Positions 1 through 64,000 of a stretch of DNA of 64,000 nucleotides are shown one piece after another; the stretch's first letter is position 1; every line of letters starts with the position of its first letter. The position numbers and the translations under genes were made by a program. This DNA is from Aurantiochytrium sp. KH105. Lineage: Eukaryota > Sar > Bigyra > Thraustochytrida > Thraustochytriidae. Under the pieces are notes generated by a model that was not told where the DNA came from, did no database searches, and saw only the letters and a program-made list of their open reading frames with translations. The stretch is taken from NCBI GenBank assembly GCA_003116975.1, contig BGKB01000140.1, forward strand, positions 1 through 64,000. Reading direction: 5' to 3'.

Positions 1-1701
1 GTCAGCGCCGTGGTTGCGGTAGTGAAAGAGCGAAATGTTGAAGCGACGACCCGAAGACGAGTGGACCTTTTCCAGGAACTCGCGAAGCGCGCCCGGGCGC
101 TCAGGAAACTCAAAGCGGAAGAGACGCTCCTCGCCCGGTCGCAAAGCACGGCCTCCAGCCATGTACCGCACATGGGTCTTGGCGAGATCGTTCTCTTGCA
201 AATCGTGCACCTTGTAGTCTTCCACAGCCATGAGTTCTCCCATGACCTTTTCACGATCCTCCACCGAGGCCGCTTGAAAGTTCAAAATCACATTGGCCGA
301 GCCCTCGTTGCTCGGATCGTAGCGGTACGAGAACTCCGTCACGTTGCGCGGGTACACCATATTGTAAAGGTCCCAAAAGGAGCCACGCTTCTCCGGAATC
401 TCAATGGCAACCAGGTTTTCCGAGGAATCAGCGCGCTCCGAGACGTACCGAAGGCGGTCAAAGTCCATGTTGGCGCCGGATGCCACCGCCACAAGCGTTT
501 TGCCCTGGACACCCGTTGTCGCCACATAGCGCACAAGGCCAGCGATACTCAACGCTCCAGCGGGCTCGAACACTGTACGCGTGTCGTTAAAGCCGGCCTT
601 GATAGCCGCGCAAATCTCGTCCGTCGTCACCGTCACCATTCCGTTGCACAGCTCCTTGACAAGGGCAAAGGTGTTCGAACCAACGGTGCGCACCGAAGCA
701 CCGTCAGCAAAGAGGCCCACCTGGCTCAGCGTCGTGACTTTACCAGCAGCTAGCGACGCCGTCATGCCTGCCGCATCCTCGGCCTCCACGCCAATCATGT
801 GCACATGCGGGAGAACCTTTTTGATGTAGGTCGACACGCCGGCCAGCAGACCGCCACCACCGACACAGCAAAAGATGGCTTCCAGATTCTGCTGGTTCTC
901 GTTCGGCAACTGCTTGACAATCTCCATGCCGATCGTTCCCTGGCCGCAGATCACCATCGGATCGTCAAAAGGATGGATCAGCGTACGACCCTCGGCCGCA
1001 AGCCGCATCGCCTCCGCCTGCGCCTCGTCGTAGTTGTTCCCCACGAGAAGCACGTTGCCGCCGTACTTGCGCACGGCATCGACCTTGATACGCGGCGTCG
1101 CCTTGGGCATACAGATCACTGCGTCGATGCCCAGGTTTTGAGCACTCAGCGCAACACCCTGCGCATGGTTTCCCGCCGAGCAGGCCACGATACCCTTTTC
1201 GAGCCGTTCCCGCGGCAGGCTTATGATCTTGTTGTACGCGCCACGCAGCTTGAATGAATGCACGGGCTGCTGGTCCTCGCGCTTCAGGAACACGTCGTTG
1301 CCAAGGATGCGCGACAGTGTTGAAGCGTACTGGAGATCCGTCTCTTTCGAAACGTCATACACTACGCTCTGAGCCGCGAGGATTCCGCGCAGGTACTCAT
1401 CGATGAGCGCCTCCTTTTTCAACAAATCTAGCCCACTTTCCATGCGGCTAAAAGGCTTTTGCGCCGTAAGGCTCTCGGAGAGGTCTGGAGGCCACGTTCC
1501 CGAGGTCGTCCGCGCAATATTGCTGCCTGGCGTCGCCAGCTTCGACGTACCATTGCCGTCCCCGCTACCGCTTGAGCTCGACGACCATCGCTTTTGCTGC
1601 TCGCGGCACCCCAGCGCAACGCCTCCCACGGCCCTAGGCAGCGCCACCTCGGCGACGCTGCGCAGGCTGCCCTGCCGCCACACGCTCGTAGTTGATGCCA
1701 T
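1..1701 (-). CDS. ILV1: Threonine dehydratase, biosynthetic (3' end off window)
   Basis: PLP enzyme that deaminates threonine to 2-oxobutyrate, the committed step of isoleucine synthesis. The reading frame runs open from ATG at 1701 to the window edge (567 codons seen), so the C-terminus is missing. Visible: a Ser/Arg-rich N-terminus (about residues 1-60) that looks like a mitochondrial presequence; the PLP-lysine motif HSFKLRGAY with Lys at about residue 151; SAGNHAQGVA; the phosphate-binding GGGG loop at 281-284; then a C-terminal regulatory ACT-like half with LHVRYMAGGR and NISLFHYRNHGAD, which closely follows E. coli IlvA. Isoleucine feedback through the ACT half is expected from the family. 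The gene is divergent to the MARCKS-like gene. No internal stop or intron was seen. The frame is confirmed at both ends; only the last part of the regulatory domain lies outside. Confidence 0.95.
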   Translation of the reverse strand, partial: MASTTSVWRQGSLRSVAEVALPRAVGGVALGCREQQKRWSSSSSGSGDGNGTSKLATPGSNIARTTSGTWPPDLSESLTAQKPFSRMESGLDLLKKEALIDEYLRGILAAQSVVYDVSKETDLQYASTLSRILGNDVFLKREDQQPVHSFKLRGAYNKIISLPRERLEKGIVACSAGNHAQGVALSAQNLGIDAVICMPKATPRIKVDAVRKYGGNVLLVGNNYDEAQAEAMRLAAEGRTLIHPFDDPMVICGQGTIGMEIVKQLPNENQQNLEAIFCCVGGGGLLAGVSTYIKKVLPHVHMIGVEAEDAAGMTASLAAGKVTTLSQVGLFADGASVRTVGSNTFALVKELCNGMVTVTTDEICAAIKAGFNDTRTVFEPAGALSIAGLVRYVATTGVQGKTLVAVASGANMDFDRLRYVSERADSSENLVAIEIPEKRGSFWDLYNMVYPRNVTEFSYRYDPSNEGSANVILNFQAASVEDREKVMGELMAVEDYKVHDLQENDLAKTHVRYMAGGRALRPGEERLFRFEFPERPGALREFLEKVHSSSGRRFNISLFHYRNHGAD

Positions 1702-1832
1702 TTTCTCTGCTGCGTTTCTTGGACTTCTCGCGCCACCGCCGCCGCTACGCGCGCGCTTGCTGTCTGTCCGCTCGCTGGTTTGCAAGCCTGCGCGCCTGCC
1801 GACGGCCCTGCTCGTCGACGCCGCCACAAGAC

Positions 1833-1866
1833 GCGACGCGACACGACACGACACGACACGACACGC
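1833..1866. repeat. (ACACG)n / (GCGAC)n microsatellite
   Basis: Pentanucleotide array of GACAC/GACGC units, about 130-170 bases upstream of the threonine dehydratase ATG. Confidence 0.9.
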
Positions 1867-2844
1867 GCTGGAGTGGCTTGAGTGATTGATTTGACGGCCG
1901 GAGCAAGGCAACTTCAGCAAAATGCGGCGAACACACCAGCAACATTGCCCACTGGAACCGACCTCTGGATGGACAGACAGATAGATCGACGCCTGTCATT
2001 TTCGTTAATCGAGGGGCCGCGCAGGGTTGAGGGAATCCGCGCACGGTCGAGGGGATGGGGTTTATCAACGAGGTATTTTTGGCAAGTTATGCACAACGAA
2101 GACGCAAGTGACACTTGTGGCGTTCGCTGCCTTGGACCTCGTTTAGCAAGCAAGCGCACTTGCTTGCATTGTATCATGACTCGGTCATCGAGGTCATTCT
2201 CTTGTTCGCCTTGCGACACGTTATACCTACGTTCATCACTTGACCGTGCGAAAGGCTTGAGATGGACGGTTCGGAAGCGCTCGCCCGCCCTTTCTACATT
2301 ACATTCCAATGAGCACATCAACTTTCATCATTGACGCTTGGTCCTCCGCTCTCGTCTAAAATGTCGAGCCCTAGCCGCTCGTCTGCATCCATCTCTCGCT
2401 GTTCACGTCCTTCCGAGCAGTGGCACGATGTCTGACTGTACGTCAGCCAGCCTGTGGCAGCTACGGCTGGCTGCAGCTGCAGCTGCTTGTGCTGATCGAT
2501 TAAAATTAACAAATCGATTGATGGATTGATTGACTGACTCGAATTGACTGCCATTGATGGCAGTGGTGGATACAAACGACAAGCCGCCGCGCCAACAGCC
2601 GCACGATAAGTATAGTCATTGCAAGAAGAGGTAGTAGTAGTAACTCGAAGGACAGCACAACAAAGGCACAAGAAGAAGAGCAGAAGAGCAACGTCTGGGC
2701 CGAAGCGAGCGGAGGCTGGCGGGGACGAGCGAAGGACGGCGCAGCGGGGCTGAAAGGTCGGGCACGAAGGCCACGAGAGCACGAAGGCGTCGGCCTGCAA
2801 CGGGATCCGCGCCGCGGGCAGAGGAAGCCTCGCTCGCCCGCTCG

Positions 2845-2893
2845 GTCGTTCGTTCGCTCGTTCGTTCGTACGCACGCACGCACGCACGCACGC
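2845..2893. repeat. (CGTT)n-(CGCA)n microsatellite
   Basis: Tetranucleotide array about 140-190 bases upstream of the MARCKS-like start. The CGCA phase on the sense strand also occurs upstream of TIM23. Confidence 0.9.
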
Positions 2894-3031
2894 CAGAGGG
2901 TGAGATCGATCGGCTGCGAAGCTCGAGCACCTTGGCGACAGCGAGTCCTACGTGGCCAAGACATCTCACAACAACGTGCAGAGAAGAGGGCAAGCGGTGG
3001 TTAGCGACCAGCCTTTTCTAATCTTGGCAGA

Positions 3032-3949
3032 ATGGGCAATTTTCGCTCTTGCCTCGAGCAAGAGGACGATCTTGCGCCACCCTTGAACGCGAACGCTTCT
3101 AGCCGCAACACCGCGGCGGCCTCTAGTGCTCGTAGCGCGCCAAAGGAATCTTCTCAACAGCAGCAGGACCAGCAATCGAAAACTTCGACGTCGACCACGA
3201 ACGGGGATGACAAAGCTCCTCCCTCGTATGTCGAAGCCGCGAAAGCGGCCCAAAGCACAGACACCTCCAAGACTGCTGAGACGAAGCCGGTGACTTCTGA
3301 CACCTCCAAGGACACCACGTCGGCTCCCAAGGAAGAGACCAAGTCTGCTGCTCCCAAGGAGGAGGTCAAACCCGTTGTTCCCAAGGAGGAGGCCAAGCCC
3401 GTTGTTCCCAAGGAGGAGGCCAAGCCCGTTGTTCCCAAGGAAGAGGCCAAGCCCGTTGCTCCCAAAGAAGAGGCAAAACCCGTTGCTCCCAAAGAAGAGG
3501 CAAAGTCTGTTGCTCCCAAGGAAGAGACCAAGCCTGTTGCTGCGGCCACTGCTTCTAAGGAAGAGACTAAGCCTGCTGCCCTCAAGGAGGAAACCAAACC
3601 CCCTGCTGCCCCCAAGGAGGAAAGCAAGTCCGCTGCTGACGCTTCTACTTCCAAGGAGGCGGAGAAGCCTTCTTCTGCTGCTGCTGATGCCGATGCTGCG
3701 CCTGCGCCTGCGCCTGCTGCTACCGAAGCCGTCGAGGCGGAGAAGCCTGCTGCCGAGGCCCAGGATACTTCTGAGGTTTCGCAAGCAAAGACTGAGGAGG
3801 ACGCTTCTGGGTCCAGCGCCACCGACGCCGCTGCCTCTGCTACTGCAGCGGCCACGACCGCTGCAGCCGCTGGAAGCACGGCTGGAGCTAGCGGTGCCAG
3901 CAAGAGCAAGAAAAAGAAGAACAAGAAGAAGAAGAAGGGTAAGAAGTAA
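3032..3949 (+). CDS. MARCKS-like lipidated low-complexity protein
   Basis: No family is recognised by homology; the features come from the sequence alone. The 305-residue protein begins MGNFRSC, a good N-myristoylation signal (Gly2, Ser6) with an adjacent palmitoylatable Cys7. A PPSY motif (residues 63-66) fits WW-domain binding. Residues 99 to about 203 are a nine-residue repeat of the form PKEEAKPVV (about eight tight copies, a 27-bp coding minisatellite), followed by Ala/Pro/Glu-rich sequence. The C-terminus is a polylysine tail (about 16 residues, nearly all Lys). Acyl N-terminus plus basic tail resembles the electrostatic-switch design of MARCKS proteins, so inner-leaflet plasma-membrane attachment is likely. 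Other frames over this gene are also open because of the low complexity. The + frame is preferred for its ATG context and coherent end motifs. Confidence 0.75.
   Translation: MGNFRSCLEQEDDLAPPLNANASSRNTAAASSARSAPKESSQQQQDQQSKTSTSTTNGDDKAPPSYVEAAKAAQSTDTSKTAETKPVTSDTSKDTTSAPKEETKSAAPKEEVKPVVPKEEAKPVVPKEEAKPVVPKEEAKPVAPKEEAKPVAPKEEAKSVAPKEETKPVAAATASKEETKPAALKEETKPPAAPKEESKSAADASTSKEAEKPSSAAADADAAPAPAPAATEAVEAEKPAAEAQDTSEVSQAKTEEDASGSSATDAAASATAAATTAAAAGSTAGASGASKSKKKKNKKKKKGKK
3324..3540 (+). repeat. 27-bp coding minisatellite
   Basis: Tandem 27-bp units encoding PKEE(A/T/V)K(P/S)(V/A)(V/A) inside the MARCKS-like gene. Copies differ mostly by synonymous or Val/Ala changes, so copy number is likely polymorphic. 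Confidence 0.85.
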
Positions 3950-4975
3950 GGTCTTACTTGACTCGTTTCAACGCGTGAAAGTTCCAACGACAGCGATAAC
4001 ATCCACAAGAACAACGACATTATCAACGACGACAACTCATGACCTCGTCGTCAAACTATCTCTGAGACGATGCTTTCGTCTTGGCCAGCTGACCCATCTG
4101 GCGTATAGTGACTGGCGTGGTTCTCGTTAAAGTGCCCGGATAGATTGACATACAAGGAAACAAGCCAAAACCATATTGACGCATGGTCTTTGCCCTTTGT
4201 CTTCTCCTTGTTTCCTCATCTGCCACTTCTTGCCATCAATGGTGCAACCAGGCATCGACTCTGGTCCTCCAGTTGCGAGATACGGAGAAGGTTAGTTCTA
4301 CTAGTCTTGGAAAGAAGAAAAGAAAAAAAGGAAAAGTTACAGTGCATGCTTGTTGAGATTGAAGTTTCTTGGTGTAAGCCTACTCTATATCGAATTTAAA
4401 CTAAAAAGCACCCAAGGCAGAATTTTGCTATTTGCCAAGTCATCACATCAGAAAAGGATAAAAAGCTGCTTCGACTCTATTTGGGAAAGCTTCGCGATGA
4501 TCCAGGCTAGGCTAGGCTAGACTAGGCTAGGCTTGGCGAAAGACTTGACAAGGTATAGGGATTGCCTCGACAGGGCTCAGCTTCCCTAAAAGAGTCGTCA
4601 AGGGACAAATGTGTGCTTGCTGCCAACAGTTGCGCACTTAAGAAGGCAACCTGTATTTTGAGGGGCGAGGGGAAAAGAAGGTGGTGAAGAGGAATGAAGA
4701 GTGGCAACGTTTGGACCACTTGAGCGGGTGGCGACAGCATGACACATCTGCTGTGCTCGCGATACGTAAAACGAGCTGTTTGGTTTGTGACTTCGTGAAC
4801 ATGCCGCGACCGGGGTGTGAGTGCTGCTCTCACGTCATGGCAAAGATAAACGCGAGTAGAAAGGCCGGCGGCGGTAACATGGATGGGACATGATGAACTG
4901 CATGCAGACAGACAGGCAGGTAGGCAAACAATCGATCAATCAATCAATCAATCAAGCAGTCAACCAATCAATCAA
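3950..4975. other. Convergent intergenic region
   Basis: The 3' flanks of the MARCKS-like gene (+) and TIM23 (-) meet here. The region contains a (CTAGG)n pentanucleotide run at about 4503-4535 and an (AATC)n run at about 4931-4980 that abuts the TIM23 stop. No gene was seen. Confidence 0.6.
4503..4535. repeat. (CTAGG)n microsatellite
   Basis: About six imperfect CTAGG units. Not a telomere repeat. Confidence 0.85.
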
Positions 4976-5502
4976 TCAATAGAGCAATGAACGGCCCGAG
5001 CCACGCATGAAGCTACGAGCAGTCGTGAGGCCAGCCACGGCCGTGCCACCAATGATGCCAGCGAGAGCCATCGTCTTGGGGCCCTGCGTGCACTTGTACA
5101 AGAGGCCAGTCAGAGTGGCGGCGAGGACAGGGTTGACAATCTCGTCGCCGCCCACATAGTCTTCAATGTGCATGGTCTCGGTGGCGGCCTCGATGCACGA
5201 GTACATCATGGCAACGGCGCCGAGAGCGTTACCAAAGCGGGAACCGTAGCGACCGGACTTGTTGAGGATGCTGTTGACGCGGATCTTGAACTTGGAGCTC
5301 GGCGCGGTCATGAGGCCATTCACCACACCGTAGGCACCTCCCACGCCGATGCCTCCGAGGTAGGCGATGCCGCTGTTGTAGCACATGCGCTCGTGCCAGG
5401 CCTTGGGCTCATAGTGCAAGTACTCCGGCTTGTAAGCGCCGGTGCCGACGCCGCCCTGGGCGCCAGCCCCGAACATGGGCGAGAGGGTCGAGGGGTTCAC
5501 GG
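4893..5502. repeat. 610-bp segment duplicated at 6314-6923 (copy 1)
   Basis: Bases 4893-5502 reappear at 6314-6923 (constant offset 1421) with no difference that I could find by eye. This copy sits in the intact TIM23 gene and its 3' flank. Confidence 0.9.
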
Positions 5503-5623
5503 CGCCAAGGTTGGCGAACGGGTTCGGGGCCTGGTAGCTGTAGCCGCCATAGTCGTTGGCTGCGCCGCCCTCAGCGCCGCCCATGGCGTACATGTCGCCG
5601 GAATCGCGTTCCTCGGTCGTCAT
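4976..5623 (-). CDS. TIM23: Mitochondrial inner-membrane translocase subunit Tim23
   Basis: Channel-forming subunit of the presequence translocase of the inner mitochondrial membrane. It is 215 residues from ATG at 5623, close to the usual family length (human about 209). The N-terminal third (residues 1-70) is Gly/Ala/Pro-rich and faces the intermembrane space. The Tim17/22/23 core follows: a glycine-rich first helix (YLGGIGVGGAYGVVNGL), the KFKIRVNSILNKSGRYGSRFGN loop typical of Tim23 rather than Tim17 or Tim22, then three more hydrophobic helices ending in GIIGGTAVAGL. The stop codon falls in a TTGA tetranucleotide run, which supplies stops in every frame. A second, 5'-truncated copy lies at 6397-6923. 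Confidence 0.93.
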   Translation of the reverse strand: MTTEERDSGDMYAMGGAEGGAANDYGGYSYQAPNPFANLGAVNPSTLSPMFGAGAQGGVGTGAYKPEYLHYEPKAWHERMCYNSGIAYLGGIGVGGAYGVVNGLMTAPSSKFKIRVNSILNKSGRYGSRFGNALGAVAMMYSCIEAATETMHIEDYVGGDEIVNPVLAATLTGLLYKCTQGPKTMALAGIIGGTAVAGLTTARSFMRGSGRSLLY

Positions 5624-6312
<689 letters not shown>

Positions 6313-6313
6313 N

Positions 6314-6923
6314 ATGAACTGCATGCAGACAGACAGGCAGGTAGGCAAACAATCGATCAATCAATCAATCAATCAAGCAGTCAACCAATCAATCAATCAA
6401 TAGAGCAATGAACGGCCCGAGCCACGCATGAAGCTACGAGCAGTCGTGAGGCCAGCCACGGCCGTGCCACCAATGATGCCAGCGAGAGCCATCGTCTTGG
6501 GGCCCTGCGTGCACTTGTACAAGAGGCCAGTCAGAGTGGCGGCGAGGACAGGGTTGACAATCTCGTCGCCGCCCACATAGTCTTCAATGTGCATGGTCTC
6601 GGTGGCGGCCTCGATGCACGAGTACATCATGGCAACGGCGCCGAGAGCGTTACCAAAGCGGGAACCGTAGCGACCGGACTTGTTGAGGATGCTGTTGACG
6701 CGGATCTTGAACTTGGAGCTCGGCGCGGTCATGAGGCCATTCACCACACCGTAGGCACCTCCCACGCCGATGCCTCCGAGGTAGGCGATGCCGCTGTTGT
6801 AGCACATGCGCTCGTGCCAGGCCTTGGGCTCATAGTGCAAGTACTCCGGCTTGTAAGCGCCGGTGCCGACGCCGCCCTGGGCGCCAGCCCCGAACATGGG
6901 CGAGAGGGTCGAGGGGTTCACGG
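6314..6923. repeat. 610-bp segment duplicated from 4893-5502 (copy 2)
   Basis: Flanked on both sides by an N (6313 and 6924) and by GAAA tracts. It appears identical to copy 1. The sharp ends at N positions point to scaffold construction rather than a genomic event. Confidence 0.9.
6397..6923 (-). pseudogene. Truncated TIM23 copy, probable assembly duplicate
   Basis: Encodes residues from about 42 to 215 of Tim23 with no seen difference from the upstream gene, and lacks the first 41 codons and any promoter. The 5' break coincides with the N at 6924. If the duplication is real this is a 5'-truncated pseudogene. More likely it is the same locus placed twice. Confidence 0.75.
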
Positions 6924-6924
6924 N

Positions 6925-7053
<129 letters not shown>

Positions 7054-8367
7054 GCAAACAAAGGCAAAGGCGAAGCAGCGACAGCAGGCCTGAGCAGCAG
7101 TATTCGTAATAAGCAGAGCCGGGCGTACAGACGCAAGCAGAGAGAGACAAGCACTAGGAGCTCAAGCAGGGGAGCTCGGGAACGGAGATGGGAGCAGCAG
7201 GAGCAGCAGCAGCAGCAACAGCAGTAGCAGCAGCAAAAGCAGCAGCGACTCGGACGAGCAGGTCACACGAGCGGCAAGGGTGCAGGTGGCGACGAGCCAG
7301 CCAGCCAGGACGTGCAGACGTGAGCAGATCGCCCGAAGCAGATAGATGGACGCTGCAAGGATGGGAGGGATCCCGAGGCTGACTGGTTTTGGGTTTTGGA
7401 TTTTGGTTTCTGGCGACTCTTCTCCATCGCTCAGCCAGATGCGAGCGAACCCGGAGGTCGTGTAACTCGTTCGTCCTGGACGATTGATAGGCACGTGGCC
7501 AAGAGGCGAATTAAATTCATCGTGTCAGTGGCAGATAGGCTAGACGGCAGGAAAGATGTCGCCCTCGCCAAAGCCGACTGGCTGGTCAACTTGGTAAATA
7601 TGTATGACGCTGCTGCTGCTGGCTGCAGTCTGAGTGGCAGCTGCACTGCAGCTGCTGGTTGGTTGGTTGATAAACGAAGTGATTAGCAAAAGTCTCTCCT
7701 GGAGGTATGGTACGTACTACAACCTGTGGCATCTTCATCCTATAGATGCATTCTCGGTTCTGCCGGCCGGCCGTCGCACTGTCGTCCGTAGACCCCGGCC
7801 CCACGGTTGACGGTATTACCGCGGTATGGGAAGCCTCTCTCCCACCGCGATCGACCACGCACTACTGTCGATGCGCCGCTGCTCCCACTGGACCCACGCA
7901 GGCAGCTGCAGGCTGAGGCAGGCGAGCGAGGCCTCCTTATCTTGCTGACAGTCAGCGAGTCGTAAGCTAAGCATGATGTGGGTGCCCCTGTCTCTGCCTC
8001 ACGCCCTCCTCTCTCCCCCTCTCACAGGAGCAGCCCCGCCCAAGCTTCGGCCAGCCAGGGCGCAGCGGCGCAGCGCGGGCCGGAGAGAGATCACTCGATA
8101 GATCGGCCGGGCGACGAGCGAGCGAGCGAGGGATCTGCGCACGCACGCGCAGGGGCGGAACCTAGTAGGCCTGGGTCTAGCTAGGCCTTCTGGTAGCGTG
8201 GTCGTGCACCGCCAAGCCGAGCCGAGCCCTGCTTGGCGAGGTGGACCCGACGCTCGATGCTGGCAGGCAAAGCGCCAACCCTCGAGGGCGCGAGGGAGGA
8301 GCGAGGGACCAGCACGAAGGCCCAAGGAGAGGTCGCCAGGAGAACGGGCGAGGGCAAGCTCGAGAGG
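7054..8367. other. Lipase 5' flank
   Basis: Contains an imperfect CAG/CAA array (about 7191-7247), several CAGCTG/CTGCAG-rich patches near 7610-7660 and 7900, and a (GCGA)n run near 8113-8131. No gene was recognised. Confidence 0.6.
7191..7247. repeat. Imperfect (CAG)n array
   Basis: Trinucleotide array with CAA, TAG and AAAG interruptions, upstream of the lipase. Confidence 0.85.
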
Positions 8368-11340
8368 ATGGGCGAGGAGGACGAAGGCTACGGCCGCCGG
8401 CCCCGCGTAGAGCTGCAAGACCACTTCACGCTGGGTACAGCGATCACGCACCTTCGGTTCAGGGATGCGCGCGTGCAAGTGATACAGGAAAAGAACCACC
8501 AAATCGTCATCGAAGATGACATAGGAGAGGATGACTACCCCGTGGTGCGTCTCTCTGTGAAGAAATCAAACGTGGGCAACTTTGGACTCAGCTTCCTCCG
8601 CGTGATTTACACGGTTGGGGCCATCGTCCTCTTAGGATTCGTTTTTGCCGGGGCCATCGATGTTATCCTACACGTCTTCCTCTCCATTGTGGCGAACCTG
8701 CAGCCCCGCGAAGGCGAGGATGGAAACATGGGGTTTGGCATCATCGAACTACTTGCTGTGCCCACTTTCATTCACTCCTTGGCGAATGCTATCACCCTCG
8801 CCTTTGGCTTCGTAGCAGACATCTGGGATGGCTTCGTCTTCTTCCGATACATTACGCACCGAAGTGTTGTCGCAAGCGAGTGGTTTGCATGGGCAGCCTT
8901 TGTCCTCTGCCCGCTTCTAGCACTGAGCAGCTGCATTTTGTCTGGCCGCGAGGACTGGTGGCATGTTACAGCGCTTACCCTTTTCTTTGCCTACCTGGTG
9001 CTCTACTCGATCTATTCGCTCGCGGTCCTCTTTTATGAGTGCAAGGCAGCTGTTCGAATCTTTCGATCTTGCGCAAATCCCAGACCCGTTTCAAGTTCTG
9101 GGTGCCTTGGGTCCCTCAAGTTTCTCTTGGAAATGTGCAAAGTACGAGTGCGTTTCGCGCTGTCCATCTACCAGCATCACCTCTACTCATCTGCCAATGA
9201 GAATCTAAGTGGCGCCGTGGAAATGAAAGATGCGAACGAGATCGACGAGAACGAGAAGATCGACACCAACACCAAGCAGAACCCAGAGAAAATTCACATG
9301 ACATGGTGGAGCAAGCTTCTAAGCTGCGGCGGAAACTGTGTTGGGCTCTACGAGCGAGTCAGCCCGCCCAAACGCATCTGGTCCCTCGTCGAATCGCTTG
9401 AAGCTGTGCCCTTCTTCACTCGCTCCTCGTGGACACTTGGCGGTTTGTGCTGCGCCTCTACCTCGCGCGCGACAGTCAGCATTATTAGCGGCCAGGGCGC
9501 CCTTACCTCTGCTCAATGGATAAGCAGCGCTCTGTGCATCATGCTTACCATTGCGCTTCTCGCCCTCACCATTGTCGCTGTTCTTTGGTACTTTGAACTC
9601 GGTGTGGGCAGCTGGGTTCTCGTGCTTGTCGTGCTCGCCATCATCGTCATGCCGCGCTTATTCCGCGCGCTCAAGACGCTCTTGGAGGTCCTTAAGAAGA
9701 GCACGGGCCTCTGCCCCCCTGCAGAGTACGCTGCAACGGGCTCACGCCGCCTGAATGATACAAACGAAGGCGCCACGACGCTCAACATTGTAAAAGCAAG
9801 TGATCGCGATGACCACGAGCGAGACTCTGGATACCCTCGTCACGGGACCGAGGCAGATGTCGAGGGCGAATACGATGCAGTGGAAACGCATGACGAAAAC
9901 GCTCGGATCCACCATCTCAACAGCGACAATCACGAAGAGGAAGCCAACACGATATATTATCAGCGCTGGGAGACGGTGCGCCTTGCACGACCGAAATCAG
10001 CAGTTGTAATAGTCCTACTTGCACTGCAAGTCATCCTCTTCTATGTGCTTCCCTGGGCAGCTCTTATGGCGTCGGAAAACTACCCGCTTGGCATTCTCTT
10101 CTTCTTTCTCGGCTCGATTTCTGCCATTCGATTTTTCTTTAGTCCTCGCATGATGCTGCGCGAATACGGAACCAAGGCCATGTCTGCGGTGGGCCGGAAC
10201 CCAAAGGACCAAATGCGCCTTGATATCTTGCTTACCCGTATCTCGCGAAAATCCGTTCGCGTCTGCTTTGTCCTCCTCCTGACACTCGCTTCCATTATTG
10301 CTTTTGCCCTTCTTGTGGCCAGTGCCATAAATGAAGCGAATGCTGACGTTATAAACGGGACCAACTCTTCCAGCGACGAGATCGTCTTTCTCAACGACTT
10401 TGATTTTGCTGTTCCACCTCCACCTCGGGACCTGTACTACCCAACCTGCCGGCTCAACGCCAACGCTCAGGCCGCCGATGTCACAACTGGCCCATTGGGC
10501 CTCGCCGACATGGCCTTTTTGAGCCATTTGGCCTATGTTCGTGCCCCAAACGTGCAGGCGCAGCTCGATTCTTGGTTCGGCAGCGACGTCGCTGTCTTCC
10601 AACGGAATTTCTCGGAAGCATTTCTCGCCGAGTCTACCTCGCCCGTGTCGTACTACCTCGTGTCCTTTCCAGATTATAGTCTCGAGGTTGTCACGGCCCG
10701 GGGCACTGTCACCGCTCAGGATGCCTTTGTGGATTTGCAGCTGTGGCTCTCCGCGTTGCTCTTTCAGGCTGTTCGCGCTGTCATGCCCTTTGGAGATTTG
10801 CTCACCACTATTATTCCCAATCTCGTTGACTACATTAGCACCGTCGAGGCTGCCAATATCGAGAGGGTAAGCTACTATCGCGAGCTCACTGACTTTGTCG
10901 AAACGGCATCTTCGCTCCGTAACGAGTCTCGATTTCTCATTACGGGCCATTCTCTCGGCGGCGGTCTCGCCATCATTACTGGCGCACAGCTGAAAATTCT
11001 CACGGTGGCCATCTCTGGCGTCAACGCGATGCTCTCCCGCCACACCTTTGACCCGCCAGTCTTGGAGGAAAGCCTCAACCAGTATGTCTTTAACGTTGTG
11101 CCGGACCGCGACCCGATTCCCCGCGTCGACGACTTGGCGCGGCTATACCAGCGCGTTGAGTGCAATGCTTCTGAGAATAGTATCTTTGCCTGCCACACCA
11201 TCCTGCGCACGCTGTGCGAGATCTCGTATCGCTGCGGCGGTCGACCGCCACTGTGCGAGTGTACCACAGAGTATGGTTATCCTGAACCAACCTCAAATGG
11301 ATCGCGTACCTTTGCAGAGGCCTGCGAGACGACGTTGTGA
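8368..11340 (+). CDS. Polytopic membrane lipase, class 3 (DAG-lipase-like)
   Basis: Likely acylglycerol hydrolase tethered to a membrane. From ATG 8368 the protein has 990 residues; the frame extends upstream to an ATG at 8257 with poorer codon use, so the start is uncertain. The first 700 or so residues carry roughly ten hydrophobic segments in two groups, separated by a polar acidic loop. The C-terminal 250 residues are a class 3 lipase domain: nucleophile elbow GHSLGG with Ser at about 862, Asp at about 913 in VVPDRDPIPR and His at about 943 in FACHTI. The Cys-rich tail after the catalytic His suggests a lumenal or extracellular face. Membrane helices before a class 3 domain recall sn-1 diacylglycerol lipases, but those have four helices. 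The substrate cannot be read from the sequence. It converges with the IP3R-like gene. Confidence 0.82.
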   Translation: MGEEDEGYGRRPRVELQDHFTLGTAITHLRFRDARVQVIQEKNHQIVIEDDIGEDDYPVVRLSVKKSNVGNFGLSFLRVIYTVGAIVLLGFVFAGAIDVILHVFLSIVANLQPREGEDGNMGFGIIELLAVPTFIHSLANAITLAFGFVADIWDGFVFFRYITHRSVVASEWFAWAAFVLCPLLALSSCILSGREDWWHVTALTLFFAYLVLYSIYSLAVLFYECKAAVRIFRSCANPRPVSSSGCLGSLKFLLEMCKVRVRFALSIYQHHLYSSANENLSGAVEMKDANEIDENEKIDTNTKQNPEKIHMTWWSKLLSCGGNCVGLYERVSPPKRIWSLVESLEAVPFFTRSSWTLGGLCCASTSRATVSIISGQGALTSAQWISSALCIMLTIALLALTIVAVLWYFELGVGSWVLVLVVLAIIVMPRLFRALKTLLEVLKKSTGLCPPAEYAATGSRRLNDTNEGATTLNIVKASDRDDHERDSGYPRHGTEADVEGEYDAVETHDENARIHHLNSDNHEEEANTIYYQRWETVRLARPKSAVVIVLLALQVILFYVLPWAALMASENYPLGILFFFLGSISAIRFFFSPRMMLREYGTKAMSAVGRNPKDQMRLDILLTRISRKSVRVCFVLLLTLASIIAFALLVASAINEANADVINGTNSSSDEIVFLNDFDFAVPPPPRDLYYPTCRLNANAQAADVTTGPLGLADMAFLSHLAYVRAPNVQAQLDSWFGSDVAVFQRNFSEAFLAESTSPVSYYLVSFPDYSLEVVTARGTVTAQDAFVDLQLWLSALLFQAVRAVMPFGDLLTTIIPNLVDYISTVEAANIERVSYYRELTDFVETASSLRNESRFLITGHSLGGGLAIITGAQLKILTVAISGVNAMLSRHTFDPPVLEESLNQYVFNVVPDRDPIPRVDDLARLYQRVECNASENSIFACHTILRTLCEISYRCGGRPPLCECTTEYGYPEPTSNGSRTFAEACETTL

Positions 11341-11727
11341 GAACACGGACGTACACTCAGCTTGGAAGCCGATAAGGAAGGGGTAACAGACCACCTATAA
11401 AAGAGTCCATCGCCACATCCTGCTAAAAGCCCCTCGCCGTGATCGCAGGTCTCCCAGCTTTGGCAGATAGATGCTCGTGGACCAACGTCATAAGACGTTC
11501 AGGGCTTAAAAAAAGAAGCAACCAGACAACACAAATGGGCAATGGCGTGACCGAGGTGGATTGACAAACTACCTAAGAAAAGGCTGGGTTAAGCGCAGCT
11601 TGACCACACGAGTCGCAAAAATTGCCGGGCTGGTTGATTACGTCAATCAGTCTCTTTCTTGAAAAGTGTAAACCAAGAGAGAAAAGAGAAGAAATAAACA
11701 ATAAAGCACTAGAACCTAGACCACAAT
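11341..11727. other. Convergent intergenic region, lipase / IP3R-like
   Basis: Holds the 3' ends of two convergent genes. AATAAA-like motifs near 11691-11706 could serve the lipase transcript on the + strand. Nothing else was seen. Confidence 0.5.
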
Positions 11728-14700
11728 TTACTCTGCAGCCGAGCTGGACTCCAAATTCAGCTCGTGCAGGACATGAAGCTTGGTCTCCATGTGATCCAGT
11801 CGCCGAGACACCGCGCGCATAGAACGATTGAGACCAGACGTAAGCTTCTCCAACGCCGCGCGCGTCGTATTCTCAAAAGCACCATGCGCGCCGAGCGCAA
11901 GAGCACGCCCAGAAGGGATCCAAGAAATTGCATCTCCCGATGATTTGTCGAGCTCGGCGAGGACGTAGCTCTCCAGCCCATTGCACTCAGTCTCGTCCTT
12001 GGCCTCTAGGTACAAAATGAAACCCAGATAGTCGTAAATGTTGTGCTCGTACGAAATGTGGTACATGAAGCCACCCTTGAACTCAGTGCGTAATCCCTCG
12101 CGCCCAGCGTAGCGCGCAAGATCATCTTGACGCTGACGGTACTCGAACGAGATTGCGTCAAACTCGGCGCGGCCCAAGCCACAAATAAAACACGAGTTGT
12201 TGAGCTGGGCGTGGCGATTCTGCAAGTCCTCGCGCAGGCTCGAAAATTGGTCCACGAGAACACCAAAGACAGCGTTCAAAAGAAAGATGGACACGATGAT
12301 GACAAAGCCAAGGTCGAACGCCAGGCGCTGCAATGCCTGGTCGTGGTTGGCGGGAAGATTGACCATGACCGCCGCAGGACCTTCTCCAACGCGAAGTCCA
12401 ATGTCGAGAATGAACATGAAGCACGTGAGCAGCTCCTCGCACGGATTTTCTCCAGTGACCGGGTCCGCAAAATGCTCTCGAAATGACAAAAACGCCACCA
12501 GCGAAAACCCATACAGAGTGATGGAAAGCAAAATAAAAGTCATGGCGAGACTGCGAAATGGAACACGCACGGCCTGCACCACATTCTGGAGCGTCTCGTT
12601 GCTCAAGACGATGTCAAACATCGGCACCATGAGGTAGACCGCATCCGCGCCAAGTCCAAGACCCCACCAACAGGCCACCAATGATACCATCTGAAAGAGC
12701 GATCTCGATGTTGTGAGCACATCAAAGAGGCAGCAGTACCATTTTGCAAACGATGCAGAGAAGCCAAGTGCTCCTCCAGATCGGCGCACCGCGCGCGCAA
12801 AGAGCGTGCCTTGCGCAAGCACCCAAAATTGAGCACACACCAGGAAGCGGGGGTTCACAAGGACACCCCAACCAAAGCGAATTGCAAGCAAAACACTCGC
12901 CACAGAGCACCCGACCCCGAGAGACCACGCCATGCGCACCTCGCGACTGTTATAAGGCTGCGCAAGCGCGGAGGATACGAGCACATCGTCGCCCTGCCCA
13001 CCTGCGCTGCCAGAAGAAAGATGCCCTGATGCAAGCCCCGAAGCCTTGGGCAGCGACCGCAGCCGCGCACGAGCAAGACGAAGTTTGCGTTCCAGCTTCT
13101 TAAGACGAATCGGAATCTGTGTCAGCAAATCCAGTCCCCGCAGCAAAAGTAAATGCGCCATCTGTATCACTGTCAGCAACTGGATCATGCGTAACGCAAG
13201 CGCGGGCCCAGGCCCCCCTGCGAGCGAGTCCCACAATGAAGGTAAAATTGTCGTGACCACATTCGGCGCTACGCATAGTTCTTCGCTGTCGCCGGCTTCA
13301 GGAGACACGGAAAAACTAAAGAGGAGCAGAAAATTGGACCATACTGAGAGCGCAAAGGCGATCGCGCGAATCTTGTCGAGATCCATCAAAAGCTTTTGAA
13401 TGGGCAACGCTTCGGAGAGCTGCTGGACCTGAGAGACCTCGTCCAAGAGAGAATTGGCGTTATCGAGGAACTCGCGCAAGCGCAAGTCTGGGTCTTCAAC
13501 ATTGATGTCCTGCATCAGGCTCACACGCGCAGAGTGAGACAGGAAACTGAGTGCTTTAGGTTTGGGGTAGAAGCACCGATGTACAGAGCCCTGAAAGAGG
13601 ACTTCGACACTCCGAATTGCTTCCATAAAGAACGCGATGGCTTTTTCCTCATCCGCCTTGATCATATCCATGAGGTGAAGTCCCCTGGCACGGCGCGCGT
13701 CCGAAAGTGTGACCATGATATTCAAAGCGTCGGTGGCAGCCTCAAAAAGATGCAGCATGGAATCTTCCGAGCGCCCTCGCGACGTACAGAACTCGATGGC
13801 GCGATGAATCTCCACGAGACGAGCACGCACAAGTGAGAGCTCGATCTCGCGCAAAAGTGATTCCTCCACCCTGGTATCCTGACGGCCCTCGAGCATTGCG
13901 CAGAGCGTGCGCATTGCTTTTGCCTTAAGCTCTAGAATTAGAAATGCATCGCGCTCGTCGTCTTCGGTAATCTTGTCCAGGTCAGCCTCGTGCAGAAAGG
14001 TATCACTGAGAGTAAAGTTGGTCAGAAGTACCTTTTTCACGGTCTCCAACACGCGATTGATCGGGTTGGACAAGAGGTCCTGGTTTGCCTGGCACGGCCC
14101 TTGCATGGACTCGATAAGGAAGTCAAAGATCTTGGTCAGCTGTTGCACGGTGCCTTCCCGACTGTACGCAAGAACTTCCTCGCTCTTGGTAAGCAGACAT
14201 GCGTGTTCGACACCGAGCAGCAATACGTTTGTACTGGTACGATATACAGCTGCTTCCCCTTGCTCGCGCAAAAGATTTTGCATGTCGAGAAAATGACCTT
14301 CCATGCACAGCTGCAAGAAGCGTACCACCTTGACAATGTCTTGGGCAGCCTCGCGTTGCTCGATCTCGGCCTGAGTGCGCTTGCGTCTCAGATGGTGTCG
14401 CGACCGAGGCGCCTGCAGCTCGAAAAGTGAAGCAACATCTCTAGCGTGTACGACATTGCCGCCTTCCTCCTCGTCACTTGATGACGAGGAGCTCGAGGCA
14501 CCATCGTCAACGTCAGGGTTCCCGTCCTTGTTCTGGCCCTTGGCCGTTGTCTGGGTCTCGCCTTGCTTCACGCTCCCGGCCTTTGCATGCTGCGTGGAAT
14601 GCATTGAACCGTTGCAAATACGGCCTCCTCTGCTAGAATTGTCCTCGCTGTCTTCCAGCTCGTCGAGGTCGCTGTCAGTTCCACCAAGACGGGCGCCACC

Positions 14701-17700
14701 ATCATCGTCATCGTCATCATCATCGTCGTCTTCGTCATCATCGATGGACGAAGAGGTGGTAGAGCTTGCTTTGGATGAAGACGTCCCAAAAGAGGTCGCC
14801 CCGATCGAGTCGGCGACGATGGAGGAGTTTCCAGACAAGACGGAGGCTGTATCGCCATCATCGCGCACAAGAAGCGCTTCTTCCTGAAGCTTGCGCTTCT
14901 TGTCAAGTTTGATCTCGGAGCGCGCCGCCTCACCAATCCTCGCAAAGACCGCCGCGAGACGCGCAAAGAACCGCTCCCCGCGTGGCGACATGAGGAGACC
15001 AAAGAGACGCTCCTGAACCTGGCGATTTCCGCCCTCGAGGAGGGCGATGAGACTCAAAATCGCTTTTCGAGCCAAGGCAGGCGACGTTTCAATGCAAAGA
15101 ACCTGAAAAGACATGTCCACAGCGCCCATGTCGGTGAGTCGAGACTGCGCATTCCGCTGAAGTTCCTCTTTGGACGCATCCTTGGCACGCCACGCCACAT
15201 CAAGATCCCCAATGTATGCAAGTGTAAACTGCACAATGGTGAGCACCTGCTGCGCGGTCTGGTCTGACCTACGTGCGAGGGGCTCGGTAACGTCGTTGTG
15301 TCTAATGTTGTGCTCGCGGCAGGATGCGCGCACAAAACCCATGAGCGAACGGAGAAAAAGAGAGAGCGTTGCCATGTCTCCGCAGGCGTCGTAGATTGAC
15401 TGAATCATGGAGCGCTGCTCATCCTGAATGAGTTGCTGGATGTGCGAGCTTGACTGCAAGAAGCGAAGAAAGACGTGCCAATTGTCGTGCGTGGGCCGTC
15501 CTCGTTTCCGCTCTTGCGACCGGAAGAGACGCCGTTCAATGCGCTCCATCTTGCGACGTTCGCGATCAAGCTGCCGCCGCTCCTTGTTGGCCTTGGCGGA
15601 GAGTCGGCGTTCCTCCTCCGTTTTTCGTGCGCGGCGATGAGCCGATATGGACTTGAGCAAACCACTTTTGGCTCGCCGAGAGAGGTGTTGCTCACCGGGC
15701 GTCTCCGCGAATTCCGTGAGCTCTTGCACAACCGTGAGGAGCGGAGCGCGAACCGCAAGGATGGCAGACGGCGCCGTTTGAAACTCAAAGGCGGCATGGA
15801 AGAAGGAGCGCAGCATGTACATGAAGCCATGAAAGACAAGACCACGGTAGTTGCTCAAGGTGTCTGCAACGACATCGCCACCGCGGCAACGCTCCAAAAA
15901 GCTTCCTAGTTCTGTGAGGATGATTTGCAAAAGATCCACGATGCGAGGCACCTGCTGCATGGTTCCAGCGTCCGCGAGACCTGTGTCGAGAAAGGCATCG
16001 GAGAGGGCGCGCAAAAGAACGCAGCGGAAGTGATTGTTCATGGATGGTCTCGCGCCCGAGTGCGTCGCAAGGTCGAGCAAGAGGTCAAGAGGCAAAAGTG
16101 CCTGGACCTTGGCTTCGCAGTAAGGGTTGTGGCCACGTGTGACAGCTGAAAAAAACTCGCCGAGCAAGATGCTCGCAGTGTCACTTGACTCGACCGTGAG
16201 GTCCCGAACCATGTTCTCTAGTCGGGCCTCTGCGCCCGGATCCGATAGGATAGCGTGCATTAGAGCATCCTGATTGCGGCGAATTCCAACTCCGTTCACG
16301 GACGATAGCTGCACGAATAGAGTCAACACATCTTCCGTGAGCTTGGAATGGTCCACGAGAATATTGATGATGCGAGGCGGGAAGTCGGCGCATATTTTCC
16401 GGTTCCCTCGGACAACAGCCGAAAGGCAAGCAATGGCTGGGCTGAGATTGTCTTCGAGTAGATTTTGCACGAGATCGATGTGATCGAAGACGAAACGCTG
16501 ATTGTCGATGCTGTCCTCCACAAAGACCTCAAAGAAGCGAAGGGCGAGACGCTGAATGTCGCGAAGCCACGAGGAGCGGTCGGCATCAAGAGAAAGGGCA
16601 TGCAGCACGACATCCGCCACATCGAGCGACTCGAGAATGCTGCGATGGGGCCCGCACGCTCGCGTAAGGAAACCTAGATTGCTTTTCACGCGCTTTATGA
16701 CAACCCAACCCACGTCAGAAAAAGCATTGTTTACACCCCAAATCATGTACGATTGCAGATCGTTCAAGAGCACCAAGGATCGCGTCTTGATCGAGTTGTA
16801 AAGCCGTGCCCCTGCAGAGGCACTCACAATGAGCGTCTTTTGCAATCCGTCCATGAGACGCGAACCAGGGCTGTGCTCAATGACCAATAGATCGAGAGCG
16901 CGCTCGAAAAGTTGCACAGAGGGGTCAACCTGCTGACCACAGCGAATGACCATATCTACAAGTAATTCGTCCACGGTCGCGCCAATGTCCGAAGGCGTGA
17001 ACTGCTTTTGAAGGTCGTAGAGGTTCCACTTGCTCTCCTTTGGGGCGCCAGCACGCGCGAAGCCTCCCTCGACTTGCGTCACAAGCTCACACATGCGCGT
17101 ATCCTGCGCTGCGCCCTCGAAGGCGTCAAGCACGAGCGAGATGGAGTGATCAGTCTCGAAACGAGATGCCGTGATGAGCAGCTCGCAAATTCGCTGCCGC
17201 AGTACCATCTCTTGGCGTCGCAGAGAATCGTTTGATACGAAACGCAAAAGACGCACCGCGGCGCGGCAGAGATCAATGATTTGTTCCGGGCATGAGCTGT
17301 ACCCCATCAGTATTAGCGTTTGGCCGAGAGAGATCATGCTTCCTGCAAATGATGCCTGGCCGTCGTCTCCTGCAATGGACATTTCGTTCTGCTTCGACGT
17401 CAAGTCACGATTTTCCGTGCGCTTCCGGCCTTCAGTACCTATACCTTGGTTTGATCTGTTCCTCGAGTCGGCTGTGGTCTGACCTTCGTGGCGCTGCTTG
17501 CTGTTGCGGCCGTAAGCGTCCTTTTGGTCGGAGTTTGGGGCGTGGGCCCCACCCAACTGGAGCAGCGGCGACCCCGGCTCCTGATTGGCGTACAGAGAGC
17601 TCCCCGCGTCATTGTCCATGGCATATGAGGTGGAAGTCTCCTTGTCAGCAGCAGCTTTCGAGGCCTTTTCTTTGACCAAAGAAGCGTATCGGGTGAGGGA

Positions 17701-20700
17701 ACGGAGAACGAATTCGCGCGGAAATAAGAACTTGTCTGCACCCGAAATGAGGAAAAAGGGCACAGTTTTGCCCGAGAGCACGTTGGTGAAGGAAGAAGAA
17801 GCCGTGTCTGCCTCGGTATCAGCAAATTTACCATCACAGAGCTTTGCCTGGTCAGGGGACGGAGAGCACGTTTTAGTGTCAAGAGCAGCATGGCTAGCAC
17901 TGCTTCGAAAAAGGTTGAGGCACTGGGGCATTTGGCGATATCGCCCGTAGGCGCCCCCCGGCGGAGCATTGACGCGAAAGTAAATTTTGCGCGGCAGATC
18001 ACGAACCACGTGTGGATAGCGGTCAAGATAGAGAGCCTGAAGAAGCTCGCAAAAGGCAGCTCGGAGCGAGGGAGCAAGCCGCACGTTGCTCGCACCAACG
18101 ACGAGCAATTCGTAGGTATAAATTTCCTCGAGTATCTGTATGCAATTGTAAGACCGCCCCTCGACAAGCTTGGTCATCAGCACGAGCTGGCCATGGAGGT
18201 ATGAGCACAGCTGACGAGCGCGCTCGTCTTGGAGGGCCTGGAGATCTTCAAGGCTTACCCAGGTCTTATGAGACTGAGTGACTGCTGCAGACACGCCGAG
18301 ATCTTGTGCGGAGTCTGCAAGAAGAGCCGAGTCCCAGGAAATCAGGATTTTGCCCCGCCGAAGTTGCGGTTTTCCCCCGTCCGGAGAAGCCTCGAGAAGC
18401 GTGTCACCGCCCAGCACACGATCACGAAGAGCGGCAAAAGCGACTCGTTCGGGTCCATTCGAGGAAGACTGCGCATGTGCGTCTGTATGGTCTTCATCCT
18501 CCTCGAGCTGGAAAGCGACCTCGATGAGAACCTCTTCCGGGTGGTTGCGGAAGATCTCGAGAACAATGAGTTCTTGATTGGAGACGATGCACTTTGTCGT
18601 TCCCTGGGCAAGATCCTTGCAGGTACAGAGGGAAGAAAGGAGGTCCACATAACGCTTTCGGGGTCCGTGTTTGCGGATCAAGCCGACGAGAAAAGTAATT
18701 TGGGGCCCTTTGAACTTTGTGTCGAGGAGGGTCTCATTGTTGTTTACGAGTTTGCGGAGCAATGTGACGGCGCCGACGCCACAAGAAAGTTGGCGCGCCA
18801 GCGACATAAGAACTGGCTCAAAGGTTACTTCGGCGCGCAAAGAGTATAAAAAGTCGCAAAAGGGCCGAGCAGGCCGTGGCAGCTGCGTATCGGCGAGGGA
18901 AAGCTCAAGTTCACGGCTATTCTGAAAGATGGCGGTTGCGGCGCGGAAGCAGAGACGGTGAATAAAGTATGCCCAGCGAAAAGGTGTCGAGGTGAGCTTA
19001 TCCATCCAGCCGTCTGCAAGAACGGCCTCGGGGGCGGTGCAAACGTGAAAAAGTACTTCAAAGAGACGTAAAGCAGCCAAGCGTACTTGTAGCGCAAGCT
19101 TTGAAGGCGCGAGTGGCTCCTGGAACACGCGGTTTGCGACGCTAAGCTCATAGTCGACGAGCTCAGCGCGGACTTGCTCGTCATCTGTGTCAGGCGTTTC
19201 CCCAAGAACAAATGCGAGCGCGTCAGGCTCCCCATAATTATCAACGCCGCGGCAAAAGGCGAGAAGCTCGCGGAGTACCTCGATCATTGGTGTTGTTTCT
19301 GCACGCGTGATGTACGTTTCTTTGGCGCGCGATCGTGCGAAACTTCGCATGGAAGAAGGATGTCCTCTGATCCCAAGCGAAGGCCGAGTGCTCGGTTTGC
19401 TTCGATCGAACGACGACTTTCGAGCGGGCAAGGGGTCTGCGCTGGCGTGGACCATGCGTTCTCGTAATAGCGAGACGTAGCTCATGGACACCCGAGTCCA
19501 GGACTTGATGGTTTCCACGGCACGGACCGTACTTAGAGGGACAGGGATACCGACAATGGCATCCTGGTCGTGACGCAAAATGGAGAGGCTGACGGAGCCA
19601 TCGGGCGGGGCATGGAGAAAAAATCGTCGCGCGGAGGAGCCGTCGCCAAAGAGGACTGGCGTCGGTGGCTCGAAAGACAGAAAGCAGGTCATGCCGTCAA
19701 AGCGAATTGCGGCTTGCGAGCGGTCGTTTGATCGTCCGGCATCGTGGCTATCCGAGTCAGAATCGGAGTCGAGGTCGAGTACGTCCGCGTCCACTCCAGC
19801 GCGCGCTTTGCTAAGCGCCGGGGCGAACGAAAAGGTCGACAACATTCCTCGAAACGAGGAGGTGAGCTCGAGATCGAGAGTGCCATATTCCTCAAGCCGA
19901 TCAGCATCGAGGGTGTGGGGCTTGACAGATAGGTATCTGCCGGTGGCGAGATGGCGGAGGGCCACGCGCGAGTTCCAAGGGACGGCCCCAATGTGCTGGG
20001 AAGACAATGCAGCCTTGGCAGCGATTGCTGCCGAGGTCTGGCCCGAGCGCTCTGATGCTTCGCCCGTAGAACCTTGTCCGATGGATGTTGAGCTCCCATT
20101 GAAGGAGTAGTTTCTCATGGTACTCAGTATGCTGGAACGGCGGCTTGGGGCTCGAGATGAGGCTACTGCTGCTGCAGGGCTAGAGCTTGAGGCTTGCTGC
20201 CACTCGAGGACACTCGAAGCGTGTTCGACAATCCAGATACTCTGATCGGGTTTGACTGGGGTGTCTCTCTCTGCCGAGTACCACATTGCGTTACGTGCCG
20301 CAAAGTCGTACGGAGCGCCAAGCAAGGCCTCGACTTCCGGATGGAAAAGATAGATTGCCTGACAGTCGTAGACGTACGAGGCTCTTTCTGGGTTGTAGCC
20401 TCGTGCAGCGAGGTAAAATCGCCAGCTTGCATTCTGGGAGCTCAGATGAACCTCACGCAATGCGCGCAGCTCGGATAGGCCGACGCAGTCGATGTTTTGC
20501 AAAGGCCTCGGCACAGTCTCTTGGGTACTGTTGAGGTAGTAGTCTGGAAATTTTACAGAGCGCAAGAAAATCTGGTCACCCGCATAAACTCTCGCGCCCT
20601 CTGCCCGAACCTTGAAGCGAGGCAGAATCTGGAACCAAGAGAATTCAGAGCCCTGGTCCTGGAGGTCAACCATGAGGCAGTCTTTGCGGATCCTGGCGAC

Positions 20701-21696
20701 CTTTTTGGGTGACATGCTCATGAACTTTCCACTTTTCACATGTTGCAGCTGTATAGTCTGACCGTAACGCACGAATCGTCGCCGCGCACCTGATTTTCCG
20801 GCTTCTGTGTCGCCTTTGTTTTTCGCTCTCCGACCTCTTGCTTTGCGCGTTCTCGGTTCGGCGTCAGGGGCGTCGTCGACATTGACGTAACGCTGAAGAA
20901 GGGATTTATTTTCTGTTGCTACTTTGTCTGAACGCGCGCGCAAATAGGCTTGCTGGGCCTCCGAATAGGAGCTCCGTTTGCCGAGATTGCGGAGACTCCG
21001 CTGCATTTCGTACTGAAGCTGCGGGCAAATGCGAAACTGGATATTCATTCGATTTGGCGTGAGTCGCTCGCCAATATCGGCTGCAGCGCTAGCTTCAAAC
21101 TCGTCTCGTCCCTCGTCGATATCGGCTGCAGGCGTTGTATCGGCGTCGATGGCGCCTGAATAGTCGTTGCTCTCGGCTGAGTCGAGAGAAGAAGATAAAG
21201 GGGTTGATACATCTCTTGTGCTTGAGGCGGCTCCTCCAAGATCATCGGGCTCGGAGGGTTCTGAGGACGTTGCCGCGGTCAACAGCTCGTCGTCCGGGTG
21301 CAAGAGGCCGACGAGAGAATGGTACATGCCTTCACCAATGACGAGGCCGCCATCTGCCCCATTTGCGTCGACAGATCCTATGGAGATAATGTCCCCGAAC
21401 ATGAGCTCATGCGCAGTGGATATTGCTGCCGGTGAAGCAGCCTCGCCAATTCGTCGCGCACTGGACTGAGCGCTCGAACCTTTGAGAAATTTGGACGCCG
21501 CGGTGAGAACGGGCGTCACCGACTTCATGCTCCGGAGGCTTCGCGATGAGTTGGCGGTCGGAAGAGGCGGCTTTTTCTCTCGTTCGTTCGCCGAGTCTCC
21601 TTGTTTGCTACTTGGCTTTGGACCTTGTTGCTGGCTGCTCGGCTCGCTTCTGGGCTTCTCATCGGAAGACTGTTTGCGTAGAGGTGGCATGGGCAT
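11728..21696 (-). CDS. ITPR: IP3 receptor / ryanodine receptor family Ca2+ release channel
   Basis: Intracellular calcium-release channel, 3322 residues in one exon from ATG 21696; longer than animal IP3 receptors and shorter than ryanodine receptors. Approximate order: disordered N-terminus (1-300); Ins145_P3_rec/MIR-type beta-trefoil region (about 303-430); RIH repeat around 980-1100 (KFKGPQITFLVGLIRKHG); RIH-associated domain near 2070-2200 (QQLIQDEQRSMIQSIYDACG); an acidic Asp run near 2320-2335; multiple membrane helices; the last helix (VSIFLLNAVFGVLVDQF); and the C-terminal linker zinc site CFIC (3169-3172) with HISYEH (3213-3218), which matches the animal IP3R linker. The selectivity-filter region reads LRVGEGPAA (G3104-P3107) instead of the GGGVGD or GGIGD of animal channels. 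Ligand, IP3 or other, cannot be assigned from the sequence. Confidence 0.92.
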   Translation of the reverse strand: MPMPPLRKQSSDEKPRSEPSSQQQGPKPSSKQGDSANEREKKPPLPTANSSRSLRSMKSVTPVLTAASKFLKGSSAQSSARRIGEAASPAAISTAHELMFGDIISIGSVDANGADGGLVIGEGMYHSLVGLLHPDDELLTAATSSEPSEPDDLGGAASSTRDVSTPLSSSLDSAESNDYSGAIDADTTPAADIDEGRDEFEASAAADIGERLTPNRMNIQFRICPQLQYEMQRSLRNLGKRSSYSEAQQAYLRARSDKVATENKSLLQRYVNVDDAPDAEPRTRKARGRRAKNKGDTEAGKSGARRRFVRYGQTIQLQHVKSGKFMSMSPKKVARIRKDCLMVDLQDQGSEFSWFQILPRFKVRAEGARVYAGDQIFLRSVKFPDYYLNSTQETVPRPLQNIDCVGLSELRALREVHLSSQNASWRFYLAARGYNPERASYVYDCQAIYLFHPEVEALLGAPYDFAARNAMWYSAERDTPVKPDQSIWIVEHASSVLEWQQASSSSPAAAVASSRAPSRRSSILSTMRNYSFNGSSTSIGQGSTGEASERSGQTSAAIAAKAALSSQHIGAVPWNSRVALRHLATGRYLSVKPHTLDADRLEEYGTLDLELTSSFRGMLSTFSFAPALSKARAGVDADVLDLDSDSDSDSHDAGRSNDRSQAAIRFDGMTCFLSFEPPTPVLFGDGSSARRFFLHAPPDGSVSLSILRHDQDAIVGIPVPLSTVRAVETIKSWTRVSMSYVSLLRERMVHASADPLPARKSSFDRSKPSTRPSLGIRGHPSSMRSFARSRAKETYITRAETTPMIEVLRELLAFCRGVDNYGEPDALAFVLGETPDTDDEQVRAELVDYELSVANRVFQEPLAPSKLALQVRLAALRLFEVLFHVCTAPEAVLADGWMDKLTSTPFRWAYFIHRLCFRAATAIFQNSRELELSLADTQLPRPARPFCDFLYSLRAEVTFEPVLMSLARQLSCGVGAVTLLRKLVNNNETLLDTKFKGPQITFLVGLIRKHGPRKRYVDLLSSLCTCKDLAQGTTKCIVSNQELIVLEIFRNHPEEVLIEVAFQLEEDEDHTDAHAQSSSNGPERVAFAALRDRVLGGDTLLEASPDGGKPQLRRGKILISWDSALLADSAQDLGVSAAVTQSHKTWVSLEDLQALQDERARQLCSYLHGQLVLMTKLVEGRSYNCIQILEEIYTYELLVVGASNVRLAPSLRAAFCELLQALYLDRYPHVVRDLPRKIYFRVNAPPGGAYGRYRQMPQCLNLFRSSASHAALDTKTCSPSPDQAKLCDGKFADTEADTASSSFTNVLSGKTVPFFLISGADKFLFPREFVLRSLTRYASLVKEKASKAAADKETSTSYAMDNDAGSSLYANQEPGSPLLQLGGAHAPNSDQKDAYGRNSKQRHEGQTTADSRNRSNQGIGTEGRKRTENRDLTSKQNEMSIAGDDGQASFAGSMISLGQTLILMGYSSCPEQIIDLCRAAVRLLRFVSNDSLRRQEMVLRQRICELLITASRFETDHSISLVLDAFEGAAQDTRMCELVTQVEGGFARAGAPKESKWNLYDLQKQFTPSDIGATVDELLVDMVIRCGQQVDPSVQLFERALDLLVIEHSPGSRLMDGLQKTLIVSASAGARLYNSIKTRSLVLLNDLQSYMIWGVNNAFSDVGWVVIKRVKSNLGFLTRACGPHRSILESLDVADVVLHALSLDADRSSWLRDIQRLALRFFEVFVEDSIDNQRFVFDHIDLVQNLLEDNLSPAIACLSAVVRGNRKICADFPPRIINILVDHSKLTEDVLTLFVQLSSVNGVGIRRNQDALMHAILSDPGAEARLENMVRDLTVESSDTASILLGEFFSAVTRGHNPYCEAKVQALLPLDLLLDLATHSGARPSMNNHFRCVLLRALSDAFLDTGLADAGTMQQVPRIVDLLQIILTELGSFLERCRGGDVVADTLSNYRGLVFHGFMYMLRSFFHAAFEFQTAPSAILAVRAPLLTVVQELTEFAETPGEQHLSRRAKSGLLKSISAHRRARKTEEERRLSAKANKERRQLDRERRKMERIERRLFRSQERKRGRPTHDNWHVFLRFLQSSSHIQQLIQDEQRSMIQSIYDACGDMATLSLFLRSLMGFVRASCREHNIRHNDVTEPLARRSDQTAQQVLTIVQFTLAYIGDLDVAWRAKDASKEELQRNAQSRLTDMGAVDMSFQVLCIETSPALARKAILSLIALLEGGNRQVQERLFGLLMSPRGERFFARLAAVFARIGEAARSEIKLDKKRKLQEEALLVRDDGDTASVLSGNSSIVADSIGATSFGTSSSKASSTTSSSIDDDEDDDDDDDDDDGGARLGGTDSDLDELEDSEDNSSRGGRICNGSMHSTQHAKAGSVKQGETQTTAKGQNKDGNPDVDDGASSSSSSSDEEEGGNVVHARDVASLFELQAPRSRHHLRRKRTQAEIEQREAAQDIVKVVRFLQLCMEGHFLDMQNLLREQGEAAVYRTSTNVLLLGVEHACLLTKSEEVLAYSREGTVQQLTKIFDFLIESMQGPCQANQDLLSNPINRVLETVKKVLLTNFTLSDTFLHEADLDKITEDDERDAFLILELKAKAMRTLCAMLEGRQDTRVEESLLREIELSLVRARLVEIHRAIEFCTSRGRSEDSMLHLFEAATDALNIMVTLSDARRARGLHLMDMIKADEEKAIAFFMEAIRSVEVLFQGSVHRCFYPKPKALSFLSHSARVSLMQDINVEDPDLRLREFLDNANSLLDEVSQVQQLSEALPIQKLLMDLDKIRAIAFALSVWSNFLLLFSFSVSPEAGDSEELCVAPNVVTTILPSLWDSLAGGPGPALALRMIQLLTVIQMAHLLLLRGLDLLTQIPIRLKKLERKLRLARARLRSLPKASGLASGHLSSGSAGGQGDDVLVSSALAQPYNSREVRMAWSLGVGCSVASVLLAIRFGWGVLVNPRFLVCAQFWVLAQGTLFARAVRRSGGALGFSASFAKWYCCLFDVLTTSRSLFQMVSLVACWWGLGLGADAVYLMVPMFDIVLSNETLQNVVQAVRVPFRSLAMTFILLSITLYGFSLVAFLSFREHFADPVTGENPCEELLTCFMFILDIGLRVGEGPAAVMVNLPANHDQALQRLAFDLGFVIIVSIFLLNAVFGVLVDQFSSLREDLQNRHAQLNNSCFICGLGRAEFDAISFEYRQRQDDLARYAGREGLRTEFKGGFMYHISYEHNIYDYLGFILYLEAKDETECNGLESYVLAELDKSSGDAISWIPSGRALALGAHGAFENTTRAALEKLTSGLNRSMRAVSRRLDHMETKLHVLHELNLESSSAAE

Positions 21697-21772
21697 GGTT
21701 GCAGCCGCCGCGCACGCGCCAGCTCAGGTATCACTCTTTCTCTTTCTCTCTCCCCTGCTCTTCCTCCTTTTT

Positions 21773-21801
21773 GTCGTCGTCGTCGTCGTCGTCGTTGTCG
21801 T
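21773..21801. repeat. (TCG)n microsatellite
   Basis: Nine to ten trinucleotide units in the 5' flank of the IP3R-like gene. Confidence 0.85.
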
Positions 21802-22384
21802 GGCAGCGGCGTCGAGTTTCGAGGCGCACCTGAACGTGCGCCCGCTTCACCTCGGAGGAGTTGAACTCACCACTACAGACCGATCGCTGCCCGAAGAGCA
21901 GAGTGCTAGCGCCGTCGCGGCCCTCGCGGCCCGGTCTGGGCGGCGTCCTTTGCTTGCTCGCGCTCCTAGCCCGCGCGGCAGCCCGCTGCCGCGGGATCGA
22001 GGCGCGCCCTGCGCTCGCTCGCACTGTTCGCTCGCTGTTATTATGCTGATCTTCTTTGTATAGGCTAAATGACCTTGACCATGCACGAGCCGATCTATCT
22101 GTCTGTCAGTGGCCAATCTGTCTCCAGAGGTGAAGCGATGCAGAGTGATGCCGCTGCGCAACCCCAACTCCCACGCCACAGTGGTCCGCAGAGGCCACCA
22201 CACGGTGGTGCCGCTGTGGGTGCGGGCGGCGGAGGCGCGCCGAGGCGAGCGCTTGGCCACCAACCACTCGCTCGCTCTCGCCCCTTCGTCAGTTCTTGGG
22301 CAGGCGGTCTGTCACCTGCCTGGCCGTCCTGTCCCGCGGGCAGCGCAGCGCGGGCGCGAGGACCAGAGCCGCAAGGGTCGAACA

Positions 22385-22411
22385 CGCGACGCGACGCGAC
22401 GCGACGCGCGA
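22385..22411. repeat. (GCGAC)n microsatellite
   Basis: Five pentanucleotide units ending two bases before the preferred BUD22 start codon. Confidence 0.85.
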
Positions 22412-22413
22412 GG

Positions 22414-22459
22414 ATGACAGTTCGCAGCCGTGCCGCGCGGAGACGGCAGGAGCAGGAGA

Positions 22460-22499
<40 letters not shown>

Positions 22500-24078
22500 C
22501 CAGGACCAGGACCAGGAGGACCAGGAGGACCAGCAGGATTCCTCGAAGGAGGAGGAGGAGGACGACGCCTCGGACTCGGACTCGAAGGCGGAGGAGCCAA
22601 GCGCGAGTGACGACGAGAAGAACGCCGAGAGCGAAAGCGAAACTAGCGAAAGCGAAAGCGAGGACAATGACGACAGCGACAGCAAGGATGACACCTCCGA
22701 CGGTGCAAAAGAAGCCAATGAGAACGCCAAGAAGGACGGGCGAACTGCCGGTGAGGAAGAGGAAGGGAAAGAAGAAGACGACGATGACGACGACGACGAT
22801 GATGATGATGATGATGATGATGATGCCCAAAAAGAGGACAAGACGAAGCCTGGAGACCATGGCAGCAGCAGCAAGAACAAGTACGATGACCTTGACCACA
22901 AGCTGCAAGGTCACCTGCTGGCGCCAGGGCGGGAGCTGTGCCAAGCAATCAAGAAGACACAACGCTTCGAATTGCAAAAGGCTATCCGCAAGCTCAAGGA
23001 CGCACGGGAGACAGCCGAGCGCATTGCTGCTGAACAAGAAAACGGGAAGGATGACGACAAGACAGCTCACGCCGCATCCAGCAGCAAGAAAAAGCAAGGA
23101 AGTCGCGGAGGCCCGGATCTCGATCGCCTACAACGAAAGGTAATTGTGCTGAAGGAGTTCAAGTATTATGACCTCGCGCGGATTTTGATGAATGAAGGGG
23201 GCGCTGTTGTCCCCGACAAACTCGAGAAGGAATGGGCAAAAGCCAATGCACCCAAACGGAACAAAAAAGGAAAGATTGCGAAGGAAGATGCAGAGGACGA
23301 ATCGAAAACAGAAGATGCCAAGTCAGGCACTAACAAGGACGCTGAAGACTCTAATGAGGAAAAGGTCGAGCTAGGCTCGGAAATTGAGGTCGAAAACGTG
23401 GCGCGCAAGGCGATCTTGGATGCTTTCGAGGCGCGTGTGAGGAAACACAAGCTCGTGCAGGCTGCCCTGCGCAGACTCGAAGAGAAAGTCGATCATGTCC
23501 GTTTCAAGCGCAAGCTTCTCAAAAATAAGCGGAAGCGGGAAGCGAGAATGATTGCAAACAGTACGGACGAGGCGTGGAAAGCAAAGAAGGTCCGCTGCGG
23601 GATCGGTGGCTGTCAGGCGCGCTTTGCTTCAACGGAGGCTCGGCTGACGCATTGGAAGCTGCGCCATCCCCAGACCTTTTCCGACCAAGTGGAAGTGGTC
23701 GGCCTTGACCCGCATGATCCTTTTGCGGAAATCGATGCTCGTCCCAGAAATCGCATGGGCCAGCGTGCGCGTCAGCGCCAGGCCCTGTTGCGTGAAGCTG
23801 AAGAGCGGAGACGCGCCATTGCTCGCGGAGAGAAGCCACCTCCGAAGAAGCGCGTCAAGCGTGATCCTGCGCCGGGTAAGCTTGAGACGACTCCAGCTGC
23901 GGCACAAACGGCAACTGCGGAGCCCGAAGCCGCTGGCAAGGCCGCGGAAGCCAACATGCATCCGTCATGGATCGCCAAGAAGGAAGCGCAGGAGAAGGCG
24001 CGCATGGTGGGAGCCTTTCAGGGAACAAAGGTTACGTTTAGCGACGATGATGATGATGATGGTGACGACGATGAGTAG
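22414..24078 (+). CDS. BUD22: BUD22/SRFBP1-family ribosome biogenesis factor with C2H2 finger
   Basis: Nucleolar factor; yeast Bud22 is needed for 18S rRNA maturation in the small-subunit processome. From ATG 22414 the protein has 554 residues; an in-frame ATG at 22069 would add 115 low-complexity residues and seems less likely. The N-terminal 150 residues are Gln then Asp/Glu/Ser-rich. A helical region follows with coiled-coil character. The Bud22 signature is C-terminal: RNRMGQRARQRQ (about 440-455) and HPSWIAKKEAQEKARMVGAF then FQGTKVTF (from about 515), matching human SRFBP1. A C2H2 finger is inserted before it (C395, C400, H413, H418; CGIGGC...HWKLRH). The tail is an Asp run. The basic stretches would suit a nucleolar protein. 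Confidence 0.8.
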
Positions 24079-24572
24079 AGATGGGTTCGCCGTCTCAGGC
24101 CATGCACGCGAAAAGGAGCAGTGGCCGTCTGCACGTGCTCTCGATTCCTTTCCGCTTTACTCCCTGCGTGTATAATTTGATTGGACGAACTTGGATGAAC
24201 CGAGGTTGTGTCAATTTCCCTCCAATATTTCCGTGGCGTTGCGCCGATCACCCGGATCATGATGTCCGCCCATTTGTCTTTCTTAAGGCGCTGGGTCAAG
24301 CAAAATCGCGTACGTGCACTCTTGCGTACATGTGTGCTCTACTTGTGCGTCAAGATCATTCTTCGTCTCTTTTTTGCACTTTGACACACACGCAACCAAG
24401 CAAACAAGAAACCGAGCAGGCCTCCTCCTTTTGCAAATCATCGTGAAAAAGCCTTGCTTTCCCTTCGTGTTATCCTGCGTCAAGACTTGGCTGATCTCTT
24501 GCAAACCATATCTCTAACTTAGGCCTAGTCCGAAATATGATGTTATGTTGGGCTCGATTCATCATAAATTCG
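24079..24572. other. Convergent intergenic region, BUD22 / IPK
   Basis: The 3' flanks of two convergent genes. No gene or notable repeat was seen. Confidence 0.5.
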
Positions 24573-25466
24573 TCATGATGAGGTGGAAGCCTCCTCGGCC
24601 ACGTTGGCGTCGGGGAGACAAACAAGGGTCCCAGGACATGCATTGTCTCCAGCACACGCGGCAAGACAACGGTCAGCCACAGCGCGCACGAGCTTTGTGG
24701 CTACACCGTGCCGAGCCATTTCAGCAGCTCGATTCACCTTGAGAAAGATTCCCCCCGTCACATCGACGGTGTCATCGTGCTGCGTCCCAGGAAGCGGATC
24801 GTCGGGATGCCATTCCAGGACAAGTTGCTGAGGCTCTCCATCTATTGGCGGGGCACGAAGGAGACCATCGACGCCTTCGACCGCAAAAACAGCGCGAGTG
24901 ACTCCAGGCAGGTCCAAAGCAAGACGTGCCATGAGGTCATCGCCCGACAAAACGCCAAAGTCTCGAGGTGATCGGCAATCAACAACATCACCAAGCGTCA
25001 CATCGACAAATCGCTCCGGTGCAAGTCGCCCGATGAAGAGAGAGGCAAGGTCCGCTTCAAGTTCCATTCCTGTGCCAAGAATTCCGAGCTCATGTGGGGC
25101 TCGACTCCGTGTCGGCACGCCATGGCGGTTCAAAGATGCAAGGACTTTGGCGTGCAAGATAAGCAGGTCCTCACGTACGCGTGACACGGCTGCATCCTGA
25201 GAGGCGCAGTCCAGGCCGTTTCCATCGACCGGTAGTGCTGCTGCCCCCGCAGCGTCGAGAGCACGCCCACGCTGCAGCTGCCAAGCACGACAGCGAAGGT
25301 GGCCGAAGGAGCCCGCCCCATGCACAACGATGAGATCGATGCCCTTCTTCCATACCTGCGCAAGCGCTCCAGTCAAGGCATCAAGAGCAGCATCGTTCGC
25401 CTCGCATAGCGAGTGCTTGTCAGTGATGGCTCCGCCTCCAAGCTTGACGAGCACAAGCTCGCGCAT
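24573..25466 (-). CDS. IPK: Isopentenyl phosphate kinase
   Basis: Amino-acid-kinase-fold enzyme that phosphorylates isopentenyl phosphate to isopentenyl diphosphate, feeding isoprenoid (sterol, carotenoid) synthesis. From ATG 25466 it has 297 residues, the usual size. Visible: the N-terminal VKLGGGAITDK loop with Lys8; HGAGSFGH (residues 49-56), whose last His matches the substrate-binding His of archaeal IPK and separates IPK from other kinases of the fold; LGDVVDC and VLSGDDLMARLA; and DVTGGIFLKV near the C-terminus. An ATG at 25562 would add 32 basic residues over a repeated CTGTCTCGGT tract, which looks like 5' UTR. No targeting signal is obvious from the preferred start, so a cytosolic location is likely. 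Confidence 0.9.
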   Translation of the reverse strand: MRELVLVKLGGGAITDKHSLCEANDAALDALTGALAQVWKKGIDLIVVHGAGSFGHLRCRAWQLQRGRALDAAGAAALPVDGNGLDCASQDAAVSRVREDLLILHAKVLASLNRHGVPTRSRAPHELGILGTGMELEADLASLFIGRLAPERFVDVTLGDVVDCRSPRDFGVLSGDDLMARLALDLPGVTRAVFAVEGVDGLLRAPPIDGEPQQLVLEWHPDDPLPGTQHDDTVDVTGGIFLKVNRAAEMARHGVATKLVRAVADRCLAACAGDNACPGTLVCLPDANVAEEASTSS

Positions 25467-25495
25467 TGCCGCAGTCTTCTTTTTTGACTTTTTTC

Positions 25496-25536
25496 TGTGT
25501 CTGTCTCGGTCTGTCTCGGTCTGTCTCGTTCTGTCC
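25496..25536. repeat. (CTGTCTCGGT)n short tandem repeat
   Basis: Four decanucleotide units just upstream of the preferred IPK start. Confidence 0.85.
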
Positions 25537-26979
25537 TTTTGAAAAGAGAGAGCGATGTTCATTCAACAAAGGCGATTGATTGATCACAAGAAACATAATT
25601 TACCAAGGCACGGGTGGTTTTTGATGAAACAACAACGATGAGAGAGACAGATTGTCGTTTTTTAAAAAAGTAAAGAAAAGTAGTTGCAACAAACGTACTT
25701 GTCTTTGCTCGTTTGTGAACTCTGGATAGAAGACTTGAAAGGGTCCTTGCATTCTAGGCTGTGTGGTATACGCTGGTGAGCAAGAACTAGGCTCACTTGC
25801 TGCAAAACACTATTCTTTGAATGAACGCAAGCAAGGCGAGTCGTTCGTCTTATCTTCAGTTCTTTGTCACAGGTAGATGAAGAAACTTTCGGTCATAATT
25901 GTAGTAAAAAGTATCATGAATTACCTTCGCTATTTTGAGATAATGTGCTTCAGAATACAAATGCACTGCGCATTGTGTAACTAATTATCAACATTTACGT
26001 GCCTCGGTTGCCTGCCTATCAGCACCGAAGCAAGCACGGATATGACTTCGTGCTCATTCCGAAGTCTTCCCGTTAGACGACAACCAAGGGCGTCAATATA
26101 GTGTAGTGTGCCCATCCGCTGTCTCGCAGGAATCAGCACATGCGAGCGAGTGACTAGCGCAAGTCGCGGGACCATAAGGTGAAAGCTACGATAATTGGTT
26201 CCCACAACAGGTGAAAATGCAGTGAAAGATCACGCGCAAGCATTCGCGATTGACGTTTGGGCAGAGCTCTCAGACCGTTTGCTGCGTCGAGTAAGCGTCC
26301 GCACCACTATGTCCTGACTGCCCATGAAAGTTAGAAATCGAGTCTCATCATGGCGCGAATTGTTTTGGCGATTGTCACAGTCTCTGCTCTATGAGGTGAG
26401 GAACAGAAAATTTCCGGCCCCGAGAAGAAATGAATCAATGACTCAATTTCCTCGATGAGTAGTACTTCCTCGATCGTAGCCTCAGAGACTCCGCTTCTTC
26501 TGCGCGACTAGATGACTGCGAGAGCGCTGGCGGCCTAGCCGAGTGTAGCCTGCATAGGCGACGGAGACGCCCTTCTGTTCGCGCGCGCGCTGAGTCGGCC
26601 GTCAGCGCACGGAGGACTGGAATCGAAGAGACGTCCATCAAGGATATCTGAATCCTCTTTTTCTTGCGCATCGGCCGATCTTCAGGTGCACACGAAAAGC
26701 GAGCCACCGCGAGCCCTCGCTACGCGATGGAGCCCATGGAGCTAGGTAGCTTAGCTAGCTCCCGCCTCCTATGCGTGCAGGGAGGGACGCGAAAATTTTC
26801 TGTTGAGAATTTACGCCTTTGGACATGAATGAGCACATCATGTTCAATTCAAATTCAATCTCGCGTCTAGCATCTATCTGTAAGTGCTAGGTGCGTACAC
26901 GCGCACCGACTCCGGCTTTGCCGGTCTTCGTCGGCGCGACCACCTCTATCAGAGTTGTGCCGCACCACAATGCAACTTG

Positions 26980-27039
26980 CCGCAACGCAGTTTGCCGCAA
27001 CGCATTTTGTCGCAACGCATTTTGCTGCAACCCATTTTG
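26980..27039. repeat. 15-bp tandem repeat, four copies
   Basis: Units of the form YCGCAACGCATTTTG with one or two changes each. A fifth degenerate unit precedes at about 26965. Confidence 0.85.
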
Positions 27040-27384
27040 CAGCCTCGCATGAATGGCCAGCCTGGATTGCTATACACCTCAAATACACCTAACTCAAGAC
27101 ATCTTCGAAGTCTCTCGTTTCTTCTGCGCGCTCGCTAGCCTAAGCGAAGGCGCGTGAGCACCGGCGGCAGCGCCGCGCGTAGAGCCGTGGGGACGCCCAC
27201 GAGCCTACGCGCGTGCCTGTTTGCCGTCGGTGGCTGGGTAAGCGATCAGAAAAGATCATTGATTGCTCATTGCTGTCTTGGCTGCAGACAAGGCTAGCAG
27301 ACCAGCACAAGACAAGAGTCTTTGACTCATTCGTGTGCGCCAAGTACTAATCCCAAGGCTTGGACGCCCGACACCACTCCAACA

Positions 27385-27645
27385 ACCTCAAAACATATGC
27401 TTCACATTTCAAACGTTTTGCATTCTATATACAAAATTATACAATATACATAAAATATACTAATAGTTTGCACAAGACTGTCTTATAATTGAATTAAAAT
27501 TTAGCAAATATTATATGTTATGCAAAAAGATATATCTAAGGATTTAATATGAATGGTATTGATTATTTATTATCTTTTTAATCTAAAAAACTAAAATATG
27601 TATAATACGCTCAAAATCACCATCTATCCAAAACTAGAGAAATGC
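27385..27645. other. AT-rich island in a GC-rich contig
   Basis: About 260 bases dominated by A and T, with TATATA and ATTTAT motifs, in a region otherwise GC-rich. It carries no open frame of note. It could be an origin, scaffold-attachment or centromere-related sequence, or a decayed insertion. Confidence 0.6.
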
Positions 27646-28436
27646 CAATAAACACCAAATGTGTGTACCGGAGCGACGCTAAAAGTTTTCAGAGGAATCA
27701 GATTGTACTGGGATAGGTGATTGATTGATCAGCTTGATGTTCTCAAAATTCAATTAAACGAGGTCTTTGTGTGCTGAGATCGAGCAGGCGGGTCTCTTCC
27801 ATTCGTCACAGTTTTTACAGGTGAAAACTTTTTATTATTTTTTCTGATCATTGTCAGCAGCCCTTTCTTATCTATCTTTCATCTTCACATTCATTCATTC
27901 ATTCTTTTTTCCTGTTGTCGAAAATGACCTCTTTCTCTTGACCCGACAGGCTTTTCTTTTCGAGAAAGGATTTCTTCTATCTTTTTAGTTCGTCCTGATA
28001 AGAACAGATCGTCCATTTTATTGCAAACAGCTCTGCTGAAAGTTTGTTCGATTGATCTTGAAGGCCTTTGCTCCTCTTTCGAATGCACATTCTCCAAGTA
28101 GACCACCGCGCGCACTCTTGCTTTCATGCGTCTGTCTGTACTGGTGACATGATATCCACGATCATTCGAGCTGTTACTCGAGCTAATGATCATCTACATC
28201 GTTTTCTTGAAGTTCTAAAAATACAAAGTGATTGTTCAAAATGCCTCGCGCGCCGTCAGTCTCCCCGTGAGCACGCACCACCCCAATCACCCCACCCACC
28301 TGGGTTCCTAGCCATTTACAAAAAAAAGGAAGAGTATGGCTCTATTTACACCGTTTCTATTTTCATTTTTACTATGACTAAATGTTACCAATGCAATTCA
28401 TACATAGCCCGCGATCGGTGTCGGTCGTACTTACTG

Positions 28437-31165
28437 TCAGTCGCGACCTTCAATGGCCTCGCGACGGCGCTCTATCGCTTGTGCCAGAGCAGAGTACAGA
28501 GGATTGCTCGAGGGATTACTGGGGCTTGGAGGCGCGGATTTTCTCCCGGCTTCATCGCTTCGATCACCGGGCTCAGTGTGACGTAGCTTGGAACGGTCGA
28601 AACTAGCAATGCCGGCAACGAGAGGATTCATGCTCTTGGCCGGCACCGCGGCGTCCTTTTGCCCGGTCTTCGGCGCAGTGGCGCGTTTCAATTTGGAGCG
28701 ATCAAAGTTCGCAATGCCTGCCACAAGCGGCGAGCCTTGATGAGCGGGTGGTCCTGCCGCGGCGCCGAGTTCTGACGCAGCGGAAGAACCCTTTTTCAGA
28801 GAGCGCTTGTCAAAATTGGTGATACCCGCAAGCAGCGGGTTTGCAGCAGGTCGGGACGAGTCAGGTGGCGGGCCGAGCGCGCTACTTGGTGATTGCTCGT
28901 ACGCAAGCTTGTTTCTATCATGATTCTCGATTTCGGCAGCTAAACTGGCCTCTGCAGCCGCAGCAGAAGGAGGAGGAGGAGGAGGAGGAGCAGCAGCAGC
29001 AGCAGCCGAATCCGATCTTTGGTCCTGTCCCAGTTGACTACTGTCCTCCTCATGGTTAGTAACAGCAGCAAGCGAGTCGACTTGAGCCTGGACAAGACGC
29101 TTCTGAGCCGTGCCGGCTCTGACCACTGTTGGACTGGTCGTTTGGCTTGAAAATTGCGCAAACGGTTCCGCTTCGTGACTTGCGCCATCCCCGCCAGTGT
29201 TGCCTTCGGCGTCACTGTCCTCGTCGCTTTCATCACGAGAAAGTTCATTCGCACGACTCCCTATTTTCATGCTCTCAAGTTTGTTCAGGCCTCTGCCATT
29301 GCTGCTGCTGCTATGAGCTACTTCGCGCTTGCCCTGATGCAAGAGATCGCGCTCATCGCGCGCGGCCGAAAACCATCCGCTATCTTCTCGAAGTAAAGTT
29401 CCCCGAGGTGCAGGAGACGCAGGCAGGGCCGCTTGCACGTCCTCCACGGTGCAGCCAAGCAACGCTGCAATCCGAGTGGCGTCTACATGGGGGCCTTCAC
29501 CAGCCATGGGGCTTTCCAAGATGGTCTGTGCAGCAGCGGCGCTCACCTTGATTGCAGCCCAGTGCACGAGGTCCGCCTTGATCCACAAGTGTCGCGGATA
29601 CAAACGCCATCGCTCGCTGTGCGGAACGAGAGCACCTTGCTCGACGAGCTCAGTGCAGACGGGGCATTCGACGAATCGTTTTGCGCAGGAACCTTTAAGA
29701 TGATCGCTGACATCTCCAAAACGTATTTTTTCATCACCTGTAAGCATCATGCGTTCATTAATCCATCACGTTTCGTTAGTCGACTGCATTTGGAAGATCG
29801 CTTTGAAAGTTTGCCTCCATTCTTGAGGAGAGAGAGAAGAAGAAGAAGGGAAAAGATTAATGGGGAGTAGTACAAGAGAAGCGGAAGAAACTTACATCCT
29901 AGCGGACACGGTACCTGACGGAGTCGACACTGATCAGAAACGTGTTCGTGAATATTCGATGCGCGGTCAATTAGGATCGTGCCGCAACCAAGCGGGCAGC
30001 GGAGCTCGTTGTCTCGCAGCTGTCGTGACTGAAGGCTTTCCCGCCGCTTGAGCTGGGCCACGCGATCGAACCCGAGGGCATGGGCGCTTGCAGCAATTTC
30101 CAAAGCTTGCACTTCTGCCCAACCACTCGAAAGCACGCGCAAGAGACGAGCAGCCGAGATCAGGTCTGGATCCACCGCGGGTACGCCAAGACGGGCCATC
30201 CACTTGACCAGCCGCTCGCGGTCCCGCTCGAGGTCTTGCGCAGCTGCTCGAGCTTTGGCATTGAACCACTTCCACAGACGCGATGCAATCGTGTCGGGGG
30301 CTACTTGCGGCACGATCGCTCCAAAAGGACCCTGCGCAGAAGTGACAATGTCCCAGAACGAAGCATCAAACGATGGCGAAGGACTCTCCGGCTCACTTTC
30401 GCGTGCCGGGTCGTCAATGCTACCTCCCACAAGCCCGTCATCATCATCGTCGTCGCCGTCGTCGTCGTTGTCGTCGTCGTCGTCGTTGGCGGCGGCGTGC
30501 CCGGCACTCGCTGCAGCTCCCGGCCTGCCTTTGGCGGCTCCGGGCAAAGGCGAAGGCATGATGACCTGCTGGTGATGCGGTAGGACGTCGCGTTTGACAA
30601 AATCTTCGGCAATTTCGTAAAATGCGGCCCGGAGAAGATCGGGCCCCATGCCCTGACAGGTCGTCTCCAAGAGGCGAATGCCAAGTCGAGCTGCTGCGTT
30701 GCGAGCTTCCTCGAGACCAACAACTCTCCTGCGGGTGAGATCGATTTTATGCGCCAACACATAGCAGACTTGGTGCACAGGACCAGTGCGTCGCACAATT
30801 TCGTGCCAATAGTATACTTCCTCAAAGGACGCGCGCGAGGTGACGTCAAAGGCGATGAAGACGACTTGCGCGTTCCGCAAGTAGGTCGTGGCAAGTTCGT
30901 CGCTGATACAGTCGAGCGCAGCAAGGTCCCAGACGTCGAGGTGGACCTCGGTTCGGGCGAGTTTGCTTCTGCCTTGCAGCAGGTCACCCTGGAAGAGTTC
31001 TGCGGTGAGCCAGCCGCTCGTTGCTGCGTGGTCCCGAACCAGGCCCACCTCGCCGGCTGACGACGACCCGACCCGAGCGAGGCGTGGCGTGCGCACAAGC
31101 TCGCGCGCCACCGCGCTCTTGCCGCTCTTGGCGCTCCCGCACACGACCACGCTCACCTCGCGCAT
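28437..31165 (-). CDS. Ras-like GTPase-TRAF zinc finger-tandem WH2 fusion (spliced)
   Basis: Two exons, 31165-29896 and 29737-28437, give 856 residues in frame. The join restores a Cys within CPLGC followed by DEKIRFGD, completing a TRAF-type zinc finger that neither exon frame holds alone. Order: divergent Ras/Rab-like GTPase (about 1-190) with P-loop GSAKSGKS (10-17), switch II WDLAALD in place of WDTAGQE, and HKID in place of NKxD; Asp-rich linker; two TRAF-type fingers (about 395-455); Ser/Ala linker; a run of seven prolines (about 675); four WH2/thymosin-beta-like motifs (about 686-702, 723-739, 760-776, 795-810) of the form LVAGIANFDRSKLKR; and a final WH2-like helix ALAQAIERRREAI. Tandem WH2 plus polyproline implies actin monomer and profilin binding. 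Membrane or signal control through the GTPase is inference. The start was chosen over an upstream in-frame TTG. Confidence 0.82.
29738..29895 (-). other. Spliceosomal intron, 158 bp
   Basis: Donor GTAAGT at 29895 and acceptor TTACAG ending at 29738, with a pyrimidine-rich stretch inside. It is phase 1, splitting the Cys codon T|GT of the second TRAF finger. It is the only intron I can support in the window. Confidence 0.88.
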
Positions 31166-31766
31166 GCTCCTGCTCCTCGTGCACGCTGCTGCTGCTGCTG
31201 CTGCTGCCACCGCCGGGTCGCCCGGCGCGTGCAGGCAGTCAGTCAGCCAGTGGCCGCTACGGCTAGGCCGGGTTTGGTTTCGTTTGTTGCTGTGGCTTTG
31301 GCTTTGCTGGCGTGGCTGCTGTGCTGCTGCTGCTGCTGCTGCAGCTACAGCCGCTGTGGCGCTGCGCTGTGCGTGCGTGCTTGTTTGCTTGTCTTTTCTC
31401 GTCACTCGCCGTGCCCAGCAAGCAACAGCAACCAACTTGGAGTCCGAGGAGGCAACAGGCTCAAAGGGCGGGCAACTCGGAGCAGGCAAGCAAACGTGAG
31501 AAGCGAGCTAGCGTAGCGGCTGGGCTGGCAGCGGTCGATGCGACCAGCCAGTTGCAGCAGCGGCCCCGCCTCGGCACGCCAATTGGAACAACAAGGAGAA
31601 CAGGGCCGCGCCTCGGAGAACACGCCGCAGAGCTAAGCTCAGACTATGCTCAGCTCAGCTCGCTCGAGTCTCTCTCGTCCTCGCCCGAGTCCGACTTTCG
31701 TCTCCCCGGGACCGGGTCTGTCTGAGCCAGCGATGCGACTGCGAATTTGACTGCGACTGGCAGCTG

Positions 31767-31850
31767 CAGAGAGCAGAGCAGAGCAGTGCAGAGCAGAGCA
31801 GAGCAGAGCAGCCGCAGAGCAGAGCAGAGCAGTGCAGAGCAGAGCAGAGC
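31767..31850 (+). repeat. (AGAGC)n microsatellite, array 1
   Basis: Imperfect pentanucleotide array about 800-890 bases upstream of the TBC gene, with AGAGC on the TBC sense strand. Confidence 0.9.
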
Positions 31851-32029
31851 CTCGGCCGGGCTCACTTCCCTTCCCTTACATCCCTCCTTGCTTCCTTCCC
31901 TTCTCCGTCTGTCAATCTTCCTCCCCCGACCCCCGATCGCCCAAGGCGGGGACCTCGAATCCGCCCGCCCACGTGGCCCTCCTTGTATCGCCATGGTCGA
32001 TTGTCTTGGACTCGCAGGCGCGGGGTCAA

Positions 32030-32155
32030 AGCAGAGCAGAGCAGAGCAGAGCAGAGCAGAGCAGAGCAGAGCAGAGCAGAGCAGAGCAGAGCAGAGCAGA
32101 GCAAGGCAAGGCAAGGCAAGGCAAGCAAGCAAGCAAGGCAAGCAAGCAAGCAAGC
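32030..32155 (+). repeat. (AGAGC)n-(GCAAG)n microsatellite, array 2
   Basis: About fifteen near-perfect GCAGA units followed by GCAAG/GCAA units, 500-620 bases upstream of the TBC gene. Confidence 0.92.
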
Positions 32156-32607
32156 CAAGCCGGGAGCGAGCCTCGCGACGCGGGCGGCGGCGGCGGCGGC
32201 GAGGCAGCGGCAGCCGCAGCAGGCGCGGGGGCAGAGAGGCAGGCGCGGCGCGCGCGCTCGGGCGGCGGAGCCTGCCTGACCGTGGGCGCGCGCGCGAAGG
32301 AGCGAGGGGGGAAAGGGGCTTGGCGAGGAGCCCGAACTTGGCCCCCGGCGAGCCCGCGGAGGGAGACTGGGCCTGCGCCCGGGGTGCGCGGGGGCGCGGA
32401 CGTAGCGTCTCGAACAGCCTGGAAAAGAGAGCAGAGCGAGCCCAACTCACAACCTCTCTTTCTTCCCTCCGCTGCGTACGCGGACCGCAAGACCGACCGT
32501 CTCGCTCCGTGCACGACTCCCAAATTTCCCTCTTTCGTCGTGCTCCTTCTTCGAGCTCCTTCTTCTTCTTCTTCTTCTTCTTCGGTATAGAGAGAAAAGG
32601 CATCGAC

Positions 32608-32639
32608 GCGACCTCGCGACCTCGCGACCTCGCGATCTC
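32608..32639 (+). repeat. GCGACCTC octamer repeat, four copies
   Basis: Perfect except for one base in the last copy. It ends 14 bases before the TBC start codon, so it is probably 5' UTR. Confidence 0.85.
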
Positions 32640-32653
32640 GGGACCGCGAGCCC

Positions 32654-33748
32654 ATGAACGGTGTGTTGGGCCAAAGCGATGGGAAAGCACACGCAGCAAA
32701 TGCCGACAAGGGCGCGCCAGCGAACGGTGGTCACCCGACGAATAGTGCTCGAGCGACCTCGTCCAAGGATGTCCTCTTTGACGCACTTTTGCAGGCCGCA
32801 GACCTGGACCTGGACAAGCTAAGGGCCGCGAGCTGGACCCGCGTGCCTGATCGCGTCCGAGGGCCTGTGTGGCAGCTATTGCTCGGCTACTTGCCGACGA
32901 AACGCGAACGACGCGATGCGACGCTGCGGCGCAAGAGGCAAGAATACTTTGACTGCTTGCCCATGTACTATAACAACGCCGACGCGGAACGGTCCGAGGA
33001 GGATCAAAAAATGCTTCGACAAATCTTGCTCGATATTCCGCGTACAAACCCCGGCATGCCTCTCTTTCACTGCGATGAGGTGCGTCGAAGTCTCGAGCGG
33101 ATGCTGTACATTTGGGCCATTCGGCACCCGGCGAGCGGCTATGTTCAGGGCATGAACGACTTGGTGACGCCATTCTATGTTGTCTTTTTGGCGGATCATC
33201 TGTCTGAGGGCGAGATCAAGACAATCAACGCTTATGATGCCTCGATCGTGGACCCAGATATTCTTCGCGCCGTGGAGGCCGATTCGTACTGGTGCCTGAC
33301 CAAACTCCTCGACGGAATCCAGGACCACTATACAATGCTGCAGCCCGGCTTGCAGCGCATGTTTTATCGGCTGCAGGGCATCATTCAGCGCATTGACCAA
33401 CCTCTGCACGACCACCTGCAGAATGAGCACGTGGATTTCAATCAGTTTGCCTTTCGCTGGATGAATTGCCTCTTGGTTCGTGAGCTCGAGCTCAATTCGA
33501 TTGTGCGACTTTGGGACACCTACCTGGCCGAGGAGCGCGAGGGTTTTGACTCTTTTCACGTCTATGTGTGTGCCGCGCTCCTGGTGACCTGGTCTAACGA
33601 GTTGCAGCGAATGAGTTTTCAGGATTTGCTCATGTTTCTGCAAAACTTGCCCACCAGTGATTGGGATGTAGTTCGTATCGAAGAGCTTTTGGGCCAGGCC
33701 TTTATTTTAAAGACACTCTTCAACGAGTCCCCAAGTCACCTTGTTTAA
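32654..33748 (+). CDS. TBC1D22: TBC-domain RabGAP, TBC1D22/Gyp1 type
   Basis: GTPase-activating protein for Rab GTPases; yeast Gyp1 and human TBC1D22 act at the Golgi. 364 residues from ATG 32654, with a short disordered N-terminus (1-38) and then a full TBC domain. Both catalytic fingers are present: the arginine finger in ILLDIPRTNP (I124, D127, R130) and the glutamine finger in GYVQGMND (Q165). Stretches such as LYIWAIRHPASGYVQGMNDL, EADSYWCLTKLLDGIQD and FAFRWMNCLLVRELEL follow TBC1D22 almost residue for residue. Animal TBC1D22 has a longer N-terminus with 14-3-3 sites, which is absent here. The gene is divergent to the GTPase-WH2 gene, though no functional link can be claimed. Confidence 0.93.
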   Translation: MNGVLGQSDGKAHAANADKGAPANGGHPTNSARATSSKDVLFDALLQAADLDLDKLRAASWTRVPDRVRGPVWQLLLGYLPTKRERRDATLRRKRQEYFDCLPMYYNNADAERSEEDQKMLRQILLDIPRTNPGMPLFHCDEVRRSLERMLYIWAIRHPASGYVQGMNDLVTPFYVVFLADHLSEGEIKTINAYDASIVDPDILRAVEADSYWCLTKLLDGIQDHYTMLQPGLQRMFYRLQGIIQRIDQPLHDHLQNEHVDFNQFAFRWMNCLLVRELELNSIVRLWDTYLAEEREGFDSFHVYVCAALLVTWSNELQRMSFQDLLMFLQNLPTSDWDVVRIEELLGQAFILKTLFNESPSHLV

Positions 33749-34210
33749 TTTTGAAGAAGAAGAGAAAGCTCACGCAACGTCAACGAATGAGAATAGCCAA
33801 GACGAATGGAAGAAATACCAAAGAATACAGAATACAATACGCGCAACCAAATTGCTTCAAGCTCCAAGACGAAGATCATCAACAAAAGAAACCAAAAAAA
33901 CTTGTGTATACGTATGTACACTTCTCTGTGTGGATGTGTGTGTGTGAGAAAAAGGAAAAGAGAGAGAGTAGAGTCTGTTTTGTGGATCTTGGGTGGAAAA
34001 AAGAAAGGCAAATGTGCGAAGTAATAAGCAGAGCACCGCACACTTTTTCAGGCGTCGTCTTTTCCTTTCCTCACCTCGGATTCGCCAAGTAGAAATAAAA
34101 AACATAGGGACGCGAGAAGACAGCCAGAAAACTCCAGGTAAAACAAAGAAAAAAGACTTTCAGGAGGCGTGCCACGTACTACAACTTTACGAGATGGCAG
34201 CCAAAACGAA
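33749..34210. other. Convergent intergenic region, TBC / HERPUD-like
   Basis: A-rich on the + strand. No gene was seen. Confidence 0.5.
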
Positions 34211-35878
34211 CTAATTTGCTGCTGCCCCTGCGGCAGCAGCAACAGGGTTGGCAGGATCCACGCCTGCAACGTTGGCGTCACCAGCAGCATCTGCCGCCGC
34301 GAGAGGGACGGCACGCGGCACAACGGTCCACGAGGGCACGACAGATAATATAAAGGCCTTGACAAAATAGTATGCGTCAACGAGCAGACCGTTAGGCACT
34401 TGCTCTACCGTGTCAATGTGACCGATCTCGTGCAGACGCTGTTGCTGGAAAAAGGCGATTTGCTGCTCGCGAGTCCCGATGAGAGGCTCAAGGTAGCCGG
34501 TTTCGTAAAGATACACGAGGGCTGCACCGAGAAGCATGATGTAAAACTGAATTGACGAGGTGTCATTATTCAGAAAGTAGATCGCCAGACCTAACTTGAT
34601 GAGCAGTTGCAGATTGATAACAATGACGCGCTGAAATGCCGGCGCGCGCGCCACATCCGCAGGTCGCCCCCCCTGGCCCATGGGTCGCGGAACGGGCCCG
34701 GCTTGGTTTGCGGCATTGCCATTGTCGTTGTCAAGGTCATCATCAATGTCGTTGTTGGGCCCATGGACCCGATCTCGAGCGGCGTGTCCCAATGCGCCGC
34801 GAGCGCCAGCCTGACTTTCATTCTCGCTCCCGGGGCCTGCGTCGATCTCGTTCTCGTCCTCGTTGGCGCGACGGGCGGCGTACAGTCGAGCGCGTCTGAG
34901 AATCGATGCAGCGTCCTCCTCCTCATCTTCTTCGGCGCGACCATGGCCGAATCTGTCAGGACGACGGCCGCCGCGAGAGGAGAGCGGGTTAGCGTGCAGA
35001 CCCGCAGAGCCCGCACCGCGTGCTCGCTGTCCCAGCTGACATTGCTGATATTGATGATAATGGGCAGTTTCGTCGGCCATTTGCATAGGTACAAAGCGCA
35101 TCGCAGCGGCGGCCTGAAGACGCTGCGAGACTTGCATGGCGCGCATGAGCTTCCTGTAATGATATTCCAAGGACTCGATGCATTCTTGATATGACTGCGG
35201 CTCACGATTGCCGCAGGCTTCGTCATCATGGTCTTCGACGTTATCGTCACCGATGTCATGTAAGGCGGTGAACGGATCATCAGAAGCGTGGCCTCGTGCG
35301 TCAGTAGCGGCAGTTGTGGCACGGTCGAAACGGGTTGACGCAGCCTGAGCTCGCGATGCGGGATGTTGGCGTTGCGAGCGAGATGCAGACTCACTCGTTG
35401 CCCAAATCCCGTCATCAAAAGCGAAATCTTCTTCAGCAGCAGCCGCCGCAGCCGCAGCCACAGCCGCAGCAGCAGCTGCGGAAGCAGCATACTGAGGAGG
35501 GAAATCAGGGTTTTCGTCGTCAGTCTCTTCGTTGAACCAAGCCAAGGTGGAGGAGCCGCCACCCAAGGTCCGCTCGAGTTGTCTAGGGTCAAAGGCAGAC
35601 CAATTGAGCAACGAAGCGTCGAGACCCATCTCGTGCAGCATTTGCTGCTGAAAATGGAACTGCTGCTCCATGGGGCCTTGAACAGAGGGAGGCGCACGAA
35701 AAGGCGGGCGCCGGGCGTTATCTACGGGTTCTGCAGCGTGAGTGGGGGCCGGTGCACTTGCGGAATGAACGCCCGAGCCTGCAAGACCGGCGAGGGTTGC
35801 CACTTCTCCAAAATTCTGAGTGTGCTCATAGACGGTGGAGCCGAACTGGCCAAAACCTTCTGCTGCTGTTCTTGATGA

Positions 35879-35912
<34 letters not shown>

Positions 35913-36373
35913 CCTGCTGCTGCTCCTGCCGTGGCAGAGTCATTCAAAGCATCATGCGTATTCTCGGACGTGGTCACGTCGCCAGAGGACGTTGGCCTCT
36001 CGTTTTGCGAGGCAGAGGAAGAGGCAGATTGATCCAATGTGTCCTCTTCTTGAGGATCGGCCGGACTTGGCGGCGGAGTCGTGACAAGATGGAGCGTCAT
36101 CGTATCGTCCGTGGGCCAGCGCGCAAAGACGACGTGCACGAGTTCCTCATTGGCAAGATAGCGGCCGTGGAAAATAATCTTCTGGTCGGTCACGGGGGGC
36201 TTCCATGGGTGTTCTTTTTCCAGGAGGGTCTTGATATCTCCGACGGTGCCGTCTTCGGTGACTTTCCACGGCAGGCGCACAGGTTTGGGATAGTATGGGT
36301 GCATGACCACTAGCGTAATGTCCCTGTCGCCTCCGGCATCGTTGCCGCTCGAGGCGGACGAGCTTGCGCTCAT
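34211..36373 (-). CDS. HERPUD-like protein: ubiquitin-like domain plus membrane hairpin
   Basis: 720 residues from ATG 36373. Residues about 18-100 are a ubiquitin-like domain with the Herp-style reading (ITLVVMHPYYPK, KTLLEKEHPWKPP, QKIIFHGRYL). The middle 500 residues are low-complexity: Ser/Thr, polyalanine runs near 150-165 and 290-315, acidic and Gln patches. Near the C-terminus two close hydrophobic segments (about 605-650: VIVINLQLLIKLGLAIYFLN, then FYIMLLGAALVYLYETGYLEP) match the hairpin position of Herp, an ER membrane adaptor of ER-associated degradation. The short UBL-hairpin arrangement is expected to anchor it in the ER with both ends cytosolic. It is longer than human Herp (about 390) because of the low-complexity insert. 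Role in ERAD is inferred from the family. Confidence 0.72.
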
Positions 36374-37480
36374 CAGGTCCCTCTTCTTTTCTGCTGCCTA
36401 CGCGCGCGCACTCTCTTGCGCTGCGTTCGGTCGAGTACGAGTACGACCTCGCAGAGAGCGCGAGGGCAGTACAGGGCGGAGGACCGGGGGAAAAGGGAGC
36501 GTGGACGCGCGCCGGGCGCAGCGCCTCTGAAGCCGCGTCGCCGGTGCGGGCGTCCTCTGCCGCGCGCTCGCCGGCCAGCGTGGCTAAGCGTCTGTCTCGT
36601 CTTTCTTTCTGTCTGTCTGTCTGTCTGCCTGTCTGTTTGTCTTTCTCCTTGGTTGCTTCCTTGCCTGCTCTTTTTTTTTTTTTTTTGGCCTCCCTGCCTC
36701 CGCGCCGTCTCCGGTGAAAGTGAGCGACAGTGAGTAAAAAAATCACTTTGATCAAATTTGCGGGGGGAGGGAGGCAGGAAGGAGGAAGGTCTCAGGGACG
36801 TGGTCAGTTGCAGCTCACGGTCACCGACGATCGAAGAGATTTCGGACCGCATTGATCGCAAGTGATACTACGTCCTTTATTACAAGTTGAGTGGTGTCCT
36901 TTTTCGGACTTTGAGAAAACTTGATTGCTTTTAATTTTGTTTGCAGCTTTCTTTCCATTCAATACATTCTATCATTCTATACATGGGCAGAGAGGTCGGT
37001 GGCCACCCCGGCTTTAACTGACCTTTTAAAAATGTACACTCATCTCGATGGATGAGCGCATCGATCGATTCGCCTACGCACACGAGTCGTCTTTTTTTTT
37101 TGTTTTTGCGCAAGACGCCGAAAATGAGCTGACTCAGGAAATTTTGTCAGGCAGAGAGACCGTGCAACCCGACATCATCCACGATAAAGAGTCTCCTTCC
37201 CCGATGTCTCTCCGCATTGATTTGCTTTGCGTCCCTTTGATGCACTCAAATCTTGACCTTTTCGCTTGGTGATTTCGGTCCAGTGTCTTCAGAAACCTCT
37301 TTGCGAGTTCGAACTCATTGCGCAAAACGTGGAAACCGTGCTGGCCTAGTTTGGAACGGACACTTTATCAGGGAGAAAAATAATGCCTTTCATTCCACTC
37401 AACGACGAAGAGACTTGGTGCTGTACCCAACAGCTATGTCTTTATCTTGATAAGAATGCGGCCTTGGCCACACGTTCTGG
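36374..37480. other. 5' flank of HERPUD-like gene and unassigned sequence
   Basis: Contains a (CTTT)n/(CTGT)n array at about 36596-36648, a T16 run at 36671-36686 and an AT-richer part from 36880. No gene was recognised. Confidence 0.5.
36596..36648. repeat. (CTTT)n-(CTGT)n microsatellite
   Basis: Pyrimidine tetranucleotide array on the + strand, purine-rich on the sense strand of the HERPUD-like gene, about 230-275 bases upstream of its start. Confidence 0.88.
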
Positions 37481-38194
37481 TCAGAAAGCAACGTCCGTCC
37501 CACCTTGATCAAAAGTCTCGACACTTGGCCACAACCTATTATGGAATTCCAAAGCGTAGAACAGTTCACGAAAGATGACCACGAGAGTGCAAGGCAGGTC
37601 CTGATCGTCTCGATCGACACAAACGTGGAGATCGCGGCTGAGCTCGAAGAGAAGCTGCACCGCAAGAATCGATGCACAGCCAGCGAGGAGCACGATTGCT
37701 GGACTGCAGCAAGGAAAGCCAGTTCGAGTCTTGTCTTGAGCAAATTCCTCCGAGGTGATGACGCCCTGATCATCGACGAGCCAGTATTCCCTTTTACGCA
37801 TGCCCCAGGCCGAGGCGATCAGCGCCTTGACACTGGCCTTACCCCTTGTATGGCCTGGCTGTGACTCTGAAGCGGCATGTCCATACCTTTGAGGGCGTCC
37901 ATCTTCATTTTCACCATTTTCATGAGGATGCTCTGTGTCGAGAAGCGAGACCGCAGGCAGCGCTAGAGACGTGTCCGAGGGTTCTTGCTCTGCTTGCTGT
38001 CCGCGTGTGTGTCCGGACAGCGCACGTCGGCGGCCACGGCGTTCGAAAGGCGCGAAGGCCTCACGTCCCCGACGCGGCGGCACTGGCGACGGTTCGCTGT
38101 GCTCCGTTGTCGGCTCGAGCGAGAGCGCCTGCAGACGACTTGCGAGGCTCTGCCAGCCAAGGGAATCTGTGCGCGGGTCTACACGTAGCCGCAT
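37481..38194 (-). CDS. Hypothetical protein with one membrane segment
   Basis: No family recognised. From ATG 38194 the frame gives 237 residues; another ATG at 38350 would add 52. The N-terminal half is basic and disordered. There is one clear hydrophobic segment (about residues 157-177 from the preferred start; SPAIVLLAGCASILAVQLLF), then a Cys- and Asp-containing stretch and a hydrophobic patch near TLVVIFRELFYALEF. The compositional contrast between the two halves, and a C-terminus that fades without a motif, leave open an unrecognised intron or a chance frame. Direction is convergent with nothing nearby. Confidence 0.4.
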   Translation of the reverse strand: MRLRVDPRTDSLGWQSLASRLQALSLEPTTEHSEPSPVPPRRGREAFAPFERRGRRRALSGHTRGQQAEQEPSDTSLALPAVSLLDTEHPHENGENEDGRPQRYGHAASESQPGHTRGKASVKALIASAWGMRKREYWLVDDQGVITSEEFAQDKTRTGFPCCSPAIVLLAGCASILAVQLLFELSRDLHVCVDRDDQDLPCTLVVIFRELFYALEFHNRLWPSVETFDQGGTDVAF

Positions 38195-38526
38195 CTTCCC
38201 TGCGCCCTGCGGCCGGCCTCGGCCCGCGGTGGCGGCGGCGATTACCCCCTGCAAAAAATCACAGACCCCTTCAATCGGGGTCGGTGGTGGTTGCGGCTGG
38301 CTGGTGTAGTTAGTACTCCACTGGCACGTTCCGGATATCCGCGGGTACATCCCGAAAATCCGCAATCATCCTTCCTTGGCTACCTTGGCTCCTGGGTGAT
38401 TGATTGCGCATTGGTTGCCGCGCGCTATGCCAATAGTGGTGAGTGTTGCTTGGCTGCCTTCGTTCAACTGGCCGGCGAGTTGGTTGGGAGCGAGCGAGCC
38501 CGGCCCGGTCACGCTGGTAGCTAGGG

Positions 38527-38582
38527 TGCGATGCGATCATCGATGCGATGCGATGCGATGCGATGCGATGCGATGCGATGCG
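38527..38582. repeat. (GATGC)n microsatellite
   Basis: About ten pentanucleotide units, mostly perfect. Confidence 0.92.
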
Positions 38583-39237
38583 GTGGGCAGGCGGTCCGTG
38601 CGCGATACGAGCGGTGCGGTCGTCGCGAGCGCGTCACAGCCGGGCGAAGCTGCGTCGGCGCGGATCGTCCGGGCGGTTCTCTTCTCTTCTTATCCCCTGC
38701 TCCGCGCGAGGTTGCTCGGCGGCCGCGGTTTCCGCCAACGCAAGTGGCAGAAGCCGCAGCCGCGAACTGCGACCCGGCCCGCGCATGCTCTGCTCCTCCA
38801 TGGGCTCCATTTTTATTACGCTGCTCCATGCATGCATGCACAGCGCAGCGCAGAGCGCCTGGCCACGTAAGCAGCGCCGAGCCGCCACAGAATAACTTAG
38901 ACAGGCTCCTGCATCATCATGATGAACGAGACGGATGGATGATGAGACAGACGGGGAGAGCACGGAGTGGCGGTATCCATCCGCCTTGCCGGCACCGCGC
39001 CTCTCTGCATCCTGCCTCGCTCACTCCATGGTATATCTACGAGCCAGGCCAGACAGACTCCCACTGGGAAAGGGCGAGAGAGGGAGAGGGAGAGGGGGAC
39101 GGTCGGCGGACAAACCCGCGAGCGCGGAATCGCAGCGTGCAAAGATAGCGGGGAGGAAGAAGAGCTGCGAGAAAGAAAAGAAAAACAAAGAAAGAAAAAA
39201 GCAAGCAGGCAGCACGGCAGAGCTGATCTGTCATGGA

Positions 39238-39248
39238 TGAAAGAAAAT

Positions 39249-39288
<40 letters not shown>

Positions 39289-39310
39289 AGAAAGAAAGAA
39301 AGAAAGAAAA
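39238..39310 (+). repeat. (GAAA)n tract
   Basis: Polypurine tetranucleotide array with one interruption, about 2.1 kb upstream of isocitrate dehydrogenase. Confidence 0.92.
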
Positions 39311-41154
39311 CGAGGAGAGCGCTTGCGTCGTCGAGGCGAGAGCCCCGCGCGTCTCGCGTCTCGCAGCTGCTGCATGCGCGTGCCCTCTGCCGCTCGCGGC
39401 CTCGCTGGCCTCGCTCGCTGCTGGCGACTCGCCCGCTGCCGCGCGGCTGGCCAGAGGGAGCACCGCCACCGCGCGTCCCGGGCGTGGCGCCCTCTCGCCT
39501 CGGCGCGGCCCGATTTGTGATCGATCGCGGCAGTAGCAGCAGCAGCCAGAAGCAGTGCAGCAGCGGCGGCTCCGGGGAAAAGGCGCAGCGGCGGCACAGC
39601 AGCAGCAGCAGCAGGAGCGGCCAGCGGCAGGCGCGGCTCCTCGTCCTTGCGCGGCCTTGTGGAAGTGGGTTTCCGCGGATAGGGTAGTTGCGGCTGGCGG
39701 GGCCTGACTGTGAGTGTTTTGCGCGGGTTGGTTAGTTAGTAGTTTTACGGCGCAGAGAGACAGAGAGAAAAGATAGACAGTCGAAAGAAGAAGGGAAGGG
39801 AGGGCGAGAGAGATACCGCGTACGCCAAGCCAGCAGAAACCGATCGAACGAGCCTCGCGACAGGTACGTGCTCCCGGAGGCGCGGCGGCGCGGCAGCGTG
39901 GCCGCGGACAGCGCAGGCGAGGAGGAGACAGGGAGCGAGGGCGGCGTCGCGACCGTCGAGTCTTGCGGGGAGGAGCAGAGCAGAGTCGAGTGGAACGGCG
40001 CAGAGCGGAGCGCATGGGCGCATGGTCGAGCCGAGAGCTGCCGCCAGGCTTTGCTAGCTAGCTTAGCTTAGCTCGCGAGTCTCGCTCGCGGCCTGCAGCT
40101 CCATGCAGCAGCAGCAGCAGCAGCAGCTTCGGTGCATCTCCGTTCCGCCAGCCGCGCAACCAAGCCGCGCAGGGGAGGAGAGGAGAGGAGAGGAGGAGAG
40201 GCCTTGCTCGGGCGAGGCAAGCGGGCAAGACCAGCGGTGCAGTCAGAGGACGAGCGAGCGAGGGAGCGGAGGCAGTCGTCGCCCCCTCGCTCTTCCCTCC
40301 TTGGTCCGATGCGTCGCACCGATGCGGGATGGATCCAAGAGAGAGAGAGCTTGATTGATCGATTTATCGATCGATCCTTGGATCATCCTGCAGCTGCAAC
40401 TGCAGATGGCCGCTGCTGCTTGTCTATCTCCCTGTCTGCCTCTCTGCCTGCCTGCAGAGACGAGGACGAGCTCGCCTCGCGCAGCGGGTTGAGACGAGAC
40501 GAGACGAGACGATGAGAGCACGGCGGCATTGAGCTCGCTCTACTACAGAGTGGATGCAGGGAGCACCGTGGCTTGGCATGGCATGGCGTTTGGCATGGCG
40601 TCCGCTTGCCTTGCGCGGCAGGCAGGTGATTTAGCTGTGCGGAGCAGCGGAGAGGCGGGGGAAAGGAGAAGGGCGGCAGGCGCGGCGGGTGCCGAGATGC
40701 CGAGATGCGCGCAATCTCCGAGCACGTGCTCGCCTTGCTTGCCTCGGTTCGACTTCGCTCGACTGGAGCAGCGCCAAGAAGCGCGTGACCTCCGCACCGC
40801 ATGAGAGCGCGAGCCTCCATGATCGATCCATGGCTCGAGTCACCGTGCGCGCGCGCAAGGTCGCAAGGTCGCACCCAGCCCGCGATAGGGAGGACAAGCA
40901 AGATCCACACCCTGTGCTCTGCCAGTATCTTGATCTTGTGTGAGTGATGACGTGAGCACAAGCAGCAGCGGGAGCTTACTGTAAAACAGAGCAGAGCAGC
41001 CGCGAATCAATCAATCACAGCAGCAGCAGCAGCTGCGATGGCTGCGATGGCTGCCTGGCTGCCTGCTTGGCTAGCTTAGCTTATACCCAGCTAGCTAAGC
41101 TTTGCTTGCATGCTCGCTCCAAGTCGGACTGGGCTGGGCGCGCATGATGCACGG

Positions 41155-41215
41155 ACGCGCAGAGACGCGCAGAGAGAGGAGGGAGGGAGGGAGGAAGGAG
41201 GGAAAGAGGGAGGGG
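41155..41215 (+). repeat. Polypurine GGGA/GGAA tract
   Basis: Purine-only stretch on the sense strand, 180-240 bases before the isocitrate dehydrogenase ATG. A second GA run lies at 41306-41334. Confidence 0.8.
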
Positions 41216-41397
41216 TCGACGGCCGCCGCGCAGGCGCACGAGCAAGCAGTTCTCGATCGCGGCAAGAGCCAAGAGGAGGCGAGCGAGCAAGGCGGATCCG
41301 AGAGACAGAGAGAGAGAGAGGAAAGAGGGAGGACTCACTTCTGAGGCAAACTCAAGAGCCATCAGAATACAAGAACGCAGGACTGACGACGAACACA

Positions 41398-42900
41398 ATG
41401 TCGAACTCGCAGCCAAAGCAGCAGCCAGAAAAAGTAGCAGCAAACGACGCCATGTCCACCGTCAGCAAGAGCGCTCGTCGCATCATGGAACTCTCGCGCG
41501 GCGTGCGCGCGCACAGCGCCGCAGCCACCGCCAACGGCACCGCTATCCGCATGGGCAGCAACGGCCTCGAGGTCCCCAACGACCCAATCATCCCCTTCAT
41601 CGCCGGTGACGGCACCGGCCCCGATATCTGGAACGCCAGCGTGCGCGTCTTCGACGCCGCCGTCGAAAAGGCGTACAAGGGCGAGCGCAAGATCGTCTGG
41701 AAGAAGGTCCTCGCCGGTGAGGAGGCCTTCCGCAAGACCAACGAGTGGCTCCCCGAGGAGACCCTCCAGGCCTTTCGCGACTACCTCGTCGGCATTAAGG
41801 GCCCGCTGACGACCCCTCTCGGCGGCGGCATCCGCTCCCTCAACGTCGCCCTCCGCCAGGAGCTCGACCTCTACGTCTGCCACCGCCCCGTCCGGTACTT
41901 CAAGGGCGTGCCCTCGCCCGTCAAGAAGCCCGAGCTCGTCGACATGAACATCTTCCGTGAGAACACCGAAGATATCTACGCCGGTATCGAGTTCATGAAC
42001 GGCAGCGACGAGGCCAAGCAGGTCCTCGCCCTCCTCGAGAAGCTCGGCGTCTCCAAGAAGGTCCGCTTCCCGGAGTCCTCCAGCTTCGGCATCAAGCCCA
42101 TCTCCAAGGAGGGCACCACCCGCATCGTGCGCGCTGCCATCGAGTACGCCATCGAGTTCAACCGCCCGGGCGTCACGCTCGTCAACAAGGGCAACATCAT
42201 GAAGTTCACCGAGGGCTCCTTCGCCAAGTGGGGCTTCGAGCTCGCCACCTCGCCCGAATTCCGCGACAAGTGCGTCACTGAGCGCGAGTCCTGGATTCTC
42301 GGCAACCGCGACGACGGTGTCGAGGACCCCGTCCAGAACGCCAAGCTCCTCGAGCCCGGCTACGACATGATGACCGACGCCCAGCAGGATGCCGCTGTGC
42401 AGGAGGTCAACGATGTCATCAACAGCATCTACGCCACCCACGGCAACGGCAAGTACAAGAAGATGGTGCTTGTGCGCGGTGTCATCGCCGATATCGCCCT
42501 CCAGCAGGTGCTCACCCGCCCGGACGACTTCTCCGTCGTCTGCTGCCCCAACCTCAACGGTGACTACCTCAGTGACGCCCTCGCTGCCCAGGTTGGTGGC
42601 ATCGGTATCGCCCCCGGCAGTAACGAGAACCTCGTCACCGGCCACGCCATCTTTGAGGCCACCCACGGTACCGCCCCCAAGTACGCCGGTCAGGACAAGG
42701 TCAACCCCTCCAGTGTGCTCCTCTCCGGTAACATGATGCTCAACTACATGGGCTGGAACGAGGCCGCTGACCTTATCCTCAACGGCATCAGCTCCGCCAT
42801 CGAGGCCAAGCGCGTCACCTATGACTTTGAGCGCATGATGGAGGGCGCCACCAAGCTCAAGTGCAGCGAGTTCGCTGACGAGGTCATCAGCCGCATGTAA
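41398..42900 (+). CDS. icd: NADP isocitrate dehydrogenase, bacterial type
   Basis: Oxidatively decarboxylates isocitrate to 2-oxoglutarate, yielding NADPH. 500 residues from ATG 41398; the frame stays open 96 codons upstream, but that part is repeat-like. It follows E. coli Icd rather than the usual eukaryotic IDH1/2 or IDH3: AIKGPLTTP-like segment, GGGIRSLNV with Ser147 at the E. coli phosphoserine position, Lys264 in VNKGN, Asp365 in [13 protein letters not shown] with Asp389 and Asp393, and the NADP-selecting Lys428-Tyr429, Tyr475 and Arg479. About 45 residues more than E. coli lie around 290-356 (VTERESWIL ... [12 protein letters not shown]), a feature I associate with cyanobacterial enzymes. 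The N-terminal 50 residues, with [13 protein letters not shown], could be a mitochondrial presequence. Codons are strongly C/G-ending, implying high expression. Confidence 0.95.
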
Positions 42901-43259
42901 TTCACGCGCCCTGTTCACTCAATCTGGATTTTGCAAGTGCACTTGATTTGCACCCCCTTCTTCCTCCCCACAACCAGCTCACCAGCTCGACATTCAATCT
43001 TCTTCATCTGTTCGTTTTTCTTCACCTTTTGCACCGATTACTTACGCTATAGCAATACTCGTTCGCTAACGACGAGAAAGCAAGCATAACCAAAAAGCGA
43101 CTTAGATATTCCCTCATTTTGATTGATTCATTTATTCTCTAAGACGCTCGTTCTTGTTGTCTTTGTGCACGCCTAGCCTCGGCCGAGTTGTCCATGGAAA
43201 CCTGACAAAAGAGCGTCAGGTGGTTAGACTATGCGTGTTCGAACGGTGATCTCTCCACC

Positions 43260-43293
43260 TTTTTTTTTTTTTTGGGGGGGGGGGGGGTTGGGG
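43260..43293. repeat. T-run/G-run tract, left arm of inverted pair
   Basis: Fourteen T, fourteen G, TT, then four G. Near-complementary to 43539-43576. Confidence 0.9.
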
Positions 43294-43538
43294 CGGTGGC
43301 AACAACTGCTTTTCCTACAAAAAGCGATGAGGAGCTCTTTTCTTTGCCCCTTTTTCTTGAAAGGATGAATGAAGTATTCATTGAGATGAACTCGAAAAGA
43401 GGGAAAAACGAAAAGCTCCCCAAACAGACCTACCGACGCACGCAATCTCATGAAAAGCAAATCGATGACATCCCTCTCTCTTCTCTTTCCCCCACCCTCT
43501 TCCCTTCCCTTTCCAGCAAGCACGTCTGCTCTCTCCCT

Positions 43539-43576
43539 CCCCCCAACCCCCCCCCCTAAAAAAAAAAAAAAAAAAC
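43539..43576. repeat. C-run/A-run tract, right arm of inverted pair
   Basis: Six C, AA, ten C, T, nineteen A. Its reverse complement matches the T/G tract 245 bases upstream, including the TT interruption in the G run. Confidence 0.9.
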
Positions 43577-43627
43577 AATTCCTTTCATTTCTCCCATGAT
43601 GCTGGTTGTGAACCGCCCCAAAACAGA

Positions 43628-44632
43628 ATGCACCAAGACATGTCGTCGTCCAAGGTCCAAGACCTCGAGGCGTTTGTGCGCACCCTGCCCAAAGCGGAAC
43701 TGCACGCGCATCTGCACGGGAGCGTACGCGAAGACACCTTGCGCGCCCTCGGCTGCACAGGCTTTGTGGCGCAGGGAAGAACCCTAGAAGAGTGCTTTGC
43801 GCTCTTTGCAACCATACATGACGCCGTCCAAGACGTGAACGCCGTGCGCCGCGTGGCAGAGGACGTGGTGCGCGACTTTGCGCAAGATAATGTACGCTAT
43901 CTAGAGCTTCGCTCCACGCCTCGGGCCACGGCGCACATGACCAAGCACGAGTATCTGGTCACCGTCGCTGACGCTGTTCGAACCGCTGGGGCCAAGCACG
44001 ACGTCCTCGTCCGCCTACTTGTGTCGCTGGACCGCGCTCGAGACCCAAGCGACGCAAACGATTCCCTCGACGTCGTGGAGGCTCTACCTGCTCATGCCAA
44101 GGCCATGATTGTTGGGGTCGATCTCTCGGGCAATCCGACCAAGGGTCGCTTTGCAGACTTTGTTCCCGCGCTAACTCGCGCTCGCTCCGAGCTCGGTCTC
44201 AAAGTCACCATTCATTGTGGCGAGGTGCACGATGATAACGAAGTTGCTGAAATACTTGCTTTTGCGCCCGACCGCCTCGGTCACGCCTTGCATGTACCGG
44301 CATCGCTACGCGCAAAGGGCCTGCCCGTGGTAGAGTGTTGCCCCACATCGAATATCAAGACCTTGGCGCTCGACGCACTTCACGAGCACCCTGTGCTACC
44401 ACCTGTGGACTGGGCGCACCTGGTCGTCTGCACAGACGATGCTGGCGTCTTCGAGACTTCACTCACCAAAGAGCTGACAATGGTAGCGCATGAATTTCGC
44501 CTCTCGCGTGATCAAATCGCGCAGCTCGCTCGAGCCCCCTTGCGGCACGCCTTTGCGCATCCAAAAGACATTCGCTCTCTCGAAATGCGCCTCTGGCCAT
44601 CACAAATGTCGTCCTCATCGCCGCGACTCTAG
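43628..44632 (+). CDS. ADAL: N6-methyl-AMP deaminase, ADAL/MAPDA type
   Basis: Zinc-dependent hydrolase of the adenosine deaminase fold. ADAL/MAPDA proteins deaminate N6-methyl-AMP to IMP, clearing nucleotides released from methylated RNA. 334 residues from ATG 43628 (a second Met is at residue 5). Family residues seen: HAHLHG with H26 and H28 (zinc), YLELRSTPR, VDLSGNPTKG, HCGEV with H196 and the catalytic E199, DRLGHA, CPTSNIKT and TDDAGVF with D270-D271. The LELRSTPR and SGNP stretches fit ADAL/MAPDA rather than classical ADA, which is the basis for the substrate call. No signal peptide, so cytosolic. It is a close downstream neighbour of isocitrate dehydrogenase on the same strand but separately transcribed, given the 0.7 kb gap. 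Confidence 0.9.
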   Translation: MHQDMSSSKVQDLEAFVRTLPKAELHAHLHGSVREDTLRALGCTGFVAQGRTLEECFALFATIHDAVQDVNAVRRVAEDVVRDFAQDNVRYLELRSTPRATAHMTKHEYLVTVADAVRTAGAKHDVLVRLLVSLDRARDPSDANDSLDVVEALPAHAKAMIVGVDLSGNPTKGRFADFVPALTRARSELGLKVTIHCGEVHDDNEVAEILAFAPDRLGHALHVPASLRAKGLPVVECCPTSNIKTLALDALHEHPVLPPVDWAHLVVCTDDAGVFETSLTKELTMVAHEFRLSRDQIAQLARAPLRHAFAHPKDIRSLEMRLWPSQMSSSSPRL

Positions 44633-44874
44633 GTTAGTTTGTTTTGGCATAGCGCTAATGTCGAATTGATGAAAAAATGGGAAGCCGCGCTCCATCGCTC
44701 GCTCGCTCGCTCGCTCGTTTGCCCGTCGATGCGATCGAAAAGAAGAAAGGAATAACTACTAGCTTTATTTGCATGTTTGAAACTTTGTCGAAAGATCCTC
44801 GGAGGCAGTATACGTACTGAGAAAAGAGGACCAGTTCTTCTCAGAAAAATTTGCCCGTCTGCTTGCTTTTTTAA

Positions 44875-44910
<36 letters not shown>

Positions 44911-45330
44911 TCCTTTGGCTAAAGGCCCCTGACCTTTTGACCTCGGTCCTTGTCTCAGGAATGAATCAGTTCAATGACGGACTAGGCCTAGGTCTAGTCA
45001 ACATATCATCTAACTGTAAAAAGAAGATGCTGCAGGCCGAGATCTTTCAACTTTGGTCTGCCACTGTAGAAAAAGAGAAAAAGGGAGAAAAAAGAAAAAA
45101 GAAAAGATAAACCTAAACGGCCTATTTTAGGCGCGGTTAGACCTTTTCTCTGTGAAGCTTCGCTTCGATGCATAAACGAGAACAACGGCGAGTCGCGCGC
45201 GGCGGGTCCGTGCGCAAGGTGAAGGGCACGCGAGCTTCGGCGCGGCAGCGGGGAAGCGCAAGGACAGGCTTCGCCGCGTCTGCGCTTTCGAGCGCAGCTA
45301 GCCCGCGTCGCGTCGGCGGCGAAAAGCAAG
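44633..45330. other. 5' flank of RPT5
   Basis: Holds a (CGCT)n run near 44695-44717 and a (GA)n run at 44877-44904. No gene was seen. Confidence 0.55.
44877..44904 (+). repeat. (GA)n microsatellite
   Basis: Dinucleotide array about 430 bases upstream of RPT5, purine on the sense strand. Confidence 0.9.
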
Positions 45331-46635
45331 ATGCCGTCCCATGACCTCGAGGACGAAGCCGTCTGGGGCGACGACGGCGAGGAGCTCGACGCGGAGATCA
45401 TGTCCATGCCGACGGACGACATCAAGCAGCGGATCAGACTGCTGGAGAACGAGATCCGCGTGATGCGCAGCGAGAAAGACCGTCTCGAGCACGAAGAGCA
45501 CTCGCAGACGGAGCGAACAAAAGAAAACCTGGAAAAGATCAAGATGAACAAGCAGCTCCCGTGGCTCGTGGGCAACATCGTGGAGATCCTCGACGGCGAA
45601 ACGGATGAGACCGAGACCGAGGACGGAAGTGCTGTAGATGTGGACGATAAGCGCAAGGGCAAATCCGCGGTCATCAAGACCTCAACGCGACAAACGATCT
45701 TCTTGCCCGTCATCGGACTCGTGCCCGACGAGGACCTCGCGCCGCAGGACCTCATCGCCACCAACAAGGATAGCTACCTCGTTTTGGACAAGCTCCCGCC
45801 CGAGTACGACTCGCGGACCCGGGCCATGGAACTCGACGAGAAACCCAAAGAGAGCTACAGTGACATTGGTGGACTCGAGTCGCAGATTCAGGAGCTCAAG
45901 GAGGCCGTCGTGCTGCCGCTGATTCATGCCGAGCGATTTGAGGCCATTGGCATCAAAGCACCCAAGGGTGCGCTCTTGTATGGCCCGCCGGGCACCGGCA
46001 AGACGCTTCTCGCGCGTGCTTGCGCCGCAGAAACCAACTGTGTCTTCCTCAAGGTGGCGGCCTCACAGCTGGTGCAAATGTTCATTGGTGACGGTGCCAA
46101 GCTGGTTCGGGACGCCTTCGAGCTTGCACGGGAAAAGGGCAAGGACCGGGGTGCCATCATCTTTATTGATGAGATTGATGCTATTGGCGGCAAGCGCTTT
46201 GACAGTGACCAGTCTGGCGACCGCGAGGTCCAGCGTACCATGCTTGAGCTTCTGAACCAGCTCGATGGTTTCACGGCAAACGACAAGGTCAAGGTCATTG
46301 CGGCCACGAACCGGCCCGATGTTTTGGATCCTGCGCTTATGCGTTCGGGCCGTCTCGATCGCAAGATCGAGCTCCCAGAGCCCAATGAAGAGGGTCGCAT
46401 GCGTGTCCTGCAGATTCACTCGCGCAAGATGAACGTGGACGAGGAGGTCAACTACGCTGAAATCGCACGCTCCACTGAGGACTTTAATGGCGCCATGATG
46501 CGTGCAGTGGCCATTGAGGCAGGCATGATTGCGCTCCGCGAGAATTGTAAGGTTATTCAGCATCGCCACTTTCAGGACGCCATCGACGAGGTGGCAGCCA
46601 AGCGCAAAAAGGTCGATGTCTCCTACTGGTCTTAA
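45331..46635 (+). CDS. RPT5: 26S proteasome regulatory ATPase Rpt5 (PSMC3)
   Basis: One of six AAA+ ATPases of the 19S base that unfold substrates and open the 20S gate. 434 residues from ATG 45331. Order: N-terminal coiled coil (about 30-75), OB-domain region with [37 protein letters not shown], Walker A GPPGTGKT (218-225), Walker B IIFIDEID (276-283), [10 protein letters not shown] and the SRH arginines in [10 protein letters not shown]. These match Rpt5 specifically over the other Rpt subunits. The C-terminus ends SYWS. Rpt5 normally ends in the HbYX motif (YYA in human), so the penultimate Tyr is Trp here. Expected in cytosol and nucleus. Confidence 0.96.
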
Positions 46636-47276
46636 ACGAAGAGAGAGAGAGAGAGAGAGAGAGCGCCAACGTACGGCACACTTGCTAGGCCTAAGTTTTT
46701 TTTTTTGGATTTCTCATGCACAATTTCTCAAATGACTCAAAACATAATAAAAATAAAAGAACAATCAATTCGCTCGGACCCAGGTTGCAAGCTTCGACCG
46801 ATCCCTTTCTTTTGTAGACCTTCAATTCTCATTTTTCGCGTCGTGAAATTATTATACCTTGGGGACATCACATTCTCGAAAGCGACGCAAATTAGAGACC
46901 TGCAAAGAACAGAAAACCATCTGGTCTCGATAGAAAGCTGTCTTGTGGCCAAGGCCGCGAAAGCCAGCGCAACAATTGTTATTGAATGGAATGGAATGGA
47001 ATGGAATGAATTCTGTACATCACGTTAGGGACGCCATGGCCACGATACTATCGAAAAACGTTTGGAATTGGAAAGCAGCGAGCTCGTTGCCTTCTCTTTT
47101 CAAATAAAACCTCTGAAATGGAGTGGAAAACATCAGGAAAAAACGCCTCGCCGCTCGCGAGGCTTTTGCTTTGACAAGTAAATGATGTCGTTGCATCGCA
47201 TCCGCTCGAAATAAAAAGATATTGCGTGCCCGCCGCAACTTTCATGCAATCGACGGGGTACGCACATAAAGCTATT
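46636..47276. other. Convergent intergenic region, RPT5 / MFS
   Basis: A (GA)n run at about 46640-46663 in the RPT5 3' flank, and a (GGAAT)n run at 46984-47009. No gene was seen. Confidence 0.55.
46984..47009. repeat. (GGAAT)n microsatellite
   Basis: Five pentanucleotide units. Confidence 0.88.
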
Positions 47277-49091
47277 CTACTTGGGGCCCATGGCACCAGG
47301 CTTGAGGCCATGCCTGTAGGTGACCGCCCCAAATGCAGTGCCACACGCAAGCAAGAGCGCCGCGTTGGCCTGCATGGCCAACTCCGGGCTCGAATAGTGG
47401 GCCATGAGACCCGTACACGAGGCGCCAACAAGCAGGCCCACGTCGCCCGTGGTGCGCAAGAGTGCCAAGGCCTGCGAACGGTTTTCATTCGGAACAATGT
47501 CCGTGACATGTGCAGTGGGTGCCATGCCAAACATGGTTGCGCCGAGACTCCAAATGGCAAGAATTCCCAGTGCCGGCGGAAGTTGAGTGGCCATCGGAAA
47601 GGCAAAGATGGCGGCCGAAACGATGGAAGACGACACCACAATCGCCGGAGGTTTCCCAAATCTGTCTGCGATCGCCGCCGAAGGTGGCGTACACACGACC
47701 GAGACCGCCGAAAGCATGGCGAACACACCGCCCACTTCGGAGGGTGAAAGCCCAAGCTCCTCGCGGACAAGCATTAGTGGAAGAAGTGTCATGTATGATC
47801 CGCTGAGAGCCAACCAGTACATGAAGTTGATGCCAAGCACGGAGTTGAACTGAGCATCCGCCAACAGCGGGCGCCACTGGCGCACAGTCTCGCGCACCTC
47901 GGCTCGAAGCGTGGGAGGCTCCGCGCTCATGCCGCCCGGGGTCGTGCCGCCCGAAGTCACCGGTCCCCCTTGGCCCGGCACGTGCGTTTCGGTGAGAATC
48001 TTGTGATTGAGACCCATAATAAAGAGAAAGCTAGCGCTGACGAGCGCAAACGACGAAGAGAGGCCCACCGAATGAGCGAGGAAACCCCCGAGCGCAGGAC
48101 CGAGCGCGGCTCCTGCCGAAAAGCCAGCAGAAATGGGAGCCATGGTCTTTGTGCGCGTAAACGGGGTGCCAATATCCATTAGGTACAGCATGGACGCCGT
48201 GGTAAACCCGCTCGACCCGAGGCCAGTGACAAGGCGTGCCACCATGAGCTCCGGCAACGAAGACGCAAAGCCAACGCCCATCATGCCGAGCGCCATGAGC
48301 GCGGCACCGCCAGTCATGACGCGCTTGCGGCCATACTTGTCGCTGAGAAAAGCGCAGGGGATGTTGCCAATTAGTTTGCTCAGCCCAAAGGCGCTCACAA
48401 CGAGGCCAAAGTCCGCGGAGGAAAGGCCCATTTTCGTGACAAAGAGCGGCATGACAGGAATCACGATGCCCACGGCTACGCCCGTGAGAACCATGGAGAT
48501 TGTAATGGGCCAGACGCGGGGATCGACGGTGTTCGCCATGCCAAGAATGACCTCGTTGAATCGAGCTCGCGTGACGCCCTCGCCGCGCGAGTCGAGCTTG
48601 GTCATGAGCTGTTCTGCAAACTCTGCTATGTACTTGTCGGACATGACGCGCTCGCGGTCGTCGCGACGGCCGATTTCGCGCATGTACGCGCGAAGCTCCT
48701 CTGGCTCGACAATGCCGTTCTTGTTTTTGTCGAGCCGGTCGAAAGCGCGGCTCAGTTCTGTCTTGTCGAAGTCGATCAGTTTAAAGAGGTCAAACACTCT
48801 TGCGTTGAAGGGCGTGTCACTCCACTTGGTCTCTGGGAGGGGCACGCGTTCTCGATCGCGGTCGAGTGCGGGCGGTGATGTGTCGAGCCTGTCCATCAGA
48901 CTTGGCGCCAGCGGCGGTGTCGGCGGCGGCTCTGGCGCCGGGGCGCCTTTTTGCTGTTCCTGCTTTTCCTGCGGCAGCGAGCTCGTCACGCCCGGAGTGA
49001 CGGACTCCACCTTTGCGTGCGGCTGCGAAGAGGCCCACCTTCGCGCGCCAGCAGCGCCGCGGGGCCACGCCCCACCGGCGGCGAGGCCCAA
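47277..49091 (-). CDS. MFS transporter with N-terminal EF-hand (5' end uncertain)
   Basis: Proton-coupled or facilitated carrier of unknown substrate. The clear frame begins at 49091 with TTG (604 residues). The first ATG within it is at 48896, past a likely targeting region, so the true start is probably upstream across the N at 49122; ATG 49213 opens a basic Arg/Ala-rich stretch in another frame. Numbered from 49091: RRWASSQ near 17-23 resembles a mitochondrial presequence cleavage site; a canonical EF-hand loop at 121-132 (D121, N123, N125, I127, E129, E132); a degenerate second EF-hand near 166-177; then about 190-600 is a 12-helix MFS core with the A motif FLSDKYGRKRVM. No substrate subfamily is recognisable. 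The calcium loop suggests Ca2+ control of transport. Confidence 0.82.
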   Translation of the reverse strand: MGLAAGGAWPRGAAGARRWASSQPHAKVESVTPGVTSSLPQEKQEQQKGAPAPEPPPTPPLAPSLMDRLDTSPPALDRDRERVPLPETKWSDTPFNARVFDLFKLIDFDKTELSRAFDRLDKNKNGIVEPEELRAYMREIGRRDDRERVMSDKYIAEFAEQLMTKLDSRGEGVTRARFNEVILGMANTVDPRVWPITISMVLTGVAVGIVIPVMPLFVTKMGLSSADFGLVVSAFGLSKLIGNIPCAFLSDKYGRKRVMTGGAALMALGMMGVGFASSLPELMVARLVTGLGSSGFTTASMLYLMDIGTPFTRTKTMAPISAGFSAGAALGPALGGFLAHSVGLSSSFALVSASFLFIMGLNHKILTETHVPGQGGPVTSGGTTPGGMSAEPPTLRAEVRETVRQWRPLLADAQFNSVLGINFMYWLALSGSYMTLLPLMLVREELGLSPSEVGGVFAMLSAVSVVCTPPSAAIADRFGKPPAIVVSSSIVSAAIFAFPMATQLPPALGILAIWSLGATMFGMAPTAHVTDIVPNENRSQALALLRTTGDVGLLVGASCTGLMAHYSSPELAMQANAALLLACGTAFGAVTYRHGLKPGAMGPK

Positions 49092-49121
49092 GCCGCGCGC
49101 CGCCGTATGCCTCGCCGCGCG

Positions 49122-49122
49122 N
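49122..49122. other. Assembly gap (single N) in MFS 5' region
   Basis: One undetermined base in a very GC-rich stretch (GCGCGG repeats). Coding phase on either side disagrees between the best upstream ATG and the MFS frame, so the N may stand for more than one base. Confidence 0.9.
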
Positions 49123-49303
49123 CCCGCAGCGCCGGGCCCGGGGCCGCGGGCGCGGGCGCGGGCGCGGGTGCGCGGCGGGCTGCCCTGCGCGAGCGCAGCA
49201 GCGTCGCCCGCATCGCGCCGCCACGGCCTCCTCGCGCTGGCGCCCAGGCGGAGCAGGCAGCGAGCGAGGCAGCGCGCGCTTTGGCCTCTTTGCCTTCAGC
49301 TCG

Positions 49304-49363
49304 CTCTGCTCTGCTCTGCTCTGCTCTGCTCTGCTCTGCTCTGCTCTGCTCTGCTCTGCTCTG
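49304..49363 (-). repeat. (AGAGC)n microsatellite, array 3
   Basis: Near-perfect pentanucleotide array with AGAGC on the minus strand, the sense strand of the MFS gene, about 90-150 bases beyond ATG 49213. Confidence 0.92.
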
Positions 49364-49518
49364 TCTATCTATAGGCCTACTCTGCGCTGTCGCTAAGCTA
49401 GCTAGCTGGCTGGCTAGCCTCGCTGCTGCAGCTCAGCTGCTGCCTCGGCCTTGCTCGCGACAGCGACTTGATCCGCAGCTGCCGGCTGCCCCGACGATCG
49501 AGGCGAGCTGGCTAGCGA

Positions 49519-49568
49519 GCTCTGCTCTGCTCTGCTCTGCTCTGCTCTGCGCTGCTCCGCTCTGCTCT
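49519..49568 (-). repeat. (AGAGC)n microsatellite, array 4
   Basis: Second, less perfect array with the same strand orientation. Confidence 0.88.
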
Positions 49569-50524
49569 CGAGCTCGCCGCTGCTCTGCCGCCTTGCTCGC
49601 TGTGCCCGCGGCTGGCCCAGGTAGGTCAGGCGCTCGCAGGTCGCCCCGCCTCGCCTCGCAGAGAGAGAGAGAGAGACTCTTCCGCGAACACGGAGCTGCC
49701 GCGGGACGGACAGCGAAGAGCAGGCAGGCTGCCTGAGAGCGCGGCGCACAGCCCGGGAGCAAGGCAGAGGAGAGCGACGGCGAGCCGCTGCAGCCGCCAC
49801 CCGCGCAGAGCGAGGGGCGCGAGTGCAAGGACGAAGCTGACTGTGAGCGTTGGTGAGGGAGGGACGCGGGGTTGACGCCTCGACACCGTGACACTCGAGC
49901 TTTGAGCTGCGCTAAGCGGAGGTCACTTGACCTGCAAGGCGACTGGCACGCGTGCGAGGAGGCGAAGGAAGCCGCGAGAAGACCGAGCAAATTACTTTCG
50001 CCGACAGAGGACCATGACAAGCAGAGCTGCGAACCCAAGCTTAGAGATAGATAAAAGTTATCTCGTGCGCGTATGGGCGGGCTCATCAAGATCTATCTAC
50101 TACGCCCTCTTTTGCAATCACCCTGACCGCGCGCGCAACGAACAATGGGCTTTCATCCAGTCGTAGGTGCAAGCATGTGTGTTCTTTCCTCCGAGGTTGG
50201 CTCAACATGCGAAGATTGAAGAGTAAGGGCCCCAACTGCATGGCACGTGCACGTGCAAACTGTCTCTTGTCGAGCCCTTCGCTGCCAAAGTTGCATTTTA
50301 TGTTACACATGAATTCCAGGTAGAAATTTGACGTATATTTTTTAGTACAACGGCTTCGCCGTGCATGATTCATGTCTTCGAATTATACTGTCTTGCCTGG
50401 ACGGAAAGTTTCCTAACGCTCCTTGATCACCACCTTGACAGAGAGTAAATCTAGACTGTATACTTTTGCTTCTTCTCCTCACTTTAAGCGTTCTCTCCGG
50501 ATCGTTCTTGCTGACTGTGACGAG

Positions 50525-50960
50525 CTGTCGCACACGTGCATCGGGCAAATGTTCTTGATATCTCTTTCCTCCCGTGGATGGCGTCGGTCAGATTCATGTT
50601 TGACGATGCTGTATGGCCAAACAGATCGCCGAGACTACCATTCGAGCGAAAGTGAGAAAATCCCTCAATGTCCGTGAGCGATGAGATCAACGCTTCTCGC
50701 GTCTCGAAGTCGTTCCTCGAACGATGGCATGAGCACTTCGCTCTCTGCACACATGCATCGGGCAAAAGCCCTCGATATCTCTTTCCTCCCGTGGATGGCG
50801 TCGGGCAGATCGATTATAACGATGCTGTATGGCCAAAAAGATCGCCGAGACTGCCATTCGAGCCAAATGGAGAAATTCCTTAGTGTCCATGAGCGATGAG
50901 ATCAACGGTTCATTTCTATCTCGAAGTTGTCCCTTGAACGATGGCATGAGCACTTCGCGC
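50525..50960. repeat. Tandem duplication, period about 216 bp
   Basis: Anchor blocks such as GATATCTCTTTCCTCCCGTG and GAGCGATGAGATCAACG recur 215-217 bases apart, with scattered differences and small indels. About two copies. The reading frames of the two copies do not agree, so it looks non-coding. Confidence 0.85.
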
Positions 50961-52722
50961 TCTCTCTCTGGCTCGATGCAAGAAGTTTATACGAAGAAGA
51001 TTCCTTGAGGCTCCTACATGTCAGTCCCTCATTGGCCGCGTCCCAGCAAGCTTCGTTGTGGCGTGGCAAACGGTATATACCATGGTTGTTGGGTCCCCCA
51101 ACGTCAATTGATCTTCTCCATCTCCGATGCCACTCTCCCAGCGGCTCGGCCCAGGAAGGTCAACACGTTTTCTTCTCCCTTCTCGGGCTTTTCATCGTTC
51201 CATCGCTTCGCGTCTCCAGCCCAAGTAGGACTGCATCAGGACAGACGCCACTGCACGAGTCGATCTTTCTTTGTCCTTCGTCTAAGTCCGACAAGTCGGG
51301 ACAAGCGGCGACGACTTGGGTCGGGACTTGTGTAAGATGCGGCACGAAGGTGTATATGTATGTATGCAAAGTATGCATGCAAGGAGGGAGTGAATCTTCG
51401 AGAGGTCGATTGTGCACGAGCGACCGAACGGCGAAGCTACCGCCGCCTGTGCAGTCTGTCGACATGTTTCCGACTCGCATTAAGTTTGGGCAGACGGCAT
51501 TATGAATCGTTGAATGCCGATCGCGAAGAAACGGACGCCGCCCGGCCGCCCAGGCAGATTGCGGATGGCAGACCGGCGCGTCGCTGCACTCGGCCCAAAG
51601 GCTGCACTAGCCGGCTGCGGCTCCGGATAGGAACAGATGCGGCAGGCCAGCGAGCGACCCGCCTTCCCGACCTCCTCTGGCAAGCGAGAAGCGCGTCACT
51701 CGTTCGCAGGCAGTCGGGCACGGGCATCGTGCCAACATCTCGGGACCCCCTCAGATTGTCAAGAATAGCGATGAAATCGATTTCCGTGGCGTGCAGACTC
51801 GAAGTCCACAACCATCATTACCGTCTAACGTCCGGCCGAGTAAGCGAGCGAGCTGCCCGCCGGCCTCGAAAAACACTCGTGCGATTCCTGATCGCTCACA
51901 CATGCCGTTTTTGCAGAAAACGTGCCTTCCGCTGTGTGCACGCGCCCGACTTCGAAGGGATGAGGCGGCTGTTTGAGCAGGCTTGGAAAGAGAGCAATCG
52001 ATCGATTGACCGAGCAATCAAGCTATCGATTGATCGATCAACCCTTATCCACTGTTCGTCCTGAAGCAAGCGTGGCTGATGTATTGCTCGTGCGCGATTC
52101 TGATGCTCAAAGATCATCACAGCAGCCGCAGACTGCATCTGAGTTCGATCATAACGCAAACCAAGAACAAAAGGGGAAGATTTGGCTTCACAGTCTACTG
52201 TCAGCGGTGCACAAGAGGTGCAGACCGCGGGAGCCACAAATCGCAGTCGGCAGCGGCGGCCCATATGCTTGCCTGCCTGCCTGGCTGTCTGGCAAGCTGC
52301 ATAAATCATGATCTTCCGCCCGTCCGTCCGTCCGTTCACATCAAAAGCCCTCCGAGACGGGCTGGCATCCATCCGGCCTTCGTTTCGATACGCCATGCCC
52401 GCACTGCTATCATCAAACTTTGCGCGGTGAAACCAAGAGGAAAGAGCCCTTGCAAATGGATGGTGCGCAGTTTTCATCGATCGACAACCAAGCGCGCGCG
52501 CGCATGCATTGATCTTGCCGGCTAGCTGAAAGGAACTCTCATACTGGCTGGCCTGGCGAGTTGAATTTACTCTCGACAAAACTTCCCCGGAGCTGCTCGA
52601 GTCGCCGCCGAGGCCCGAGCATCCACAACAAGCCAAACCGTTCCACGGAGACCTTCGTCTGACCAGAGAGGCCGTCGCTGCCGTGAAAGCACTGCAAGGG
52701 TTGAACACCCATGAGCGCCGCG

Positions 52723-52723
<1 letters not shown>

Positions 52724-52759
<36 letters not shown>

Positions 52760-52760
52760 C
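52724..52760. repeat. (CTGG)n microsatellite
   Basis: About nine tetranucleotide units, 0.9 kb upstream of the receptor gene. Confidence 0.9.
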
Positions 52761-53675
52761 CTGCCGTCGCTTTGCTTCGCCGCGGCCCGTCTTGGTTGGT
52801 GCAGCTGGCTTGGCTTACCTTGGCTGGTAGCGTCCCTCGCTGGCGCATCGTCGTGGGGAGGAGCTGTGGGGGAGCAAGATTCGGTCGTGCACCTTTGGTT
52901 GAAGACATCTTGTATGCCCCCTTGTGCGAGCCACCTACAGCCGGACTATGCCGGGAAAGGGGGCGGGAGCGAAGTCTGACGCTTCGCGAATGCATCCGCA
53001 AAAGGCGGATGAGTTTTCGGGAATCTAGCGCGCGTGCACCACTGTCGGCCACGAATGCATGGATGGTTCGAGCCGTCGCACGATAACTCATGGCTCGCTG
53101 TTGGCTGCACGTAGCGCGCAGCCGCAACGAGCCCGCGCGAAGCCTCGACGCGACGAGCCCAGAAAAGCCCTGACATCGCCTGCCCACCTGGTCGTCTGCC
53201 GAAGATGGCATGCGGCAAAGACTGCGACAGCAACTACAGGGTCGAGCGCGATCGCCGCGCACGTGCAGGTGCACGTGCTGATTCGCCGGCTGGCCGGCCG
53301 GCTGCAGCCAGCAGCTGGCTGTGGCAGTGGCTGCCTGTCTGTGAGGAAGACGCAGGAAGAGGCGCAGATTCAGTCAGGTGCATCAAGGACTCTGCTGCCA
53401 GTGCTTTGCGGCGAGGCGCGGGAAGAAAAGCAGCAGCAGCACACTGCATGTAGTCGCAGTGAGTGCACAGCACGCGCGGCCAGAGGGATAGGGAGGAATG
53501 GAGGGAGACGGGGACGGGGCAGAACCCAAATTGCACCGCGGCCGCGCGCCAAGCACAAAGAGGCCCGAGGCTGGCCAGACAAGAGTTGCAGCAGGTGCAC
53601 AGCAATCCCACGCCAAAATAGCCATTTCCAGACGAGGCCAACCCTGACAGTCAGCAAAGAGCAGAGCTCCGGGAA

Positions 53676-56600
53676 ATGCGCGCCGCAAAGGCGCTGCTGG
53701 CGGCAGCGGTGGTCGCCGCCGCAGCGACACAAACAACAGGCCAGCTCTGCCCTGAGCAGGAAAATTGGCCGGACAACGCGACGCTGCAAGAACAGTGCTT
53801 CGAAGAACTTGAGGCCTGCTACGATCTCGACGAGGTCGCACCCGCGACCGAAACCTCAAATAGCGTCGAGCGCATCGTCGTTCAGGCCGCAGGCGCCACC
53901 TTCCCGCTTCGCCTGTACCAGGACGCCATCTTCGCCTACAGGTTCCAGAACCAAAGCGTGAGCGTCTCATACCTGGGCACTGGCAGCGGAAGTGGAAAAT
54001 GCCGCATCAAAGACTTTGTCCGCGAGTGCGACAATGTCTGCACTACCGCGACAGGCGAAGATGTCGATTCCCTTGGCGCCGAGTACATCGACTTTGCTGG
54101 TTCTGACTCTCTGCTCACAGAAGCAGAGTACGACGAGTACCCGGATTTGCAAATGTACCCAGCGGTGGCCGGTGCCGTTGTGCCCATTTATAATCTCGCT
54201 GGGCTTGATGATCTCGGTCACACCTTGGTTCTCAACAAAACGACTCTTGCACAGATTTTCCGCAAGTGCGATCTCGAAGCCAACTGTCCTGGAGCCATTT
54301 TCGACTGGAACGATCCTCGCATCATCGAACTCAACAAAGTAGAGGATGACGCTGCTCTTAGCGCTGAGATCGAAAACGTTCTCACGGCCGCCGGAGCGAT
54401 CGAGGTCACCGTCCGATCCGACAAATCCGGCACCAGCGAGATCTTCAAAGGAGCACTGTCGCAATTCGAGGAGGCTTTTAATACTCAGGTCGGCTCAAGT
54501 AGTGACAACAGCGACTACAATGCTGATGTGGTCAAGCATGACGGCAACGTTGGAGTTGCCGGCCACGTAGCCAACACGCCTGGCGCCATCGGGTACTCTG
54601 TGCTGGGTGAGGCCATTACCATCGGTTTGAGCTGCGCCTCACTCAAGATTTCCGAGGACTCGACTGCCGTCGAGGCCACCACGGTGTCTGTCGCGAACGC
54701 CATGGTAGAAAAGGGCCTCGACTTCGGCACTTCTGACGAGGACCAGCTCCGCCTCAATGCCGACATTTCCGATGCCACAGGCTCCCAGGCCTGGCCCATT
54801 GCCGGCTACACGTACTTTGTTGTGCGCAAAAATACAACGCGCCCCAACGGCAGCTGCGAGAACCGTCTCGCCACGCAAAACTTTATTCTCTGGTTTTACG
54901 AGAACGAGGTTCCGCAGGCCATCGCCGAGTCTCTGGGCTTTGCTCCTCTGACCGATGAGGTCCGCAAGCTCGTGGTCTCTCGCGTTCAGCAGGACATTTA
55001 CTGCGAAGGTGAGCTCGTTTACAAGGATGAAGAAGAAGAGGTCCCCACGATTTCGTACGCTGGGGCCAGCGCCTTTGAGGACATTTTCAGCCAGTATCAG
55101 CTCTCGTACGCCATCGTTGAGCCCGACACTGAATTCAACGACACCTTTGTTGAAACCGATTCCCTTGCTGCCGTCAACCGCATCAATGACGAGACCACCA
55201 CTATCGCCGTCACCTTGTCATCCAACACAGCTGCTACTGCACGCGTGGCGGAGTTGCCTGGCGTCGTGAGCGTTCCCTACGTTGGTGTGGCTCTGGGCGT
55301 GTCTGTGAACTTTTGCTCCTCGGATGCATCGGCGTCCGACACTGCCTGTGAGGCTGTCAAGGAGGTCAACATGACTGTCAGCGTGCTTGGCCGCATCCTC
55401 ATGGGCGATATCACCGCTTGGGACCACGCCGACATCCTTGCGCTCAACCCGGCCATCGATGAATCGCACCTCACGGGTCAAAGTATCACAGTATATGGCC
55501 AAGCTGACGAAGGCGATGAGCTTTACGAGCGCTTCGTTACATATGTGCGCGAAATGGGTGGCCTTACTGACTTTACTGGCGTGGTTCCCGCAGTCAGCAA
55601 GTCGAGTCTCGAAGCTGTGCGCTCTGCAGTGGCTACCAAGGCCTTTTCAATCGCGTACAACCCTGTCATTGGTGACGCCAACCAGCGCGAGGCCTTCTTT
55701 GTCAGCGTTGGCTCTGGAACAGGTTCCTTTCTGGAGCCGGTTCCGTCGGCGATTGTTGCCTGCGCAACGGATGACGCGTACGACTCAAGCTCGGGTGCGC
55801 TCGATCTTTCAGTGGGTGCCACTGCAGCCGCCAGTGGCTGTTATCCCTTGGTCGATACCATGAATCTGGTTGTACGCTCAAAGTTCACCTCGAGTGCTGG
55901 CGAGTGCAGTGGCGGCATCGGCACGGTCAACGCAGAGTACATTGGCTTTCTTCTCAACAATGTCCTGCAGGAGGGCGCAGATTCTTCCGTGGAGGAACCC
56001 CTCGTCACGCAGGGCCTCCTCCCTGTCTCGACGCTCGATGATGCACGCATCCAGAAGAACAAGGAAATCCTCACGAGCATTACATGCGATGGTCTTTCGA
56101 TTTTGAACCCAACATTGGAGAAGAATCTCATTCCCGTGCCGGTTGTCGTGCTCAGTTTCGTCTTGGTTCTCCTCTTTTTCATTTCCTTCATTGTGCTCGC
56201 CTTTTGGGTCCAAAAGCATCGCCGTCAAAAGATCATTCTCATTTCCTCGCCACCCTTTCTCCTGCAAATCCTCCTGGGCGCAACCATTTGCGTCGCGGCC
56301 ATTATCCCTCTTTCCCTCCAGGACGATGGAGTCTTTTACTCGGAGAATGCTGACGAAAATGGCAACTATCCGGGGCTCGATATCGCCTGTGCCGCTGCGC
56401 CACTTCTTTACTCGGTTGGATTTGCCGTGCTGTACTCGTCGCTTTGGCTCAAGACTTGGCGCTTGGGCCGAATCTTTGACAACCCCAAGCTCAAGCGCAT
56501 CTTCATCACCAACCGCACCATGCAGCTCTATCAGGGTCTTTTGCTCACCGTCATTCTCGTCTGCAACATTCTTTGGATGGTCATTGATCCGCTGCGCTAC

Positions 56601-57140
56601 GAGCGCGTTGTTGTCACGATGGACGACGATGGCAGTGTGCTCGAGTCGTACGGACGCTGCTACTCGGAGGATTCGCTCATTCTCATCGCGCCGCTTGCGG
56701 CGATCCTTATGCTCTCGCTGCTGTACGGCATTTACCTTCTCTACCAGTCGCGTCGCATTCCGTCAGAGTACGGTGAGGGTCGCTATATTGGCTTTTCTCT
56801 TACAATGGGCTTTGAGTCCCTTCTCCTTGGTATCCCCGTTCTGTTCCTCGCCGGCAACAATCCAACCACGTCTTTTGTCGTCAAGATGGCGATTATCATC
56901 TTTACGAGTGCAGCTGTTGTTGGCTTCCTTTTTCTGCCAAAGGTTTGGCACGTGTACTCGCGCGGTTGGTCAACTGGGCTCAATAGCAGCGACTCGGATC
57001 AGGAGTACAGTTTCACGCATTCCAAGCCACGTCTGCAGGACAATGCCATGCAGTCGACGTCGTTCATCGACAGCTTCAAGGATCACACGCGTTCTTTCAT
57101 GGAACCCTCGGCCGACGCCGACAACGAGGAGACTGTGTGA
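53676..57140 (+). CDS. PstS-domain seven-helix receptor (class C-like GPCR)
   Basis: 1154 residues from ATG 53676. Residues 1-22 are a signal peptide ending about TTGQ. Residues 65-440 are a PstS-type periplasmic phosphate-binding domain. The phosphate ligands of E. coli PstS are matched: ATFP (T75, F76), GSGSG (103-107), FAGSD (D144) and RSDKSGT (R247, D249, S251, G252, T253). Residues about 457-800 are a second, diverged copy that lacks the R-x-D-x-SGT loop. Residues 818-1092 carry seven hydrophobic helices resembling the GABA-B/class C 7TM domain (SSLWLKTWRLGRIF, NILWMVIDPL, RYIGFSLTMGFESLLLGIP). The 60-residue cytosolic tail is Ser/Asp-rich. Class C receptors use a periplasmic-binding-protein-like ligand domain, but of another family (LIVBP). 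A phosphate or anion sensor at the cell surface is the simplest reading; the ligand is inference. Confidence 0.88.
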   Translation: MRAAKALLAAAVVAAAATQTTGQLCPEQENWPDNATLQEQCFEELEACYDLDEVAPATETSNSVERIVVQAAGATFPLRLYQDAIFAYRFQNQSVSVSYLGTGSGSGKCRIKDFVRECDNVCTTATGEDVDSLGAEYIDFAGSDSLLTEAEYDEYPDLQMYPAVAGAVVPIYNLAGLDDLGHTLVLNKTTLAQIFRKCDLEANCPGAIFDWNDPRIIELNKVEDDAALSAEIENVLTAAGAIEVTVRSDKSGTSEIFKGALSQFEEAFNTQVGSSSDNSDYNADVVKHDGNVGVAGHVANTPGAIGYSVLGEAITIGLSCASLKISEDSTAVEATTVSVANAMVEKGLDFGTSDEDQLRLNADISDATGSQAWPIAGYTYFVVRKNTTRPNGSCENRLATQNFILWFYENEVPQAIAESLGFAPLTDEVRKLVVSRVQQDIYCEGELVYKDEEEEVPTISYAGASAFEDIFSQYQLSYAIVEPDTEFNDTFVETDSLAAVNRINDETTTIAVTLSSNTAATARVAELPGVVSVPYVGVALGVSVNFCSSDASASDTACEAVKEVNMTVSVLGRILMGDITAWDHADILALNPAIDESHLTGQSITVYGQADEGDELYERFVTYVREMGGLTDFTGVVPAVSKSSLEAVRSAVATKAFSIAYNPVIGDANQREAFFVSVGSGTGSFLEPVPSAIVACATDDAYDSSSGALDLSVGATAAASGCYPLVDTMNLVVRSKFTSSAGECSGGIGTVNAEYIGFLLNNVLQEGADSSVEEPLVTQGLLPVSTLDDARIQKNKEILTSITCDGLSILNPTLEKNLIPVPVVVLSFVLVLLFFISFIVLAFWVQKHRRQKIILISSPPFLLQILLGATICVAAIIPLSLQDDGVFYSENADENGNYPGLDIACAAAPLLYSVGFAVLYSSLWLKTWRLGRIFDNPKLKRIFITNRTMQLYQGLLLTVILVCNILWMVIDPLRYERVVVTMDDDGSVLESYGRCYSEDSLILIAPLAAILMLSLLYGIYLLYQSRRIPSEYGEGRYIGFSLTMGFESLLLGIPVLFLAGNNPTTSFVVKMAIIIFTSAAVVGFLFLPKVWHVYSRGWSTGLNSSDSDQEYSFTHSKPRLQDNAMQSTSFIDSFKDHTRSFMEPSADADNEETV

Positions 57141-57372
57141 TCGGAGAGATATTTGTGTCCTTCTCTCTGGTCCTGCTGACTCTCTCTCCCTCAGATGTCC
57201 TTTTCTCTTCTCGTGTCGTTTTCTTGCCCGTCCACCTGTTTTCACCCAATTCGTTCATACCGTCGTATCAAAAAAGAATAGAAAATCCTGTATACCTGTT
57301 TGTTTCTTCGTGAACCCCCCCCCCCCCCCCCCAAAAAAAAGGTTTTTCTTGCATTTTGCAATTCTCTATTGA
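57141..57372. other. Convergent intergenic region with C18-A8 tract
   Basis: The 3' flanks of the receptor (+) and the eIF4A-III-type helicase (-). Eighteen C at 57315-57332 are followed by eight A, similar in order to the C/A tract at 43539-43576. Confidence 0.7.
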
Positions 57373-58650
57373 CTACAAGAGCTCGCCGATATTGTTCGGA
57401 AGTTCTGGAATGCGAATCCGGTAATGACGCTCAATGTCTCGAAGGAGTTTTTCGTCCTCGTCCGTGACGAAATTGATGGCTACGCCACGGCGACCAAAAC
57501 GCCCGGAACGCCCGATACGGTGCAGGTACAGCTCGCGATTACTCGGTACGTCATAGCAAATAACGAGTGAAACTTGCTGCACGTCGATTCCACGGCCCCA
57601 AACGTCAGTTGTGATAAGTACACGCGTCGTGCCCGCCCTGAACTCCTGCATGACTTGGTCGCGCTCCTTTTGTGTCATTTCGCCGTGCATTGCACTCACG
57701 GTGAAATGATTTTCGCGCATCTTCTTGGCAAGTCCGTCGACCTTTGCGCGCTTGTTGCAAAAAATGACGCATTGAGTAATGGTCAACATATCGTACAGGT
57801 CGCACAAGGTGTCGAATTTCCAGTCTTCCTTTTCGACGGGGACGTGAAACTGCTTGATGCCTTCAAGCGTGAGCTCGTCGCGTTTGACGAGGACGCAAAT
57901 GGGGTCGTGCATGAACTTGCGCGTCATTCGAAGCACAGGGCCCGGCATGGTCGCGCTGATAAGTACAACTTGAACGGTCGGCGGCATGAACCGATAAATG
58001 TCGTAAATCTGTTCCTGGAAGCCACGCTGCAGCAGCTCATCTGCCTCATCAATGACGAATTGCCGTACTTTGTCCGTACGCAGAGCCTGTCGGCGAATGA
58101 GGTCAAATACGCGGCCCGGGGTGCCGGAGACAACCTGGACACCCTGCTCCAGGGCGCGGAGATCATCTCCCACCTTGGTCCCTCCAATGCACAGATGACA
58201 TTGCACATTGAGTGAGTCGCCGAGCGACAAGAGGACTTTTTGCGTCTGCTCTGCCAGTTCCCGTGTTGGCGAGAGAATCACGCCTTGCGTGTGTCGCTCT
58301 TTATTGTTTACAACCTGCAGCACGCCGATGCAAAAGACCGCTGTTTTACCCGTGCCGCTTTGGCTCTGAGCGATCAAGTCGCGGCCTTGCACGATGGGCA
58401 GGATGGCGCGTTGTTGAATCGCGGAAGGCTTTTCAAAACCGAAGCCGTAGATCCCACGCAAGAGACCCTCCTTGAGGTTCATCTCGTCAAAGGACTTGAC
58501 GGCGCGCAGCGCGCTCGAGGTCGAGATCTCCTTGCTGCGCACGTCTCGCAGGCCGCTCGCGGCGCCGTTCTCGCGCGCTCGCTTCTTGCCTGCGCTCGCG
58601 GCGCCCTCCGGCGCCTTCACCACGCTCCCGGCGAAGCCTACCGCCGTCCT

Positions 58651-58681
<31 letters not shown>

Positions 58682-58782
58682 GAGGGCCCCGCGGGCGCCG
58701 CGGCTGGGGCCCGCTCTGCGCCATCGGAGCCGCGCCGCGAGCGCTTGGCGCGGCCTGCATCCGCGGCCTCCGCCCCGGGCAT
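57373..58782 (-). CDS. EIF4A3: DEAD-box helicase eIF4A-III (exon junction complex)
   Basis: RNA helicase core of the exon junction complex, loaded on spliced mRNA; the yeast relative Fal1 acts in rRNA processing. 469 residues from ATG 58782. The first 95 residues are an Ala-rich, partly basic extension absent from human eIF4A3 (411). The core keeps every helicase motif: the Q-motif region ([15 protein letters not shown]), GTGKT (143-147), [23 protein letters not shown] (245-248), SAT (276-278) and [40 protein letters not shown] and [15 protein letters not shown] follow eIF4A3 rather than eIF4A1/2 or DDX6. Expected to be nuclear and shuttling. The one intron seen in this window shows that splicing, its substrate pathway, is in use. 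Confidence 0.93.
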
Positions 58783-59357
58783 CGGCCCTCCGCCTGCCTG
58801 TCTGTCTCTCCCTCCGCGGGCGAGCGAGCGGCCGCAGGCGCCCCGCCAGCCAGCTGGGCCGCCGCCTCCGTCGTGCGTTCAATCGCTCGCTCGCTCGCTC
58901 GTTCAATCGTTCTGCGGCGGCGGCAGGCCCGGCGAGGCCAGCACCGCAGGGAGAGAGGAAAGCAAGGCAGGAGGAAAGCGAGGAAGGAGGAAAGAGAGAG
59001 AGAAAGAAGCAAGCAGCGAGCAGGCGGAGGGAGGGAGGAGCGCCGGCCAGCCAATCAGCATCGATGAGGGAACAAGCGAAGAACGAACGGAACGCGGCGA
59101 ATCGGGGGCCCCGGGCTGGTTGGGGGCCTGCCGCCAACACCTTGGGCGTGCGTGGCGAGTCCGGCGACGCAGGCAGGACTGCGTCGGGCCCGCCCGGGGC
59201 TGCAGCTGCCAGGAAAGATCGCCACGGCTCCGAGATCACGGCACGGATTGAGGTTCTTGCTGCGCCCGTAGACTACGTTAAAGAAAGCCCCCAACTTCGC
59301 AAAGGCGCGCAGTAGCGCGTCCAGCTTGCTCAGGCGCACACTCGCTCTCGATCTGTC
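58783..59357. other. Divergent intergenic region, eIF4A-III / BED-aldolase
   Basis: Shared 5' flank with a (CGCT)n run at 58883-58904, then purine-rich sequence. The open frames here are antisense shadows of the helicase N-terminus or low-complexity. Confidence 0.55.
58883..58904. repeat. (CGCT)n microsatellite
   Basis: Five to six tetranucleotide units, about 100 bases upstream of the helicase ATG. Confidence 0.85.
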
Positions 59358-60605
59358 ATGGCACACTCGCCAAAAGACTATAAAGACGACCTCGGTCGAG
59401 GAGAGCATCATCAGGATGAGGGAAGCGTCAAGAATGTATTATCTCCATCAGTTCAAGATTCAAGAATAACAACAACAACACCGGCGCCTCCGGGGAGTGG
59501 CAGCAAAAATGGCACTGCTGAAGACGGGTACAATCATCATGATCAAAACAGTCATTCGGGACGCAAGCGCACGCGAAAGCCCACAGGTCGACCTCGAGAC
59601 GAGGAGACAAGGAGAGAATTTATCATCTCCGCAAGTAGCGACAAGAACATGAAGAGTGAGCGCGCACGATGCAGACATTGCGACTGGGAAAAGGCCTACA
59701 ATCTTCCTCGATTGCGCATGCATCTTGTGTCGTGCTCTGCTTTTCTGCAAGACGCTGGCGCGTCTCGAGTTGCAGATCTTTGCGCGCGCTGGCAACTTAC
59801 AAATTCAGCGAATGCTTTAGACGTCTCTCCGCTATCTCCTCCTCCGCCCATACCTCCTCCTCCCCGCAAAAAGGTAAGGTTGCAGCCCGACGATGGCGCA
59901 AGCGCTGCCCCGGACCCTGTGGTAAAGGCCACTCTGAACGCTCTCCGAAAAGCGCGGGTCGTCACGGTCATTCGCGCAGTTGACAGTGACGCAGCCTTGG
60001 AACGTGCGTGTGATCTTGTGAAGAATTGTGGCTGTCGCGCCATTGAAATCACGCGGGACTCGCACGCCTGGCTCGACGTGCTGCGCGGCATCGTGGAAAA
60101 GGTGGGCGATCAGGCGGTGGTCGGTGTTGGCACCATTTTAAGTGCCGAGGATGTGCACGCTGCTGCAGCAAATGGAGCCAAGTTTGCGCTCAGCCCCGTT
60201 AATCCGCCAGGGTTTGTCAGCGCTTGCCTCGATTCAAATGTACTGGCTGTGCCAGGATGCTTCACTCCTCAAGAGGTATTCAACGCGATCGCCGACGGCG
60301 CATCTTTGATTAAAATCTTTCCTGCGCAGAATTTTGGAGTTGCCTCGCTGCGTGCCCTGCGTTCCATATCTCATTTCCGCGCAGTATGCTTCCTCGCCAC
60401 TGGCGGAATTGATGAGGCAGGTGCACACGAGTGGTTTGATGCTGGGTGCGCTGTGGTGGGTATGGGTGCTCTCATTTGCGGTCGTGATCTTGGCACACAA
60501 GATCCTGGACGCGCGGCAGAGTTACGCCAGGCCTATCTCGCGGACGGCGGTGGGCGTAGTATCGCGCGAGGCATTCTTGAGAGGCTCAAGCTGACAGACG
60601 CGTAG
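59358..60605 (+). CDS. BED zinc finger-KDPG aldolase fusion
   Basis: 415 residues from ATG 59358 in a single open frame. Residues 1-65 are disordered. RKRTRKPTGRPR (69-80) resembles an AT-hook. Residues about 84-130 are a BED-type zinc finger (C105, C108, H122, C126), a DNA-binding module common in hAT transposases and domesticated genes. A Pro-rich linker (158-169, SPLSPPPPIPPPP) leads to a complete 2-dehydro-3-deoxy-phosphogluconate/4-hydroxy-2-oxoglutarate aldolase (about 188-410) with the general-base Glu230 in IEIT, GVGTIL, FALSPVNP, the Schiff-base Lys319 in IKIFPAQ and ATGGI. All aldolase signatures of E. coli Eda are present, so activity is plausible. The short GTAAGG..TTGCAG stretch near 59874 is too small (12 bases) to be an intron. 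The aldolase half looks bacterial in origin. Confidence 0.85.
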   Translation: MAHSPKDYKDDLGRGEHHQDEGSVKNVLSPSVQDSRITTTTPAPPGSGSKNGTAEDGYNHHDQNSHSGRKRTRKPTGRPRDEETRREFIISASSDKNMKSERARCRHCDWEKAYNLPRLRMHLVSCSAFLQDAGASRVADLCARWQLTNSANALDVSPLSPPPPIPPPPRKKVRLQPDDGASAAPDPVVKATLNALRKARVVTVIRAVDSDAALERACDLVKNCGCRAIEITRDSHAWLDVLRGIVEKVGDQAVVGVGTILSAEDVHAAAANGAKFALSPVNPPGFVSACLDSNVLAVPGCFTPQEVFNAIADGASLIKIFPAQNFGVASLRALRSISHFRAVCFLATGGIDEAGAHEWFDAGCAVVGMGALICGRDLGTQDPGRAAELRQAYLADGGGRSIARGILERLKLTDA

Positions 60606-61163
60606 CCAAACAAACAGAAAAAATAAGTCTTTGCCCGCGTAAAGGATACAATTCTTCCTCACGATGTTCTTTACCCAAAAACAAGCAAAGTAAACAAGGG
60701 TCTTTTCTCACGTAGTCAAGGACTCCAATCGGCCATGCAAAGTTAAATTAACTTAAAATTACATTAGTGGCTGGCCGCACATATGCACAAGTTGGTTTCA
60801 GTAAACAAGCCAACGTGACATCGTCTGAAAAAGAAGCATGATGTACGGGTCCAGTGCATGTGAAATGACAGAGACAGGTGGAGATGGTGGAATAATGGTT
60901 GTTTTAATGTTTTCTGGAATTCAACCCAAAGCAGCAGAGGCTCAAAAACTTTGTAATTTGTCAGCGCCACGGTCACGCCAGCGTGATTCGAGGCGCAGGT
61001 CCTTGCGAGTGATCGGCGGACGAACTGATGGGGACTATGCACTGCTTTTTTCAATTTTTTATAAAAGAGTAAAAGTAAAAGGACGAGTCAGCTGTGGTCG
61101 AATGGAAAAGAGAAACAGCACATAGGCCTATTCCCTGCTCGCAGCTGTCTTGACTTTAACTCT
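60606..61163. other. Convergent intergenic region, aldolase fusion / exchanger
   Basis: AT-richer 3' flanks of two convergent genes. No gene was seen. Confidence 0.5.
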
Positions 61164-63965
61164 TTACTTGATTTTGAAAGCAATCTTCCCGAGAGACTGC
61201 AGTCCGGATAATAGCACATAGACCAACCAGAGAAGGACAAGCAGAATTGAGGAGATCCACTTTGGCTTGGACGGGCCTCCGAGCTCTCCGTATCCAAGCC
61301 TTCGTCGTGCATACATGATCATGAAGAAAATCACGGCAACGACGCAGAAGACGAGAACCGAAAACGCAAGATCGCCTGCCGCAACGGGGTAGCCTAGCGT
61401 CTCGGGGCTCTTGATGCTTTTGTATATGGAACCAATGACCCAGGGCAACCCGAGCCCGAGGAAAACGTTGACAGAGTTGGACCCGGTCACGTTGCCGATT
61501 GAATTGTCGGCAGTGTCGTCGTTCTCTGCTGCCGTCTTGCTGGCAAAGGTGTCGGGCAGCGAGGTGCCGAGGGCCACAAAAGTAATGGCGGTCAGAGACG
61601 TCGGGACTCCCATGAGGCAGCCGAACATCTTGGCCACGTCGCCCACGACGGCCGTGAGAACGAGAATGAATAACAGAGACACCGAAAAGGTCAGCTTCCC
61701 GTTCCAGTACGATGTGGGCGGTACCAGCGCGAAAAGCACTTTCCATCCAAAGGAGAGCACATGCAAGACGCAGTCGGTCGATGTTGGCTCGGCGCCATCT
61801 TCGCCCTGGACAGTTAAGGCATTGATGAGCTGCTCTTTCCACGTTCCCGTCCCAACCTCAACACTCTCCAAGTGCAGACGCATGAGCGATGCGATGCGGT
61901 CGATTGTCGCCTTGTAACCTTCATCGCTCGTGATCGTCACGCTGGCGACCCGATGTTCGCCGTATTCCGCGGCGCAGTCCTCAATGTTGACAATTTCAAA
62001 TTCGACCGCGAAGGTAGCGTCCCGCTCATAGGTCTTGTTGTCCATAATGGACACCTCAATAAAGCCCTCACGAACTCCATGCTCAAAAACAAGTGTTCCA
62101 CTCGCCTCAAGATAGTCGGTTCCTGCTTTGGCAGAGGCATCCTTGGTCTTGTATTGGACCTTGACACGACCTGCGATACCTTTTTCTCTATTGACCTTGA
62201 TACGCGCCACCCCTTCGGACTCTCGCACCACGACGACTTTGTCATCAAAGGTAAATGTGCCTGGAAGGTCGTCGTCGATGATTGTGACCTCGGCCGTGGA
62301 GAACGCCGAGTGGGCCATGTCGACGTTGTGGTCCGAGCCCTTGACGCTGAGGACGACCTGAAAGGTTTCATCGGGTTCGTAGACGTTGTCGTCAATGATG
62401 TTGACGCGTACCATCTTGTTGGTCTCCCCTGGCAAAAAGACGAGCTTGCCATCCGTGTGCTCGAAATCCTCGCCGCCACGCGCCGTGCCGCTGCGCGTCT
62501 CGTAGTACACGGTTGAGGTGAGCTGGAGATCTTCTTCCGTCCCCGTGCGCACCACAGGGAGCTCGATTGCGCCCGAGTTCTCGTTGACACAAAAGGCGTA
62601 GGCCGTGAATGACACTCTGGGAAGGGTCTTTTCCGGTTCCTTTGGCGCAACATCGAGCTCTTCGTTCTCCAAGATGAATGGAGACGAGGCGTGCAGCGGC
62701 ACTTTTCCAGAGCCCAACCCGAGACGATCTAGCTCCGAAGGGGAGTTTTGCGCGAATCGCTTTGTGGTGTGACGCTTCAAAAAGTCGAGTCGCTTTTGGA
62801 TTACCGTGCGCCCGCCGACCATTTTGCGCCTTGCATCGATCCTGTACCGCATAGGCGTTGCGCGTTCCTTGAGGATGTCGCCCGCCACGGCCTTAGCCAT
62901 GTCATCATCCGACATCCCTCGCGGCATGGCCTGCAAAAGCTCGGCGATGCGGCCCTTCTCCTTGTCTTCCATGGTGATCACGCGCGAGTTCATGTCTTGC
63001 TCGGCGGAGGGCTGTGCTCCACTCGTATGGTCGATTGAGAATTTGCGCCGATCACGTAGTCCCGTATGGTTCTCGGTGTCGAGTGCAATAATGTGACCCT
63101 CCGGACGCACTTTGGCGTTGTGGCCTCTGCCCAAGAGTCCCCACCATCCTTTGCTCTCTGCGTACGAAAGCGCCACGAGCAGTGGAAAGAAAAAGAGGGT
63201 GACAAAGGCTTCCCATATCTCAACAATCTCGTCTCTGAGAACGATGAACATCCAGATATAGGCAAAGATTGAAAAAAAGCCTGTGATCATGAAAACGCCA
63301 TAGTTTTCGATCACCCGTTTCTCCCCATCAGGGAGAGCGGAAATGCAAACAGCTGTGATGCACAGCAAGTTGAACGCAGCGCTGCCAACAATGGTGGAGG
63401 GGCCAAGACTATCTTCCGCCACCTCATTGTCCAGCGTGCCGATGGTCTCAACAACGGAGAGGAGGATTTCGGGCGCAGAGCTTCCCAGTGCCATGAGCGT
63501 CAGGTTTGCGACGGTCTCATTCCACACAAGCACGCGGTGCTCCTCGGACTCTCCGCTTTCGTTTTGCACAATGACAACCTTTTCTTTGCTTGTGATCACC
63601 TCGATGGCTGCCATAAAATGATCCGAGATGATGGCCACGCCGATGAAGCACCACATGAGAAGAAGAAAGTAAAAGACGGCACGAACTGGTCTGGGCCACA
63701 TGATTTCGCTCGCTAAGAATGGAAATACGTAGTCGCCTAGGCATTCTTCCGGATCGTAATTTGGTTGGGTAGCGAGGATGATGCTTCCTTGGGGCATGTC
63801 GATCTTTGTTAGACTACAAGTCGAGTTCTTCACGAAATCGCTGCATTGCAAATCACTAAAACCCGAGCTCATCGACTCAATGTTGACGAGGGCATTGGTA
63901 CGGGATGGGGTATCTGCGAGAATGACTGCACAGAGTCCGAGCGCGAGCCAGGAAGAGGATCTCAT
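61164..63965 (-). CDS. Na+/Ca2+ exchanger with two Calx-beta domains (NCX type)
   Basis: Plasma-membrane antiporter that extrudes Ca2+ using Na+. From ATG 63965 it has 933 residues; an in-frame TTG lies three codons earlier. A signal peptide (1-24) precedes an extracellular segment with several Cys. The alpha-1 repeat is at about 154-200 (TLMALGSSAPEILLSVVE, GPSTIVGSAAFN). A large cytosolic loop contains two Calx-beta domains (about 453-545 and 572-669) with the Ca2+-site reading IIDDNVYEPDE and VTIIDDDLPG. The alpha-2 repeat is near 790-850 (ITFVALGTSLPDTFASKTAA, NVTGSNSVNVFLGLGLPW). This is the animal NCX (SLC8) layout, so Ca2+ binding to Calx-beta probably activates transport. Length and domain order match animal NCX1. 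It ends convergently with the BED-aldolase gene. Confidence 0.94.
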   Translation of the reverse strand: MRSSSWLALGLCAVILADTPSRTNALVNIESMSSGFSDLQCSDFVKNSTCSLTKIDMPQGSIILATQPNYDPEECLGDYVFPFLASEIMWPRPVRAVFYFLLLMWCFIGVAIISDHFMAAIEVITSKEKVVIVQNESGESEEHRVLVWNETVANLTLMALGSSAPEILLSVVETIGTLDNEVAEDSLGPSTIVGSAAFNLLCITAVCISALPDGEKRVIENYGVFMITGFFSIFAYIWMFIVLRDEIVEIWEAFVTLFFFPLLVALSYAESKGWWGLLGRGHNAKVRPEGHIIALDTENHTGLRDRRKFSIDHTSGAQPSAEQDMNSRVITMEDKEKGRIAELLQAMPRGMSDDDMAKAVAGDILKERATPMRYRIDARRKMVGGRTVIQKRLDFLKRHTTKRFAQNSPSELDRLGLGSGKVPLHASSPFILENEELDVAPKEPEKTLPRVSFTAYAFCVNENSGAIELPVVRTGTEEDLQLTSTVYYETRSGTARGGEDFEHTDGKLVFLPGETNKMVRVNIIDDNVYEPDETFQVVLSVKGSDHNVDMAHSAFSTAEVTIIDDDLPGTFTFDDKVVVVRESEGVARIKVNREKGIAGRVKVQYKTKDASAKAGTDYLEASGTLVFEHGVREGFIEVSIMDNKTYERDATFAVEFEIVNIEDCAAEYGEHRVASVTITSDEGYKATIDRIASLMRLHLESVEVGTGTWKEQLINALTVQGEDGAEPTSTDCVLHVLSFGWKVLFALVPPTSYWNGKLTFSVSLLFILVLTAVVGDVAKMFGCLMGVPTSLTAITFVALGTSLPDTFASKTAAENDDTADNSIGNVTGSNSVNVFLGLGLPWVIGSIYKSIKSPETLGYPVAAGDLAFSVLVFCVVAVIFFMIMYARRRLGYGELGGPSKPKWISSILLVLLWLVYVLLSGLQSLGKIAFKIK

Positions 63966-64000
63966 TCTGTGCAATGCACCCGCGCAATACTTTATTGCGA

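Follow-up and report, generated by a model that had tools for sequence, protein, structure and literature searches.

The stretch of Aurantiochytrium sp. KH105 DNA analysed here, 64,000 nucleotides in length and called the window below, contains a single intronless open frame of 1154 amino acids at positions 53676–57140. It encodes tandem PstS-like domains followed by a class C-type seven-helix (7TM) receptor domain, a layout that eight of the genome's open frames have in common. This frame and all of its features are on the forward strand. Residues 1–22 (53676–53741) form a hydrophobic N-terminus that by eye resembles a signal peptide, and the structure model places a low-confidence helix at residues 2–18. 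At the other end, a tail of residues 1096–1154 (56961–57137) is little conserved among paralogues. The full-length structure model has a mean pLDDT of 56.8 and a pTM of 0.43; confidence is low outside the first binding domain, and both the fold of the second binding domain and the arrangement of the domains in it are unreliable. That a PstS domain and a GABA-B-like seven-helix domain lie in one frame, as the original prediction held, is confirmed by Pfam, NCBIfam and PDB matches.

The first binding domain, PBP1 (residues 64–451; 53865–55028), is predicted to be an intact PstS-type phosphate-binding domain. Pfam PBP_like_2 (PF12849) matches residues 65–410 in two stretches (E 2.2e-24), with 87.1 bits against a cut-off of 27, which places PBP1 within that family. 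The profile search also bears out the assignment to PstS, with TIGR00975 (PstS) as the best NCBIfam match (E 8.8e-52), at a score of 176.1 bits that is below the equivalog cut-off of 205; the three paralogues described below score 160.5–171.1. PstS is likewise the best-scoring solved structure for the N-terminal part (residues 123–429, E 2.4e-16, phmmer), and the predicted fold of PBP1 is that of PstS.

We take T10, F11, S38, D56, R135, D137, S139, G140 and T141 to be the phosphate ligand residues of E. coli PstS. By residue alignment, all nine positions are matched in all eight copies. In the window copy, T75 and F76 (53898–53903) correspond to T10 and F11; S104 (53985–53987), within GTGSGSG, to S38; D144 (54105–54107) to D56; and the segment R247-S-D249-K-S251-G252-T253 (54414–54434) supplies the counterparts of R135, D137, S139, G140 and T141. 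The phosphate ligand positions originally named are correct in coordinates and residues, with S104 as the counterpart of S38. The pocket is predicted from this alignment and the fold match, not from measured distances. Among the best 80 of 556 bacterial relatives, D137 is kept in 78, T141 in 79 and the other seven in all 80, the conservation of T10 and F11 being partly by construction since the search patterns included AGATFP and AWP. PBP1 is the most conserved part among the paralogues. The surroundings of the pocket vary, reading GSGSG, GSGNG or GSSKG. The glycine preceding the phosphate-site serine of the first flytrap is altered in single copies, to GTDSNKG in L006 and GTSSSKG in L008, as compared to GTGSSKG.

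The second flytrap, PBP2 (residues 452–809; 55029–56102), was originally noted as a second PstS-like copy. The likeness is weak, and both TIGR00975 and hhalign indicate that it is real. PBP2 alone matches TIGR00975 at E 4.7e-9; its counterparts match weakly in two of the three paralogues (6.8e-7 and 1.1e-6), and that of L004 has no match. The four-sequence profiles of PBP1 and PBP2 align to each other in hhalign at 95.9% (E 5.7e-9). In an alignment that is uncertain in this region, the window PBP2 keeps one of the nine ligand positions (S38), L004 keeps S38 and T141, and L005 and L007 keep R135 and D137. By eye, no ligand motif is common to PBP2 of all four paralogues, with 28 of 389 columns invariant among these four sequences. 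PBP2 also changes fastest of the parts between paralogues. It is a diverged PstS-like domain, as judged from a sequence-predicted fold, that has lost most of the phosphate site.

Between PBP2 and TM1 is a linker of the form TC[DN]GxS...P (residues 803–812; 56082–56111), in which T803, C804, G806, S808 and P812 are invariant in all eight copies. The seven-helix domain follows at about residues 818–1095 (56127–56960). Pfam 7tm_3 (PF00003) matches residues 824–1089 at E 2.5e-34, with 119.5 bits against a cut-off of 33.5, and this profile has no match in any of 14 prokaryote control genomes. GABA-B2 is the best-scoring solved structure for the C-terminal part (residues 816–1119, E 3.2e-24, phmmer). 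C905, C995, K926–R929 and P1088–K1089 are invariant in the eight copies and align with identical letters of GABA-B2, and the EGR positions are invariant as well. We take C905 and C995 to be the extracellular TM3–ECL2 cysteine pair, and KTWR and PK to be class C motifs. No ANF_receptor or Peripla_BP match appears in the frame with Pfam at E 1, PBP_like_2 being there instead, and Pfam gives no cysteine-rich domain before TM1. With no type I (LIVBP/ANF) flytrap found, the protein falls outside the animal type of class C receptor, and its membership of the class is confined to the 7TM.

The genome searched for further copies was the window's own, 76 Mb in 367 contigs and one genome of this kind. 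There are 39 matches, of which 31 are to the 7TM only. The other eight are uninterrupted frames matched from residues 46–63 to residues 1095–1154, at 100, 99, 44, 44, 37, 36, 36 and 36% identity. They come from four genes, each present as a pair of copies 94–99% identical to one another, and the pairs probably represent two haplotypes. Within pairs, dN/dS is 0.10 to 0.25 for the whole gene and at most 0.22 for each of the three parts. All three parts are under purifying selection. A chance junction is excluded by the recurrence of this arrangement in eight frames.

The history of the PstS domain was studied with an IQ-TREE tree of 89 rows, in which the bacteria are the best 80 of 556 relatives, chosen by similarity. 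The eight receptor domains form one clade (100/100). That clade groups with three Chloroflexota/Anaerolineae PstS proteins, L057–L059 (100/100), and which of the three is nearest is weakly resolved (90/58). The same three are the best matches to the receptor domains, at 33–36% identity, in the best 80 of 556 relatives, and L057 and L058 have a C-terminal C[EN]G motif in common with three of the four paralogues. With a long branch leading to the receptors (1.32) and bacteria selected for their similarity, the tree makes a Chloroflexota-like donor likely without proving it; nearest here means nearest among those best 80 of 556. The bacterial ancestry originally proposed for the domain is supported by the domain profiles, the bacterial relatives, the tree and the phosphate site. 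E. coli and Anaerolineae PstS have the fold and the nine phosphate-site residues in common with PBP1, but they are free binding proteins of PstCAB importers (neighbour genes in E. coli), whereas here the domain is part of a receptor fusion in a genome with no permease match. An initial scan of genome contigs with the four receptor PstS domains returned no relative.

A viral or giant-virus source is not supported. When viral contigs were scanned with the PstS part, a first alignment gave no relatives and a second gave 166, the best 80 of which are 25–31% identical and have no adjoining 7TM. By tblastn, no 7TM was found beside PstS at the best 80 of 166 viral and 80 bacterial loci, one chance match at E 0.72 aside; the control recovered all eight receptor loci. 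A scan of the viral contigs with the 7TM part found no relative. Tblastn with PBP1 gave ordinary PstS proteins in 53 plasmid records (best listed 25–30% identical) and in 64 phage records (26–29% among the matches listed).

Across the genome, PBP_like_2 has ten matches: eight belong to the receptors, and the other two to a different protein that is present twice. That 850-residue protein (L009:955–3507, reverse strand, and L010) joins a kelch/mutarotase-like propeller to a PstS-like domain (TIGR00975 E 2.6e-38), with an acidic stretch, one hydrophobic segment near the C-terminus and no 7TM; by eye, several phosphate residues are altered in it. A six-frame search for the ABC-import permease family BPD_transp_1, which can miss a gene split by introns, gave no match in this genome and matches in all 14 control genomes. 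As no PstCA-type permease is matched, PBP1 is considered a PstS-derived domain and not an importer subunit. G-alpha has 46 matches, 27 of them above the cut-off, and the many G-alpha genes together with the missing permease match favour a receptor, although these G-alpha genes may serve other class C receptors. One G-alpha frame has a single in-frame TGA in both of its copies (C314:13060–14091 and C245:49750–50781). The 7tm_3 matches number 69, all above the cut-off, or about 35 genes if most are paired. We take the InterPro entries IPR000337, IPR002455 and IPR017978 to be family 3 GPCR. These and a G-protein domain are reported as enriched in thraustochytrids, with no ectodomains mentioned in the covered parts of that paper (PMC6050695).

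By examining the other 7tm_3 loci, it is possible to see what else is joined to such domains. From 31 loci fetched, one per presumed pair, 30 were scanned. Their ectodomains match ANF_receptor at ten loci, Peripla_BP_6 alone at one, OpuAC at four, Phosphonate-bd at one and Cache at two (one below the cut-off); one more has sub-threshold EGF matches, and eleven have no recognised ectodomain, three of these matching only a disordered PT repeat. Since these sibling loci carry other binding domains, the PstS receptors make up a single branch of a wider habit. The four OpuAC (glycine betaine/choline type) receptors, at L038:833–3340, L039:665–3136, L040:967–3483 and L041:965–4177, all on the reverse strand, form one clade in the 7TM tree. 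The phosphonate-type receptor (L052:585–3560, reverse strand; E 7e-26) also resembles part of the TtrS kinase model. Among the large genes of the genome are some resembling PUFA synthases (TIGR02813 E 1.4e-278), whose 930 bits are below the cut-off of 1010, as are those of 11 of the 14 control prokaryotes. Single frames of 5708 and 5831 codons at C27:303609–314666 and C56:295285–306354 match the ketosynthase portion of the PfaA model repeatedly.

From this anatomy, we think it likely that the product is a surface receptor for inorganic phosphate in which the signal would run from PBP1 through PBP2 and the 7TM to a G protein. Phosphate binding, membrane topology and G-protein coupling are all predicted. 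PBP1, of bacterial PstS origin, would close on extracellular phosphate. PBP2, with most of its phosphate site gone, would pass the movement to the 7TM via the short conserved cysteine-containing linker, or would dimerise. The GABA-B-like seven-helix domain would then activate a heterotrimeric G protein. The role of PBP2 as transmitter or dimer partner is suggested by analogy with GABA-B2, whose flytrap is non-binding. GABA-B has one binding and one non-binding flytrap of type I (LIVBP/ANF), one on each of two chains, whereas both flytraps here are PstS-like and on one chain. Release of Ca2+ is a possible downstream step, and a candidate for it is encoded at 11728–21696 of the window. That reverse-strand frame is intronless, is 3322 amino acids long and contains an ion channel domain in addition to IP3/ryanodine-receptor domains. 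The window also encodes, on the reverse strand, a Na+/Ca2+ exchanger with Calx-beta domains (61164–63965), lying roughly 4 kb downstream from the receptor gene, and an MFS transporter with an EF-hand at its N-terminus (47277–48896).

Other readings of the frame have to be weighed against a phosphate receptor. It is extremely improbable that the frame merges two neighbouring genes or stems from a false join in the assembly, given eight uninterrupted frames at four loci, conserved linkers and purifying selection across the three parts; a gene-model artefact is rejected on the eight open frames. There is little reason to expect that phosphate is only a structural cofactor, with PBP1 permanently closed for adhesion or dimer assembly and the signal entering elsewhere. 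PBP2, with its phosphate site mostly lost and its faster divergence, could hold another ligand site, but no common PBP2 ligand motif is seen by eye across the four paralogues, and PBP1 is the part conserved most.

It is also very doubtful that the protein serves uptake, with phosphate gathered by the PstS domain and brought into the cell by the seven-helix part. In the membrane it has a 7tm_3 domain whose residues are GABA-B-like, a family for which we know of no transport activity, and the six-frame search matched no ABC-import permease in the genome. Nevertheless, this is the main published rival, since the covered parts of PMC4815078 present fusions in Plasmodiophora brassicae, on the grounds of homology and expression, as transporters of a new class. 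Finally, a receptor of the same kind may have shifted from PstS specificity to arsenate, phosphite, polyphosphate, a phosphorylated metabolite or a protein partner. The differing pocket surroundings among the paralogues would fit this, and so would the fact that the family 3 GPCR GrlD of Dictyostelium is named as the putative polyphosphate receptor in the parts of PMC10445921 covered. However, the nine phosphate positions are unchanged in eight of eight copies and nearly so in bacterial PstS (best 80 of 556), and we regard a different ligand as unlikely.

The original prediction stands in that a class C-type 7TM carries a PstS domain whose phosphate site is complete, but not in calling the design undescribed, for PBP_like_2/7tm_3 fusions appear in the covered parts of two papers (PMC4815078, PMC3251606). 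A 2016 report on P. brassicae describes 7tm3 domains fused to PBP_like_2 or SBP_bac_1; four of these fusions, with phosphate as their predicted solute, are named 'phosphate transporters' there and held to occur in that species alone (PMC4815078). As in Aurantiochytrium, PBP_like_2 and 7tm_3 are in one coding region; the comparison is by published description and not by flytraps or pocket residues, and the fusions were read as transporters. In 2012, Spizellomyces punctatus SPPG_06488 was listed as a glutamate-family GPCR with PBP_like_2, and Allomyces was listed with OpuAC in six receptors and with SBP_bac_1 glutamate-family GPCRs (PMC3251606). These, like our frame, place PBP_like_2 or another CL0177 binding domain on a class C 7TM, and they are given as domain architectures with no ligand-site analysis in the covered parts. 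As it encodes a CL0177 binding domain together with 7tm_3, the Aurantiochytrium frame is a fusion of this type.

GABA-B has a 7TM of the same kind and, like our frame, no cysteine-rich domain before TM1, by the covered parts of PMC12716839. Class C receptors of diatoms (PMC3727952) and the Grl receptors of Dictyostelium (PMC10445921) also join a class C 7TM to a bacterial-type binding domain, but in the parts covered these are PBP1/ANF or BMP domains and not PstS. The covered parts of those three papers contain no PstS receptor, PBP_like_2 being included in the abbreviation list of PMC10445921, and pstS is mentioned only as a transport gene in the covered parts of PMC11217555. In the open literature searched, with subscription papers and preprints outside it, we found no report that reads a PstS-7TM protein as a receptor for phosphate, or that describes a live flytrap in tandem with a dead one. 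The architecture is known but obscure and has been read differently before, and from its sequence a receptor function is likely. Relative to the literature found, what is new is another genome, conservation of the pocket next to a second flytrap that has degenerated, an origin that is probably Chloroflexota-like, and class C siblings carrying OpuAC and phosphonate-binding domains, which are likewise of importer type.

The four genes are concrete phosphate-receptor candidates with a defined pocket to mutate, and they offer a testable candidate for phosphate sensing in stramenopiles. A wider reading, which we hold tentatively and at slightly less than even chances, is that they belong to a true family of phosphate-sensing GPCRs within a modular system of nutrient sensing, in which several bacterial importer binding proteins (phosphate, glycine betaine/choline type, phosphonate type) have been placed on class C 7TMs, and in whose phosphate branch a live and a dead flytrap on a single chain would share the work that the two subunits of GABA-B divide between them. 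If that is true, proteins once filed as transporters would become receptors, and class C receptors would have acquired importer proteins of different kinds.
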